A stretch of 64,000 bases of DNA from Porticoccaceae bacterium (lineage in GTDB: Bacteria > Pseudomonadota > Gammaproteobacteria > Pseudomonadales > Porticoccaceae): contig JAQXEN010000044.1 of the NCBI GenBank assembly GCA_029250825.1, positions 1 to 64,000 on the forward strand. Direction: 5' to 3'. How positions within the stretch are numbered: position 1 is the stretch's first letter; each line of letters starts with the position of its first letter. Both the position numbers and the translations under genes were made by a program. Below, piece by piece: positions 1 to 64,000 of the stretch. The notes under the pieces are model-generated. The model searched no databases, was not told where the DNA came from, and saw only the letters and a program-made list of their open reading frames with translations.

Positions 1-1025
<1,025 letters not shown>

Positions 1026-1072
1026 TCAACTGGTTAGTGCTCATTGTTATACAGAGCGTTACTTTTATGTGC

Positions 1073-1444
1073 TCAGCGCTTTAAGATTGTGAAAACCAAA
1101 AACCACTGCACCAAAATCATTAATATAAAACTACAAAACAGGGCGCCGACATTAAGTGGGCTGACCATAAGAAAGACGCTGGTAAACAGCACTGCTGTCA
1201 AAACAACCTTACCGGTCTCTCCCCAGTACATTGCACTGACAATTGACTGCACACGTCTGGCACCTGCAAATCTAAAGGCCTGTCGAGCGAACCAAGCTTG
1301 CGGGCAAATCTGGATCAGACCGCCAAGCAATACCGAATAGGCTAGTGCAGTACTCCAAAGTAACAGCGCCGCAGATGCTGGTAACAGCAGGGCCAACTGA
1401 TAGAGTGCTACCTTTTTTACTGCTGGTAATGAAATGGTCGTCAT
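1073..1444 (-). CDS. atpI: ATP synthase protein I
   Basis: 123 aa hydrophobic ORF directly upstream of atpB; AtpI-like membrane protein. Confidence 0.8.
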   Translation of the reverse strand: MTTISLPAVKKVALYQLALLLPASAALLLWSTALAYSVLLGGLIQICPQAWFARQAFRFAGARRVQSIVSAMYWGETGKVVLTAVLFTSVFLMVSPLNVGALFCSFILMILVQWFLVFTILKR

Positions 1445-1600
1445 TGTATTTGCTTGACACCTTTTCTTTCTGCCTTTGCGGGGAAGCCTATGCGGCCATC
1501 CTCAAAGGGGGCGCATTATAGGTATAGTGATGGTGATATTCAATACGCTATGCGCCCAATATGAACGAAATTCATCAGCCCAATAACGCTAGATCAAGAC

Positions 1601-2488
1601 TTACTTCAGATGATCGAGAATACCGTCGAGCTCATCGACGCTATTATATTTGAAAATCAGCTTGCCGGCGCCTTTGGCGCTGTGCTGTATACGCACCGGA
1701 ACACCGATCTTTTCAGCTATTTCGTCTTCCAGTCTTTTGATATCAGGGCTGCTCGGGGTCTCAACCGAAGCTTGACCCCTATCACCGGACTGGAGTTTTT
1801 TGACCAGAGCTTCAGTCTGGCGCACGGTCATGCTGGTGCCGGTAACAGTTCGTGCAGCATTGACCTGAACGGCACCGTCGAGGGCGAGCAGACATTTGGC
1901 ATGGCCCAACTCCAAATCACCGCGCTCCAGTAACTTTTGAACCTCTAATTCAAGACTGGTGAGACGCATCAGGTTGGTGACTGCAGAGCGAGACTTGCCC
2001 ACTGCATCGGCAACTTGCTGTTGGGTGAGCTGAAACTCCTGCTGAAGGCGCTGTAGAGCCAAACTCTCCTCCATAGCGTTGAGATCTTCACGCTGAATAT
2101 TCTCAATCAGCGCCATAGCGATGGCGGCCTCGTCCGAGACTTCGCGGACTATCGCCGGAACACTGTCGAGGCCCGCTTGTTGGGCCGCGCGCCAACGGCG
2201 CTCGCCGGCAATAATTTCGTATTGCTCATCGGCCAACATTCGCACCACGAGGGGCTGCATAATGCCTTGTGTACGAATCGAATTGGCCAGCTCTTCCAGT
2301 GCCTCTGCATTGATATCCCGCCGCGGCTGATACTTTCCCCGCTGTAACAGCTCTACCGGGAGTTGACGTAACTGGCCATCGGCAATATCGGCGGCAGCGG
2401 TGCTGTCGAGCATATCGAGATCTGATCCCTCAGCCATACCCAGCAACGCATCCAAACCCTTACCTAAACTCTGTCGTTTTGTGGCCAT
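1601..2488 (-). CDS. parB: Chromosome partitioning protein ParB
   Basis: KGLDALLG N-terminus, GERRWRAAQQAGL and ALIENIQREDLNAMEES ParB motifs, HTH; adjacent to parA. Confidence 0.97.
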   Translation of the reverse strand: MATKRQSLGKGLDALLGMAEGSDLDMLDSTAAADIADGQLRQLPVELLQRGKYQPRRDINAEALEELANSIRTQGIMQPLVVRMLADEQYEIIAGERRWRAAQQAGLDSVPAIVREVSDEAAIAMALIENIQREDLNAMEESLALQRLQQEFQLTQQQVADAVGKSRSAVTNLMRLTSLELEVQKLLERGDLELGHAKCLLALDGAVQVNAARTVTGTSMTVRQTEALVKKLQSGDRGQASVETPSSPDIKRLEDEIAEKIGVPVRIQHSAKGAGKLIFKYNSVDELDGILDHLK

Positions 2489-2492
2489 AATT

Positions 2493-3299
2493 CTATTGTC
2501 CTGAGGTGGCGGCGGGTGGCTGTTGTTCAGAATCGGCTTTGGCCTGACGCAAGATTTCGCCGGCTAGTGCCAGATAGGCGAGGGAGCCTTTTGAGTTTCT
2601 ATCGTAAGCTAGAGCTGGTAGACCGTGGCTTGGTGCTTCCGCGAGGCGAATATTTCGAGGAATGCTCACCCGGTAGACGCGCTTGCCGAAATATTTGCGC
2701 AACTGCGCTGACACAGCATTGGTGAGACTGTTGCGTGGATCGTACATGGTGCGCAAGATACCCTCAATACGCAGACTCGGGTTGATCAATTTCGCAATTT
2801 GCTTGATGGTGTTATTCAGTGCCGAGAGCCCCTCGAGAGCGTAGTACTCACACTGCATGGGAATAATCACTCCGTCACTGGCAACCATAGCATTCACGGT
2901 AAGCATATTGAGGGAGGGCGGGCAGTCAATAATAATATAGTCGTAATTGTTAGCAACGCGCTTTAGAGCATGTCGCAGGCGTGTCTCGCGGCCAATCTCC
3001 TGCATCAGCTCTACTTCTGCGGCAACCAAGTCATCATTCGAGGGCAACAGGTGAATCTTCGCCTTGGGGCAGGGAACAATTACATCTTCAATGGCTGCTT
3101 TTTCAGTTAGCACATCGTAAACACTGGTTTTGCATTTGTGCTTATTGATGCCAACACCCATAGTGCTATTGCCCTGAGGGTCTAGATCAACCAAGAGCAC
3201 ACGCTGCTTATAGGCTGCCAGAGAAGCCGCTAAGTTAACGCTGGTGGTGGTCTTACCCACTCCACCTTTCTGATTTGCGATTGATATTATTCGAGGCAC
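2493..3299 (-). CDS. parA: Chromosome partitioning ATPase ParA/Soj
   Basis: IANQKGGVGKTTTSVNLAASLA deviant Walker A, DLDPQGNSTMG, DYIIIDCPPSLN. Confidence 0.97.
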   Translation of the reverse strand: MPRIISIANQKGGVGKTTTSVNLAASLAAYKQRVLLVDLDPQGNSTMGVGINKHKCKTSVYDVLTEKAAIEDVIVPCPKAKIHLLPSNDDLVAAEVELMQEIGRETRLRHALKRVANNYDYIIIDCPPSLNMLTVNAMVASDGVIIPMQCEYYALEGLSALNNTIKQIAKLINPSLRIEGILRTMYDPRNSLTNAVSAQLRKYFGKRVYRVSIPRNIRLAEAPSHGLPALAYDRNSKGSLAYLALAGEILRQAKADSEQQPPAATSGQ

Positions 3300-3310
3300 T
3301 AGGCTGACCT

Positions 3311-3988
3311 TTAAGCTGTTTTATCGCTGCACTCTGCCAGAGCGTTGCGACTGATGACAATTAGGTGGCGTTCTCCCTCCACACCCGGCACCTGCAATGT
3401 GTGAGAGACATCGACCTTATAGGCTTTCCCAACCTCACTCAACTCTGATTGGGGGAATTTCCCTTTCATGGCCAAAAACAGGCCATCAGTGGTTAACAGA
3501 TGAGCGCACTTGTTCACCATATCGGCAACCGAGGTAAAGGCGCGACTCAGAACCGCATCGTACCCCCGGTCCGGTCTATGCTCCTCAACTCGAGACTGAA
3601 TTTCGCTGACATTGGCCAAACCCAACTTACAGCGCGCCTGAAATAAAAACCGGGTGCGCTTGCCGTTGCTATCCAACAGGGTGAAATGCCGGTCCGGACA
3701 CATAATTGCCAGCGGTATGCCAGGCAAGCCAGCGCCGGTTCCCACATCGATCAACCTTTGCCCTTGAATATGCGGCAGCACCGTGAGGCTGTCCAGCAGA
3801 TGCAATTTGACCATCTCGGCGGGATCGCGAATCGCGGTGAGGTTATAGGCTCTATTCCAAGTAATCAGCAACTGTAAATAGGCCAGCAGTTGATCCCGCT
3901 GCTCAGCACTATAGTCAATTGCCATGGACTGCATGCCGGCTTCAAGGCTTGCCACCAAGTGTGATTCCCTGGGCAGTTTAAGCGGCAT
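3311..3988 (-). CDS. rsmG: 16S rRNA m7G527 methyltransferase
   Basis: [20 protein letters not shown] and [15 protein letters not shown] motifs; between mnmG and parA. Confidence 0.96.
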
Positions 3989-5846
3989 GCTTTTTCAACG
4001 AGACAATTAGCAGGGAGATAGCGGCTGGAGTAACCCCGGGGATCCGGCTAGCTCGGGCCAATGTTTCCGGTGTTGCTTCAGAGAGCTTTTGTTTGACTTC
4101 GTTGGACAGGCCCTTGACCGCCAGATAGTCGAAACCCTCTGGAATACGGGTCTTTTCATGGCGGCGCAAGCGATTTACCTCATCCTGTTGACGGTTAATA
4201 TAGCCGGAGTACTTGGCGTCGATCTCAACCTGCTCGGCAATCTTTTGCTCCACCTTATGCTCCGGGTAGAGGCTGGCGATAATTTTGTAATCAATTTCCG
4301 GACGCTTGAGTAACTCAAACAGCGAGTACTCGTGTGAGAGCTTTTTCTCAATATGCGCCGAGAGCTTTTCGGCAGTATCACTGGCCGGCTGAATCCAGGT
4401 AGCCTTTAAGCGTTGACGCTCAAGCTCAATGGCTTCGCGCTTCTCGCTAAACTGTTGCCAGCGATTGTCATCGACCAAACCGAGCTCGCGGCCAGTTTCT
4501 GTAAGGCGCATATCGGCATTGTCTTCACGGAGCAGCAGGCGATATTCCGCGCGACTGGTAAACATACGATAGGGCTCTGTGGTGCCCATAGTAATCAGGT
4601 CATCAACCAAAACGCCGCTGTAGGCTTCATCCCGCCGGGGGCACCAGCTATCGCGATCCTGAACTTGCAATGCAGCATTGGTTCCCGCCAATAGACCCTG
4701 AGCGGCAGCCTCTTCATAACCGGTAGTGCCGTTGATTTGTCCAGCAAAAAACAATCCGTTAATAGCCTTGGTTTCCAGAGAATACCTAAGGTCCTGAGGA
4801 TTGAAATAGTCGTATTCGATAGCATAGCCAGGGCGGGTAATGTGAGCGTTTTCAAAGCCGACAATGGAGCGTACCAGATCTAACTGCACATCAAAGGGTA
4901 GGCTTGTAGAGATACCATTGGGATAGAGTTCATAGGTGTTTAACCCCTCGGGCTCGACAAAAATCTGATGCTGGTTTTTATCTGCAAAGCGCACCACCTT
5001 GTCCTCAATAGAGGGGCAGTATCTGGGACCTACGCCATCGATAACGCCAGTGTAGAGCGGCGATCGATCCATGCCGCCCTTGATGATTTCATGGGTTTGG
5101 CTGTTGGTGTAGGTCACCCAGCAACAGGTCTGCTGGGGATGTTGAGCAACGGACCCCAGGTAAGACATTACCGGCTCTGGCTTATCCCCCCACTGCTCAG
5201 ACAGCTGGCTAAAGTCAACACTCCGTGCATCGATTCGCGGCGGGGTGCCGGTCTTTAAGCGCTCAACACGAAAGGGCAGTGAGCGCAGGCGCTGAGACAG
5301 GTTGAGTGCAGGAGGGTCTCCGGCACGACCAGCAGAAAAATTTTCCATGCCAATATGAATCTTGCCGGCGAGGAATGTTCCAGCGGTAACAACCACAGTT
5401 TTGGCCTTAAAGGTCAAGCCCATCTGGGTTACAACGCCGGTGACTCGATCGCTTTCAATGGTCAGATCATCCACGGCCTGTTGAAAAATAGTCAGATTTT
5501 CTTGGTTTTGAAGAATTTTTAGAATCGCGGCTTTGTACAACACTCGGTCTGCCTGAGCGCGAGTGGCCCGCACGGCTGGTCCTTTGCGAGAATTAAGCAC
5601 ACGGAATTGAATGCCACCAAAATCCGTGGCCGTAGCCATTGCGCCGCCAAGGGCATCGATCTCTTTCACTAGATGGGTTTTGCCGATACCGCCAATAGCG
5701 GGATTACAGGACATCTGTCCGAGTGTTTCGATGTTGTGAGTCAATAGTAACGTCTTGCTGCCCATTCGGGCTGCCGCTAGACAGGCTTCGGTGCCAGCAT
5801 GTCCGCCGCCAACAACAATAACATCAAAAGAATCAGGGTAAATCAT
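3978..5846 (-). CDS. mnmG: tRNA uridine-5-carboxymethylaminomethyl modification enzyme MnmG/GidA
   Basis: [44 protein letters not shown]; the track ORF starts at a TTG at 5867 but ATG at 5846 fits better. Confidence 0.97.
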
Positions 5847-5867
5847 AGTGCGCAATCGAGAGAACAA

Positions 5868-6552
5868 TTTAAGGTCGGCCAGTATACCGGTGCTTGGTTA
5901 AACTTTAACCACTTTATTTTGTTTCCTGCATGGCTCTGTATTTATTAAGTTATTAACTAATTATTTATATATAGAGTATGTAAAGGTTATTACTGTTGTT
6001 ATTAGATGGGGCTGTTTTTGGGGATAACTCTTATAAGCCTATCTATAACAGTGGGTTATAGCTTTTTTTTCTTGTATCCAACTGTTGATTGAATTTTATT
6101 TCAACTGTATTGCGGGTGTGTCTCTGTGTATAGATTTTGAACCCATTTTGTTCATTGGGTGTTTCGCTCCTCAGTCTGTGGACAGTAATTTTTTTTGTCC
6201 ACTCACTGTTAACAGGTTTCCATTACAGTGGTGATATTGGGGGTAAAGCTGGGGATAAGTTGTGTAATTTGTGGGGGTAGCTTTAGTCCTACCTTATATA
6301 GGTTTATTTAATCGAGGGGTTTTGTTGGGATTTTTTCCTAGTCCGGTTATTAAATCCTCACCGCGGGTGCGTCTGTGTCTTTTATTCCAAGACTGAGGGA
6401 ATACTATAATTACTCGGTGAATTTGCATTTAAACGTTGAATCGTGTGGTGAATTTCATTAAACTCCCGCGCCCTGACCCGCTACTACCTTAGTTCAGTGA
6501 TTAAGCGTTAGCAGGTTCTTGTGAATTTTATGTATATCTCGGATTAGACGTT
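5868..6552. other. AT-rich intergenic region between divergent mnmG and rpmH; candidate origin region 1
   Basis: Divergent flanking genes; AT-rich tracts (e.g. tatttattaagttattaactaattatttatatata); one-mismatch DnaA-box-like sites TGGGGATAA (6019, 6250) and TGTGTATAG (6125). Confidence 0.5.
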
Positions 6553-6687
6553 ATGAAAAGAACATTTCAACCAAGCATTATCAAGCGTAAGCGCACTCAT
6601 GGTTTTAGAGCTCGTATGGCAACTGTAGGCGGCCGTGCCGTTTTGAACCGTCGTCGTGCCAAGGGCCGTAAGCGTTTAGCCGCTTAA
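6553..6687 (+). CDS. rpmH: 50S ribosomal protein L34
   Basis: [44 protein letters not shown], 44 aa; below the ORF-track size cut-off. Confidence 0.99.
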
Positions 6688-7080
6688 GTGTCTGCAGGGC
6701 TACTTGTGCCCAGAGCAACCTTCGGTAAAAACCGACGCTTACTCAACTCCTCTGCTTTCAAAGAGGTGTTTGATAACAATAGTGTTCGGGTTGCTCACCC
6801 CAATCTCCTTATTCTATCTGAACCCAATGGCACGGAAACGTCGCGATTGGGTTTGGTTATCGGAAAAAAAAATGTCCCCACCGCAGTGGCGAGAAATAAA
6901 GTAAAGCGTGTTGTGCGCGAAACTTTTCGCCTGACAGACTTACCTGTAGCCGTTGATCTAGTATTTCTGGCGCGAAAAGACCTGGGTAAATTGAGCTCTA
7001 CTGAATTGGCCACCCTAATTCAGCAATCTTGGGTTAGACTGGCGGCGCGTCTACTAAAGGAAGGTAAGCGGGATGCGTAG
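6688..7080 (+). CDS. rnpA: Ribonuclease P protein component (GTG start)
   Basis: Directly follows the rpmH stop; [14 protein letters not shown] RnpA motif. Confidence 0.96.
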
Positions 7081-7348
7081 GTTGGCGATTGCTCTAATTA
7101 AAGGTTACCAATACGCGATCAGCCCAATGCTTGGGGCCAATTGCCGGTTTCACCCAACTTGCTCAAGCTATGCTGAGGAAGCATTCCGCCGTTTTGGGGT
7201 GTTTAAAGGGGGTTATCTTACGCTTCTGAGAATAGTAAAATGCCAGCCTTTCCATTCAGGGGGTTACGATCCGGTATTGCCGGTAGAACAACTTGGTAAA
7301 TCGGACACAACGGAAAGCTCCGCCAACAATAATCACACAGAGTCATAA
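7073..7348 (+). CDS. yidD: Membrane protein insertion efficiency factor YidD
   Basis: [31 protein letters not shown] signature; overlaps rnpA end. Confidence 0.96.
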
Positions 7349-7353
7349 ATCGA

Positions 7354-9042
7354 ATGGATTGGAAAAAAAGTCTAAATATCGCGGCAATTGGTTTCGTAGC
7401 ATGGTTGCTTATTATCGAATGGAGTAACTTCCAAGACAATGTCGCGAGCCAGATGCCAGCACAAGAGTCTGCTGTAACGATTCCTGAGTTTCAGGCGCCA
7501 GCGCCTGAGAGCCAGTCGGTGAATACCCTGGGCGCTGAGTTGCCCGTTTTAGAGCAGGCTGCTGAGGTGGTGATCGAGACCCCAGTGGATGCTCGATTGG
7601 TTACAGTGACCACCGATGCCATTGAAGTAACCTTGGATACCCTTGGCGGTGATATCGTTCAGGTGAAGCTGCTAAACCACCTGACTAAAATGTCAGAGGA
7701 TGGTGGCGAGCCATTCACTCTGCTGACGCGAACGGCAAACAATGAATATATCGCTCAAAGTGGTCTGATTGGAAAAAATGGCACCGATACCCGAGAGGGA
7801 CGCGGTGTCTACTCTGCTTCTGCAAGTGAATACAGCCTCGAGCCCGGTCAGTCGAGCCTCAATGTCGATCTCACCTTAAATCAAAATGGGGTGCGATTGG
7901 TTAAGCGCTTTTCATTTAGCCGCTCGGATTATGTGATTGGGGTGAGCTACCTGATCAACAACAGTAGCTATGACCCTTGGGAAGCGACTTTTTATGGTCA
8001 GATTAAACGTGACTCCCATGAACCGCTGGTAGAGTCCAGTGGTGGTGTTCAGCCATACTTGGGTGCAGCTTTACGGGAAGTGGACAAGAATTTTGCCAAA
8101 CACGATTTCTCAGATATTGAAGAGGAAAGTGTAAAGGGTAGTATTGAAGGTGGCTGGGTGGCTATGGTTCAGCACTACTTTGTCAGTGCTTGGGTGCCAC
8201 CGGCTGATCAAACCAATAATTTCAGTCTGCGTAAACTCTCTGGCCAAGATGTCTATCTGTTTGGTTTTACCGGTGAAAAGATCAAGGTACCGGCGGGAGC
8301 TTTCGGCGAATATACGGCGCAGTTTTATGTGGGACCCAAAGATCAGGCCACGCTTGAAGAGCTGGCTGAGTATCTGGAGCTGACTGTCGATTACGGCTTC
8401 CTGTGGATGTTGGCGAAGCCGATATTTGCGGCCATGAAATTTATCCATTCTGTGGTAGGCAACTGGGGTTGGTCGATTATTCTGCTGACTATTGGGATTA
8501 AGATTCTTCTGTATCCCCTCTCAGCAGCGAGCCTGCGCTCTATGGCAAAAATGCGCAGTCTGCAGCCGAAGATGGAGCGCCTTAAAGAGACTTATGGCGA
8601 TGATCGCCCGAAGATGTCTCAGGAATTGATGGCCCTGTATAAGAAAGAAAAAGTAAACCCGGCTGGCGGGTGTTTCCCCATGCTGTTGCAAATGCCTGTA
8701 TTCCTGTCGCTGTACTGGGTGCTTTTGGAGAGTGTTGAGATTCGTCACTCGCCTTGGATCTTCTGGATTGACGATCTGTCCGCCAAGGATCCGTTCTTTA
8801 TACTGCCTCTGGTGATGGGTGCCAGCATGTTATTGATGCAGAAGTTGCAGCCAATGCCCACTGATCCCACTCAGGCTATGGTGATGAAGATTATGCCTAT
8901 CGCCTTTACCTTCTTCTTTATGATTTTCCCCTCGGGACTGGTTCTCTACTGGACGATTAATAACCTGCTGTCGATGTTCCAGCAGTGGTATGTGAACCGG
9001 CAGTTGGCGAACGCCTCTGCGGCGGCGAAAAAGACTAGCTAG
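7354..9042 (+). CDS. yidC: Membrane protein insertase YidC
   Basis: Large periplasmic domain and the 60KD_IMP C-terminal domain (GWSIILLTIGIKILLYPLSAASLRSMAKM...). Confidence 0.98.
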   Translation: MDWKKSLNIAAIGFVAWLLIIEWSNFQDNVASQMPAQESAVTIPEFQAPAPESQSVNTLGAELPVLEQAAEVVIETPVDARLVTVTTDAIEVTLDTLGGDIVQVKLLNHLTKMSEDGGEPFTLLTRTANNEYIAQSGLIGKNGTDTREGRGVYSASASEYSLEPGQSSLNVDLTLNQNGVRLVKRFSFSRSDYVIGVSYLINNSSYDPWEATFYGQIKRDSHEPLVESSGGVQPYLGAALREVDKNFAKHDFSDIEEESVKGSIEGGWVAMVQHYFVSAWVPPADQTNNFSLRKLSGQDVYLFGFTGEKIKVPAGAFGEYTAQFYVGPKDQATLEELAEYLELTVDYGFLWMLAKPIFAAMKFIHSVVGNWGWSIILLTIGIKILLYPLSAASLRSMAKMRSLQPKMERLKETYGDDRPKMSQELMALYKKEKVNPAGGCFPMLLQMPVFLSLYWVLLESVEIRHSPWIFWIDDLSAKDPFFILPLVMGASMLLMQKLQPMPTDPTQAMVMKIMPIAFTFFFMIFPSGLVLYWTINNLLSMFQQWYVNRQLANASAAAKKTS

Positions 9043-9094
9043 GGGTTAATATTAGGGCTTATTTATTAAGACCTGATTCGCTAATCCCTAAACC

Positions 9095-9120
9095 AAAGGC
9101 CCTTTCGAGGGCCTTTTTTA
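9095..9120 (+). terminator. Rho-independent terminator between yidC and mnmE
   Basis: Perfect 9-bp stem AAAGGCCCT-TTCG-AGGGCCTTT with TTCG tetraloop, followed by T-run. Confidence 0.9.
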
Positions 9121-9133
9121 TCGAGGTGTTATT

Positions 9134-10498
9134 GTGCATAACAGTACAGACAGCATTGTTGCTATAGCTACCGCGCCAGGCCGCGGTGGTGTGGGTATTG
9201 TGCGTCTATCTGGTGCCGATATCAGTGTCTTTGCTGAGGCGGTTATTGGCAGACCGCTAGTGCCTCGGGAGGCGACTTTTTGCCGTTTTATGGGCGCCAA
9301 CAATGAGGTTATTGATGAAGGGGTGGCGATCTATTTTCCGGCCCCAGCATCCTTCACTGGGGAACATGTCTTAGAGTTGCAGGGACATGGTGGCCCGGTG
9401 ATTTTAGATGCGCTGGTTCAGCGCTGTGTTGAGTTGGGCGCCCGCCCGGCGCGGCCTGGAGAGTTTAGTGAGCGGGCGTTTCTCAATGACAAGTTGGATC
9501 TGGCTCAGGCTGAGGCCATAGCCGATCTGATTGATGCCAGCTCAATTCAAGCTGCTCGCTCAGCGATGCGCTCACTGCAGGGTGACTTCTCGCGACTGGT
9601 TAACGATCTGGTGGAGCGGCTGATTAGCATTCGTATCTATGTTGAAGCGGCGATTGATTTTCCCGAAGAGGAGATTGATTTTCTCGCCGACGAGCGGCTT
9701 GCAGAAAACCTTAATAAACTGATTGCAGATATTTCCGACACCCTTAGTAAAGCACAGCAGGGGTCACTGCTGCGGGATGGCATGACGCTGGTGCTGGCGG
9801 GCAAGCCCAACGCTGGTAAATCGAGCCTGTTAAATGCTCTGGCAGGACGAGATGCTGCCATTGTCACCTCTCAGGCCGGTACCACCAGAGATGTATTGCG
9901 TGAGACGATTAGCTTAGATGGTATGCCCCTGCATATTGTGGATACCGCTGGCCTGCGTGAAAGCAATGATGAGATTGAGTTGGAGGGTATTAGGCGGGCC
10001 TGGTGTGAAATCGAAAAAGCCGATCAACTGCTGTTCTTGGTGGATGCCAATGAAACCGATAGCCCTGATCTAATCGCTATCTGGCCAGAATACTTTGCCC
10101 GCTACGGTGATTCTAAGCAGCCTATAACAGTGGTGCTAAACAAGATCGATCAGTCCGGTCATAAGTCGGGACAATTAGCTGGGCCAGCAAGTGGTTTTGC
10201 TATTTCCGCCAGAGATAAAACCGGTTTAGATGAATTGGTGGGTTTTCTGCAATCCAGTATGGGTTTTGAAGAACGCGCCGAGGGGTTATTCTCCGCCCGT
10301 CGTCGTCACTTGACGGCACTGCAAGCAGCACTTGAATTGGTGGTTGTGGGGCAGGGTCAATTGAGCGGTAGTGGCGCTGGGGAGTTGCTCGCAGAAGACC
10401 TGAGATTGGCGCAGGATCAGCTTGCGGAAATCACCGGTGTATTTACCTCTGACGACCTCCTGGGGCATATCTTCTCATCCTTTTGTATTGGAAAGTGA
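9134..10498 (+). CDS. mnmE: tRNA modification GTPase MnmE
   Basis: [41 protein letters not shown]-terminal CIGK. Confidence 0.98.
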
Positions 10499-11172
10499 CT
10501 CCTTCGATTAGTCCAGTCACCTTCGAAATTATTCCTCCATTCCAAAGCTGCAGTGAAGCCTTTAGAGAGGCTTAAAACACTGGTTTTAAACTGGTTATTA
10601 ACAGGTTATCAACAGATGTTGATCAATTATTGATCAGTTTTTTTTATCACACTGTTAGTAAAAATAATGTTGATATTCGTTAACATGTTGAAACTGTTAG
10701 CTTTTATTTTTTTGGTTAAAACTGTCCACATTTTTGTGGTGTGGATAAATAAATTTCAGGCGTATAGAATTCAATCCTGCCAAAAAAGGCGCTGGACTGA
10801 CGGTTTGCACGGGCTTGAAAGGTTTGAGAGTCTTGAGAGTCTTGTTATAGGTTGCTAAGTCCTTCGTTTGGTTGCGACCAGGGATCAAAAGCAGTGTCGT
10901 TAAAATGAAAGCCTTAGCAGTAGAATTTTAGAAACAAAACGTTAGCAACAAAATATAAAAAGTAGAGCGCGATTAACGGTGGTAAAGAAGCAGGGTTAGT
11001 CAGCGTTTAAGTTTGAATTTTAGCGCCCCGTCCCATCCTGGGAATTGTGTGGTGCGTTTGTGGGGCTTCGTGGCACTTTGCCCTGGGCTTTTATTCAATA
11101 GTCAGTGCGATCTCGGCTCTTCCGCAGGGCGGTGGCGTTTTTTCACTGGATTGATTTTTTTTGGGGTTGTAG
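10499..11172. other. Intergenic region mnmE-dnaA with DnaA boxes; candidate origin region 2 / dnaA regulatory region
   Basis: Perfect DnaA box TTATCCACA on minus strand at 10740-10748; one-mismatch boxes TTATTAACA (10595-10603) and TTATCAACA (10606-10614); AT-rich. Confidence 0.55.
10740..10748 (-). promoter_or_regulatory. DnaA box
   Basis: TGTGGATAA on + = TTATCCACA on -, exact consensus. Confidence 0.75.
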
Positions 11173-12906
11173 TTGAATCAAGAAGCAAAATTAATGGGCT
11201 CAAATCCAACTGAAGATCACGTCTTAGGGCGGGGTTTAGAGCAGGGTTTAAAACCGAGTGTAGGGCAGAGTGTCGCGCACCTTGCTGGTGGTGATCAGTT
11301 GATCGATGACAGTGCTCTCGAGGCGATTTGGGCTAGCTGTACCAATCAGTTAAGCGATGAGTTACCAGCACAGCAGTACAACACTTGGATTCGACCCCTG
11401 CGTGCACAATTGTTTGTTGGCGACCTAGATGGTTCAGATTTGCCCCAACGGGTGCAGCTGATTGCCCCCAACCGTTTTATTGAAGACTGGGTAAAGAATA
11501 AGTTTCTCGGTCGCATTGCCGAATTGTTCTCACAGTTTAATGGGAGCCAGTGTGCCGTTGCCGTTGTGGCTCAGGCCGAGAAGGCCCCAGCCTTTAAGAC
11601 TCAGGTGCCAGTGGTCAATGGCGCCGGTCAGGGCGTGACTGACAGCAATAACACTACTAATACTAACAACTCTGCCAACACCAATTATTCTAACCGTGGA
11701 TTTGAGCAGCATAGTCGCAGTGGAGACCCTGTTCTCCCTGGTGTGGCTGCGACTAGCGTTGGCCTGAATACTGCCGTCCCCAGTATCGAGAAACCTCTGG
11801 AGTCAGACTTTGCGCCTCAAGATGGCTCGGTTATCCAGCGGGTAAGCGCCCCGGCGATCATTACGTCCGCCGCTGAAAACAGTCTTAAAAGTAACCTTAA
11901 CAATGCCTTTACCTTTGATAGCTTTGTCGAGGGCAAGTCCAATCAGTTAGCTCTGGCCGCTGCACAGCAGGTGGCTGAGAATCCTGGTGGCTCCTACAAT
12001 CCCCTGTTTATTTATGGTGGTGTGGGTCTGGGTAAAACTCATCTGATGCACGCGGTGGGCAATGCCCTGCGGGTGCGCAAGCCGGATGCCAAGATCGTCT
12101 ACCTTCACTCCGAGCGCTTCGTTGCGGATATGGTCAAGGCGTTGCAGCTTAAGGCCATCGATGAATTTAAACAGTTCTACCGTTCGGTGGATGCGCTGCT
12201 GATTGATGATATTCAATTCTTTGCTGGCAAGGATCGCAGCCAGGAAGAGTTCTTTCACACTTACAATGCTCTGTTGGAGCGCGGTCAGCAGATGATTCTG
12301 ACCTGTGATCGCTACCCTAAAGAAATCAATGGTGTAGAAGAGCGCCTCAAATCCCGCTTTGGTTGGGGCTTAACCGTCGCCGTGGAGCCGCCGGAGCTTG
12401 AAACCCGGGTGGCAATCTTGATCAATAAGGCTGAGCAAGCGGGCATGGACCTTTCTCGAGATGCGGCATTCTTTATTGCTCAGCGCATCCGCTCCAACGT
12501 TCGTGAGCTGGAGGGGGCACTTAAACGGGTTATGGCTCATGCGCAATTTAGTGGCCGGGTTATTGATATCGATTTAATTCGGGAATCGTTGAAAGACTTG
12601 TTGGCGCTGCAGGATAAGCTGGTTACCATAGACAATATTCAGAGAGTGGTGGCGGACTACTACAAGCTTAAAATGTCCGACCTGCTGTCAAAGAGACGCA
12701 GCCGATCCGTGGCGCGACCGCGACAGGTGGCAATGTCTCTAGCTAAGGAGTTGACCAACTACAGCCTTCCAGAAATTGGTGAGTCATTTGGTGGTCGCGA
12801 CCATACAACGGTGCTCCATGCCTGTCGCAAGGTGAAAGAGTTAGAGGCTACAGATCGAGATGTGGAGCGTGATTTAAAGCACCTCTACCGCACGCTATCC
12901 AACTGA
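11173..12906 (+). CDS. dnaA: Chromosomal replication initiator DnaA
   Basis: [22 protein letters not shown] Walker [15 protein letters not shown] DnaA box-binding signature. Start uncertain (TTG 11173, or ATG 11194). Confidence 0.97.
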
Positions 12907-13031
12907 TAGAGCGTTTACTCGATGGGCTGTAAAGGTAGTTGTAACAGAGAGATTTAAAAGACAGTTTGCTTATTTAGCCTGCTGAATAGTGAAACCGACA
13001 TCCGAAACCGTGCTGGAGATTAATCCTTACC

Positions 13032-14132
13032 ATGAAATTTAGCCTTTCCCGTGAAGCTTTACTCAAACCCTTACAGTTGGTTGTTGGTGTTGTAGAGAGA
13101 CGCCAGACACTGCCAATCCTGTCAAATGTGCTGCTGACCCTCGACGGTTCGCGCCTGGCAGTGACAGGCACGGATCTGGAAGTTGAAATTATTGGTCATG
13201 CGGACGTAGTCACTGCAGATGAGGCGGGTGAGGTTACGGTTTCGGCGCGCAAGTTACTGGATATCTGCCGGTCGCTGCCCGAGGGTGCCAATATCAAATT
13301 CTCCAGTAGTGATGGCAAGGCACAGGTGAACAGTGGTCGCGGTCGCTTTACTCTGGCCACATTGCCAGCCAATGAATTTCCCTCTGTGGACAATGGCGAG
13401 AACAACATCCAATTTGATATTGATGCCGCGATATTGAAGAATCTAATTGATGCCACGTCCTTTGCTATGGCGCAACAGGATGTGCGTTATTACCTCAACG
13501 GAATGCTCTGGGAAGTGAGTGCCAACAAACTCCGTGCCGTAGCCACAGACGGGCATCGTATGGCCCTCTGTGATGCTGAGTGCGCCATTGAGGTGTCTGA
13601 GTTAACCAAGGCTATCCTGCCCCGTAAAGGTGTTATCGAGCTGTCCCGCTTGGTTGCTGACGAGGGTTCGGTGCGCGTGGCGATGGGTTCAAACCATATT
13701 CGCGTGGATGGCAGTGATTACTGCTTTACCTCTAAGTTGGTGGATGGGGCCTATCCAGATTACGATCGTGTACTGCCCAAGGGCGGCGATAAGTTGGTTG
13801 AAGGTAATCGCGCTGAACTCAAGCAGGCCTTTGGTCGTACAGCGATTCTATCCAATGAGAAGTATCGTGGCGTGCGTATTATGCTCTCTAACGGTGCCAT
13901 CAAAATGGTCGCCAATAACCCGGAGCAGGAAGAGGCTGAGGAAGAGGTCGGTGTTGATTATGCCGGTGATGATTTGGAGATCGGCTTCAACGTTAGCTAT
14001 CTATTGGATGTGCTTAATGTGCTCAAGGGCGACGCGGTGCGGCTGACATTGTCTGACTCCAGCAGCAGTGCTCTGGTGGAAGATGCCGCAGATGGTGCTG
14101 CAGTCTATGTTGTTATGCCTATGCGACTGTAG
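13032..14132 (+). CDS. dnaN: DNA polymerase III beta sliding clamp
   Basis: MKFSLSREALLKPLQLVVGVVERRQTLPILSNVLL; C-terminal YVVMPMRL. Confidence 0.98.
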   Translation: MKFSLSREALLKPLQLVVGVVERRQTLPILSNVLLTLDGSRLAVTGTDLEVEIIGHADVVTADEAGEVTVSARKLLDICRSLPEGANIKFSSSDGKAQVNSGRGRFTLATLPANEFPSVDNGENNIQFDIDAAILKNLIDATSFAMAQQDVRYYLNGMLWEVSANKLRAVATDGHRMALCDAECAIEVSELTKAILPRKGVIELSRLVADEGSVRVAMGSNHIRVDGSDYCFTSKLVDGAYPDYDRVLPKGGDKLVEGNRAELKQAFGRTAILSNEKYRGVRIMLSNGAIKMVANNPEQEEAEEEVGVDYAGDDLEIGFNVSYLLDVLNVLKGDAVRLTLSDSSSSALVEDAADGAAVYVVMPMRL

Positions 14133-14176
14133 AGAAGGTTGATTCGCTTCTCTATAGTGGTCGGCGCAGCTAACTA

Positions 14177-17700
<3,524 letters not shown>

Positions 17701-17754
17701 TCTGCACGCTTACTCTAAGTCACTAATCTTCAGTGATAAACAGTAGCAAGACTA

Positions 17755-17782
17755 AAAACGCCGCCCTCTGGGGCGGCGTTTT
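17755..17782 (+). terminator. Rho-independent terminator after gyrB
   Basis: AAAACGCCGCCC-TCTG-GGGCGGCGTTTT perfect 12-bp stem-loop. Confidence 0.9.
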
Positions 17783-17911
17783 CGTTTATCGGGCCTGCGG
17801 ATTATCCAAATGAGTCTTAGATTCAGTGTTCTCTGGCTTAATCGCAGCCTCTTCCCTTGCGCCATGAAACCGCTAGAGTACCTATGACTGTTAGGCCAGA
17901 GAGCTAAATGC

Positions 17912-18616
17912 CTAGAGCGCTTGAGCAATCCACCGGTGAGCCTGCTCAGTTAGCTCCCTTGGATTGCCCTCTGCAGTATCGATCGGCGCCCCAATTACCA
18001 GATTAATTGTGCCTGGGGTTTTCAGCCAGCTATTTGCCGGCCAGCAATGTCCTGCATCGTGGCGCACGGGGAGTATCTGCACTCCAGCGCTTTTGGCGAG
18101 TGCCGCGCCACTGGTCATAAAGGTCCCCACTTCAGCGCTGCGGACTCTAGTTCCCTCAGGGAAAATCACCACATTAATACCCTCAGCGAGCCTCTGTTTA
18201 CCCTGTTTTAAGACCTGACGGATAGCGCCTGCTGGGTTTGAACGCTTGATGGCAATAGCTCGCATGAAATACAGACCCCAACCAAATAGGGGGATCCAAA
18301 GCAGTTCGCGCTTTAAAATCATGCTTGCTGGGACAAAGAGATACTGGAGAAAGAAGGTTTCCCAAGTACTTTGATGGTTGCTTAAAACTACGCAGGCACT
18401 CGCTGGGATATTCTCGAGGCCGCGGACATTAATCCGAACCCCACAGGTAATCCGCAGCCAGGACATCAACAGCTTATTGCCGGTAGTGATACAGATCTGG
18501 CGGTAGCGAAAGGGAACAAACCCCACAACACAGAGCGCCAGCACCATCAATATCACCAAGACGATCAGACCACTATAGAAGCTAATCGCTCTAAGGCTTT
18601 GCCAGATTTTTACCAT
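17912..18616 (-). CDS. plsC: 1-acyl-sn-glycerol-3-phosphate acyltransferase
   Basis: VVLSNHQSTWETFF and VVIFPEGTRVRS acyltransferase motifs. Confidence 0.85.
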   Translation of the reverse strand: MVKIWQSLRAISFYSGLIVLVILMVLALCVVGFVPFRYRQICITTGNKLLMSWLRITCGVRINVRGLENIPASACVVLSNHQSTWETFFLQYLFVPASMILKRELLWIPLFGWGLYFMRAIAIKRSNPAGAIRQVLKQGKQRLAEGINVVIFPEGTRVRSAEVGTFMTSGAALAKSAGVQILPVRHDAGHCWPANSWLKTPGTINLVIGAPIDTAEGNPRELTEQAHRWIAQAL

Positions 18617-18694
18617 TCCTTTGATACCGCCATTGTTGCTCCAAAATGCTTACCTGCACCAGCCGCTCTGCACTTGCCAGCCGCTTTAGAAAGA

Positions 18695-20776
18695 TTACTT
18701 GCTGACCACTAGGTGGGAGATATCCGCAACATTTAAAAATAGCTGACGCAGACTATACAGCAGGCCTAAGCGATTATTGCGCACCGTCTCATCCTCCGCC
18801 ATAACCATTACGCCCTCAAAAAAGGCATCAACTGGATCTCGCAGCGTAGCCAGCGCCGACAGTACAGCCATGTAGTCCCGCTCAGCTACCAGGGGCACAA
18901 TAATCTTGTTTAAACGTTCGATCTCGCTGGCCAGCAGGGACTCCTGCTGCCCTTCGAAGAGTGAAGGGTCCACCTTTGAGCCAAATTCCATATCGCCCTG
19001 TTTGGCTAAAATATTCAGTACCCGCTTATTGGCTGAAGCCAGCGCTACGGCTTCAGGGGCTCGGGAGAATTGATCTACGGCCTTGACTCGGGCATCAATA
19101 TCCAGCGGATTAGACAGTTCTAACGCGGCCACCGAGGCAAATACCTCGGGTGCAATATTATCATCGCGATACCAGGATTTAAGCCGTTCGACAACATAAG
19201 TAAGCACTTGCTTACATGTGTCATCTGAGGTCTCAGTTAAGGCGAGTTGACGAGCCGCTGCGGCGATTGCCAGGTTGAGGTCCATATCGATATTACGTTC
19301 AATAATAATCCGCAAGATACCCAAGCTGGCGCGCCTCAGGGCAAAGGGATCCCTTGAACCGGAAGGCAGCTGGCCAATACTGAAGATCCCTACCAGAGTA
19401 TCTAAACGATCAGCCAGGGCCAGAGCTGCGCCAGTTGCTGAAGTGGGAATGCTATCGCCGGCAAAGCGTGGTAGATACTGTTCTAACAGGGCTTCAGCTA
19501 CCGCCTCATCTTCACCGTCATTAAGGGCGTAATAGCGGCCCATTACACCCTGCAGATCATCGAATTCACCGACCATCTCACTGACCAAATCTGACTTGCA
19601 GAGTTCTCCGGCTCGCCCAGCAGTGGCAATATCTGCACCGACAAAGGGCGCCAATACTTTGGCCAGCTCACTGACCCGGGCAGTCTTGTCATAGACGCTG
19701 CCGAGCTTGGATTGAAAGATAATTTTGCGCAGAGCCTCGCGCCGAGCCTCAAGTGTGCTCTTTAGGTCGGTATTATAGAAAAATGCCGCATCCGCAAGGC
19801 GCGGGCGAATAACCCGTTCGTTGCCATCGATAACCTGTTGTGGATCTCGGCTAACAATATTGGCCACGGTAATAAACAGAGGCAGCAGTTGATTGTCACT
19901 GTCCACCACATGGAAGTATTTCTGATGCTGAGCCATAGATGATATTAGGGCTTCAGCCGGGACATTTAAGAAGTGTTCTTCGAAACGCCCCATCAGTGGC
20001 ACTGGCCACTCATTCAGTGACGTCACCTCTTCAAGCAGATCCTCATCGATCACAGCCTGGCCATTGGCGCTCTTTGCCGCTTCAATAACACCCTGACGAA
20101 TCAATTCACGCCGCTCCGCAAAATCCACCATTACAAAGGCATTGTAGAGTGCGTCGCGATAGGCTCTAGGGGACGTAATCTGGATAGTGCCGCTGCTGTG
20201 GAAGCGATGACCGCGACTCAGATTGCTGCTGGTTAAGCCCAAAATACTGGTTTCGATGGTTTTGGCACCAAACAGCACCAGAGCCCACTGCACCGGCCGC
20301 ACAAATTCTTGACGGCTGCGTCCCCAGCGCATGGGTTTAGGGATTGGCAGTGCCCCGAGGGACTGATTGATAATGTCACCCAACAGTGACTCGGTATTGC
20401 TGCCTACCAGAGTTTGGCGCACGCAGAGCTTATCCTGCTGGCCATCGTTTTCGATGAGCTCGGATAAGGCTGCAACCTCAAGGCCATTTTTTCGCGCAAA
20501 GGCCTCGGCCGCCTTGGTTGGAGCGCCATCTGCCCCAAAGGCTACTTTGGAAGGCGGTCCCCAACTAACTACATCCTGATCCGGAGTCTGCTCCGCGAGA
20601 TCGGTAATCAATACCGCTAGGCGACGTGGCGCCGCATAGGCGGTCATGGCAGAAAAGCCTAACTGCTGATCTTTTAACCGCTGAGTGATACCTTCCGCGA
20701 AGGTCTCTGACAGCTGGCGCAATACTTTCGGTGGCAGTTCTTCGGTGCCAATCTCAACTAAAAAATCTTTGCTCAC
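18695..20776 (-). CDS. glyS: Glycyl-tRNA synthetase beta subunit
   Basis: [42 protein letters not shown]; paired with glyQ. Confidence 0.98.
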
Positions 20777-21771
20777 TTGGCTGCTCCCGCTTTATCCGCT
20801 CGTTCCTGCTTCGCCTGCTGTTGGGCTTTTTCCTTGGCCACTCTGGCCATAACTTCATCGGCAAGATCCTTATCGGCAAGAGGGAAACCCAGGGCCAGGC
20901 GAGAATCGAAATAGCCTTGAGCTACAGTGCGAGCCAGTGTGCGCACGCGCAAAATATAGCGCTGACGCTCAGTAACAGATATGGCATGACGGGCATCTAG
21001 CAGATTAAAGGCGTGGGAGGCTTTCATCACCATTTCGTAGGCGGGCAGTGGCAAGCCACTCTCGGCGAGAGAGATACTGTCTTTTTCACACTGATCAAAC
21101 TGCGCAAATAGCGCGTCCACATCCGCGTGTTCAAAGTTATAGGTCGACATTTCCACTTCGTTTTGGTGGAACACATCGCCGTAGGTCACATCCCCCTGAG
21201 GGCCATGTGCCCAGATCAAATCATAAATACTGTCGACACCCTGCAGATACATGGCAATACGCTCTAAACCATAGGCTATCTCACCAGTCACGGGGAAGCA
21301 CTCTAGCCCGCCTGCCTGCTGGAAATAGGTGAACTGCGTAATCTCCATGCCATTTAGCCAAACTTCCCAGCCGATACCCCAGGCTCCCAGTGTTGGCGAC
21401 TCCCAGTTATCTTCAACAAAGCGCACATCGTGCACCTCAGTGTCGATACCTAGAGAGCGCAAGGAGCCAAGATAGAGTTCCTGAAAATCACTGGGGGAAG
21501 GTTTCATCGCCACCTGAAATTGGTAGTAATGCTGCAATCGATTAGGGTTTTCGCCATAGCGACCATCCGTGGGACGGCGACAGCCCTGTACATAGGCACT
21601 GTTCCAGTTTTCCGGGCCAATGGCACGCAAAAAGGTCGCCGGATGAAAGGTGCCAGCACCCACTTCCATATCCAGTGGCTGAAGTACCACACAACCCTGG
21701 TCAGCCCAGTATTGTTGCAGTCTGATTATTAGCGCCTGAAATGTATCAGGAGGCGTGCCGACATTGTTCAA
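20773..21771 (-). CDS. glyQ: Glycyl-tRNA synthetase alpha subunit
   Basis: [45 protein letters not shown]. Confidence 0.98.
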
Positions 21772-21993
21772 GGTGGATACCTGCGGATGTGAGAAACAGT
21801 TAAAAGGGTATTTTTATAGAGAATGGGCAATTATAGGGCGGCAGCCCAATAAAGAAAGGCCGGAAGGGCGCTAAAGCGTCAATTAAAGTCACCGAATTCT
21901 AAACAGATATGGATATAATACCCGCCACTAACGCGACTACAGGACTAACCTGTACGAGACGCACGGCTTAATTATCCGAAGGAAGGGGTCTTC

Positions 21994-22890
21994 ATGGTAC
22001 ATGTACGACACGGCGAAAAGGTTCGCAAAGCAGTATTTCCAGTCGCCGGTATGGGCACACGTTTTTTGCCCGCAACCAAGGCTAATCCGAAAGAGATGTT
22101 GCCGGTTGTGGATAAACCTTTAATCCAGTATGCGGTTGAAGAAGCAGTGGAAGCCGGGATCACCGAGATGATTTTTATCACCGGTCGCAACAAGCGCAGC
22201 ATCGCCGATCACTTTGACAAAGCCTACGAGTTGGAACACGAACTTGAAAAGCGCAACAAAACCAAGCTTCTGGACATTGCCCAAAATATTGTGCCCAAAG
22301 GTGTCAGCTGCACCTATATTCGCCAGAATGAGGCTCTGGGCCTCGGCCATGCGGTACTCACCGCCGCTCATCTTATTGGCGATGAGCCCTTTGCGGTAAT
22401 TCTTGCGGACGACCTGATTCACGGAGAGCAGGGCGCAGTGCAGCAGATGGTGCAGCAATATGAGTTTTACAAAAGCTCAGTGATTGCAGTGCAAAAAGTC
22501 CCTGGCCCAGATATTTCAAACTATGGCGTGATCAGTGGTCAGCGACAGGCCGACCGGGTTCATCTGTTAGATAAAATTGTGGAAAAACCGGCCTTTGAAG
22601 ATGCACCCTCAGATATGGGTGTCACCGGCCGCTATATTTTCACCCCACAAATTTTTAAACACCTGGCCAACTTAACCCCAGGCGCCGGCGGCGAGTTCCA
22701 GCTTACCGATGCGATCCAGACGCTGCTCACTGAAGAGCAGGTTTTGGCTTATGAATACTCTGGAACAAGATATGACTGTGGTAGCAAGATGGGCCTGCTC
22801 AAAGCCAATATCGAATTGGGTCTGTTACACGGCGAGATTGGCGCAGACCTGCGCGCCTATCTGCAGGACGAACTGATGGAAAAGCTCTAA
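21994..22890 (+). CDS. galU: UTP-glucose-1-phosphate uridylyltransferase
   Basis: KAVFPVAGMGTRFLPATKANPKEMLPVVDKPLIQYAVEEA. Confidence 0.97.
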   Translation: MVHVRHGEKVRKAVFPVAGMGTRFLPATKANPKEMLPVVDKPLIQYAVEEAVEAGITEMIFITGRNKRSIADHFDKAYELEHELEKRNKTKLLDIAQNIVPKGVSCTYIRQNEALGLGHAVLTAAHLIGDEPFAVILADDLIHGEQGAVQQMVQQYEFYKSSVIAVQKVPGPDISNYGVISGQRQADRVHLLDKIVEKPAFEDAPSDMGVTGRYIFTPQIFKHLANLTPGAGGEFQLTDAIQTLLTEEQVLAYEYSGTRYDCGSKMGLLKANIELGLLHGEIGADLRAYLQDELMEKL

Positions 22891-22998
22891 TTGCCAGAGC
22901 ACTTTATACAGCAGCTTTATTCAACAGCCTTACTCAAAAAGAAGTCCTGACAGGGGCCACAACCAGCTCGACACGCGGCGGGAGGTTAGGTAACAGCA

Positions 22999-23880
22999 AT
23001 GAAAAATACTATTCTAGTGCTCCTGTTGCGCAGCTTTGCCTTTCTGCCTCTGAGCCTCAGTCGCGCCCTTGGCCGTGGCGTTGGCGCTTTGATCTACGCA
23101 CTCAAGCTCACCCCAGTGCGAGTCGCCCGGGTCAATCTGCGGCTCTGCTATCCGCAACTTAGCGCCGCCGCAATAGAACAGCTCTGCCGGCAGCGCATGT
23201 TGCAGCTCGGTCAGGCGTTTTTTGAAACCCCTCGGGTCTGGAGCAATTCCAATAGCTGGCTAGAAAGCAAAATACTCTCCGTAGAGGGCCTAGGCCTGTT
23301 GCAAGAATCTCTGGCCGCTGATCCCGGCACACTGATTATTGTTCCCCACCAGGGCAATTGGGAAGTAATTGGCCTGTGGCTATCCCCACAAACCAAGATG
23401 ACGTCTCTCTATGAGCCGCCGAAAATAGCCCCGCTGGGACGCTGGATAAAATCTTCCCGGGAAAAGTCTGGCGCCACTCTGGTGCCCACCGATGTGCGTG
23501 GCGTTGCTGGCCTGATCAAAGCCCTGAAGCGCGGCGAGACCACCGCGATTCTGCCGGATCAGCAGCCAAACACTAATAGCGGCATTGTGGTGCCGTTTAT
23601 GGGCGTGCCGGTGCCCACTATGACGCTGGTTACCAACCTGATCAATCGTTCTGCTAGTCGTGCATTGTTAGCCACCGCGCTACGTGAACCCGGCGGTTGG
23701 CGGCTGCACTTTTTGCCCGTCAGCGAAGCTCTCTATAGCGAAGATCAAACTACCGCGGTCAGTGCATTAAACAGCGATGTGGCGCGGATTGTGGCTTTGG
23801 CACCTGAACAGTACCAGTGGGAATACAAACGCTTTCGCGTGCAGCCCGACGGCCGTGATATCTATGCCAAAAAACCCTAA
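22999..23880 (+). CDS. Lipid A biosynthesis lauroyl/myristoyl acyltransferase family (LpxL/HtrB-like)
   Basis: HQGNWEVIGLW HX4E motif; ALKRGETTAILPDQQP. Confidence 0.88.
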   Translation: MKNTILVLLLRSFAFLPLSLSRALGRGVGALIYALKLTPVRVARVNLRLCYPQLSAAAIEQLCRQRMLQLGQAFFETPRVWSNSNSWLESKILSVEGLGLLQESLAADPGTLIIVPHQGNWEVIGLWLSPQTKMTSLYEPPKIAPLGRWIKSSREKSGATLVPTDVRGVAGLIKALKRGETTAILPDQQPNTNSGIVVPFMGVPVPTMTLVTNLINRSASRALLATALREPGGWRLHFLPVSEALYSEDQTTAVSALNSDVARIVALAPEQYQWEYKRFRVQPDGRDIYAKKP

Positions 23881-24448
23881 CAGCCCCCAGCCAAAAGCCT
23901 CAGTGCATTTTTCTGACCGAGCTATCTGGTGTCAATCCACCGCTGCCAGTGGCACCAGAGTGTCACCTTTTTGGCGCGACTGGTTGCTGGATCAGGGATC
24001 CCTTACTGAGCGTCTGATCGCCGTCAGCGGCGGTGAATTTAGCGTTCGAGTGTTGAGCCAGTCACTGCAGCGACCGAGCCTATCCGAACGTCGCGCACTG
24101 TCCCTGCCTGAACATCGTTTGGCTCTGGTGCGGGAAGTCATATTGAGCGGCGCTGGAGTGCCCTGGGTATTTGCTCGCAGTGTAATTCCGCTGCAAACCC
24201 TTACTGGCCGTTTGCGCAGATTGCGCCACCTCGATAGTCGACCACTGGGAGCACTGTTATTTAGTGACCCGACTATGAGTCGCGAGCCGCTGCAGTGGGC
24301 CTGTATAGACTCCAATAGCCAGTCCTTGTCGCCACAGATGGCGTCTCTAAATCAACCGGTCTGGGGTCGTCGCTCGGTGTTTAAGCTGTCGGCCAAGCCA
24401 CTCTTAGTCTGCGAAGTCTTCTTACCGAGTTTCTTACCCTATGACTAA
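23864..24448 (+). CDS. ubiC: Chorismate lyase
   Basis: Start moved to ATG 23864; VREVILSGAGVPWVFARSVIP is typical UbiC; directly upstream of ubiA. Confidence 0.85.
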   Translation: MPKNPNSPQPKASVHFSDRAIWCQSTAASGTRVSPFWRDWLLDQGSLTERLIAVSGGEFSVRVLSQSLQRPSLSERRALSLPEHRLALVREVILSGAGVPWVFARSVIPLQTLTGRLRRLRHLDSRPLGALLFSDPTMSREPLQWACIDSNSQSLSPQMASLNQPVWGRRSVFKLSAKPLLVCEVFLPSFLPYD

Positions 24449-25355
24449 TTCCTCTTCACCCCAGCCCTCATCACCCCAACCCCCAGCGCCCGAGTCTTCA
24501 AGGGCAGCCCATCCCTGGCTGCGGCTGATGCGCCTCGACAAGCCCATCGGCACCTATCTGCTGCTGTGGCCGACTCTCTGGGCGCTGTGGTTCGCCAGTG
24601 CCGGTCGGCCCAGCGTTGCAAACCTGTTGATATTTTGTCTCGGGGTTATCGTGATGCGTGCCGCCGGCTGTGTGATCAATGATTACGCCGATCGCCATGT
24701 TGACGGTGATGTGGAGCGCACCCGCTTGCGGCCACTACCCTCCGGCGAAGTCCGCCCGAGCACCGCACTGGCGCTGTTTTTCGCACTGCTGTTGATTGCT
24801 CTGGTACTGGTGCTCTTAACCAATAAGCTAACCATCATGTTGGCCTTTGGCGGCGCGGCGGCTGCGACGCTCTATCCGTTTTTAAAGCGCTTCACCCACT
24901 GGCCACAGTTAGGACTGGGTATCGCCTGGGCCTGGTCCACACCTATGGCCTTTGCCGCCCATAACAATACTCTGGCGCCGCAACTCTGGGTAATCTTTGC
25001 CGCGGTGACCTTTTGGACCATCGCCTTTGACACCTACTACGCCATGGTTGATCGTGAAGATGATCTGCTGATTGGCATTAAATCCACAGCCATATTATTT
25101 GGCCGCTACGACCTGCTGATTATTGCTCTGCTGCAACTTGCGGTGTTATTGCTGATGGGGGTAGCGGGTGTTCTGTTTGGCCGTGGACCCATGTATTTCT
25201 CGGCCCTTGCCGTGGCGGCGGCCTATTTTATTAATCAGCATCTGGTTAGTCGCGGACGTGATCGGGAAGCCTGTTTTAAGGCCTTCCTGAGTAATCATCG
25301 GGTCGGTATGGTGATTTTTATCGGTCTAGCCGCGGACTATATGATCAATCCTTGA
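24441..25355 (+). CDS. ubiA: 4-hydroxybenzoate octaprenyltransferase
   Basis: LMRLDKPIGTYLLLWPTLWALW; CVINDYADRHVDGDVERTRLRPLPSG. Confidence 0.97.
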   Translation: MTNSSSPQPSSPQPPAPESSRAAHPWLRLMRLDKPIGTYLLLWPTLWALWFASAGRPSVANLLIFCLGVIVMRAAGCVINDYADRHVDGDVERTRLRPLPSGEVRPSTALALFFALLLIALVLVLLTNKLTIMLAFGGAAAATLYPFLKRFTHWPQLGLGIAWAWSTPMAFAAHNNTLAPQLWVIFAAVTFWTIAFDTYYAMVDREDDLLIGIKSTAILFGRYDLLIIALLQLAVLLLMGVAGVLFGRGPMYFSALAVAAAYFINQHLVSRGRDREACFKAFLSNHRVGMVIFIGLAADYMINP

Positions 25356-25408
25356 GCCAGTACCCATAGCCTTTAATCTCAGCTAAATTTTTGCCAAAGC
25401 CCTCAATC

Positions 25409-26011
25409 TCAGCTGATTTTTTGCCAAATCAGCAGCCGGTTATTGGCCGGCATGGCGTGGTCATCAAGCAGGATTAGATTGGCTTCTAAGGCCAGTTGGT
25501 TGATTGCAGAAAACTCCCTAATCCCGCGATGAGCAACCTGCTCACGCAATCGCAGATCAAACAATCGGTTGCTCTCGGAGGTAAACTCCCCAGCGTATTT
25601 CATCGGCCCATAGAGACAAAAAAGGCCATTGGCCTGCAGGCTCGATGCCACTCGCCTAAACATCGACTGAACTTCATGCCAAGCCATAATATGAGCGGTA
25701 TTGGCGCTATAAATGGCATCAAAGTCGCTGTCGGGCCAGTCGTCCTGGCTGACATTGAGGCAGATGGGTGGGCGCAGATTGGCAGAGGGATAGTCATGGA
25801 TCCACTGCAAAATTGCCCGATGGTTTTCAACCAGATCGCTGGTTTGCCAGATCAGGTGGGGCAACTTATTGGCAAACCACACCGCGTGTTGACCGGTGCC
25901 AGAACCAATTTCCAGCAGATGAGTTTTATCTTGTAGCAGGGGCGCCAGCAGGCTAAAGATCGGCGCCTTGTTGTTCTCGCAGGCTTGGGAGAACGCTTTA
26001 TCCTGATAAAT
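25409..26011 (-). CDS. DUF938-family SAM-dependent methyltransferase, apparent AUU start
   Basis: Frame upstream of the track ORF reads (I)YQDKAFSQACENNKAPIFSLLAPLLQDKTHLLEIGSGTGQHAVWFANK; SAM motif I lies upstream of the GTG called by the track; no ATG/GTG/TTG between the in-frame TAA (26044) and the motif. Confidence 0.7.
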   Translation of the reverse strand: MYQDKAFSQACENNKAPIFSLLAPLLQDKTHLLEIGSGTGQHAVWFANKLPHLIWQTSDLVENHRAILQWIHDYPSANLRPPICLNVSQDDWPDSDFDAIYSANTAHIMAWHEVQSMFRRVASSLQANGLFCLYGPMKYAGEFTSESNRLFDLRLREQVAHRGIREFSAINQLALEANLILLDDHAMPANNRLLIWQKIS

Positions 26012-26067
26012 AACGACTGCTCCTGCTGGCTTTGCTGTGATTTAGTGGGGGGGCAATGCTCGGCGTA

Positions 26068-26823
26068 TTAGCCGCGCAAGAACACCGGCGCATCCGCTTC
26101 ACTCAGGGCCGCATTGTACTGATAGCCATCGCTATCAAACTGATTGAGCTGCTCGACCTCAGTAATCCGGTTTTGGATAATATAGCGACTCATCAAGCCC
26201 CGGGCTTTTTTCGCATAAAAGCTGATAATTTTGTACTTATCGTCTTTCTTGTCCATAAACACTGGTGTCACTATACGTGCTGCGATAGCTTTTTTGTGCA
26301 CCGATTTAAAGTACTCATTAGAGGCCAGATTCACCAGCACCGAGGACTCCACTCGATTTAACTCGTCAGTGATAACATCCCCCCAAAATTGATAGAGATC
26401 CTTGCCCCGGGCATTGGCAAACTTGGTGCCCATCTCGAGGCGATAGGCCTGCATCAGGTCGAGAGGGCGCAGCACACCGTAGAGGCCGGAGAGGATTCGC
26501 AGGTGATCCTGAGCCCAGTGCAGATCCTCGACGCTGAGATTGTCAGCATCTAGGCCCTGATAGACATCACCCTTAAACGCCAGCACTGCTGCCTTGGCAT
26601 TCTCCTTATTAAACGGTGTTTGCCACTCCTGAAAGCGTTCATAATTGAGCGCGCCAAGCTTATCGCTAAGGCTCATTAAGCTAGACACATCCTGGGGTGC
26701 CAGTGCCTTTAAGCCCTTCGAAAGCTCCTCGGCATGATCTAACAATGCTGGTTGCGATAGCAGAGGTGCTTCAATAGAGCTTGAATAGTCGAGTTTTTTT
26801 GCCGGAGAAATAACAACTAACAT
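26068..26823 (-). CDS. yaaA: YaaA/DUF328 family peroxide stress protein
   Basis: MLVVISPAKKLDY start, LSGLYGVLRPLDLMQAYRLEMGTK. Confidence 0.95.
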   Translation of the reverse strand: MLVVISPAKKLDYSSSIEAPLLSQPALLDHAEELSKGLKALAPQDVSSLMSLSDKLGALNYERFQEWQTPFNKENAKAAVLAFKGDVYQGLDADNLSVEDLHWAQDHLRILSGLYGVLRPLDLMQAYRLEMGTKFANARGKDLYQFWGDVITDELNRVESSVLVNLASNEYFKSVHKKAIAARIVTPVFMDKKDDKYKIISFYAKKARGLMSRYIIQNRITEVEQLNQFDSDGYQYNAALSEADAPVFLRG

Positions 26824-26944
26824 AAGTAAACTGCGCCGTTTAGTAGAAATTAGCTAGAATTATAAGTGCTATTATATCAACTTGCGTGAAGCGCGCGAGG
26901 CTCTATTTTTTAGCGCTATTTTTGATTTATCGACAGGGAAAAAA

Positions 26945-28513
26945 ATGCGATATCGACGGAGGCAAAGAATGCGAAATGGATTTGTGGCACTTGCAGTGTC
27001 CCTGATAATAGCGGGCTGTTCAGTCAATCCGGTGACAGGTAAAAGTCAGCTATCCTTTATCTCGCCGCAACAGGAAGTTGCCATAGGCGAGAAAAACTAT
27101 GCCCCTTCGCGGCAATCTCAGGGTGGTGACTACTATCTTGACCCGGCGCTGCAAACCTATATCCGCGGCGTTGGCAAGAAACTCGCCGCGGTCAGTGATC
27201 GCCCAGACCTACCTTACGAATTTATTGTACTCAACAATCGAGTACCCAATGCCTGGGCACTGCCCGGGGGCAAAATCGCGATTAATGTTGGCCTGTTAGT
27301 GCTGCTCGAAGACGAGGCGCAGCTCGCCGCCGTGCTTGGCCATGAGATTGTCCACGCCGCTGCCCGTCACGGCGCAACCCAGATGACTACGGGAACACTG
27401 GCCAATATTGGCGTGGCTGCTGTGGGTGTCGCTGTGCAGGGTCAGCCTGGCGAGCAACTCTATGGCATGGCCTCGCAGTTGGGCAGCGCGGCCTGGATGG
27501 CAAAGTACGGCCGCGATGATGAGCTGGAATCCGACTATTACGGCATGGGTTATATGGCCAAAGCCGGTTATGAAGTGCAGGGGGCAGTGGAATTGCAGGA
27601 GACCTTTGTGGAGCTCAGTAAGTCCCGGGAAGCCGATTTTTTTAGTGGCCTATTTGCCAGCCATCCACCCTCAGCTCAGCGGGTCGCCGCCAATAAATTG
27701 CGCGTCGGGGACTTTGCTCCCGGGGAGCGTTATCGCCAGCGCTATCAACAGGCTATCGCCCAGCTGACTGCAGATGCCCCAGCCTATGCTGCGGAAAAGC
27801 TGGCTACTCAGGCTCTGGCTGACGAAGAGCCGGCCCTGGCCATTAAGCATTTGGACAAGGCAGTTGCCCTGCAGTCGGCAGAGGCACAGTTCTGGCTATT
27901 GCGGGGTCAGGCTTGGACCATGCTTGAGAAGCCCGGTAATGCAGAGAAATCTTACACCACGGCAATTGCCAAAAATGATGGGCTGTTTAGTCCCTACTTG
28001 GCGCGGGGTATTGTGCGTTACAAGCAGGGTAAGAAAAGCGCTGCCGAGATCGACCTCAGGCGCAGCTATACTTTATTACCTACCGCCGCCGCCAGTTACT
28101 ATCTGGGGGAGTTAGCGCTGGATAGCAAACAGTATCAGCAGGCTCAGAGCTATTTCCAGCAGGCAGCTCAGGATCGTGGAGAGTTAGGCAATCAGAGTCG
28201 CGCCAAAATCCAACAGGTCAACTTGCAGTTGCAGCCGCATACTTTTTTAGCCTTTAGTCAGGCGGTCAGCAGTAAAGGGGCGCTGTTGGTGACTGTGGTG
28301 AATACCAGCTCCCGGGCCATGCGCAGCATTGTGCTAAAGATTGAAGGCCCCCTAGGTCAAAATGGCCAGAGCCAAACTAGAACCATCAATCTGAGTAAAG
28401 ACCTACAGTCGGGGCAACAGCTGACGATCAATACTGGACTCAACTACTTTTTGCCCGACCAACAGGTGGCGCGCTTTCGCATCGCAGCCCAGAGCGCAAA
28501 GCTGATAGAATAG
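26945..28513 (+). CDS. M48 family metalloprotease lipoprotein with TPR repeats (BepA/YfgC-like)
   Basis: Lipobox ...LIIAGC; HEIVHAAARH HEXXH; AWALPGGKIAINVGLL; C-terminal TPRs. Confidence 0.88.
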   Translation: MRYRRRQRMRNGFVALAVSLIIAGCSVNPVTGKSQLSFISPQQEVAIGEKNYAPSRQSQGGDYYLDPALQTYIRGVGKKLAAVSDRPDLPYEFIVLNNRVPNAWALPGGKIAINVGLLVLLEDEAQLAAVLGHEIVHAAARHGATQMTTGTLANIGVAAVGVAVQGQPGEQLYGMASQLGSAAWMAKYGRDDELESDYYGMGYMAKAGYEVQGAVELQETFVELSKSREADFFSGLFASHPPSAQRVAANKLRVGDFAPGERYRQRYQQAIAQLTADAPAYAAEKLATQALADEEPALAIKHLDKAVALQSAEAQFWLLRGQAWTMLEKPGNAEKSYTTAIAKNDGLFSPYLARGIVRYKQGKKSAAEIDLRRSYTLLPTAAASYYLGELALDSKQYQQAQSYFQQAAQDRGELGNQSRAKIQQVNLQLQPHTFLAFSQAVSSKGALLVTVVNTSSRAMRSIVLKIEGPLGQNGQSQTRTINLSKDLQSGQQLTINTGLNYFLPDQQVARFRIAAQSAKLIE

Positions 28514-28546
28514 GGCTCTTAAAAATGCCGAGAGGAGCGTTTTATC

Positions 28547-28792
28547 ATGCAGGAGAAAAAGCAAAAGCCGCCCTGTGCTGTGTGCAAATTAATCCGCATC
28601 TATCTGTTAGTTGCAGTGCCGATCATTCTAATTATGTGGATCAGGCCGGAAGTCAGCCGACTCAAAGGCTATGACCTAACCAATATATTTTCCACGCTAA
28701 TTGGCGTGATGTTGGTCTGCACCATTCTGTGGAAGGCCTATCATGAATTTTGGAAACCTAAGATCGATGCCGCCAGAAAAAACAAAGATTGA
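28547..28792 (+). CDS. Small hypothetical membrane protein, two predicted TM segments
   Basis: 81 aa ORF, hydrophobic stretches LLVAVPIILIMWI and STLIGVMLVCTILW. Confidence 0.55.
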   Translation: MQEKKQKPPCAVCKLIRIYLLVAVPIILIMWIRPEVSRLKGYDLTNIFSTLIGVMLVCTILWKAYHEFWKPKIDAARKNKD

Positions 28793-28952
28793 TTGCTGGG
28801 GCTGTCGTCATTTCCAGATAACCCATCAGCCGAAAACTCCTTACGGCTGCCAAGCTATGGGCTTTAAATCGAAGATATTGCCGTGCCTCGCAGTGGCTCA
28901 GATCGATGGCACCAAGTGCCTGAGTTTTCAGCCAAAACCGCCGCTGAAGTAA
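28767..28952 (+). CDS. Small Cys-rich conserved protein
   Basis: MPPEKTKIDCWGCRHFQITHQPKTPYGCQAMGFKSKILPCLAVAQIDGTKCLSF; four spaced cysteines suggest metal binding. Confidence 0.6.
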   Translation: MPPEKTKIDCWGCRHFQITHQPKTPYGCQAMGFKSKILPCLAVAQIDGTKCLSFQPKPPLK

Positions 28953-28958
28953 CCTTGC

Positions 28959-29540
28959 TTACTCGTCTCGCACCAGCATAAAGGGCTGGGCGATTTTCCG
29001 TGCCTGACGGCAAGACAGACGGCCGCTATAGGTGTTTACTGCACAGCGAAACACATCCTGATGCAAGCTTTTGCTTGAGGTCCAATGGTTTGCCACATCG
29101 ATCTCGGGAAACACATTGTGATTGATCGCAGGGGCCACGCAGGACTCTTCGGTGACCGACTGCATTTCTCTATCCGTGGGTACACGCCAGGTAATTCCGG
29201 ACTTCTCCGAGAACTCCTCGGCATAGGCCATAGCATCGTCCCACTCGAGATAGAGTATTTCCCCTTTGCAGCGGAAATTTGAATAGCGCTGACCAGCAGA
29301 GCAGCGATACCAGATAATATCGTTCTCAGTATCTTTGGCGAAGCCTTCGTTATTTACCTCAAAGCGACCTTTGTCACCCCGAGCAATACTATCGGCGCAG
29401 CTTTCGACACTACGATAATCACCGCAGCTGTTCAGCATCAGTAACAGGGTCGCGCCGGATAACAGTGACAAAACTCTGCGGCCGGGCAATTTACTTAATC
29501 TCGAAATCACGGTGTAGCCTCCTGATAACTGAATGGACAT
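28959..29540 (-). CDS. DUF1566-domain putative lipoprotein
   Basis: Signal-like N-terminus ending LMLNSC; WDDAMAYAEEF...ITWRVPTDREM...HWTSSKS typical of DUF1566. Confidence 0.65.
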   Translation of the reverse strand: MSIQLSGGYTVISRLSKLPGRRVLSLLSGATLLLMLNSCGDYRSVESCADSIARGDKGRFEVNNEGFAKDTENDIIWYRCSAGQRYSNFRCKGEILYLEWDDAMAYAEEFSEKSGITWRVPTDREMQSVTEESCVAPAINHNVFPEIDVANHWTSSKSLHQDVFRCAVNTYSGRLSCRQARKIAQPFMLVRDE

Positions 29541-29986
29541 AGCCCTTTGATGTTAACTCTCAGTGCTGAGTGTCGCGCCCTATCGAACTATTCCAAATAT
29601 GTATTTACACTACTATATAAGCATAGCTTACTATATCTCTCAGCGTTTAATTTGCTGTAAGACACCATTTGTTAATAATCGGCAGTTGGGGGCAAAACTC
29701 TAGTTAAGCCGATCTAATAAAAGCTTGTGCCTGTGCTTGATACCCGAAACTGGCGTTTCGGTGATGAATCACAGTGGGCAATGTAAATGCGCTATTAACA
29801 ATCCTCAATATTTTTACAGAGCTGCCGATATATAGAGACAGGCACTCAGAAAGTGTATTTTGCCGACCGCAGCAAAGGGATTAGATCTAGCCGCGCAGGC
29901 TGATCGAAAAATGTAAGCAACAATATTATCGCCGTTTTACCTCTGGGTCAGATGGCAGAAATTTTTGAAATGTGTAAGGAATATTC

Positions 29987-30739
29987 ATGGATCTCGCAAC
30001 GATTATTGGCCTGCTAGGCGCCTTCGGTTTGATTTTTATGGCGATCGACGACATGGCCGCATTTATCGATACCCCATCGCTGCTAATCGTGGTCGGTGGT
30101 TCGATCATGGTTGTTATGTTCCGCTCTTCCCTTGGAGAGTTTCTGGGTGCAGTGGGCGTGATGGGCAAAACTTTCAAAAATAAGCTCGATGAACCAGCTA
30201 CATTGATTGAGCAAATTGTAGAGCTTGCCACGATCGCGCGAAAAGACGGCATGATCGCCCTAGAAGGCCAGGAGATCGCCAATCCATTTCTCTCCAAAGC
30301 GGTATCCATGTTAGTCGATGGCACCGATGCCACGATTATCAAAAGCTCACTGGATAGAGAGTTGGCCAGCACCAAGATGCGACATGCTCGGGGGGCGAAA
30401 ATATTCTCTGCCTGGGGTGAAATTGCCCCGGCAATGGGGATGATCGGAACCTTGATTGGGCTGGTACAGATGCTCGGCAATATGGGCGATCCCAAGTCCA
30501 TTGGTCCAGCCATGGCAGTTGCTCTACTGACCACCATGTACGGTGCTATCTTGGCCAACGTGATCTGTCTGCCTATCGCCATGAAATTAGAGAATCAGGC
30601 GGACTTAGAAGCGGCTAATAATGAACTGATTATCGAAGGCATACTGTTTATTCAGGATGGCGGTAACCCCCGTGTACTGAGTGACTTCCTCGGCTCCTTC
30701 CTCGATCCGAAAGCTCGCTCCAAACTTGCTGCTGCGTAA
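29987..30739 (+). CDS. motA: Flagellar stator protein MotA/PomA
   Basis: MDLATIIGLLGAFGLIFMAI; PAMGMIGTLIGLVQMLGNM; ALLTTMYGAILAN. Confidence 0.95.
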   Translation: MDLATIIGLLGAFGLIFMAIDDMAAFIDTPSLLIVVGGSIMVVMFRSSLGEFLGAVGVMGKTFKNKLDEPATLIEQIVELATIARKDGMIALEGQEIANPFLSKAVSMLVDGTDATIIKSSLDRELASTKMRHARGAKIFSAWGEIAPAMGMIGTLIGLVQMLGNMGDPKSIGPAMAVALLTTMYGAILANVICLPIAMKLENQADLEAANNELIIEGILFIQDGGNPRVLSDFLGSFLDPKARSKLAAA

Positions 30740-30747
30740 CTGAGACC

Positions 30748-31944
30748 ATGGCAGAAGACCAAGAACTAGAACAGGACGCAGCGGGGGGCGAAGTACAGGA
30801 GCCAGCCCCGGCGCCGGCTGACGAATGTCCACCCTGTAAGGGCGGGGCGCCGGCCTGGATGGCGACCTTTGCCGATATGGCCACCCTGTTGATGGCGTTC
30901 TTTGTTTTGCTGCTCTCCTTTGCCGAAGTCAATGTACCCAAATACAAGCAGATCGCCGGCTCTCTCAGGTCGGCTTTTGGTGTTGCTCGTATCGTCCCCA
31001 AAATTGCTATTCCCACCGCCACTAGTTTGGTGAAACAGGAGTACACACCAGCACTGGCCGAACCCACTGTGATAGACCAAAAACGTCAGCGCTCGGAAGA
31101 TATTACCCAAGAGTTTATTGTTAAAAAAACCGAGGAAAAAACCGCTGATTTTAAAACCCAGCAAGAGTTCCGCAGTGTCCAAGAGGCCCTTGCCGAGCAG
31201 ATTGAGCAGGGTCAGGTGTCTGTCAGCATCGAAGATAATAAGGTTGTGGTTGAGCTGCGCTCCGACAGCAGCAGTGGCGGTCAGGACAAAAACGATTCCG
31301 GCGAAGGCGCCGGCGGCCCAGTGAGTCAGGTGACCATTGAAGTGGCATCGAAAGTGGTTGATCTGCAGTCGAGTATCTCCACCGAAATTGAAGTGCGCAA
31401 ACAGTCTATGGCCTCTGGTGACCAGAGTGGCGGCGCTCAGTCAGACAGCGACAGCAGCCAATCATCCGGCGGCAGCGCAGACCAGCGGCGGCAGGATGTT
31501 GACGATCAATTTCAGCAGATCCGCATGTCCCTAGCCGCGGATATTCAAAGTGGACTCGCCGAAGTAGAGCGCGAGGGTGACCGGATTATTGTGCGCCTTG
31601 CCAGTCAGGGCTCCTTTGTTTCAGGCAGTGCCAATCTGCAGCCGGGTTTTGCCGGTCTGTTGACCCGTGTTGGCAATTCCCTGTCAGCAACCCGAGGCAA
31701 AGTGCGAGTCGAAGGCCACACCGACAATATTCCGGTGGCCTTTAGTGAGCGATTTAATTCCAACTGGGATCTCTCCGCGGCACGTTCAGCCTCAGTGGCT
31801 GACTTTTTTGCTCAGAACTCTGAGCTTGATCAGGGCTCTATCACCGTCGCTGGATTTGCCGATACCAGACCTATTGAAACAAATAATACCGCTGCGGGCC
31901 GCGCTCGCAATCGCCGTATTGAGGTGATCGTCGATGGCTCTTAA
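30748..31944 (+). CDS. motB: Flagellar stator protein MotB/PomB paralog 1
   Basis: APAWMATFADMATLLMAFFVLLLSF TM/plug; C-terminal OmpA domain VEGHTDNIP...NRRIEVIV. Confidence 0.93.
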   Translation: MAEDQELEQDAAGGEVQEPAPAPADECPPCKGGAPAWMATFADMATLLMAFFVLLLSFAEVNVPKYKQIAGSLRSAFGVARIVPKIAIPTATSLVKQEYTPALAEPTVIDQKRQRSEDITQEFIVKKTEEKTADFKTQQEFRSVQEALAEQIEQGQVSVSIEDNKVVVELRSDSSSGGQDKNDSGEGAGGPVSQVTIEVASKVVDLQSSISTEIEVRKQSMASGDQSGGAQSDSDSSQSSGGSADQRRQDVDDQFQQIRMSLAADIQSGLAEVEREGDRIIVRLASQGSFVSGSANLQPGFAGLLTRVGNSLSATRGKVRVEGHTDNIPVAFSERFNSNWDLSAARSASVADFFAQNSELDQGSITVAGFADTRPIETNNTAAGRARNRRIEVIVDGS

Positions 31945-32008
31945 ACAACCGAGATATCTCATTGTCGCTTTTTTAATGGTATTCCCTGCAATGTCGGGAG
32001 GCTGTTGA
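31934..32008 (+). CDS. Putative 24-codon micro-ORF between the two motB genes
   Basis: ATG..TGA encoding MALKQPRYLIVAFLMVFPAMSGGC; overlaps motB1 stop and ends 1 nt before motB2 ATG; the GGGAGG near its end is the likely motB2 RBS. Confidence 0.25.
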   Translation: MALKQPRYLIVAFLMVFPAMSGGC

Positions 32009-32009
32009 T

Positions 32010-33257
32010 ATGGCCGAAGAACTAGAAGACATCAAGCCAACTGAGGGCGCTGCTGAAGAGACTGTAGTCGAAGAGGCTGTAGGTGAAGAGGGCGTATCTG
32101 AGCCAGGTGCGGGCGAGGAAGCAATAGATTTACCGCCGCCACCGCCAGAGGAACCCGCGGAAGAAGCGGATTGCCCCCCCTGTAAAAGCGGCGCGCCGGC
32201 ATGGATGGCAACCTTTGCCGATATGGCCACATTGCTGATGGCATTCTTTGTTTTGATTCTCTCCTTTGCCCATATGAATGTGCCCAAGTTCAAAGAAGTC
32301 AGTGGCTCCATGAACGACAAGTTTGGTGTGCAGAAAATTGTCCCCACAGTGGAACAGCCCACCGCCGACAATATTATTGCCAAGCAGTACATCACCGCCA
32401 AGGTCGATCCGACTCTGTTAGATGTGATTCAGGAACAGACAACCTCAGAGCCTCAGCCGGAAGAGCCAGTGTTAAAAGACCAGCTGAAAAAGAATGACTT
32501 TGATACCAATGCCGATGTTGAACTGTTGCAAAAAACATTGGCCAAAGAGATTGCCGAGGGCAAAGTTAAAATCACCATTAAAGACAAGAAGTTGGTTGTG
32601 GAGGTGGTAACAGAGGCGAAGAGCGGCAGGCAGGGCGAAGCCAATAAGAGCAAGTCTGGCGCCAAACTGATGCAGACTGACCTAGAGATTTATGCCAAGG
32701 TCGCTAACGCTCAGGCCGAGGTCAAGTCACAGATTGAAGTAGTGGAAGCCTCCCCCGAGACGCTCTCCGGAGATCTAAGTGGTCGTGGCAATGAAGCGGG
32801 TGAAAAGGCCATTGCCGATCAATATACCAAGATTCGCGCGCGGCTCTCCAATGAGATTGCTCAGGGCTTAGCTGAAGTGGAGCGTGATGGAGACAAGGTC
32901 ATTGTGCGACTCACCGAGCGCGGTTCTTTCCGCAGTGGTTATGCCGACTTACAGCCGAGCTTCAAACCCCTGCTCGACAAGGTCGGTCAGTCGATTACAG
33001 ATGGCCCGGGCCTGATTACCATCGAGGGCCATACCGACAATATACCTATGGCCTTTAGCGAGCGCTTTAAGTCCAACTGGGATCTCTCTGCAGCCCGCTC
33101 AGCCGCCGTAGCGGATTATCTCCTCGATCGCTCGACCATTAGAGAGGGTCGTGTCACGGTGACAGGATTGGCCGACACCAAACCACTGGTGCCCAATGAC
33201 TCCCCAGCGGGGCGCTCAAAAAACCGTCGCATCGAAGTCATTATTGACGGCAGCTAG
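32010..33257 (+). CDS. Flagellar stator protein MotB/PomB paralog 2
   Basis: CPPCKSGAPAWMATFADMATLLMAFFVLILSF; OmpA domain IEGHTDNIPMAFSERF...NRRIEVIID. Confidence 0.92.
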   Translation: MAEELEDIKPTEGAAEETVVEEAVGEEGVSEPGAGEEAIDLPPPPPEEPAEEADCPPCKSGAPAWMATFADMATLLMAFFVLILSFAHMNVPKFKEVSGSMNDKFGVQKIVPTVEQPTADNIIAKQYITAKVDPTLLDVIQEQTTSEPQPEEPVLKDQLKKNDFDTNADVELLQKTLAKEIAEGKVKITIKDKKLVVEVVTEAKSGRQGEANKSKSGAKLMQTDLEIYAKVANAQAEVKSQIEVVEASPETLSGDLSGRGNEAGEKAIADQYTKIRARLSNEIAQGLAEVERDGDKVIVRLTERGSFRSGYADLQPSFKPLLDKVGQSITDGPGLITIEGHTDNIPMAFSERFKSNWDLSAARSAAVADYLLDRSTIREGRVTVTGLADTKPLVPNDSPAGRSKNRRIEVIIDGS

Positions 33258-34162
33258 CCACCGCGTTTTTCTTCAATCAGTGCAAAGATTGCCTTGGCAT
33301 GCTCCTCGGTAATCTTAAATCTCTCGCGCAACTCCTCAATATGGCACTGCTCATCATCAGTGACAATGCCATCACTCAGGGCCGAGGCGATCTCAGCTTC
33401 AAAAATAGCTTCCCGGCGTGCCATCTGATTGGAAAATGCCGAGGCCACAATACCAGTGAGCAGGGCCACAGTGCAGACACCTAAGAGAGCGGTAAGGGCG
33501 CCAATGCTCTGTCCCAGGGGGGTGATGGGATAGACATCACCATAGCCCACAGTGGTCAGGGTAATCAGCGCCCACCACATAGTCTGGGGAATCGAGGCAA
33601 ACTTTTCCGGCTGCGCATCGTACTCGGCGAGATACATCAGCGAGCTGGATAAAAACAGCGCAATACCCATCAGGTAGAGTGCGGCAAAAAATGAGCGGCG
33701 CTCTTGATAGATAGCAGAAAACAAATCTTCAAGGGCAGAAGAGTAGTGGGAAATCTTTAGCAAGCGCACCAGACGCAAGACTCGCAACCAGCGCAAATCG
33801 ACACCGCCCATGAGCAGCGGCAAGATACTGGGTAGAATTGCCAACAGATCAATAATACCGGTAAAGCTAAAGATATAATTAAACCGCCGGCCACTTGCGG
33901 TGGCCGCTTTGTTCTCTTGATCCGCGGCCACAGACCAAATACGCAAGCTGTATTCAATCAGGAAAATGCTTACCGAAACCGCTTCAAAGATAATCAGTGG
34001 TGTTCGATAGAGGCTATTAAAACTCTCAACCGACTCGAGGCAAACGGCAATTAAATTAAGTACGATTAGTATCGACAGAAACATATCGCAGCTGCGACTG
34101 GCGCGATCACCACCATTGCTCTTGTTGAGGATCGCCATAACCCTCTGCTGACTCAGCATCAT
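33254..34162 (-). CDS. Voltage-gated potassium channel (6TM) family
   Basis: S4-like LRWLRVLRLVRLLK and selectivity filter TLTTVGYGD. Confidence 0.9.
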   Translation of the reverse strand: MMLSQQRVMAILNKSNGGDRASRSCDMFLSILIVLNLIAVCLESVESFNSLYRTPLIIFEAVSVSIFLIEYSLRIWSVAADQENKAATASGRRFNYIFSFTGIIDLLAILPSILPLLMGGVDLRWLRVLRLVRLLKISHYSSALEDLFSAIYQERRSFFAALYLMGIALFLSSSLMYLAEYDAQPEKFASIPQTMWWALITLTTVGYGDVYPITPLGQSIGALTALLGVCTVALLTGIVASAFSNQMARREAIFEAEIASALSDGIVTDDEQCHIEELRERFKITEEHAKAIFALIEEKRGG

Positions 34163-34388
34163 TTTTTTGGTGCTCCCCTGTGGCTATTTTTTTATCCTGC
34201 GCGCAGTTATGCCATGTAGAGAAGATAGCTGTCAAGAGCATGTACGCTGCTATACAAGCAGCATTCACATGCGAGGGGAGGTTATATGGGGACTGTGTGA
34301 CAGGCCGCAACCAATACTGAGGCTGTGGCTGTTCTGGGGAATACGATTAAAAAGTGCGGCTAAAATTCGATAATTAAAGCCGCGCTTT

Positions 34389-34805
34389 CTATGACGCCAT
34401 AGCGATAGGCTGTTCTTTTAACAGGCCTGGCAAAAGTTTCCATGCACTGCGAATTTCGTTGATCAAGCCTTTTACTTCATTGAGAGCGTTGATGTCATTG
34501 TGGAGGTTGGCGAACAGTACACGTCGAATCATATATTCATAGAGTTCACTGAGATTGCGCGCCAGATCCGAACCCTTTTTAAAGTCTAAAGAATCTTGCA
34601 GGCCATAGAGAATGCTCGTGGCGCGATTTAATGCGCGGCATTTTTCCTGAATATTCTTACGCTGTATTTCGCCTTCGGCAACCGCCAGAGTATCAATCAG
34701 ACCATCGAATAACATTTGAATAAGCTGAACGCCATCTGCGTAGGGAACCGCAGAACCGACATGTACGTTGTGGTATGCGTTTAGCGCTTTGTTTTTCAAT
34801 GCCAT
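34389..34805 (-). CDS. fliS: Flagellin export chaperone FliS
   Basis: AYHNVHVGSAVPYADGVQLIQMLFDGLIDTLAVAEG...LSELYEYMIRRVLFAN. Confidence 0.93.
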   Translation of the reverse strand: MALKNKALNAYHNVHVGSAVPYADGVQLIQMLFDGLIDTLAVAEGEIQRKNIQEKCRALNRATSILYGLQDSLDFKKGSDLARNLSELYEYMIRRVLFANLHNDINALNEVKGLINEIRSAWKLLPGLLKEQPIAMAS

Positions 34806-34969
34806 GCTAGATATCTCCGATTAACTAATTCCTGTTGCTTAATAATAGAATCGGGATCTATTCGGATTTCTTTAGGGCTAAATGGCGTTTTATTTATTTA
34901 GTTTTAGCTTTGCTCTTTATTCAGTTCTCTATTAATTTCTTATTTAAACTCTTTACTGAAAGTAATGGT

Positions 34970-35668
34970 TTAGGGGCAGTCGCTATAGCCACTCTCGACA
35001 CAGCCTCTAGCCGCCATCTCCGCTGCGACAATCTGTTGGTCATCCAGCTTCAGTTTGGCGATATCTGCGATATCCGATGTCGCCGCCTGACCGTTTAGCC
35101 GCGCCACCTCACTCCATGCCAGAGCTTCAAATGGCTTCGACTTTTCAGCCGCGCCAGCCTGTAGCATAAAGGCATACATAAACTGGGCATTGCCGTAGGC
35201 CTTTAAAGCACCTTTTTTAAACCAGTGTTTGGCCAGTTGATAATTCAGCTCGACGCCCTTGCCCTCGTGATAGGCGAGGCCCAGCATATACTCAGAATCC
35301 ACCAGCTCTTGCAGTGCTGCACGCTTAAACCACTTGGCTGCAGTACGCTGATTCTCCGCCACGCCGTAGCCGTGGTAATAGAGCATCCCCATGTTGTGTT
35401 GCGCCTCCGCCAGACCCTGATCGGCGGCCTGCCTATACCAGTTCATCGCCTCAGTGTAATTTTGTGAAACACCAAAACCCTGCTCATAGAGATAGCCTAC
35501 ATTATTCTGTGCTTCGGCTGCCCCCTCATTGGCGAGTTTAAGCCAGGCACGCATCGCCGTAGCATAGTGGGCGCGATCCAGAGCACTGAGTCCCGCCTCA
35601 AAGGGGCCGGCGTGAGCCGAACCACCAATCAGAGCGATGCATAAAAGGACAAGTTGTAACTGTTTCAT
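34970..35668 (-). CDS. Sel1-repeat (TPR-like) secreted protein
   Basis: Signal peptide then tandem repeats AEAQNNVGYLYEQGFGVSQNYTEAMNWYRQAADQG. Confidence 0.9.
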   Translation of the reverse strand: MKQLQLVLLCIALIGGSAHAGPFEAGLSALDRAHYATAMRAWLKLANEGAAEAQNNVGYLYEQGFGVSQNYTEAMNWYRQAADQGLAEAQHNMGMLYYHGYGVAENQRTAAKWFKRAALQELVDSEYMLGLAYHEGKGVELNYQLAKHWFKKGALKAYGNAQFMYAFMLQAGAAEKSKPFEALAWSEVARLNGQAATSDIADIAKLKLDDQQIVAAEMAARGCVESGYSDCP

Positions 35669-35709
35669 AGGGTTTCTATCTCTATGTCTCTAACACTAAA
35701 AAGGGTTTA

Positions 35710-37407
35710 CTAGGCTCGTTCAAGACCCCGGGCCTGACTCTGTACATCGATAACCGCTTGGAATAGCTCGCCTTCCGCCAAACTGCCGCAGAGCTCTCCG
35801 CTCGCCGTATCGACCACCGGCAGGCTCTCACCGACAAACTGGCTGACCTTGACCATCGCCTCCGCCAGACTGTCATCTGTAAAGAGAGTCAGTGGTCGCG
35901 TATCGATAAAATCATTAATACTATTATCGGCAGCTTCGATAACTTCATAAATAGAAACTTTGCCATAAAACTGACCGTCACTTTTAATAATGTAAGCTTC
36001 GGTGTGACCGCGCTTGCGCATTTCCTTGCGCAACACAGACCCTGTGACCGAAGGCTCAGCGCGCACATAATTCTCACTGGCAAAGGGGCCCACTGTCTTT
36101 TGATTTAGGGCAATGGCCTCGCGGCCTTTTAGCAGATCTACACCGCGATCGAGCAGCTGCCGGTCAAAAAATGAATTGCCAAACAGGCGGTTGGTCAGCA
36201 GATTGCAGACCATCACCGCAATCATTGCCGCCACCGCATATTCATAGGACTGCGTCAGCTCTAGAATAATTAATACTGCTGATACCGGCGCCCCGATCAC
36301 AGCAGAGCTTACGGCCGCCATCCCGGCGACACTGATAATGCTGGCGATATCGGCAAAGCCAAACAGTATCAACAGCTCACCGGCCACTGCGCCCGCGGCG
36401 ACACCGATAAATAGCGAGGGGGAGAAAACTCCGCCAAACAAGCCAAAGCCAATGCATAGCGCAGTCATTAATAGCTTCGCCACCAGCACCGTTAGCAGCA
36501 GTGACAGAGCAAATTCACCGGCGATCATTTCATTGATACTGGAAATGCCAAGACCGAGAATCTGTGGAATCCAGACCCCCACCAAGCCACAAATGGTCGC
36601 GGCAATAAATGGCAACAGCATTGGCGAAGTATTCATTCTGGCAGCTGTTTGGGCTGAGTAGCGCAGCGCCGCCATAAAACAGATTGCCACCAATGCAAAG
36701 GCCGGTGCCAGCATCACCAATACCGGTACCACTTCCGCCAGAGGTGGCAACACTGAACTAATTTCAAAGGTGGTGGTGTGGGGAAACCATTGATTTCCCA
36801 GCGCGCTTGCGGATACCGAGGCCACGGTAATGGGCGCAATCGCCCTGACAGAGAAGTGTCTAAGGATTGCCTCATGGGCAAAAACTACTCCGGCAATCGG
36901 CGCGTTAAAGCCGGCGGAAATCGCCGCTGCCACACCACAGCCAAGGTAGATTTCATGGGAGAGTCGACTGGAGATAAAGCGTTTAACCCAGATACCCATG
37001 GTCGCGCCAAAATGTACAATCGGCCCATACTGACCCACTGATCCGCCGCCGCTAGCTGAGGCAAAAGCGGCTAGAGTCGAGGCCAGTCCGGTTTTGATAT
37101 CCAGCGGTTCATTGACCTGATGGGCGGCATACATAGAGTCTGCAGGGCCAGCCCAGCGGGCAATGCCAAGACCTGTTTTCAACACCACCACCACAGCGGC
37201 GGCAGCCCACAGAAAAATCACACTGGAAAAAGAGATACTGTCGCTGCCAATGGTCACCGACAGCAGTTCGCTGGCTTCCCGCTGTTGGCCAAACCACTGC
37301 ACACCGATAACGAATAGATTTGATACCAGAGCCAGCACGGCACCAATCAGCCCGCCGATCAAAATAATGATCACCACTTCTATTAAAGCGTCGCGTATTT
37401 TCTGCAT
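35710..37407 (-). CDS. CLC-family chloride channel with C-terminal CBS domains
   Basis: SGGGSVGQYGPIVHFGATMG and FGLFGGVFSPSLFIGVAAGA CLC motifs; C-terminal CBS pair. Confidence 0.92.
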   Translation of the reverse strand: MQKIRDALIEVVIIILIGGLIGAVLALVSNLFVIGVQWFGQQREASELLSVTIGSDSISFSSVIFLWAAAAVVVVLKTGLGIARWAGPADSMYAAHQVNEPLDIKTGLASTLAAFASASGGGSVGQYGPIVHFGATMGIWVKRFISSRLSHEIYLGCGVAAAISAGFNAPIAGVVFAHEAILRHFSVRAIAPITVASVSASALGNQWFPHTTTFEISSVLPPLAEVVPVLVMLAPAFALVAICFMAALRYSAQTAARMNTSPMLLPFIAATICGLVGVWIPQILGLGISSINEMIAGEFALSLLLTVLVAKLLMTALCIGFGLFGGVFSPSLFIGVAAGAVAGELLILFGFADIASIISVAGMAAVSSAVIGAPVSAVLIILELTQSYEYAVAAMIAVMVCNLLTNRLFGNSFFDRQLLDRGVDLLKGREAIALNQKTVGPFASENYVRAEPSVTGSVLRKEMRKRGHTEAYIIKSDGQFYGKVSIYEVIEAADNSINDFIDTRPLTLFTDDSLAEAMVKVSQFVGESLPVVDTASGELCGSLAEGELFQAVIDVQSQARGLERA

Positions 37408-37698
37408 TCCAATACCACTCCCCCTAAAGACCCAGCTGGTTATTCTGAAACACAGCTTAGCCAGTACTAAGGGTTCGGTCAAAGATTCACGAGCGCTGAC
37501 AACCCTGACGACCCTTTATAGACCGCGACAATGCTTGGCCGATCTATTTTAAGGCTTTCTACAAAGCATATTCCGCTGCTAGTTGGCTGAGCCGTGAAGA
37601 TTGGTATACTGTAACGCGCGGCCTATTTATAGTGTCGGCCAGTGATAACGAAATAAACATTTTCAGCCCCTTAGCTGCAATCACATGAGACGCAATTT

Positions 37699-38940
37699 TT
37701 GACCAGTTCGCAAAATATTATCGGCCAGAGCATAGCCATCGAAGAACTGCGCACGCTTATCGAAATGGTTGGGCCGAGTGAGTCCACAGTGCTGATTCTC
37801 GGCGATAGTGGTACCGGCAAAGAACTGGTTGCCCGCGCCTTGCACGAATCCTCCAGTCGCTCCGGCGGCCCGTTTATTCCGGTTAACTGTGGTGCTATTC
37901 CACGGGACCTATTGGAAAGTGAATTATTTGGTCACCGCAAGGGCGCGTTCACCGGCGCCATTTCCGATCGCAAAGGGCGTTTTGAACTGGCCAATAAAGG
38001 CACCTTATTTCTAGATGAAATCGGCGATATGCCCATCGACCTGCAGGTCAAATTACTTCGTGTGTTGCAAGAGCGGCAGATTGATCCGGTTGGTTCGCTG
38101 CTGTCGACGCCGATCGATGTGCGTGTCTTGGCGGCAACTCATAAAGATATTGTCGGCCTGATGGAGAAGTCGCTATTCCGCGAAGATCTCTACTATCGCT
38201 TGAATGTTATGCCCATCGAAATTGAAGCCCTCAGTCAGCGCGTGGATGATGTCCCGGTGCTGTTTGAGTATTTTGCAAAGCAGCATGCGGTTGAAGGCAA
38301 GCCGCCGATCCGACTGCATCCTACTTCTATGCAGTTATTTTTGGATTACAGCTGGCCCGGTAATGTCCGAGAGTTAGCCAACCTTGTCGATCGCTACTCA
38401 TCCCTGTATCCGGGTCAGGAAGTAGATCTGTGCAAAGTCATACCGAGCATGGTGCCCCCGGGCATTCGCGCTCTGGCCAGTTGGTCGGCAAAGGGTGCTG
38501 AACGCCCTTTGGCCAGCGGGTTGTCGGCGACCAATAAGCCGGTTAATAAAACCGCCAGTGGTTCTGGTGCTAACAGCTCTCCAGTCAACAGCTCTCCAAC
38601 CAACAGCTCTCTAACTAGCAGCACTGAACCCGAACCGGATAGCAGCGATATTCTCAACGCCATCAATAGCGCCTCAGAGGCCGATAGCTTAGCGATGATT
38701 AATGATGCCCAGCTGAGCCATGATGTTGAGCAGACCATTTTACTCTCCCAGGGGGGTGGATTTTTCCCCGAGGAGGGATTGCAGCTAAAGCAGCATCTGT
38801 TGGATATTGAGTGTAATCTGATTCGCCACGCCCTGAGCAATGCCGAAGGCAATGTCTCGAAAACCGCACGCATGCTCAATCTTCAGCGCACCACGCTGAT
38901 TGAAAAAATCAATAAACACGGCCTTGCGGACAGCGCGTAA
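37699..38940 (+). CDS. fleQ: FleQ/FlrA-like sigma-54 activator lacking the N-terminal domain (TTG start)
   Basis: LILGDSGTGKELVARALHESS Walker A, HRKGAFTGAISD GAFTGA, FLDEIGDMP, C-terminal Fis-type HTH; in-frame TAG at 37672 closes the ORF upstream. Confidence 0.75.
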   Translation: MTSSQNIIGQSIAIEELRTLIEMVGPSESTVLILGDSGTGKELVARALHESSSRSGGPFIPVNCGAIPRDLLESELFGHRKGAFTGAISDRKGRFELANKGTLFLDEIGDMPIDLQVKLLRVLQERQIDPVGSLLSTPIDVRVLAATHKDIVGLMEKSLFREDLYYRLNVMPIEIEALSQRVDDVPVLFEYFAKQHAVEGKPPIRLHPTSMQLFLDYSWPGNVRELANLVDRYSSLYPGQEVDLCKVIPSMVPPGIRALASWSAKGAERPLASGLSATNKPVNKTASGSGANSSPVNSSPTNSSLTSSTEPEPDSSDILNAINSASEADSLAMINDAQLSHDVEQTILLSQGGGFFPEEGLQLKQHLLDIECNLIRHALSNAEGNVSKTARMLNLQRTTLIEKINKHGLADSA

Positions 38941-39051
38941 CCGGTCTTTTTCCCGAGGCGCATATAGCGTGCCTATTGTTCCCATTGCCCTCAGCGGGCA
39001 GGATTGTGGCAATACCTTGCCGAAGCTACCCCTAACTCAAACTTAAGTGGT

Positions 39052-39065
39052 GTCAAATTGCCGAC
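39052..39065. promoter_or_regulatory. Possible FleQ-type binding site
   Basis: GTCAAATTGCCGAC, 14 nt with GTC..GAC ends; weak resemblance to GTCAATAAATTGAC. Confidence 0.25.
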
Positions 39066-39068
39066 TGG

Positions 39069-39081
39069 TTGCCAGTGGCAA
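39069..39081. repeat. Perfect inverted repeat TTGCCA-G-TGGCAA upstream of fleR
   Basis: Direct reading. Confidence 0.6.
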
Positions 39082-39141
39082 TAAGCTGACGGTTTCTTGC
39101 CACTCTTTAGCTAAGTCATTGTATTTAAAGAACAACCTTGT

Positions 39142-39158
39142 TTGGCACGCAAATTGCT
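39142..39158 (+). promoter_or_regulatory. Sigma-54 (-24/-12) promoter for fleR-fliEFGHIJ
   Basis: TTGGCACGCAAATTGCT matches TTGGCACG-N4-TTGCW exactly; 63 nt upstream of fleR ATG. Confidence 0.88.
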
Positions 39159-39221
39159 ATCTCTTTAACACGCAGTACATACAGACACATAAACGCGTTT
39201 ATTGGGGAAAGGTAAGCAACC

Positions 39222-40655
39222 GTGACTAATCACAAAATGATTGATGTTCTTTGGTTCGATTCGAATCGACCGCTATCACCGCCGGAGGTGATGTGGTTTG
39301 CCGAGCAGGGTTTGGCAATAACTCAGGTCGATGGCTCAGAGCTAGAAGATACAACCCTGTGCAGTGCCCAAATGATTGTTGTTACCCTTAACCAGTCAAC
39401 CCAGATGCTAAAACAGGTGCAGGCGCGCCTGGCCGCGGTCAGCAGTGCCGCGCCAATTGTTGCCCGGGTTGAGCGCAGCAACTTTGAGCTTGGCATCCGC
39501 GCCATGCGCGAAGGTGCCTTGAGTGTTATTTCAACCGGCCCCTTTGACGCTGCAGAGTGGTCCGAAGTCCTAGATCTGGCTCAGTGTCAGCCAGCGAAAA
39601 CCAATTCCCAGCAAGCCTTTGTGTTTGCCGATCCGGTGAGCCGCAATCTGCTTGCCCTTGCTGAACGCGTTGCCCAAGTTGATGTGACCGTGTTGGTCAC
39701 CGGCCCAACCGGTGCCGGCAAAGAAGTACTGGCACGGATTCTCCACGATGCCTCAGCCCGACATCAGGGACCCTTTGTCGCCTTTAACTGCGCGGCAATG
39801 CCAGAAAATTTGATTGAAGATATGTTGTTCGGTCACGAGAAAGGCTCCTTTACCGGTGCTTCAAAGGTACAGCCGGGCTTATTTGAGCAGGCTCAGGGCG
39901 GCACTATTTTCCTCGATGAAATCGGCGAAATGTCGTTTCATCTGCAGGCCAAACTGCTGCGCATTTTGCAGGAGCGCTCGGTGGTTCGACTCGGTGGACA
40001 AAAGGCCATCGACTTGAATATTCGCGTTATCGCCGCCACCAACCGCGATCTTAAAGCCGCCATTGCACAGCAGACCTTTAGAGAAGACCTCTACTTCCGT
40101 CTAACTGCCTTTAAACTTGCCATTCCCTCTTTGAGTGAGCGGCCAAAAGATATTCTTCCTCTCGCTGATCAGTTCTTAAGCCAGCAGAGCGGTGATAGTC
40201 ACGCACTGCGCCTTACCCGCGCCGCCCAGCTCAGCTTAGAGAGCTATCGCTGGCCCGGAAATGTGCGCGAACTGCAGAATGTTTTGGTTCGCGGCATGGT
40301 CTTGGCCAACGGCGCGCCCATCGATGTGCAGCATCTTCTGTTTGACGATATTCAACTGGCCGACAGCCTTGACCGTCGCCCCAGTAACGAGCTGCGCTTT
40401 GCTCAATCTGCTGCCCCCATGTCCGCCTCAGTCGCAGACAGTCACAGCCAGTGGGCAGCGCCCCAAGCCGCTGCTGAGGGTTTAAATGAAACGGTAAAGC
40501 ACAGCGAGTGGCAAGCGATTATGGGTGCACTAAATGGCTCAAAAAGTCGTGAGCACGCCGCCGAGCAGTTAGGCATCAGCCCAAGAACACTGCGCCACAA
40601 ATTACAGAGACTGCGCGAGCAGGGTATTAATGTTACCCGTGCTTACGCACGTTAA
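39222..40655 (+). CDS. fleR: FleR/FlrC-like sigma-54 activator with degenerate receiver domain
   Basis: VLVTGPTGAGKEVLARILHDAS, HEKGSFTGASK, FLDEIGEM, HTH; directly upstream of fliE; receiver lacks acidic pair, Asp and Lys. Confidence 0.85.
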   Translation: MTNHKMIDVLWFDSNRPLSPPEVMWFAEQGLAITQVDGSELEDTTLCSAQMIVVTLNQSTQMLKQVQARLAAVSSAAPIVARVERSNFELGIRAMREGALSVISTGPFDAAEWSEVLDLAQCQPAKTNSQQAFVFADPVSRNLLALAERVAQVDVTVLVTGPTGAGKEVLARILHDASARHQGPFVAFNCAAMPENLIEDMLFGHEKGSFTGASKVQPGLFEQAQGGTIFLDEIGEMSFHLQAKLLRILQERSVVRLGGQKAIDLNIRVIAATNRDLKAAIAQQTFREDLYFRLTAFKLAIPSLSERPKDILPLADQFLSQQSGDSHALRLTRAAQLSLESYRWPGNVRELQNVLVRGMVLANGAPIDVQHLLFDDIQLADSLDRRPSNELRFAQSAAPMSASVADSHSQWAAPQAAAEGLNETVKHSEWQAIMGALNGSKSREHAAEQLGISPRTLRHKLQRLREQGINVTRAYAR

Positions 40656-40666
40656 AGGAGTCAGTC

Positions 40667-41014
40667 ATGGTTAGTCCCGTAAATGCCGGCAATGTTGAAT
40701 CGCTATTGAGTCAGATTCGACAGTACCAGGCTCAGGCCGCTCAGGGCGTTAATCTCTCCGCTACAGAGCGAGTTGATGCCCAGTCCGCCACAAGTGGTGG
40801 TTTTGCCGATGCCGTTAAAGGTGCACTGAATGAAGTGAATAGTGCCCAGATGACGTCGAAAGCCTCACGCGCAGCCTATGAGCGAGGAGAGGATATGCCT
40901 CTCACCGATGTCGTTATGAATATGCAGAAGTCATCTCTGGCCTTTGAAGCAACGTTGCAGATACGCAACAAAGTGCTTAAAGCCTATGAAGACATCATGA
41001 ACATGCCCGTCTAA
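40667..41014 (+). CDS. fliE: Flagellar hook-basal body complex protein FliE
   Basis: DVVMNMQKSSLAFEATLQIRNKVLKAYEDIMNMPV. Confidence 0.96.
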   Translation: MVSPVNAGNVESLLSQIRQYQAQAAQGVNLSATERVDAQSATSGGFADAVKGALNEVNSAQMTSKASRAAYERGEDMPLTDVVMNMQKSSLAFEATLQIRNKVLKAYEDIMNMPV

Positions 41015-41038
41015 AGAACGCATAAAGAGATATAAGAA

Positions 41039-42859
41039 ATGGCAACCACAGCAGCAACAACTCAAAATATGGCTCCCGCAGTCGCCGGCGCACCTGGTGC
41101 AATGGCTCAGACCGATCAGCCATCTGCGCAGCCCCCAGCCAATCAGCCCGCGGTCAACACTAGCGTCAGCTTGCCGAATGTCAGCGAGGTTTTAGCTCAG
41201 CCCGCGGTGCGCAAAGCGATGCCAGCGATTATTGCTTTTTTGAGTGTGGCGGTTTTCCTTATCGCTTACTCCTGGATGCAGGATCCGATCTATCGCGCGG
41301 TGTACCCCGGACTCTCCGAGGCAGATCGACAGATGGCCTTCGAAGCACTCTCCGGCGCTGACTTTAACGCCCGCATCGACAGCGCCACTGGCGACTTAAA
41401 AGTCCCCGACTCACGCTATCACGAAGCCCGTATTTTTCTTGCCTCCCGGGGCCTGCCCCAAGAGGGCACCACTGGTGGTATCAGCGGCTTAACAGATGAA
41501 GCCTCGATGACCTCCAGCCAGTTTATGGAGCAGGTGCGCTATGTCTCGGCTATGGAGCAAGAACTGGCACGCAGTGTTACCCAGATCAATACCATTCGCT
41601 CCGCGCGAGTTCATTTAGCCTCGCCCAAGCAGAGTGTTTTTGTGCGCAACAGAACACCGGCAAAAGCCTCAGTTGTGGTTTCCCCCTATCCCGGCAGACA
41701 GGTTTCCCGCTCTCAGGTCGAAGCCATAACCCACATGGTGTCCTCCAGCATTCCCTATCTAGCTGCCGAAGATGTTGTGGTGGTGGATCAGCGCGGCAAG
41801 TTGCTTACCGATGCCAATAATTTTGCCTCGATGCAGCTTAACTCTGCTCAAATGGAACATAAGCAGCGACTCGAAGAAACCTATCGCAACCGTATTGACG
41901 CACTCTTGATGCCTGTTGTGGGCATGGGTAATGTGCGCGCCGAAGTGGATATTCAGATTGATTACACCGAAGAAGAATCCACCTATGAAGAATATGACGG
42001 CAATAACAATGGCCCCAAAGCGCGCTCTGAAGTGCTCTCCTTAGATCAGGATGGAACTCAGCTCGCCGAGGGCGTACCCGGCGCCACCACCAATACAGTG
42101 CCGGCCCAGCCAAGCACCATCGTCAATGGTCAGCTCGACTCCAAGGGCAGTGGTTCCGGTATGCGCACCTCCAGCAGCACTACCACCCGAAATTATGAAA
42201 TGGATCGCACTGTACGCCACGTTAAACGTCAGGGCGGCAGTGTCGAACGTATCTCTGTAGCGGTAGTGATCAATGAGCCTATGGCCCAGTCGAGTCTCGA
42301 CGCCAATGGTGACGCCAGCGGTACAGCCGGAGCGGCGGAGAAATTCTCTGAGCTTGAACTGGAGCGCTTTACCGATCTGGTCAAAGGCGTGGTTGGTTAC
42401 AACGGCGATCGCGGTGACATAGTCACTATTGTCTCCGCTAAGTTTGAAAAACCAGTGCCCTTTGAATCAGAAGTCGACTGGTATGAGAATGCTCAGACTA
42501 TCAGTGCGATTAAGAGCCTCGGCGCGGCCACGGTATTCCTGTTCATACTGTTTGGCATCATCCGCCCAGTGATTAAAGCTTACCTGCCGGCAGATATTGA
42601 AAGCCTTGCGGAAGATACGGAAACCAGCAATAAAGACGGTGAACTCAACGACCAAGAGCTGCGCCTGATTGAAATGGGCGACGGTGAGTCGCTAGAAGAT
42701 ATTAAAGCTAAACTGAAGCCGAAAAAATCAACTATCTCCGCGGAGATGTTGGATACGGCGAATACCTACGACGACAAAGTGGCGCTAGTGCGACTGCTGG
42801 TTGCTGAAGATTCCGGCCGAGTCGCCAACGTACTTAAGAAAATGATTCGTCCCGAATAA
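41039..42859 (+). CDS. fliF: Flagellar M-ring protein FliF
   Basis: YPGLSEADRQMAFEAL, ASMTSSQFMEQVRYVSAMEQELARSV, ARVHLASPKQSVF. Confidence 0.98.
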   Translation: MATTAATTQNMAPAVAGAPGAMAQTDQPSAQPPANQPAVNTSVSLPNVSEVLAQPAVRKAMPAIIAFLSVAVFLIAYSWMQDPIYRAVYPGLSEADRQMAFEALSGADFNARIDSATGDLKVPDSRYHEARIFLASRGLPQEGTTGGISGLTDEASMTSSQFMEQVRYVSAMEQELARSVTQINTIRSARVHLASPKQSVFVRNRTPAKASVVVSPYPGRQVSRSQVEAITHMVSSSIPYLAAEDVVVVDQRGKLLTDANNFASMQLNSAQMEHKQRLEETYRNRIDALLMPVVGMGNVRAEVDIQIDYTEEESTYEEYDGNNNGPKARSEVLSLDQDGTQLAEGVPGATTNTVPAQPSTIVNGQLDSKGSGSGMRTSSSTTTRNYEMDRTVRHVKRQGGSVERISVAVVINEPMAQSSLDANGDASGTAGAAEKFSELELERFTDLVKGVVGYNGDRGDIVTIVSAKFEKPVPFESEVDWYENAQTISAIKSLGAATVFLFILFGIIRPVIKAYLPADIESLAEDTETSNKDGELNDQELRLIEMGDGESLEDIKAKLKPKKSTISAEMLDTANTYDDKVALVRLLVAEDSGRVANVLKKMIRPE

Positions 42860-42878
42860 GTCGGCGAGGAGAGATAAA

Positions 42879-43946
42879 ATGGCAGAACCCCAAACAAAAG
42901 ACGCACCAGTTGCAGCACCGGTACCCATTTCCGAAGCCCTGCAAGAAGAGTTGAGTCGCTTAACCAGCACCGACCGATCCGCAGTGATCATGCTGCTACT
43001 CGGTGAGCAGCAGGCCGCGGACATTATTCGCTACCTAAGCCCGCGAGAAGTTCAGGCTCTAGGTTCAGCGATGGTTGGCGTTGCCGACCTCAGTCAGGAA
43101 GCGGTGAATATTGTGCTCGACGACTTTGTTGTCACTATTAAACAGCAGACTAGCCTCGGCCTCGGCACTGGCGACTATGTTGAAAAAGTTCTTAATCGCG
43201 CCCTTGGCGAAGATAAAGCCGCCACGGTACTGGGCCGCATTATGCCCGGCTCATCGAGCAAAGGACTGGAGATTTTGCGCTGGATGGATGCCCGTTCAAT
43301 CGGCGATATGATCCGCGAAGAACATCCTCAGGTTGTGGCAATTATTCTCTCAGTGCTGGAATACGATGTAGCAGCGGATGTATTGAACTTTTTGCCGCCG
43401 GAAAACCGCGCAGAAATTATGCAACGTGTCGCCAGTCTTGAGACCGTGCAGCCATCGGCAATGGACGAACTGGAAGGCATTATGAAGCAGCAGTTTAGCA
43501 GCAGCTCCTCGGCCAAATCCTCTAGCTTTGGCGGCGTTTCAACCGCTGCGAAAATTATGAACTTCACCAAGGTCAATTTGGAAACCGCCATTATGAGCGG
43601 CGTCTCTAACCTCGATGAAGAGCTGGCACTGAAAATTCAGGACAGCATGTTTACCTTTGACAACCTTGCTGGCGTCGATAACCGCGCGATTCAGGTATTG
43701 ATGCGCAGTGTCGAATCTGATCTCTTGATGACCGCACTTAAGGGTGCCGATGAAGAGGTTCGCGATAAATTCCTCGGCAATATGTCACAGCGTGCCAAGG
43801 TTATGTTCCTTGATGATATGGAAGCCAAAGGGCCCATCAGAATCACTGATGTTGAGGACGCACAGAAGAACATTATGCGTCTCGCTAGAGTGTTGTCGGA
43901 TAAAGGCGAGTTGGTACTTGCTGGACGAGGGGATGACTTTGTCTAG
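42879..43946 (+). CDS. fliG: Flagellar motor switch protein FliG
   Basis: RSAVIMLLLGEQQAADIIRYLSPREVQALGSAM; MFTFDNLAGVDNRAIQVLM. Confidence 0.98.
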   Translation: MAEPQTKDAPVAAPVPISEALQEELSRLTSTDRSAVIMLLLGEQQAADIIRYLSPREVQALGSAMVGVADLSQEAVNIVLDDFVVTIKQQTSLGLGTGDYVEKVLNRALGEDKAATVLGRIMPGSSSKGLEILRWMDARSIGDMIREEHPQVVAIILSVLEYDVAADVLNFLPPENRAEIMQRVASLETVQPSAMDELEGIMKQQFSSSSSAKSSSFGGVSTAAKIMNFTKVNLETAIMSGVSNLDEELALKIQDSMFTFDNLAGVDNRAIQVLMRSVESDLLMTALKGADEEVRDKFLGNMSQRAKVMFLDDMEAKGPIRITDVEDAQKNIMRLARVLSDKGELVLAGRGDDFV

Positions 43947-44961
43947 CTCTGAATCCGAACCTGCAGCTGAATCTGCAACTAAATCAAAGCCTAAGGCTGA
44001 CTCATCAGTGAGCTGGCGGCTCAACGAACTGATTAGTGCCGGCCGCAAAGCTAAAGCTTTTGCCTCGGCGCAGTGGTCACAGTCAGAAAACGTTGAGAGC
44101 GAACCAGAATTTAAACTGTGGACGCCCACAGTACTACCAGGGGACACCGATCCTGAGGTTCTGGATGCAAGCGAGGATGAAGACGCAGCCACTGCCGAAC
44201 AGGCAGAGGTTGCGGAAGAGGATACCGCAGCAGTGGCTGAAGAAATTGAACCGCCACCGCCATCCTTTGACCAGCTAGCACTGGATCAGGCGCGCAGTGA
44301 AAGCTTCGACCAGGGCTATCAGCAAGCCATGATCGAAGCCGAGGGCAAGTGGGCCAGCGCCAGAGATGAGTTTATGGCCTTCACGGAAACTCTGCGCAGT
44401 GCTCAAACTGCGGACAGCGATTTTTATCAGCCTTTAAAAAAGCTTGCCCTGCATTTGGCAGAGCAGCTAGTTCGTGGGGAATTGACCCAGTCCACCGCGG
44501 TAATCGAGCGGCTGCTTGAAGAGGCCATCAAAGATATTGAGCAGCAGGGTGAGGGGCCTATAGTGGTGGTTCTCAATGCCGCTGATCACGCACAGTTCAC
44601 TGCTCACCTAAGCAGTGACACAGATCATCTTAGCCTGCGTATCGATCCTAATTTAAGCCGTGGCAGTGTCAGAATCACTATGGATGACAGCGCTGTTGAA
44701 GATCTTATTGAAACGCGGCTATCCGCCCTCAGTGAAAAATTGCTCGGCCTGCCAGAGCACCAGTCGGCGCCGAAATCCACAGCCAAACAGCCTCAGACCG
44801 CGGCCCCAAGTGACGCCGATGAAGCGCTGGATGGAACCATTATTGAGGATTTGGCTGCAGATCTAGTGGCAGAGTCTGGAGCAGCGCCCCTGGCTGATTC
44901 TACCGACAAGCCCAGCACAGAAAGCAATCCAGACATTGACGATGAGAACCCCGATGCGTGA
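43933..44961 (+). CDS. fliH: Flagellar assembly protein FliH
   Basis: Start moved to ATG 43933 (track ORF extends into fliG); SFDQGYQQAMIEAEGKW and LALHLAEQLVRGELTQS; between fliG and fliI. Confidence 0.88.
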   Translation: MTLSSSESEPAAESATKSKPKADSSVSWRLNELISAGRKAKAFASAQWSQSENVESEPEFKLWTPTVLPGDTDPEVLDASEDEDAATAEQAEVAEEDTAAVAEEIEPPPPSFDQLALDQARSESFDQGYQQAMIEAEGKWASARDEFMAFTETLRSAQTADSDFYQPLKKLALHLAEQLVRGELTQSTAVIERLLEEAIKDIEQQGEGPIVVVLNAADHAQFTAHLSSDTDHLSLRIDPNLSRGSVRITMDDSAVEDLIETRLSALSEKLLGLPEHQSAPKSTAKQPQTAAPSDADEALDGTIIEDLAADLVAESGAAPLADSTDKPSTESNPDIDDENPDA

Positions 44962-46288
44962 TTTTGCCAGCGCCATCGACAGTCAGCTCGCCGCGTTAAA
45001 AGTTCCGCAGCCGATTCTCAGTGGCAAGCTTATCCGAGTGGTGGGTCTGACCCTTGAAGCCAAGGGTATTATCGCTCCCCTAGGCGCACATTGCCGAGTC
45101 GAAAATGTCGATATGGGCACCGTAGTGGATGCGGAAGTTGTCGGTTTTAATGACGACACCCTTTATTTAATGCCCTTTTCAGAGCCGGTTGGCATAGGTC
45201 CGGGAGCCCGTGTTTGGGTAGTCTCCCACCACGCCAAGGCGTCTCTGGGCGAAGCCATGCTGGGGCGGGTTGTCGACGGTCTCGGTGAGCCTCTCGATGG
45301 TGGCGGTCCAATCGCTTACAGCGATCAACTGGGTCTTGAAGGTCTGGCGATCAATCCGATGGAAAGAGGCCCGATCAATAAAATTCTCGACACCGGCATC
45401 AAAGCCATCAATACCTGCCTGACTCTAGGGCAGGGTCAGCGCATTGGACTGGTGGCCGGCTCCGGCGTCGGCAAAAGTGTTCTGTTAGGCATGTTGACCC
45501 GCAATACCGAAGCGGATGTTGTGGTAATTGGTCTGATCGGTGAGCGTGGTCGCGAAGTGCAGGAATTTATTCAGCACACCCTCGGCGAAGAGGGGCTGGC
45601 CAAGTCCGTAGTGGTAGCCGCACCGGCCAATATCTCTCCGGTACTGCGCCTCAAGGCTACCTACCTAACCCATCTGATTGCCGAATACTTCCGCGATCGC
45701 GGAAAAAATGTCTTGATGCTCTGCGACAGCCTCACCCGAGTTGCCCATGCCCAGCGTGAAATAGGCCTCGCCATTGGCGAACCACCAACCTCAAAAGGCT
45801 ATCCGCCCTCGGTGTTTGCCATGTTGCCGCGCCTAATTGAGCGCACGGGTGTCGGTCGCAAAGGTCACGGCTCGATTACCGCCATGTACACGGTGCTCGC
45901 CGAAGGTGATGACCGCAGCGACCCGATTGTCGATATCGCCAGAGCCTCCCTCGATGGTCAGGTACTATTATCTCGTGCCCTAGCCGATGCCGCCCATTAT
46001 CCGGCGATCGATCTGGCGGGGTCGATCTCCAGAGTGATGCCCAACCTAGTCGATAGCAATGTGCTGAAAGCGGCCAACCGCTTCCGCCGACTCTGGACCC
46101 TCTATCAACAGAATGAAGACCTGATTCAGGTGGGCGCCTACGAAGCGGGCACCAATCCCGATCTCGATGAAGCCATTCGCCTGCGTCCCGGCATGGAAGC
46201 AATTCTGCGACAGGGCAGCGAAGAATCCATACCCCTGCATCAGAGTCAGGCCATTGTTATGCAACTAACCGCTCAGGGGAACTCATGA
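44936..46288 (+). CDS. fliI: Flagellum-specific ATPase FliI
   Basis: GLVAGSGVGKSVLLGMLTRNT, LIGERGREVQEF, DSLTRVAHAQREIGLAIGEPPTSKGYPPSVF. Confidence 0.98.
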   Translation: MTMRTPMRDFASAIDSQLAALKVPQPILSGKLIRVVGLTLEAKGIIAPLGAHCRVENVDMGTVVDAEVVGFNDDTLYLMPFSEPVGIGPGARVWVVSHHAKASLGEAMLGRVVDGLGEPLDGGGPIAYSDQLGLEGLAINPMERGPINKILDTGIKAINTCLTLGQGQRIGLVAGSGVGKSVLLGMLTRNTEADVVVIGLIGERGREVQEFIQHTLGEEGLAKSVVVAAPANISPVLRLKATYLTHLIAEYFRDRGKNVLMLCDSLTRVAHAQREIGLAIGEPPTSKGYPPSVFAMLPRLIERTGVGRKGHGSITAMYTVLAEGDDRSDPIVDIARASLDGQVLLSRALADAAHYPAIDLAGSISRVMPNLVDSNVLKAANRFRRLWTLYQQNEDLIQVGAYEAGTNPDLDEAIRLRPGMEAILRQGSEESIPLHQSQAIVMQLTAQGNS

Positions 46289-46728
46289 AAACAGTCTGGT
46301 CAGCACTACTTGCCAAAGCCGAGCGCGGAGTTTCCGATGCGCGACTAAAGCTCGCGGAGATCAACCGTCGCCGGGAAAACGCCCTGTTACAGGAAGAGAA
46401 AGTCGCTGCACTACTGCTGGACTACAACCAGCAGCTGCACGCAGTTCAAAAGCGCGACCACGGCGCCACCGAAGTGAATAACTATCGGCATTTTATTGTT
46501 CAGCTACAGGAGCTGAAAACCCGCGCCAAAGTTGAACAGCAGCGCATTGATATCGAATTCCAATTGGCCCGTCAGATATTGATTAACGCCGAGCGCGAGC
46601 GTATGAAAGTCGATCATCTTGCCACCCGCGCCGAAGAGAAACAGCAGCGCGAAGCACGGTCTCTGGAAACCCGCAATATCGATGCCCAGGCTATTCAGCA
46701 GCACAACTTCCGCGCCCGTATCTCTTAG
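46285..46728 (+). CDS. fliJ: Flagellar export protein FliJ
   Basis: 147 aa coiled-coil ORF overlapping fliI stop; syntenic. Confidence 0.82.
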   Translation: MKTVWSALLAKAERGVSDARLKLAEINRRRENALLQEEKVAALLLDYNQQLHAVQKRDHGATEVNNYRHFIVQLQELKTRAKVEQQRIDIEFQLARQILINAERERMKVDHLATRAEEKQQREARSLETRNIDAQAIQQHNFRARIS

Positions 46729-46831
46729 CCCAGAGTTTGCAATCGAGAGTTCGTAATCAAGAGCCCAGAGCCGGGCTGTTTGCCCCAAGGATAAAGTCCC
46801 AGCAGGGGTAAACCTCAAAGCATAAAAATTA

Positions 46832-46848
46832 TTGGCATGTCTCTTGCA
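46832..46848 (+). promoter_or_regulatory. Sigma-54 promoter for the fliK operon
   Basis: TTGGCATGTCTCTTGCA fits TTGGCAYG-N4-TTGCW; 43 nt upstream of fliK ATG. Confidence 0.82.
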
Positions 46849-46891
46849 AATATCCTCTGTAACTAGGATATGGACAGGATAAATTTCTAAT

Positions 46892-48388
46892 ATGCTCGAC
46901 TCCAAAAACATTCTGCTAGATATAGCGAAGCCGTCAACACCAAGGCCCGCGGCGTCTGCAGAGCAGGTAGAAGATAATGCCGCAGACAGCCCCGAGCCTT
47001 TTTTAGCGCTGATGAGCGATGCAGTGGCAAAGCTAAAAGCGGCCAAAAGTGGCAATACAGTGCCGCTTGCTGAGCCCTCAAAAGTGCCTGCCGGAGAAGC
47101 CGGCCCTGAAACCCTAATGTCCAGCCGCACACTCAAGGGCGGCACCGCACTAATTGTCGGCGGCGCCGAGCCAACAGACGAGGGCCTTATCGCCTTTGCC
47201 CAAGCTCAGGGCATGGATCCTATGGCCCTTGGGTTGCAGGTGGGGAAAACCAACTCGCTTATGCAGGGTAGCGGTGCTGCCCATATTCCAGCCCCCACAG
47301 GGCCAGGATCCTCACCTAACCCAGAACACCAGAAACTCGCCAAAACCCAGCCGAAACTCGCCCTGCAAACCGGCAAATTTATCAGCGATCAACAGCGCAT
47401 GCAGGCTGAACAGATTTCTGCAGCAGCCAGTGGCAAAGCCCTTGGAGTCGAGCAGCTGTCAGTGGAGCAGGGCAAACTTTCTGGGGCACAATCTGGGGGT
47501 GATAAAAATAGTCTTGGTGGAAGTAGCTTGGCTGGAAATAGCCTCGATAAAAATGGTCTAGGAAAGAATAGCCTAGGAAAGAATAGCCTTGATATAAAGC
47601 CTAATTCGATCCTTGCAGGTGCTAAACTGGCCCTTGAGTCGGAAATGCCCAAGACCCAGTCTCAAGTGGCCAAGCTGATCATCGAGCCAAAGATAGCTCA
47701 GGTGTTCAAACAGCAGGTTCGCGAGAGTCTCAATGTGCTGCCAACCAAGCTCGATGCGATTAATCTCGATCAAAGCAGGGTACTGGCATTGAGCAGCTCC
47801 GGGGTAACTTCAGTAGCCGCGCCCCTCGCTGCAGCACCAATTGTTGTGGAAGGCCAGACCGCAGGTCCTGCGACTCTGAACCCGGCGACCACAGCCAATA
47901 TCACTGGCGAGCTGTCGGCTGACAGTGGAGCTGACGAGCTGAAACAGGATCTGCTACGCCGCCAAGATGATTTTATGCAGCTCTCGCGACAGTTGACCGA
48001 TGCTCTCGGCAAGCGCCTTACCGCCCAGATACAGCGAGGCTCCTGGCATGTTGAAATGGAGCTACACCCTAGGAGTTTAGGGCGTGTAGAAGTGCAATTA
48101 GAAATGAAAAATGGCGAGCTTGAAGCGCGTTTTATCACCGCCAACGCCACCACAAGGGATCTAATTAACGAAGGTATGCCAAGGTTGCGCGAGGCATTTC
48201 AAGAACATGGCACGGAAACTGCTTATAAGAACTTAGGCGAGGCAAATCAGGGAGCACCTGACGGAAAGTCGACAGCTTCTGATAGAGCCGCCGAAGCATT
48301 GAACGAGCGATCATCCTCAGAAATTGAGACTGACAGCCCGAAAGCAAACCAGAGCATTACCGCTAATGGTTTGAATGTACTTGTGTAG
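46892..48388 (+). CDS. fliK: Flagellar hook-length control protein FliK
   Basis: C-terminal RGSWHVEMELHPRSLGRVEVQLEMKNGELEARF; syntenic. Confidence 0.9.
   Translation: MLDSKNILLDIAKPSTPRPAASAEQVEDNAADSPEPFLALMSDAVAKLKAAKSGNTVPLAEPSKVPAGEAGPETLMSSRTLKGGTALIVGGAEPTDEGLIAFAQAQGMDPMALGLQVGKTNSLMQGSGAAHIPAPTGPGSSPNPEHQKLAKTQPKLALQTGKFISDQQRMQAEQISAAASGKALGVEQLSVEQGKLSGAQSGGDKNSLGGSSLAGNSLDKNGLGKNSLGKNSLDIKPNSILAGAKLALESEMPKTQSQVAKLIIEPKIAQVFKQQVRESLNVLPTKLDAINLDQSRVLALSSSGVTSVAAPLAAAPIVVEGQTAGPATLNPATTANITGELSADSGADELKQDLLRRQDDFMQLSRQLTDALGKRLTAQIQRGSWHVEMELHPRSLGRVEVQLEMKNGELEARFITANATTRDLINEGMPRLREAFQEHGTETAYKNLGEANQGAPDGKSTASDRAAEALNERSSSEIETDSPKANQSITANGLNVLV
47501..47593 (+). repeat. Degenerate 15-nt tandem repeat within fliK
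   Basis: Repeated ctaggaaagaatagc-type units encoding NSLGGSSLAGNSLDKNGLGKNSLGKNSLD. Confidence 0.75.
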
Positions 48389-48433
48389 ATCCCCTCACAG
48401 CAGTGAGTGGAAAAGAATTGATGAGGATTAGCA

Positions 48434-49018
48434 ATGAGTGAAGAGCAACTAGAAGATCAAGAGAAAGCCAAAAGCCCTCTTATAAAAATTATCGTCATAG
48501 TGGTCGGTATTATCCTTCTGCTTGGCATAACCATTGGTGCAACACTTTTCGCCAGTGGCTTTTTTGATGCCGACAACAATGTTGATGCAGAGCAGGCTAT
48601 TGCCGAGCTAGAAGCGGAAGCTGCCGCCCAGGCCGCCGCTGCTGAAGCCGCTGCTGCTGGTCCCGATAAAGTAAAACAGGACTCGCCAGAATTGACCCGC
48701 TTTGAGCAATCCTACTTCCAGTTGCCCAAGCCCCTAGTGGCCAATGTTGCCAATTCACGAAAAGTGATGCAGGCCACTGTTGCGATCATGACCCACTACG
48801 ATGACCGTGTGGTAAACAATGTCGAAAAGCACGATTTCCCTCTGCGTTTCGCCATGCTTGCGGCTATGCGGAAAGTTACCGAGGCGGATATTGCTGACGC
48901 TGAATTTCAGACTAATCTCGCCGCCAGTTTAAAAATTGAAATGAATGCCGTGCTTGAATCACTAGAAGATTTTGGCGGCATTGAAGCGGTTTACTTTACT
49001 GAGTTTGTTGTTCAGTAA
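48434..49018 (+). CDS. fliL: Flagellar basal body-associated protein FliL
   Basis: N-terminal TM; YFQLPKPLVANVANSRKVMQATVAIMTHYD; GIEAVYFTEFVVQ end. Confidence 0.93.
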   Translation: MSEEQLEDQEKAKSPLIKIIVIVVGIILLLGITIGATLFASGFFDADNNVDAEQAIAELEAEAAAQAAAAEAAAAGPDKVKQDSPELTRFEQSYFQLPKPLVANVANSRKVMQATVAIMTHYDDRVVNNVEKHDFPLRFAMLAAMRKVTEADIADAEFQTNLAASLKIEMNAVLESLEDFGGIEAVYFTEFVVQ

Positions 49019-49059
49019 CTGACTATAAAACGCTGACCTAATAGACGGTGAGGGCCACA

Positions 49060-50052
49060 ATGGCTGACAGTGAAAATTTATTATCCGCGGAAGAGCTCGA
49101 TGCATTAACTGCTGGACTTCAAGACGGTTCCATAGAATCCGACACAGGACTCAACAGTGACATCAACGCTCTGCGCCACGACCTGACCAATGAGGACTCC
49201 TCGCTGGGTGTCAATATTGGTGCCATTGATATGATCAATGAGCGCTTTATTAGGCAGTTCCGTCTCGGCCTGCTCGAAGTGCTGCGCACTACGCCGAAGG
49301 TCAATATGGCCGATGTTCAGATTATGAAATTTGGTGAATATGTCAGGGATTTATCAGCGCCTTTATCGGTTAACACCATTCGCTTAAATCCGTTGCGCGG
49401 ATATTCTATGGCGGTTATTGAACCCTCTATTGTGTTTGCCGCACTAGATAATTTCTTTGGTGGCTTTGGCCGCGGCTTTGACAAGTTACCCCCGGGTCGT
49501 CTTTTTACCCCCACTGAAACCAGTATTATTAAAATTATGCTGGACGTTTTATTTGGTTCTTTAAAAGAAGCTTGGGCGCCAGTTGTACCGATTACCTGTG
49601 AACATATCAGCTCTGAAATTAATCCACAGTTTGCGCAGATTGCCGATGAAAATGATCTGGTTGTTGTCAGTCGTTTTGTCGCTGAGCTGGGCCGTGGTGT
49701 CTCCGGCAATATTGATTTAGTCTATCCCTACAACGCCCTTAAGCCGATCCGAGATCTGTTGCGTAGCCGCGTCCAGACTGGCGATGGCGACGATGTGTCG
49801 GATAAAGAGTGGAGTGCGGATCTGAGATCTGCGGCTGTCGATGCTGAACTTGAAATTACCGTTGAGCTGGCAAAGATAGAAACTACCCTAAGAAAATTCG
49901 AGGCAATGTCAGAAGGCGATATTGTCTATTTTACCAAAGGTGAAAATGCCCGGCTCTACGTTAACTCGGTGCCAATATTCGATGCTGAGATTGGTGCTAA
50001 CGGATCGCAGATGGCTGCGCGGTTGGTAAAGCCACTGTCACCGACAAAGTAA
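49060..50052 (+). CDS. fliM: Flagellar motor switch protein FliM
   Basis: LLSAEELDALTAG start; INERFIRQFRLGLLEVLR; NFFGGFGRG. Confidence 0.97.
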   Translation: MADSENLLSAEELDALTAGLQDGSIESDTGLNSDINALRHDLTNEDSSLGVNIGAIDMINERFIRQFRLGLLEVLRTTPKVNMADVQIMKFGEYVRDLSAPLSVNTIRLNPLRGYSMAVIEPSIVFAALDNFFGGFGRGFDKLPPGRLFTPTETSIIKIMLDVLFGSLKEAWAPVVPITCEHISSEINPQFAQIADENDLVVVSRFVAELGRGVSGNIDLVYPYNALKPIRDLLRSRVQTGDGDDVSDKEWSADLRSAAVDAELEITVELAKIETTLRKFEAMSEGDIVYFTKGENARLYVNSVPIFDAEIGANGSQMAARLVKPLSPTK

Positions 50053-50105
50053 GAAAGAAATAAAATAAATTTTAAAATTTTTGTTAAGCGAAAGAGAGAA
50101 GTAAC

Positions 50106-50432
50106 ATGGCTGAAACTAATACAGACCTTTTATCTGACGACCCACAATCGGCAGCTTCAGGCGGACTCGAAAATAAAATTAATGCAGATGTTCTGCAAAA
50201 TATCCCAGTGACTATTTCTGTTGAAGTTGGTCGCACATCGCTTAAAATTCGCGATCTGATGCGCCTCACTCAAGGCAGTGTTGTAGAGCTCGACCGCCTC
50301 GCCGGTGAGCCTCTCGATCTCTTGGTGAACAACACTTTAGTTGCACAGGGTGAAGTGGTATTGGTCAACGAACGCTACGGCGTGCGCCTGACTAGCGTGG
50401 TGCCGACCGCTGATCGCGTTAAGAATCTTTAG
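50106..50432 (+). CDS. fliN: Flagellar motor switch protein FliN
   Basis: IPVTISVEVGRTSLKIRDLMRLTQGSVVELDRLAGEPLDLLVNNTLVAQGEVV. Confidence 0.98.
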   Translation: MAETNTDLLSDDPQSAASGGLENKINADVLQNIPVTISVEVGRTSLKIRDLMRLTQGSVVELDRLAGEPLDLLVNNTLVAQGEVVLVNERYGVRLTSVVPTADRVKNL

Positions 50433-50444
50433 GGCAAATATTCC

Positions 50445-50852
50445 GTGAACGAAATTGGGTTGAGTGAATGGTTGTCGATGATGGGCTCACTGGCGGTTGT
50501 GCTAGTGCTGCTTGGAGCAACTCTGTTTGGGCTAAAAAAAATGGGCCTCAGCACAGCTAAAAATTCAACCAAAAAAATGCAGGTTAAAGAAGTTCACAAT
50601 CTCGGTCCGCGGCAAAAATTAATCGTTGTCAGTATTAACAATGAAGAAGTTTTATTGGGCGTTACGCCCCAGGCGATCAATAGACTGGGCACCTGGCCCG
50701 ATCAACAAAGCGTCGCCGAAGAAATCCAAACCCCAGACTCTGAGCAAACTACTGACCAGTCTGCAGACTCTAGCCCGGGAAAGTTTCAGCAGCTGATCAA
50801 ACAATTCAGCGAACGCAACAGCCCGCCTAGTTCTGAAGGGAAAGAAAATTAA
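50445..50852 (+). CDS. fliO: Flagellar biosynthetic protein FliO
   Basis: Single TM plus VKEVHNLGPRQKLIVVSINNEEVLLGVTPQAINRLG. Confidence 0.9.
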   Translation: MNEIGLSEWLSMMGSLAVVLVLLGATLFGLKKMGLSTAKNSTKKMQVKEVHNLGPRQKLIVVSINNEEVLLGVTPQAINRLGTWPDQQSVAEEIQTPDSEQTTDQSADSSPGKFQQLIKQFSERNSPPSSEGKEN

Positions 50853-50853
50853 T

Positions 50854-51624
50854 ATGTCGGCCAAGAAAACTATTTTCAGCAAATTTATAATTGCAGCAAT
50901 TTCACTGGTTGGGATTTCAATGGCTCTGCCGGCAGCGGCTCAGGTTGGCTTGCCCGTGGTCAATATGGTCGATGACGGATCCGGCGGCACCAAGTACAGC
51001 TTAACGCTGCAGTTACTGGCGCTGATGTCGGTACTGACACTGTTGCCATCGCTGCTGTTGATGATGACCTCTTTTGTGCGCATTATTATTGTTTTCTCGC
51101 TTTTGCGTCAGGCTCTGGGCACCGCTCAGACACCGCCCAATCAGGTATTGGTAGGGCTGGCTCTATTTCTCTCGCTATTTATTATGTCTCCGGTTTTAAG
51201 CTCGGTCTATGACGACGCAATAACCCCTTATTTTGAAGAGCAGATCAGCTTTGAAGCGGCGCTGGACGCTGCCGAAGCACCGATCAGAGTCTTTATGCTC
51301 AACCAAACTCGCGAATCCGATATCGCCATGTTTCTAGAGATTGCCGACAATACCGATGTCACTGAACCCGCCGATGTTCCTTTTTTGACACTGGTTCCAG
51401 CCTTTATCACCTCGGAACTGAAAAGTGCGTTTTCCATTGGTTTTCTGATCTATATCCCCTTTGTTGTTATCGATCTGGTGGTTGCCAGTGTGCTGATGTC
51501 GATGGGTATGATGATGCTGTCGCCGATGATGATATCCATGCCGTTTAAATTAATGCTGTTTGTCTTAGTGGATGGTTGGACCCTTATTATGGGTTCACTC
51601 ACCGCGAGCTTTGCTGTTAGTTAG
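50854..51624 (+). CDS. fliP: Flagellar biosynthetic protein FliP
   Basis: TSFVRIIIVFSLLRQALGTAQTPPNQVLVGLALFL; GMMMLSPMMISMPFKLMLFVLVDGW. Confidence 0.98.
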   Translation: MSAKKTIFSKFIIAAISLVGISMALPAAAQVGLPVVNMVDDGSGGTKYSLTLQLLALMSVLTLLPSLLLMMTSFVRIIIVFSLLRQALGTAQTPPNQVLVGLALFLSLFIMSPVLSSVYDDAITPYFEEQISFEAALDAAEAPIRVFMLNQTRESDIAMFLEIADNTDVTEPADVPFLTLVPAFITSELKSAFSIGFLIYIPFVVIDLVVASVLMSMGMMMLSPMMISMPFKLMLFVLVDGWTLIMGSLTASFAVS

Positions 51625-51633
51625 GAGAGTCCA

Positions 51634-51903
51634 ATGGATGCTGCACAGGTAATTGATTTAGGTCGCGAAGCACTCTGGGTTGCTGTTATGGTCGCCTCGC
51701 CGCTACTGGGTGTCGCCCTAGCTGTAGGTCTTATTGTCGGTATCTTTCAGGCCGCCACCTCGATTCAGGAAATGACCCTGAGCTTTATTCCTAAGCTCGG
51801 TATTATGGTCGCTGCACTGCTGATTTTTGGCAGCTGGCAGATCGGTGTAATGGTCGACTTTTTTCGCCGCATCTATGAGCGTATCCCCGCGCTGTTTACC
51901 TGA
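51634..51903 (+). CDS. fliQ: Flagellar biosynthetic protein FliQ
   Basis: 89 aa; VGIFQAATSIQEMTLSFIPK. Confidence 0.97.
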   Translation: MDAAQVIDLGREALWVAVMVASPLLGVALAVGLIVGIFQAATSIQEMTLSFIPKLGIMVAALLIFGSWQIGVMVDFFRRIYERIPALFT

Positions 51904-52673
51904 TGGACTTGCTGGTCTCTGAGATAGTTCAACGTTTTTACACGCTGCTCTGGCCAATGATCAGAGTCTCCGCTTTTTTGCTTGCCTCGCCATTTTTCTC
52001 CCTCCGTGCCGTCAGTGTTCGGGTCCGTGTTCTGCTCGCTGCGCTGTTGACGCTAATGGTCTATCCGCTAGTGGATTGGCCGATTATTGATCCTTTTTCA
52101 GCGCCAGGTCTGCGGGAAGTTTTTAATCAGGTATTGATTGGCGCCGTGATGGGCATGCTGCTGCAAATTGTCAATGCCGCACTGGTGGTTGGCGGTCAGG
52201 CGGTGTCGAGTGCGATGGGTTTGGGCATGGCCAATATGGTGGATCCTAACATGGGGAACGTTCCGGTAATCTCGCAATTTTTTATCGTTTGTTCCACATT
52301 AATTTTTATGGGAATGGGCGGCCATGTACTGGTTATCAGTCTTGTATTAGAGAGTTTTAAAACGTTGCCCATCGGGCAGATGCTCGCCCCCGACATGTTG
52401 ATGGCGGTATTGTTGCAGTGGAGTGCAATGATGTTTCTCGGCGCTCTGTTACTGTCGCTGCCGATAATGGTCAGTCTGCTATTTGTGAATATTGGTGTCG
52501 GTGTGATTACTCGGGCAGCACCGGCGCTGAATATTTTTGCAGTTGGATTTCCGGCAATGATTTTTGTTGGCATGGTGCTCTTGGCAACCTCAATGACAAG
52601 CATTGGCTATCGCATACAGTGGCTCTGGCAACAGTCCTTTGACGTTGTCGGCCAGGCCCTGGGGATTACCTGA
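51903..52673 (+). CDS. fliR: Flagellar biosynthetic protein FliR
   Basis: LWPMIRVSAFLLASPFFS; GVITRAAPALNIFAVGFP. Confidence 0.97.
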   Translation: MDLLVSEIVQRFYTLLWPMIRVSAFLLASPFFSLRAVSVRVRVLLAALLTLMVYPLVDWPIIDPFSAPGLREVFNQVLIGAVMGMLLQIVNAALVVGGQAVSSAMGLGMANMVDPNMGNVPVISQFFIVCSTLIFMGMGGHVLVISLVLESFKTLPIGQMLAPDMLMAVLLQWSAMMFLGALLLSLPIMVSLLFVNIGVGVITRAAPALNIFAVGFPAMIFVGMVLLATSMTSIGYRIQWLWQQSFDVVGQALGIT

Positions 52674-53821
52674 TGGCAGAAAAAGACAGCAGCGAAGAGC
52701 GGGAAGAAGAACCCACCGCAAAGCGCCTCCAAAAGGCCCGTGACGACGGCCAGGTAGCGCGCTCTCAGGAACTCTCTGTGGCCGCGATGATGATTGGTGT
52801 GGCATTCTTTCTATATCTGTTTGGCGGTTATTTTATCGCCGCTCTATCCCGAGTCTTTGCCTCCGGATTTACCTTTGATCGCAAAGCCGTATTTGATGAT
52901 TCCCTGTTAGTGCCGGCCTTTGGCATTCAGGCATTCGACAGTTTTATGATCGTGGTGCCGATTTTTGTCTTGGCGGTGATTATTGCATTTGCCGCCGCCG
53001 GCGCTATGGGCGGCTATATTTTTTCGCTTAAATCAATCGCCCCAAAACCCAGCAAACTAAATCCCTTGTCAGGTCTCAAACGCATGTTTGGCATGAAGGC
53101 CGTGGTGGATCTGAGCAAGGCACTGAGCAAGTTCGTACTAATCGCTCTGGTGCTATATCTGGTGGTCAGCGATAACTTTTCGAGTCTGATCAAGTTGGGT
53201 TTTATGGATATAGAACCTGCTATGCAAGAAGCTGGGCGGATCATTGGTTTTGGCACTGTGCTGGTGACCCTGACTCTGATTGTGGCCGCCGCTATCGATA
53301 TTCCCTATCAGCTGTATACCTTCAATAAACAGATGAAAATGACCAAGCAGGAAATCAAGGATGAAATGAAAGACACCGAGGGACGTCCCGAGGTCAAGGC
53401 GCAAATTCGCCGCAAGCAGCGGGAAATTGCCAGTGGCATGATGATGTCAGCGATCGCCGATGCCGATGTGATTATTGTTAACCCGGAACATTTCGCCGTT
53501 GCCCTAAGTTATGACCCCTCTAAGGATGGCGCGCCGGTAATGGTCGCCAAGGGCGCAGACCTTCTAGCTCAGGCGATTCGTGAAAAGGCCAAAGAAGAGG
53601 GCGTGCCGATCTTCTCCTCTCCAGTGTTAGCGCGATCAATATTCTTTACCACCGAGATCAATCAGACCGTGCCAGAATCTCTGTACTATGCGGTGGCTCA
53701 GGTGATAGCCTACATCTTCAATTTAAATAGCTTCGAGCGCGGCGCTCAGACCGCGGTAAAACCGAATCCGGATGTGCCGGAAGATATGCGCTTTGATGCC
53801 AGAGGCAGACCCAGTGGCTGA
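52673..53821 (+). CDS. flhB: Flagellar biosynthetic protein FlhB
   Basis: EREEEPTAKRLQKARDDGQVARSQEL; VIIVNPEHFAVALSYDPSKDGAPVMVAKGAD. Confidence 0.98.
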   Translation: MAEKDSSEEREEEPTAKRLQKARDDGQVARSQELSVAAMMIGVAFFLYLFGGYFIAALSRVFASGFTFDRKAVFDDSLLVPAFGIQAFDSFMIVVPIFVLAVIIAFAAAGAMGGYIFSLKSIAPKPSKLNPLSGLKRMFGMKAVVDLSKALSKFVLIALVLYLVVSDNFSSLIKLGFMDIEPAMQEAGRIIGFGTVLVTLTLIVAAAIDIPYQLYTFNKQMKMTKQEIKDEMKDTEGRPEVKAQIRRKQREIASGMMMSAIADADVIIVNPEHFAVALSYDPSKDGAPVMVAKGADLLAQAIREKAKEEGVPIFSSPVLARSIFFTTEINQTVPESLYYAVAQVIAYIFNLNSFERGAQTAVKPNPDVPEDMRFDARGRPSG

Positions 53822-53935
53822 GCGCGTTAAAAGGATTTTATCGGCTATGTCTAGGCGCTTAAAACTAGGCTGCTTAAACGAGGTTTTTTAGATCAAAAAA
53901 AACAGTAGTGAAAAAAATTAAAACAGAAGAACTTT

Positions 53936-55450
53936 ATGACAGAAAATAAACAAGAACCGACTTTTGAATTGCACGACTGGTTTGATGGCGGCGATATTTT
54001 TTTCCGCAGCAAAGATAAAAAACGTCTTGCTCAAGCGGTAGTGGAGATTGTTGAAAACGATCTTAGCGTCGCCCTTATTGGTTCCAATGAAGTCATTCTC
54101 GATCACTACTGTCGCATGCTGGTGGCGCGTATGCGCGGTGTGGATGGTTATTCACTGGAAGTATTTTTACCTCTCACCACCGAGAGCCTGTTAACGCGTT
54201 TTAATGACATGCTCACTGAAATCACTATGGAGCAGGCGGTGCGACCGCCCTCGCCGGAACAGCCTGTGCGGCTGTTAGTGGTTAATGATGCACGCATGGT
54301 CAATGAAGAACAGTGGGCGCTTTTGGTCCGGCTGCTAGCAGATTTCCCCGGGGTTAATGCACGCCTGGTATTAGTGATCAATAAGTCCGGCTGGCCCGCA
54401 CATGAAAAACTATTAAATATTCTCGGCAAAAAAATGCATCGCTGGATGCTAGAAGTGCCGGCGGTTGAAGAGGCGCGAGAATTGCTCGATGCCGCAGTCG
54501 AGCGCGGCTATCAGACGGAGACCGAGGCACTACTCATCGATGCTGGCTTGGGCACCATTGTCGACAGGGGCCAGAGCAATGGCCTGGTGGAGGAGTTAGA
54601 TCCCGATCTGCCGGAGATGCCTGAGCTGGATGTGGATGTATTGCTCGGCAGTGACGACATTGATGAACCCGATACCGATAGTAAGTCTGAAGGCGATCAG
54701 CAATCGCAGCGAAAGGGCATTCGACTGTGGCCGGCAATTATGTTGCTCAGCATCAGCCTTGCGGTGTCGCTACTGGTGGTCTCTTGGCTCTATCCGGATG
54801 CTCTCCGAGCTGATGGGCAAGCTGCTCAGGGCAGCGCCGACAGTGAAACGGCCAGTTACACCACTGAATCAATTGCTATACCCAGTGAAGAGCAGCTCGA
54901 GGCGAAACGCTTAAAAGTGCAAGCTGAGGTTGATGCCGCTAGTGCCACTCCTGCAAAGACAGAGTCGCTAAATGCAGCGCCTGTTAGTGCAGAGGCTATT
55001 AATCGAGAGGAGGTTAATCAAGATGCTGTCAATGACGAGCCTGCTAATGACGAGCCTACTGCTGACGAGCTCAATAGCCAGCAAACTGAGACTCAAAAAC
55101 CGGTTGCGGAACTGCCTAGTGCCGCCACTCCCGCGCCCTCAGAACCCGCAGTGGTCAGCCCGCTGGAGCGTGCCTTAAAAAGTATCGCCGAGGCGCCGCG
55201 AAGTGCCTATTTTGTGCAGCATATTGTTCTCAGTACTGAGCTTGCTGCCAAGGGCTATATCGACCGCTATCCGGCATTAAGTGGCGCCAGTGTGGTGCCT
55301 GTGTTGCTCAGTCAAAAAAATGCTTATGCGGTTGTATCCGGGCCTTTTGACACCCGTTCTGCCGCGGCTCTGTTTACCCAAAATAGCAGCGTTCCCGATG
55401 ACTATTGGATCCGCGGAGCTGCCCAATTGCAGGCCATTTTGAGGCGTTAA
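53936..55450 (+). CDS. DamX-like protein: degenerate AAA-like N-domain, one TM, C-terminal SPOR-like domain
   Basis: N-domain with LVVNDARMVNEEQWALLVRLLADFP but P-loop position reads ALIGSNEVILDHY; TM IMLLSISLAVSLLVVSWLY; low-complexity linker; C-term SAYFVQHIVLST...NAYAVVSGPFDTRSAAALF. Confidence 0.6.
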   Translation: MTENKQEPTFELHDWFDGGDIFFRSKDKKRLAQAVVEIVENDLSVALIGSNEVILDHYCRMLVARMRGVDGYSLEVFLPLTTESLLTRFNDMLTEITMEQAVRPPSPEQPVRLLVVNDARMVNEEQWALLVRLLADFPGVNARLVLVINKSGWPAHEKLLNILGKKMHRWMLEVPAVEEARELLDAAVERGYQTETEALLIDAGLGTIVDRGQSNGLVEELDPDLPEMPELDVDVLLGSDDIDEPDTDSKSEGDQQSQRKGIRLWPAIMLLSISLAVSLLVVSWLYPDALRADGQAAQGSADSETASYTTESIAIPSEEQLEAKRLKVQAEVDAASATPAKTESLNAAPVSAEAINREEVNQDAVNDEPANDEPTADELNSQQTETQKPVAELPSAATPAPSEPAVVSPLERALKSIAEAPRSAYFVQHIVLSTELAAKGYIDRYPALSGASVVPVLLSQKNAYAVVSGPFDTRSAAALFTQNSSVPDDYWIRGAAQLQAILRR

Positions 55451-55452
55451 AT

Positions 55453-55779
55453 ATGACAGATACTTCTGGCGGCGAACTCTTTACACGGGATGGATCAGCT
55501 GGACAGGTGGCAGTTGACCGGGATGGAAATCTGGCTACTGGGGAGGCCCCAGAGGTGGTTTTTGTTCCTGTACTGGAAGCTCCTGAACGAATCCCCTTTG
55601 CCGCGCTTGCTGGGGACAGCGCTCATTTGGCTGCAGCGGATCCCAAACCTGCCAGACCGCCTTATGAGGGGAGTTTTAGTAGCCGCATCGCTAAAGTTAA
55701 GCGTCAAACTGCCGATAACTCTAAACAGATAAAGAAACTTAATTTTGCTGATCAAAAAGACTTAGCGGATCTGTTATGA
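55453..55779 (+). CDS. Hypothetical protein
   Basis: ATG 55453 (8 nt after the preceding ORF) to stop overlapping the next ORF's start; operonic packing only. Confidence 0.5.
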   Translation: MTDTSGGELFTRDGSAGQVAVDRDGNLATGEAPEVVFVPVLEAPERIPFAALAGDSAHLAAADPKPARPPYEGSFSSRIAKVKRQTADNSKQIKKLNFADQKDLADLL

Positions 55780-56747
55780 GTGACAAAAAACCTGAAAACA
55801 CAGTGGACGATGAGTCTGTAAAAGATGCAGTGGCAGAGGCTCCGGCTGCGGAGCTGGAAGAGGTTGAAGTAGAGGAGTCTGAATCTCAAGGGGATACCGC
55901 GGAGTCAGTTGAGAGTCTCGGCAACACCGCGGCGAAAGTCACTGAGAGCTTAGAGCAGCTGCTCCCCGGCGTACTGGAAATTGCCGAGGCCACCAATAAT
56001 GCCGCCGATGTTAGTATCAAATCATCCGCCGCCCTGAAAAAAGGTCTCGATCAAGTTGGCTCTCAGGTGGAGTCCTTAAACGCTGCCAGTGAAAAAAGCG
56101 CTGTGCTTGCCAGTCGGGTGATGATCGGTGCGATTTCGGCGCTGGTAATTTCAGTTTTTCTCTATGGCTTTGTGGCCTTTCAACTGGCAGCGCGAGTGAC
56201 TCAGGTTGACTCAATGTTAGTGGCGGTGAGCAAGCGTGTTGTACAGATGAACAGTGCCCTTGAAACCTTTGAACAGTTGCGTTTTTCAATGAATAAGCTG
56301 TCCGCCAGTCAAGCGCAGTTTAGTGAGCGTCAAATGCTGTTGGTCGAGGCGGTGTCCCGCACCGAAGTCTCAGCCCGCGCACTGGCCACAGAAGTGCCTG
56401 ATCTGGCGGCCCAACAGGTGGGCTTAAAGACTGACGAGATTGTCAGTCAGGTGAGCAGTCTGGGGAAAGGTCTAGAAGGGCAGGGGGCGATTGTCGCGAA
56501 GCTGTCAGGAACAGTTAGCGCACTGGGTGAGCAGGTGAAATCCCTCCAAAGTCAGGTCGGCAACGTGAAACAACTTAACGCCGATGTGGAGGCCTTGATC
56601 GCTCTTGAGCGGGAGAACTATCTCGAAGTGTTGCAGCGGCAGGTTGATTTAGAAGAGGCCCGTCAGGCCGAGGGCAAGGCCGTAGAGCCAGAACCTGAGC
56701 CGGTACCTTCGGTTGTTGTATTCCCCTTTATCTCGGTTAAGCCCTAG
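55776..56747 (+). CDS. Hypothetical protein: acidic N-terminus, coiled coil, one TM, long coiled coil
   Basis: TM VMIGAISALVISVFLYGFVAFQLAA flanked by heptad-rich segments; 4-nt overlap with the upstream ORF. Confidence 0.65.
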   Translation: MSDKKPENTVDDESVKDAVAEAPAAELEEVEVEESESQGDTAESVESLGNTAAKVTESLEQLLPGVLEIAEATNNAADVSIKSSAALKKGLDQVGSQVESLNAASEKSAVLASRVMIGAISALVISVFLYGFVAFQLAARVTQVDSMLVAVSKRVVQMNSALETFEQLRFSMNKLSASQAQFSERQMLLVEAVSRTEVSARALATEVPDLAAQQVGLKTDEIVSQVSSLGKGLEGQGAIVAKLSGTVSALGEQVKSLQSQVGNVKQLNADVEALIALERENYLEVLQRQVDLEEARQAEGKAVEPEPEPVPSVVVFPFISVKP

Positions 56748-56776
56748 CGCTGCAGGCAGAGATTCTGCTGGCGCTA
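56745..56776. terminator. Imperfect hairpin between convergent flagellar operons
   Basis: TAGCGC...CAGGCAGA-GATT-CTGCTG..GCGCTA; no clear T-tract. Confidence 0.35.
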
Positions 56777-56855
56777 TACTGGCTACTTATGGAGTGCTGT
56801 GCTGTCCGAGCCTCTAGCGCCAGGCGCCTCTCTTTCAACCCGATAGGAAAGCGTT

Positions 56856-57500
56856 CTAGATTGGCTCTGCAGGGTCTTCGTTCTGCCCTGGCAGAGTTTC
56901 CTCTAGGAGTGTATCGGCACTTGGCACCGCCGCCGCGGGCAATGCCGGTAGCAGTCTTTCCGAAAATGCCTGCTTGATTGTCAGGCCGGCCCGGGAAAAC
57001 AGTGAGCTGGCCGCCTCATCGAGGGTGACGTGCAAGCGAGTGTTAGCCAGATCATCAGCTCCCACTGATTCGTGCCCCGCGGTATAAATCGCTGCCACAT
57101 ACTGTGGCGGGATCCATGAGGCCACGGAACCGCGCAGGGTGCTAATTTCCAGAGGATTGCCCGGTAAATCGATACTCTTGCCCGCTGTGCCATCTTTTTT
57201 GCCGAGCTTAAATAGAGATTCGATATGGTTTTGCAATATAAACTCAAAACGGCTCTTTAGGGCCATTACATCACCCTCTTCAAAGCCCTCGGGCAGTGTT
57301 CCTGACATTGCATCCCAGAGTACATTTCCCGACAGGCCGAGAAAGCCGTTGTCTGCCACTGCCCCGGTAAATGGAGCGCGGTTATTGTTGGCCTGAATTG
57401 ACAGTGACTCTAGGCGTTTAACACGGTCGATCAAATAGACCATAAGAATGATTGCGACCACGCTGCCGAAAAGTACGGCGAGTAATAAAATCGTTGCCAT
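56856..57500 (-). CDS. Hypothetical protein with N-terminal TM anchor
   Basis: MATILLLAVLFGSVVAIILMVYLIDRVKRLE; downstream of and co-oriented with fliA. Confidence 0.65.
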   Translation of the reverse strand: MATILLLAVLFGSVVAIILMVYLIDRVKRLESLSIQANNNRAPFTGAVADNGFLGLSGNVLWDAMSGTLPEGFEEGDVMALKSRFEFILQNHIESLFKLGKKDGTAGKSIDLPGNPLEISTLRGSVASWIPPQYVAAIYTAGHESVGADDLANTRLHVTLDEAASSLFSRAGLTIKQAFSERLLPALPAAAVPSADTLLEETLPGQNEDPAEPI

Positions 57501-57534
57501 AATATTTACCTACTTGTAACGGGTGGAGGTCGGG

Positions 57535-58071
57535 TTAGCTATTCTCGGATTCGCCATCTTCAGCATCAGCCTCGGTATCAATGTCATTATCAGCATCTTC
57601 AAGCTCATCGCGGAGAAACTGTACCGCGACAAATGGCTCCTCAAGACCCAGATCCAAACTGACTCTATCCGCCAGTTCCTGAGCCAGCTTAAGGGTTTCG
57701 GAGGGACCGACTGTCGCCGTCTGATACAGATTGCCAAGGGCATACATCTCCTTGGCAAAATCAGCGGGCACATAGGTGTACACACTGTCAGTCTTGGTCT
57801 TAACAATCTGAAAGGGTTTTGGATCTGGCATCTCTGGTGCTTCATTGCCATTTGTCAGCGCCGTTAAGCAAGCTTCCTGATAGGCCTCTGACTGCTTTGC
57901 ACCCTCGATAAAAACCTTGTCCAAATGTGCTCTAGAGCGCCCGCCAATAAGCGCTTTAAAAATCCGTGCCTCCCGGGACAGACCCGAGAGTTTGCTGGCC
58001 TTATAGTAGGAGGCCTTGGCACTTTCCATCGCTTTTTTTGCAGCGCGGTTTTTCAATAGGGAGATAACCAT
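57535..58071 (-). CDS. Hypothetical protein, soluble, acidic C-terminus
   Basis: 178 aa ORF 17 nt downstream of fliA, co-oriented. Confidence 0.65.
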   Translation of the reverse strand: MVISLLKNRAAKKAMESAKASYYKASKLSGLSREARIFKALIGGRSRAHLDKVFIEGAKQSEAYQEACLTALTNGNEAPEMPDPKPFQIVKTKTDSVYTYVPADFAKEMYALGNLYQTATVGPSETLKLAQELADRVSLDLGLEEPFVAVQFLRDELEDADNDIDTEADAEDGESENS

Positions 58072-58088
58072 AATTGAACCCCAATTAT

Positions 58089-58811
58089 TTAGTCGGTGAC
58101 ATGGTCATGCATCTGCACTCGCAGCTTATTAACGCAGGCCGACAGAATTTGGCTCACTCTTGACTCACTGATTTCTAAGACGGCACCAATTTCTTTTAGG
58201 TTCATCTCTTCTACGTAATACAGCGATACAACGGTGCGGTCACGCTCGGGCAAATTGCCTATAGAGGCTGCAAGAGCGTCCATAAACTGCTCTTGAGCAA
58301 GTTCCTCTTGAGGTTCATTGCCCTGAGTTATTGGCAGGTCTACCGAATCTGGCAGCTGAGCTTCCAGTGACACCGTTTGAAAGCGATGAGCATGGGTGCG
58401 CTCATTCTGGAAGGTGTCTGCATCTTTGCCCATAAAGTCGGCTAGCTCACCCTGACTGGGCGCGCGACCCAGTTCCCCGGTCAAGGCTGCGCTGGCTTCG
58501 TTGTGGTCGCGAATACTGACGATCGCCGAGCGCGGCAGATAAGACATCTTGCGCACCTGATCTAGAATCGCTCCGCGAATACGGTTTTTGGCAAACACTT
58601 CAAAATCCACGCCCTTTGAGGCATCGAAAGATTTATCCGCTTCAATAAGACCAATCATGCCCACTTGAATAAGCTCTTCGAGTTCCATAAAGGCGGGTAG
58701 ACGACCCTTGAGGTGCAGAGCAACGCGCTTAACCAAGCCGATATAATCTACCAGCGAAGTGCTTGGCTGATCGGCGTTTTGAATCTCTTCGTAAGCTCTG
58801 GCGTCAGACAT
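58089..58811 (-). CDS. fliA: RNA polymerase sigma-28 factor FliA
   Basis: LVDYIGLVKRVALHLKGRLPAFMELEELIQVGMIGLIEA; LPERDRTVVSLYYVEEMNLKEIGAVLEISESRVSQI. Confidence 0.98.
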   Translation of the reverse strand: MSDARAYEEIQNADQPSTSLVDYIGLVKRVALHLKGRLPAFMELEELIQVGMIGLIEADKSFDASKGVDFEVFAKNRIRGAILDQVRKMSYLPRSAIVSIRDHNEASAALTGELGRAPSQGELADFMGKDADTFQNERTHAHRFQTVSLEAQLPDSVDLPITQGNEPQEELAQEQFMDALAASIGNLPERDRTVVSLYYVEEMNLKEIGAVLEISESRVSQILSACVNKLRVQMHDHVTD

Positions 58812-58813
58812 GG

Positions 58814-59641
58814 TTAAGAGGCCTTTGCTGCCATTTGTGCAGCGACACGCTCGACAAAAAATTGAATATTTCCATTCAGTGGAACATTCGGCTCGAGCTG
58901 CATAACTTTCTTTGCCAGCGCACTAAAGTCCCGTGCGGCAACTGACGCTGGAGAGTAATTGATCAGCGGCTGCGAGGCTTTCATGGCCTGAGTAACCATG
59001 CTGTCGGCACTGATTGAGTGCAGATATTTAATCTGCCCATCGAGAAAATTTTGCACCACAGTATTGATGCTGGTGTAGAGTCGCTCGCCCTCGCGCTGGG
59101 ATTCAACGCCATTGGGGACTAAGTGAATTCGATCGAGATTATATTCCTGCATCATTACCTTGATGGTGCTGTAGGCGTCGGCGATGGAATAGGGTTCATT
59201 TTTGACCACAACAATGCGGTGTTGGCAGGCGCTCATAAACGCCATAACAGCGTCAGATAGGCCAGCGGCGACATCGACAATCAAATAGTCGAGATCGTCT
59301 TCGAGTTCGGAAAATACCTGAATGATGCCCGCAGTCTCCTGTGGACTGAGAGCTGCCATGCGCTGAATACCGCTGGCACCAGGCACTAACTTCACCCCAG
59401 AGGGCCCTTCGACAATCACTTCGCTGAGGGTTTTTTCACCGGAGATAACATGGCTAAAATTAAAGGGCGCGCGAATACCTAGGGCTAACTGAGCATTAGC
59501 CAGTCCCAAGTCAGCGTCAAAAATCATCACCTTTTTGCCGAGCGAAGCTAGTTTAACCGCAAGGTTGATGGAGATTGTCGTCTTACCGACACCACCTTTG
59601 CCGCTGGCCACTCCGATAATTTGTGTAACCGGTTTATCCAT
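58814..59641 (-). CDS. flhG: Flagellar number regulator FlhG/FleN (MinD-like ATPase)
   Basis: IGVASGKGGVGKTTISINLAVKLASLGKKVMIFDADLGLANAQLALGI. Confidence 0.95.
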   Translation of the reverse strand: MDKPVTQIIGVASGKGGVGKTTISINLAVKLASLGKKVMIFDADLGLANAQLALGIRAPFNFSHVISGEKTLSEVIVEGPSGVKLVPGASGIQRMAALSPQETAGIIQVFSELEDDLDYLIVDVAAGLSDAVMAFMSACQHRIVVVKNEPYSIADAYSTIKVMMQEYNLDRIHLVPNGVESQREGERLYTSINTVVQNFLDGQIKYLHSISADSMVTQAMKASQPLINYSPASVAARDFSALAKKVMQLEPNVPLNGNIQFFVERVAAQMAAKAS

Positions 59642-59773
59642 AACTGTTTAAATACTCATTTCACGCTTAGATATAAGATCAAGTTTTCTGTGATCGCGGC
59701 GCTGTTCAAGGTCTCTGACGCGGCTGCGAAAACAATTTCCCAAATCTCATTCTCGTTGATCCCCTAAACCTAG

Positions 59774-61072
59774 TCAAACTAATTGAATCGGCAGTTGCGA
59801 AAGAGCTTGCTCCGCTAGCTTAAATCCGTCTACAGGCACTGCTCTGTCGATGATGTTGGGTTCTGCGCCGGTCACAGATAGGGGGATAGCATGCTGTAGC
59901 AGCAGGTAGATAATTGCCCAGGGGTGGGCCTCTTTATCGAAGCGTGAAAGCATTACTGAATCCCACTGCACCGCGTCACTATTGAGCTGTCGTTTGGCTG
60001 AGGACTCCGATGCGTCTGCAGCCAATACCAAGTGTTTTTGCGCCTCTGGAAGTGCTGAGCAAAGGCTATCAATATGGCTTTGAACACTGACGCCCGAGGT
60101 GTCGATAAGAATTAATTTTCTGGCGCTCATTTCGCCGATAAGCTGCATCAGCATCTCAATGGAATTGGCTCGAAAAGTATCCACCCCGGCCTGTGAGCCG
60201 ATCAGTTGAGTTTGCGCCCAGGCGCCAATTCGGGCGTCATTAAAACTGATTAACGCGACTTCATTTTCGCCGTATTGCTGAGCCATCTGATTGGCCAGTC
60301 GGCCCGTCATCATAGTCTTCCCCGCACCACAGCTGCCGCCAATAATATGCACACCAGTGAGGTTATTGAGTAAATCAATATGCTCGATCTCATCGGCGAT
60401 CGCAGTGCTAATCTGTTCGATGGCATCGTTTATTGAGGAGCTTTGGTTGATCACTTCAATAACCGACTCACGCATTCCTAGGGGCATGCCGCTCTCATTG
60501 AAGGCTTCCACCAGAGGGCCCATTTCTTCGTTGACCGCGAGCCTGCCAGTCCAGGAGTCTTTGTGCTGGGAGAGTTTGAACTCATCGCGCATCACACTGA
60601 GTTCTTGTTTCACCAGGTCGACAATTTCTCGTGCTTTCAAATACTCTCTGTCTGCAGCTTCTTTGTAGTTCTCACCGTTCAGCGCTTTGCTGACGCTGTC
60701 CAGCGGGGCTGCCACCAATGGGTCTAGTGCCGGCATCTCTAGAGTTGCCTGAGGAGGGCTAGTGGGTTCAAAAGCCGAGCCGAAAATAATATCACTATGG
60801 CTTGCTGCAGAGGCCGCTGGCTGTTCGGTTTGTCCCTGTATATGAGCTTCGATCAGCTCACCAAATTTGGTCGCATCATGTGCTTCTGCAAGAGCTTCTG
60901 GCGTCTTGATGAGAGCGGCTTTGACCTCAGATACAAGATCGAGCGCAACAATGATCTCAGTTTGACCCTTTACTCTGTTATTGGCGACAATCATTGCATC
61001 TTCACCGTAAAGGTTAAAAACTTGTTCCATTGCGCTGCGTGTATCGCGAGCCAAAATTCGTTGTAGTTCCAT
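59774..61072 (-). CDS. flhF: Flagellar biosynthesis GTPase FlhF, divergent G domain
   Basis: N-terminal B domain (DTRSAMEQVFNLYGEDAMIVANNRV); GGSCGAGKTMMTGRLA; LILIDTSGVS; between flhA and flhG. Confidence 0.9.
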   Translation of the reverse strand: MELQRILARDTRSAMEQVFNLYGEDAMIVANNRVKGQTEIIVALDLVSEVKAALIKTPEALAEAHDATKFGELIEAHIQGQTEQPAASAASHSDIIFGSAFEPTSPPQATLEMPALDPLVAAPLDSVSKALNGENYKEAADREYLKAREIVDLVKQELSVMRDEFKLSQHKDSWTGRLAVNEEMGPLVEAFNESGMPLGMRESVIEVINQSSSINDAIEQISTAIADEIEHIDLLNNLTGVHIIGGSCGAGKTMMTGRLANQMAQQYGENEVALISFNDARIGAWAQTQLIGSQAGVDTFRANSIEMLMQLIGEMSARKLILIDTSGVSVQSHIDSLCSALPEAQKHLVLAADASESSAKRQLNSDAVQWDSVMLSRFDKEAHPWAIIYLLLQHAIPLSVTGAEPNIIDRAVPVDGFKLAEQALSQLPIQLV

Positions 61073-61102
61073 TGCTCAATTACCCTGTATTAATGTTGAG
61101 TA

Positions 61103-63208
61103 TTAATTCTGTTCATCGATGCTAACTGTTGCCACGACTTTGACGGATTGATCTTCCGGTATCTCGCTGTAGGAGAGCACTGTCAGATCGGCCAGTCTGT
61201 GGCGGATTATTTTTGATAGCCAGGGACGAATTCCCGGCGACACTACCAGCACTGCTGGCATGCCTTGATTTTCAACTTCCTGTGTATTTTCGGCGAGGGC
61301 TTTAAACAACCCTTCAGCAAGCTTTGGCTCGATTATCAAACCTTGATTGGTGCTGCTCTGCTGCAATACGTTGTGCAGCATTTGTTCTAGGGAGGGCTCC
61401 AGTGTGATCACTGGCAAGCTGTCGTTAATTTCAACCAGTCCCTGAACAATCATGCGCCCCAGTCGCGGTCTAACTGCTGCGGTTAATTCATCGGCGTCTT
61501 GGGTGCGGGCGCTCTCGGTGGATAGCACTTCAATAATGGTGCGCATATCTCGCACTGAGACAGACTCATCGAGAATGTTCTGCAATACCTTAGTAATGGT
61601 TGCCAGAGGCAGTTTGCCCGGCACTAGATCCTCCACCAGTTTCGGCGCTCGCGCGGCGACTTTGTCTAGTAACTGCTGGCTTTCATCATGACTGAGCAGC
61701 TCGGAGGAATTGCCCCGCAGTAATGTGTTGAGGTGAGTGGCAATGGCGGTGGCGGAGTCGACAACGGTATAGCCAAGTGTCCGCGCATAGTCACGCTGGC
61801 TGGGGTCGATCCACACGGCGTCTAAGCCAAAGGCTGGCTCTTTGGTGGCGGTGCCCTCTAACTGGCCGTGTACCTGACCGGGATTAATCGCCATTTCACG
61901 ACCGACCTTGATCTCGCCCTTGCCGCGTACAACACCGTTCATGACGATATGGTAAACATCCGGAGCCAGGTCTAAGTTGTCGCGAATACGGATCGGTTGA
62001 ATCAAAAAGCCCAGTTCCGCTGAGAGTTTTTTGCGCACACCTTTCACTCTGGTGAGCAGTTGGCCGCCGGCATCAGCGTTGACCAGTGGAATAAGTCCGT
62101 AGCCGATATCCAGTCCCACCAGATCAACTTGATCCACATCATCCCAACCAAGTTCTTCGGTATTGGCTTTGGCGGAGTCACTGGAGGCTGCATCCAGAGT
62201 GACAGTCAATTCACGGCGCTGACTACTCTGCGCGAGGAAATAACCCAGTACTCCCGAGCCGATTCCGAGGCTTAAAAATATTAGATGTGGCATGCCCGGT
62301 ACCAGCCCGAGCAGAATCAAAATACCCGCGGCAACAAAAAAGGCCATGGGGTTATTGAGCTGGCTCTTGGCCTGTTCAGACATAGATTCAGACGTGGTTA
62401 CACGGGTAACAATAATCGCTGTGGCGAGGGATAGCAGCAGTGATGGAATCTGTGCCACCAGACCATCACCGATGGTGAGCAGTACATAGATGCGGCCGGC
62501 TTCGGAGAAGCTCAGATCATGCTGTGAGATACCAATAATCAAACCGCCGACAATATTGATAATCAGAATCAGCAGGCCGGCGATAGCATCACCGCGAACA
62601 AACTTTGAGGCACCATCCATAGAGCCAAAGAAATCTGACTCTTGGGTAATTTCTTCACGGCGAAACTTAGCCGTTTCCTGGTCGATCACACCGGCGTTTA
62701 AGTCGGCATCAATGGCCATTTGCTTGCCGGGCATGGCGTCTAGGGTAAAGCGAGCGATTACCTCGGAGACGCGGCCAGCACCTTTAGTGACAACGATAAA
62801 GTTAATGATCATCAGGATCGAAAAGATAATAAAGCCGACTAGATAGTTGCCGCCGATAACAAATTCGCCAAAGGCTTCAATAACCTTGCCTGCTGAGTCC
62901 GGCCCTTCATGGCCCTTGACCAGTACCAGTCGCGTTGAGGCAACATTGAGACCGAGGCGCAACATGGTGGCGAGCAGCAGAATCGAGGGGAATGATGAAA
63001 AGTCGAGAGGCTTAGAGCTGTTAATGGCGACCATAATGATCACCAGGCCAATAATAATATTAAAGGTGAACAAAAAATCTAATAAAAACGCTGGCAAGGG
63101 TAGGATCAGCATCGAAATAATCAGTAATACCAGCGCCGGAACACCCAGCGTGGACAGTTCGATTTTTGACAGATCCTGTCGTATGTTTGACAGTGTTGCA
63201 GAAGCCAT
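61103..63208 (-). CDS. flhA: Flagellar biosynthesis protein FlhA
   Basis: LDFLFTFNIIIGLVIIMVAINSSKPLDFSSFPSILLLATMLRLGLNVASTRLVL. Confidence 0.98.
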   Translation of the reverse strand: MASATLSNIRQDLSKIELSTLGVPALVLLIISMLILPLPAFLLDFLFTFNIIIGLVIIMVAINSSKPLDFSSFPSILLLATMLRLGLNVASTRLVLVKGHEGPDSAGKVIEAFGEFVIGGNYLVGFIIFSILMIINFIVVTKGAGRVSEVIARFTLDAMPGKQMAIDADLNAGVIDQETAKFRREEITQESDFFGSMDGASKFVRGDAIAGLLILIINIVGGLIIGISQHDLSFSEAGRIYVLLTIGDGLVAQIPSLLLSLATAIIVTRVTTSESMSEQAKSQLNNPMAFFVAAGILILLGLVPGMPHLIFLSLGIGSGVLGYFLAQSSQRRELTVTLDAASSDSAKANTEELGWDDVDQVDLVGLDIGYGLIPLVNADAGGQLLTRVKGVRKKLSAELGFLIQPIRIRDNLDLAPDVYHIVMNGVVRGKGEIKVGREMAINPGQVHGQLEGTATKEPAFGLDAVWIDPSQRDYARTLGYTVVDSATAIATHLNTLLRGNSSELLSHDESQQLLDKVAARAPKLVEDLVPGKLPLATITKVLQNILDESVSVRDMRTIIEVLSTESARTQDADELTAAVRPRLGRMIVQGLVEINDSLPVITLEPSLEQMLHNVLQQSSTNQGLIIEPKLAEGLFKALAENTQEVENQGMPAVLVVSPGIRPWLSKIIRHRLADLTVLSYSEIPEDQSVKVVATVSIDEQN

Positions 63209-63291
63209 TTAATAAAGCCTATTTAAAACAGTAAGTTAACTTTCAATTACTTTTGATCAGATTCAATTTTTTCTTGCCTATGCCCTTGGAT

Positions 63292-63308
63292 AGCAATATT
63301 TGTGCCAT
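63292..63308 (-). promoter_or_regulatory. Sigma-54 promoter for flhA-flhF-flhG-fliA
   Basis: Minus strand ATGGCACAAATATTGCT: correct GG-N10-GC spacing, about 84 nt upstream of flhA. Confidence 0.83.
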
Positions 63309-63572
63309 TCCTGGAGTGCCGGTGCATCTGTTGATCAGCCATTTCAGTTTGCTGTCGACAGGCGAGCTTAATTTAGGCGATTCCCGTCACGCGCTTTATT
63401 AATCGGAGCAGTTAATAGCACAAAGGTACTAAAGGCTGGAGGCGAACTGCCGATGTTAGAGGTAGAGAAAGATTAGCCTTGGCTAAATAAATTTAGGCCG
63501 AGCTGATCTGCCGTCAGAGCTTGCGAGCAGGCCTGACGATCATTAACTGATTTGACCGCAGCGGGATTCACC

Positions 63573-64000
63573 ATGAAAAAATGTCTATTTGAAAGCTTCA
63601 AAGTCACCCTCCTAAGTGCGCTGGTTATGCTCTTGGCTAGCTGCTCTATGACCGTGGATGAATACGAAGCGGCAATGGTTCAAAGCATGATCAGTGAAAG
63701 TAACAATATTGTTGCCACCGGTTATGCGGTAATCAGTGTGCAGCCCGCGGATAATCCAGCCCAGCAGCGTATTTTGTCCATTAGAGCATCAAAACTTGAC
63801 GCTTACCGCTCACTGATGGAGCAGGTCTATGGTCAGTATCTGGATGCCAACACCACTGTTGGCCAGTTGGTTGTCGAAAGTGATACCTTCCGCGCCCGTG
63901 TTCAGGGGGTGATCTATGGTGCTTATCTGGTGAGCATTACACCGGTGGGGGACGATACCTATGAAGTCACTCTGTCCTTGGATCGCCAGATCGTCAACGA
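63573..64000 (+). CDS. LPP20/FlgP-like lipoprotein, truncated by window edge
   Basis: MKKCLFESFKVTLLSALVMLLASCSM lipobox; ASKLDAYRSLMEQVYGQYLDANTTVGQLVVESDTFRARVQGVIYGAYL resembles FlgP. Confidence 0.65.
   Translation, partial: MKKCLFESFKVTLLSALVMLLASCSMTVDEYEAAMVQSMISESNNIVATGYAVISVQPADNPAQQRILSIRASKLDAYRSLMEQVYGQYLDANTTVGQLVVESDTFRARVQGVIYGAYLVSITPVGDDTYEVTLSLDRQIVN

What the first reader, a model, noticed from the sequence alone, without database searches (positions are those of the whole stretch)
53936..58071. Uncharacterised five-gene block between flhB and fliA; no che genes after fliA
In many polar-flagellated gammaproteobacteria flhB is followed by flhA-flhF-flhG-fliA-cheY-cheZ. Here flhA-flhF-flhG-fliA is inverted and convergent. 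Three ORFs follow flhB (DamX-like, 107 aa, coiled-coil TM protein) and two follow fliA (178 aa, 214 aa TM-anchored). Their tight packing with flagellar genes suggests a new flagellar accessory or placement module. This is the best candidate in the window for an undescribed system.
Basis: partly seen in the sequence, partly recalled or inferred. Interest (0 to 1): 0.7.

Follow-up and report, generated by a model that had tools for sequence, protein, structure and literature searches.

The report
Conserved unknown polar-flagellum gene block
Five unnamed genes beside the flagellum-placement genes of a small sea bacterium are real and conserved; two of them, a membrane protein and its soluble cousin of unknown fold, mark a separate, chemotaxis-free lineage of flagella that also occurs in distantly related freshwater bacteria, and they probably help decide where the flagellum is built.

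Summary
In detail: flhB-P1-P2-P3 converges on P4-P5-fliA-flhG-flhF-flhA, with no che genes. The block is neither strain-specific nor one unit. P5 lies directly 3' of fliA, usually followed by P4, in Porticoccaceae/SAR92, Litorivicinaceae, two more gammaproteobacterial families and some Burkholderiales (Limnohabitans, Hydrogenophaga). P1-P2-P3 are more restricted. P4 (membrane-anchored) and P5 (soluble) are homologous to each other (hhalign 93%, E 3e-7; same predicted topology) and match nothing in Pfam, NCBIfam or PDB. All 24 FlhA from module loci form one 100/100 clade, apart from ordinary FlhA of the same families and from Cupriavidus; one genome carries both systems. FlhF of this clade falls below the FlhF family cut-off and has lost the GQxVPxD motif. 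FipA (DUF2802) and flagellar chemotaxis genes are missing from the module-only genomes examined. Best reading: a distinct, horizontally transferred polar-flagellum lineage in which P4-P5 serve a rewired FlhF/FlhG placement system, with P1 and P3 as envelope-spanning helpers. Conservation and lineage are shown; function is inferred. 'DamX-like' holds only for P1's C-terminal SPOR domain.

The parts
52673..53821 (+). flhB, end of the fli operon that precedes P1
   Evidence: ORF and synteny with flhB of relatives
53936..55450 (+). P1, 504 aa: conserved cytoplasmic N-terminal domain without P-loop, one TM, low-complexity linker, C-terminal SPOR domain
   Evidence: (SPOR in 18 of 20 homologues)
55453..55779 (+). 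P2, about 108 aa, weakly conserved; C-terminal motif RIAKVKRxTAD
55776..56747 (+). P3, 323 aa: acidic N-terminus, one TM, long coiled coil ending in a conserved ALxxLERExYLExLQ stretch
56856..57500 (-). P4, 214 aa: N-terminal TM helix and cytoplasmic domain homologous to P5
57535..58071 (-). P5, 178 aa: soluble, helix / beta hairpin / helix / helix, no known fold; directly 3' of fliA
58089..58811 (-). fliA (sigma-28)
   Evidence: NCBIfam FliA over cut-off
58814..59641 (-). flhG (MinD-like)
59774..61072 (-). flhF, divergent: 106.7 bits against a cut-off of 174.15; G4 and G5 motifs altered
61103..63208 (-). flhA, member of the module clade of FlhA

Best explanation
The block belongs to a distinct, horizontally transferred lineage of polar-type flagellar systems. 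Its core novelty is the pair P5-P4: a soluble and a membrane-anchored protein that share one domain and are encoded at the end of the flhA-flhF-flhG-fliA operon. I infer that they form a membrane-bound heteromer that recruits or regulates the divergent FlhF (with FlhG) at the site of flagellum assembly, the job FipA does in ordinary polar flagellates. I further infer that P1 (cytoplasmic domain, TM, periplasmic SPOR) and P3 (TM, periplasmic coiled coil) tie this complex to septal or polar peptidoglycan in the lineages that have them. Shown: conservation, gene order, P4/P5 homology, FlhF divergence, absence of FipA and flagellar che genes, clade membership. Inferred: the complex, its partner and its placement role.
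For: P5 is directly 3' of fliA across four gammaproteobacterial families and Burkholderiales, with P4 next to it in most. P4 and P5 are homologous (controls 98, 99) with the same predicted topology. The module FlhA form one 100/100 clade, and G357 carries this system beside an ordinary one. FlhF of the clade is divergent. FipA is absent in 18 of 18 module-only genomes, as is flagellar-type CheA/CheW. P4 has the layout and gene position described for FipA (PMC11620751). P3 stays beside P4 through two rearrangements (f46 and f42).
Against: No functional data. The clade may have one origin, so the co-occurrences are not independent. P4 and P5 show no relation to DUF2802. FipA is also missing in 6 of 10 genomes with only an ordinary system. 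FimV/HubP is still present in most of these genomes, so another landmark exists. Burkholderiales loci lack P1-P3.
Confidence: 0.42

Rival explanations
1. P4/P5 are basal-body, C-ring or export-apparatus accessory proteins (assembly or motor function) rather than placement factors; P1/P3 are envelope scaffold parts of the same motor.
For: Constant linkage to core flagellar genes; P1 and P3 follow flhB, and both have TM and periplasmic parts; the cluster also carries flgP/flgT-like ring genes next to flhA.
Against: P5-P4 sit in the flhF-flhG-fliA operon rather than with structural genes, and go with a divergent FlhF.
Confidence: 0.28
2. P5/P4 regulate the sigma factor FliA or late flagellar gene expression, being encoded right behind fliA.
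For: P5 is the immediate 3' neighbour of fliA in nearly all mapped loci.
Against: FliA itself is ordinary (over the NCBIfam cut-off); P4 is membrane-anchored and has no DNA-binding or anti-sigma family match.
Confidence: 0.1
3. P1-P3 are an independent, cell-division or envelope set (P1 a DamX-type SPOR protein) that merely hitchhikes behind flhB; only P5-P4 are flagellar.
For: P1 matches DamX-like proteins over the SPOR domain; P1-P3 are missing from the Burkholderiales loci; a P3-like gene (E 1.7e-8) occurs in G133, which has an ordinary flagellar locus and no P5.
Against: P1-P2-P3 stay behind flhB in Porticoccaceae and Litorivicinaceae, and P3 stays beside P4 through rearrangements. Strong P1 matches were found only in P5-positive genomes; others are weak and mostly SPOR-only.
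Confidence: 0.15

Closest known systems
FipA (DUF2802, PF10975), FlhF-binding polar flagellum factor
   Same: P4 has an N-terminal TM and a cytoplasmic domain, is encoded behind the flhF-flhG-fliA operon, and occurs with flhF/flhG
   Different: No DUF2802 in P4 or P5; P4 has a soluble homologue P5 beside it; FlhF binding untested
DamX and other SPOR-domain proteins
   Same: P1 has cytoplasmic domain, TM, linker and C-terminal SPOR
   Different: N-terminal domain lacks a P-loop and is not clearly related to the DamX/ExeA AAA domain (6.6%); encoded behind flhB
HubP/FimV polar landmark proteins
   Same: P1 and P3 are membrane proteins with periplasmic parts, as landmark proteins are
   Different: No LysM or FimV domain hit; FimV is encoded elsewhere
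Ordinary gammaproteobacterial flhB-flhA-flhF-flhG-fliA(-che) cluster
   Same: Same core genes
   Different: flhA operon inverted relative to flhB, P genes between, separate FlhA clade, FlhF with altered G motifs, no che genes

Membership tests
FipA family (for P4) | Cytoplasmic DUF2802 domain | tested here: not met
   No PF10975 hit in P4/P5 or homologues; hhalign to two DUF2802 proteins 1.5% and 0.1%; no PF10975 match in G000
FipA family (for P4) | Single N-terminal TM, rest cytoplasmic | tested here: met
   Hydrophobic N-terminal helix 2-40 in the model and sequence; topology itself not measured
FipA family (for P4) | Direct interaction with FlhF | not testable with these tools
   Needs two-hybrid or co-immunoprecipitation
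FlhF, TIGR03499 (for flhF of this lineage) | Score over the curated cut-off of 174.15 bits | tested here: not met
   106.7 bits; 94.5-125.9 in seven further module loci and one unlisted
FlhF, TIGR03499 (for flhF of this lineage) | Gene position between flhA and flhG | tested here: met
SPOR / DamX (for P1) | C-terminal SPOR domain | tested here: met
   Over the cut-off in the genome search (22.1 bits), just below it in the protein scan (18.9 against 21); 18 of 20 homologues match
SPOR / DamX (for P1) | N-terminal AAA-type domain related to DamX-like ATPases | tested here: inconclusive
   Collinear over 151 columns but 6.6% probability, E 0.0055; no P-loop
SPOR / DamX (for P1) | Septal localisation | not testable with these tools
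   Needs microscopy
HubP/FimV (for P1 or P3) | Periplasmic LysM-like domain and C-terminal FimV/TPR domain | tested here: not met
   No such hit in P1 or P3; FimV encoded elsewhere in the genome

The most novel reading that the evidence does not exclude
P4-P5 define a new protein family of unknown fold that replaces FipA, and perhaps part of the GTP switch of FlhF, in a separate, chemotaxis-free lineage of polar flagella that moved between pelagic gamma- and betaproteobacteria.
Probability: 0.33. Interest if true: 0.75.

Novelty: new variant of a known kind. Interest (0 to 1): 0.56.

Why it matters
How bacteria choose the place and number of flagella rests on FlhF/FlhG and a few known partners. 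A lineage that keeps flhF/flhG but has an FlhF with altered GTPase motifs, no FipA, no flagellar chemotaxis genes and two proteins of an undescribed family is a natural experiment on what the switch really needs. It occurs in planktonic sea and lake bacteria (SAR92 clade, Litorivicinaceae, Limnohabitans), and one genome (G357) carries it beside an ordinary system, so specificity could be tested directly.

Tried and rejected
1) Duplication within the genome: the second copy on C93 is about 94.7% identical to strain MOLA455, so contamination is likelier. 2) Loss of the FlhG N-terminal 'DQA' motif as a hallmark: absent in all 51 scored module FlhG but also in 12 of 13 ordinary FlhG of the order (two of these keep an NQA variant), so not distinctive. 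3) P1/P3 as replacement of a missing FimV/HubP: FimV_core is over its cut-off in 28 of 32 genomes, with or without the module. 4) P4 or P5 as diverged FipA: profile comparisons negative. 5) Known fold: Foldseek against PDB gave nothing for either model (best E 0.55 and 3.5). 6) Class-wide spread: of 369 class genomes only the window's own matched, so the module is rare. 7) Plasmid-borne copies of P5: none. 9) No open-access paper on this block was found; the FipA/FlhF papers read describe ordinary systems.

Full report
What is there. The window is part of a 2.33-Mb draft genome (G000, contig C55) whose nearest named relatives are Porticoccaceae of the SAR92 clade, including MOLA455 and HTCC2207. 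A fli cluster ending in flhB on the + strand runs into P1, P2 and P3. On the - strand flhA-flhF-flhG-fliA runs into P5 and P4, so the two halves converge at about 56.8 kb. Spacing is tight: 17 nt from fliA to P5, 34 nt from P5 to P4, 2 nt from P1 to P2, a 4-nt overlap of P2 and P3, but 114 nt from flhB to P1. No che gene follows fliA.

Are the ORFs real. Each has an orthologue in the same order in MOLA455. dN/dS is 0.172 (P1), 0.091 (P3), 0.114 (P4) and 0.148 (P5), against 0.025-0.10 for flhA, flhG, fliA, flhB and flhF; synonymous sites are near saturation, so the values are approximate. The same assembly holds a second, syntenic copy on contig C93, but that contig is about 94.7% identical to MOLA455 over long stretches. 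It is most likely contamination and is used here only as a comparison sequence.

How widespread. A profile of P5 finds 27 of 394 genomes of the order (26 clear, one at E 1e-3) in four families: f1 (Porticoccaceae), f17 (Litorivicinaceae/Litoricola), f42 and f46. Of 369 genomes sampled across the class only the window's own matches. A scan of named genomes returned 54 loci: Porticoccaceae and SAR92, Litoricola/Litorivicinus, LSUCC0096, HIMB30, and also Burkholderiales (Limnohabitans 15K and G3-2, a Hydrogenophaga bin, Burkholderiaceae and Comamonadaceae bins).

Gene order. In the mapped loci P5 is directly 3' of fliA, except at contig ends, in L126, and for a second P5-like gene of Litorivicinaceae. 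P4 follows P5 in f1, f17, f46 and Burkholderiales, where the order is flhA-flhF-flhG-fliA-P5-P4 and then usually fliS. P1-P2-P3 behind flhB occurs in Porticoccaceae and Litorivicinaceae. In f46 P3 remains convergent with P4 although flhB is elsewhere (L027). In f42 (L028) the order is flhB, a P1-like gene, P3, P4, while P5 stays with fliA in another contig of the same genome (L065). So P5-P4 is the portable core, P1-P3 are lineage-restricted, and two rearrangements that keep P3 beside P4 tie the halves together. In all 14 ordinary loci of the order fetched for comparison (L151-L164) flhB and flhA lie on the same strand and none of the five genes was found.

What the proteins are. P2, P4 and P5 have no Pfam or NCBIfam match, and P3 only coiled-coil noise. 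Scanning 42 P4 and 45 P5 homologues gives nothing consistent. AlphaFold2 models are confident (P5 pLDDT 89, P4 86.5) and share the order long helix, beta hairpin, helix, helix. hhalign joins the two families (93%, E 3.4e-7, 109 columns), whereas control comparisons give under 1%. So P4 is a membrane-anchored relative of P5. Neither has a credible PDB sequence or fold match. P1 has a SPOR domain at its C-terminus (18 of 20 homologues; profile match to DamX-like proteins). Its conserved N-terminal domain aligns only weakly with DamX/ExeA AAA domains and has no P-loop. P3 is a TM protein with a long coiled coil.

A separate flagellar lineage. In a tree of 42 FlhA all 24 from module loci form one group with 100/100 support, and the 18 others lie outside it. 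Burkholderiales module FlhA sit in this group, away from Cupriavidus FlhA. Ordinary Porticoccaceae FlhA (G109, G183, G244, G303) sit with the ordinary ones. Genome G357 has one FlhA in each group. This supports transfer of the whole system between orders, though the betaproteobacterial sample is small and some branches are long.

FlhF and other partners. FlhF is below the curated TIGR03499 cut-off of 174 bits in all nine module loci tested (94.5-126 bits, one unlisted), against 234 for an ordinary neighbour. Among 26 clear P5 genomes only G357 has an FlhF of ordinary strength (E 4.5e-60), and it also holds a second, ordinary flhA-flhF-flhG-fliA locus on another contig. The GQxVPxD stretch (G5; Q or P at the second place) is recognisable in 16 of 16 ordinary FlhF and in none of 12 module FlhF; in Porticoccaceae the G4 motif TKxD reads SRxD or SRxE. 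FipA (DUF2802) is absent from 18 of 18 module-only genomes and present in 4 of 10 genomes with only an ordinary system, and in G357, which has both. No CheA-sized CheW frame is found in the 18; the CheW hits in G000, G161, G224 and G320 have the lengths of a Pil-Chp twitching set, and G264 has one short frame. Because the module group may have a single origin, these associations are not independent, and the Fisher tests on them overstate the evidence.

How it most likely works. FipA is a membrane protein encoded behind the flhA-flhF-flhG-fliA-che operon that binds FlhF at the membrane and promotes polar flagellum formation (PMC11620751); a review summarises FipA and HubP/FimV as recruiters of FlhF (PMC12826062). 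P4 has the same layout and genomic position without the same domain. The simplest reading is that the P4-P5 pair does the equivalent job for the diverged FlhF, with P1 and P3 linking to the cell wall. The main rival is a role in assembly or the motor. Nothing here tests function directly.

Verdict. Novelty: a new accessory protein family within a known kind of machine, in a distinct flagellar lineage that I did not find described in the open-access papers searched.

Noticed in passing
G000 contig C93 (L019-L021), whole 48 kb: Syntenic second flagellar contig in the same assembly, about 94.7% identical to strain MOLA455: probable contamination of the draft genome.
   Followed up: yes
L070:9843-11187, L071:9788-11176, L072:8744-10963, L073:10043-11458: Litorivicinaceae carry a second P5-like gene beside an unknown protein of about 275 aa (in L072 with a second, similar copy on its other side), often near motAB, fliS and the flrA/C-like genes.
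   Followed up: partly
L126:9953-10507 (Betaproteobacteria MOLA814): A P5 homologue with no recognised flagellar gene within 10 kb.
   Followed up: no
L066 (G357:C52) and L141 (G357:C32): One genome carries two flagellar gene sets, one of the module lineage and one ordinary with FipA nearby; in the ordinary one flhG is split into two frames.
   Followed up: partly
L022:3552-6917 (G000:C55:63552-66917, just beyond the window): flgP-like and flgT-like genes, a LysM-type protein and a second FliK-like gene follow flhA; this order is conserved in most gammaproteobacterial module loci.
   Followed up: partly
G000:C55:143953-154968: CheW-domain proteins of 185, 1977 and 164 aa, the lengths of a Pil-Chp twitching set; the same set is found in G390, a congener without P5.
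   Followed up: no
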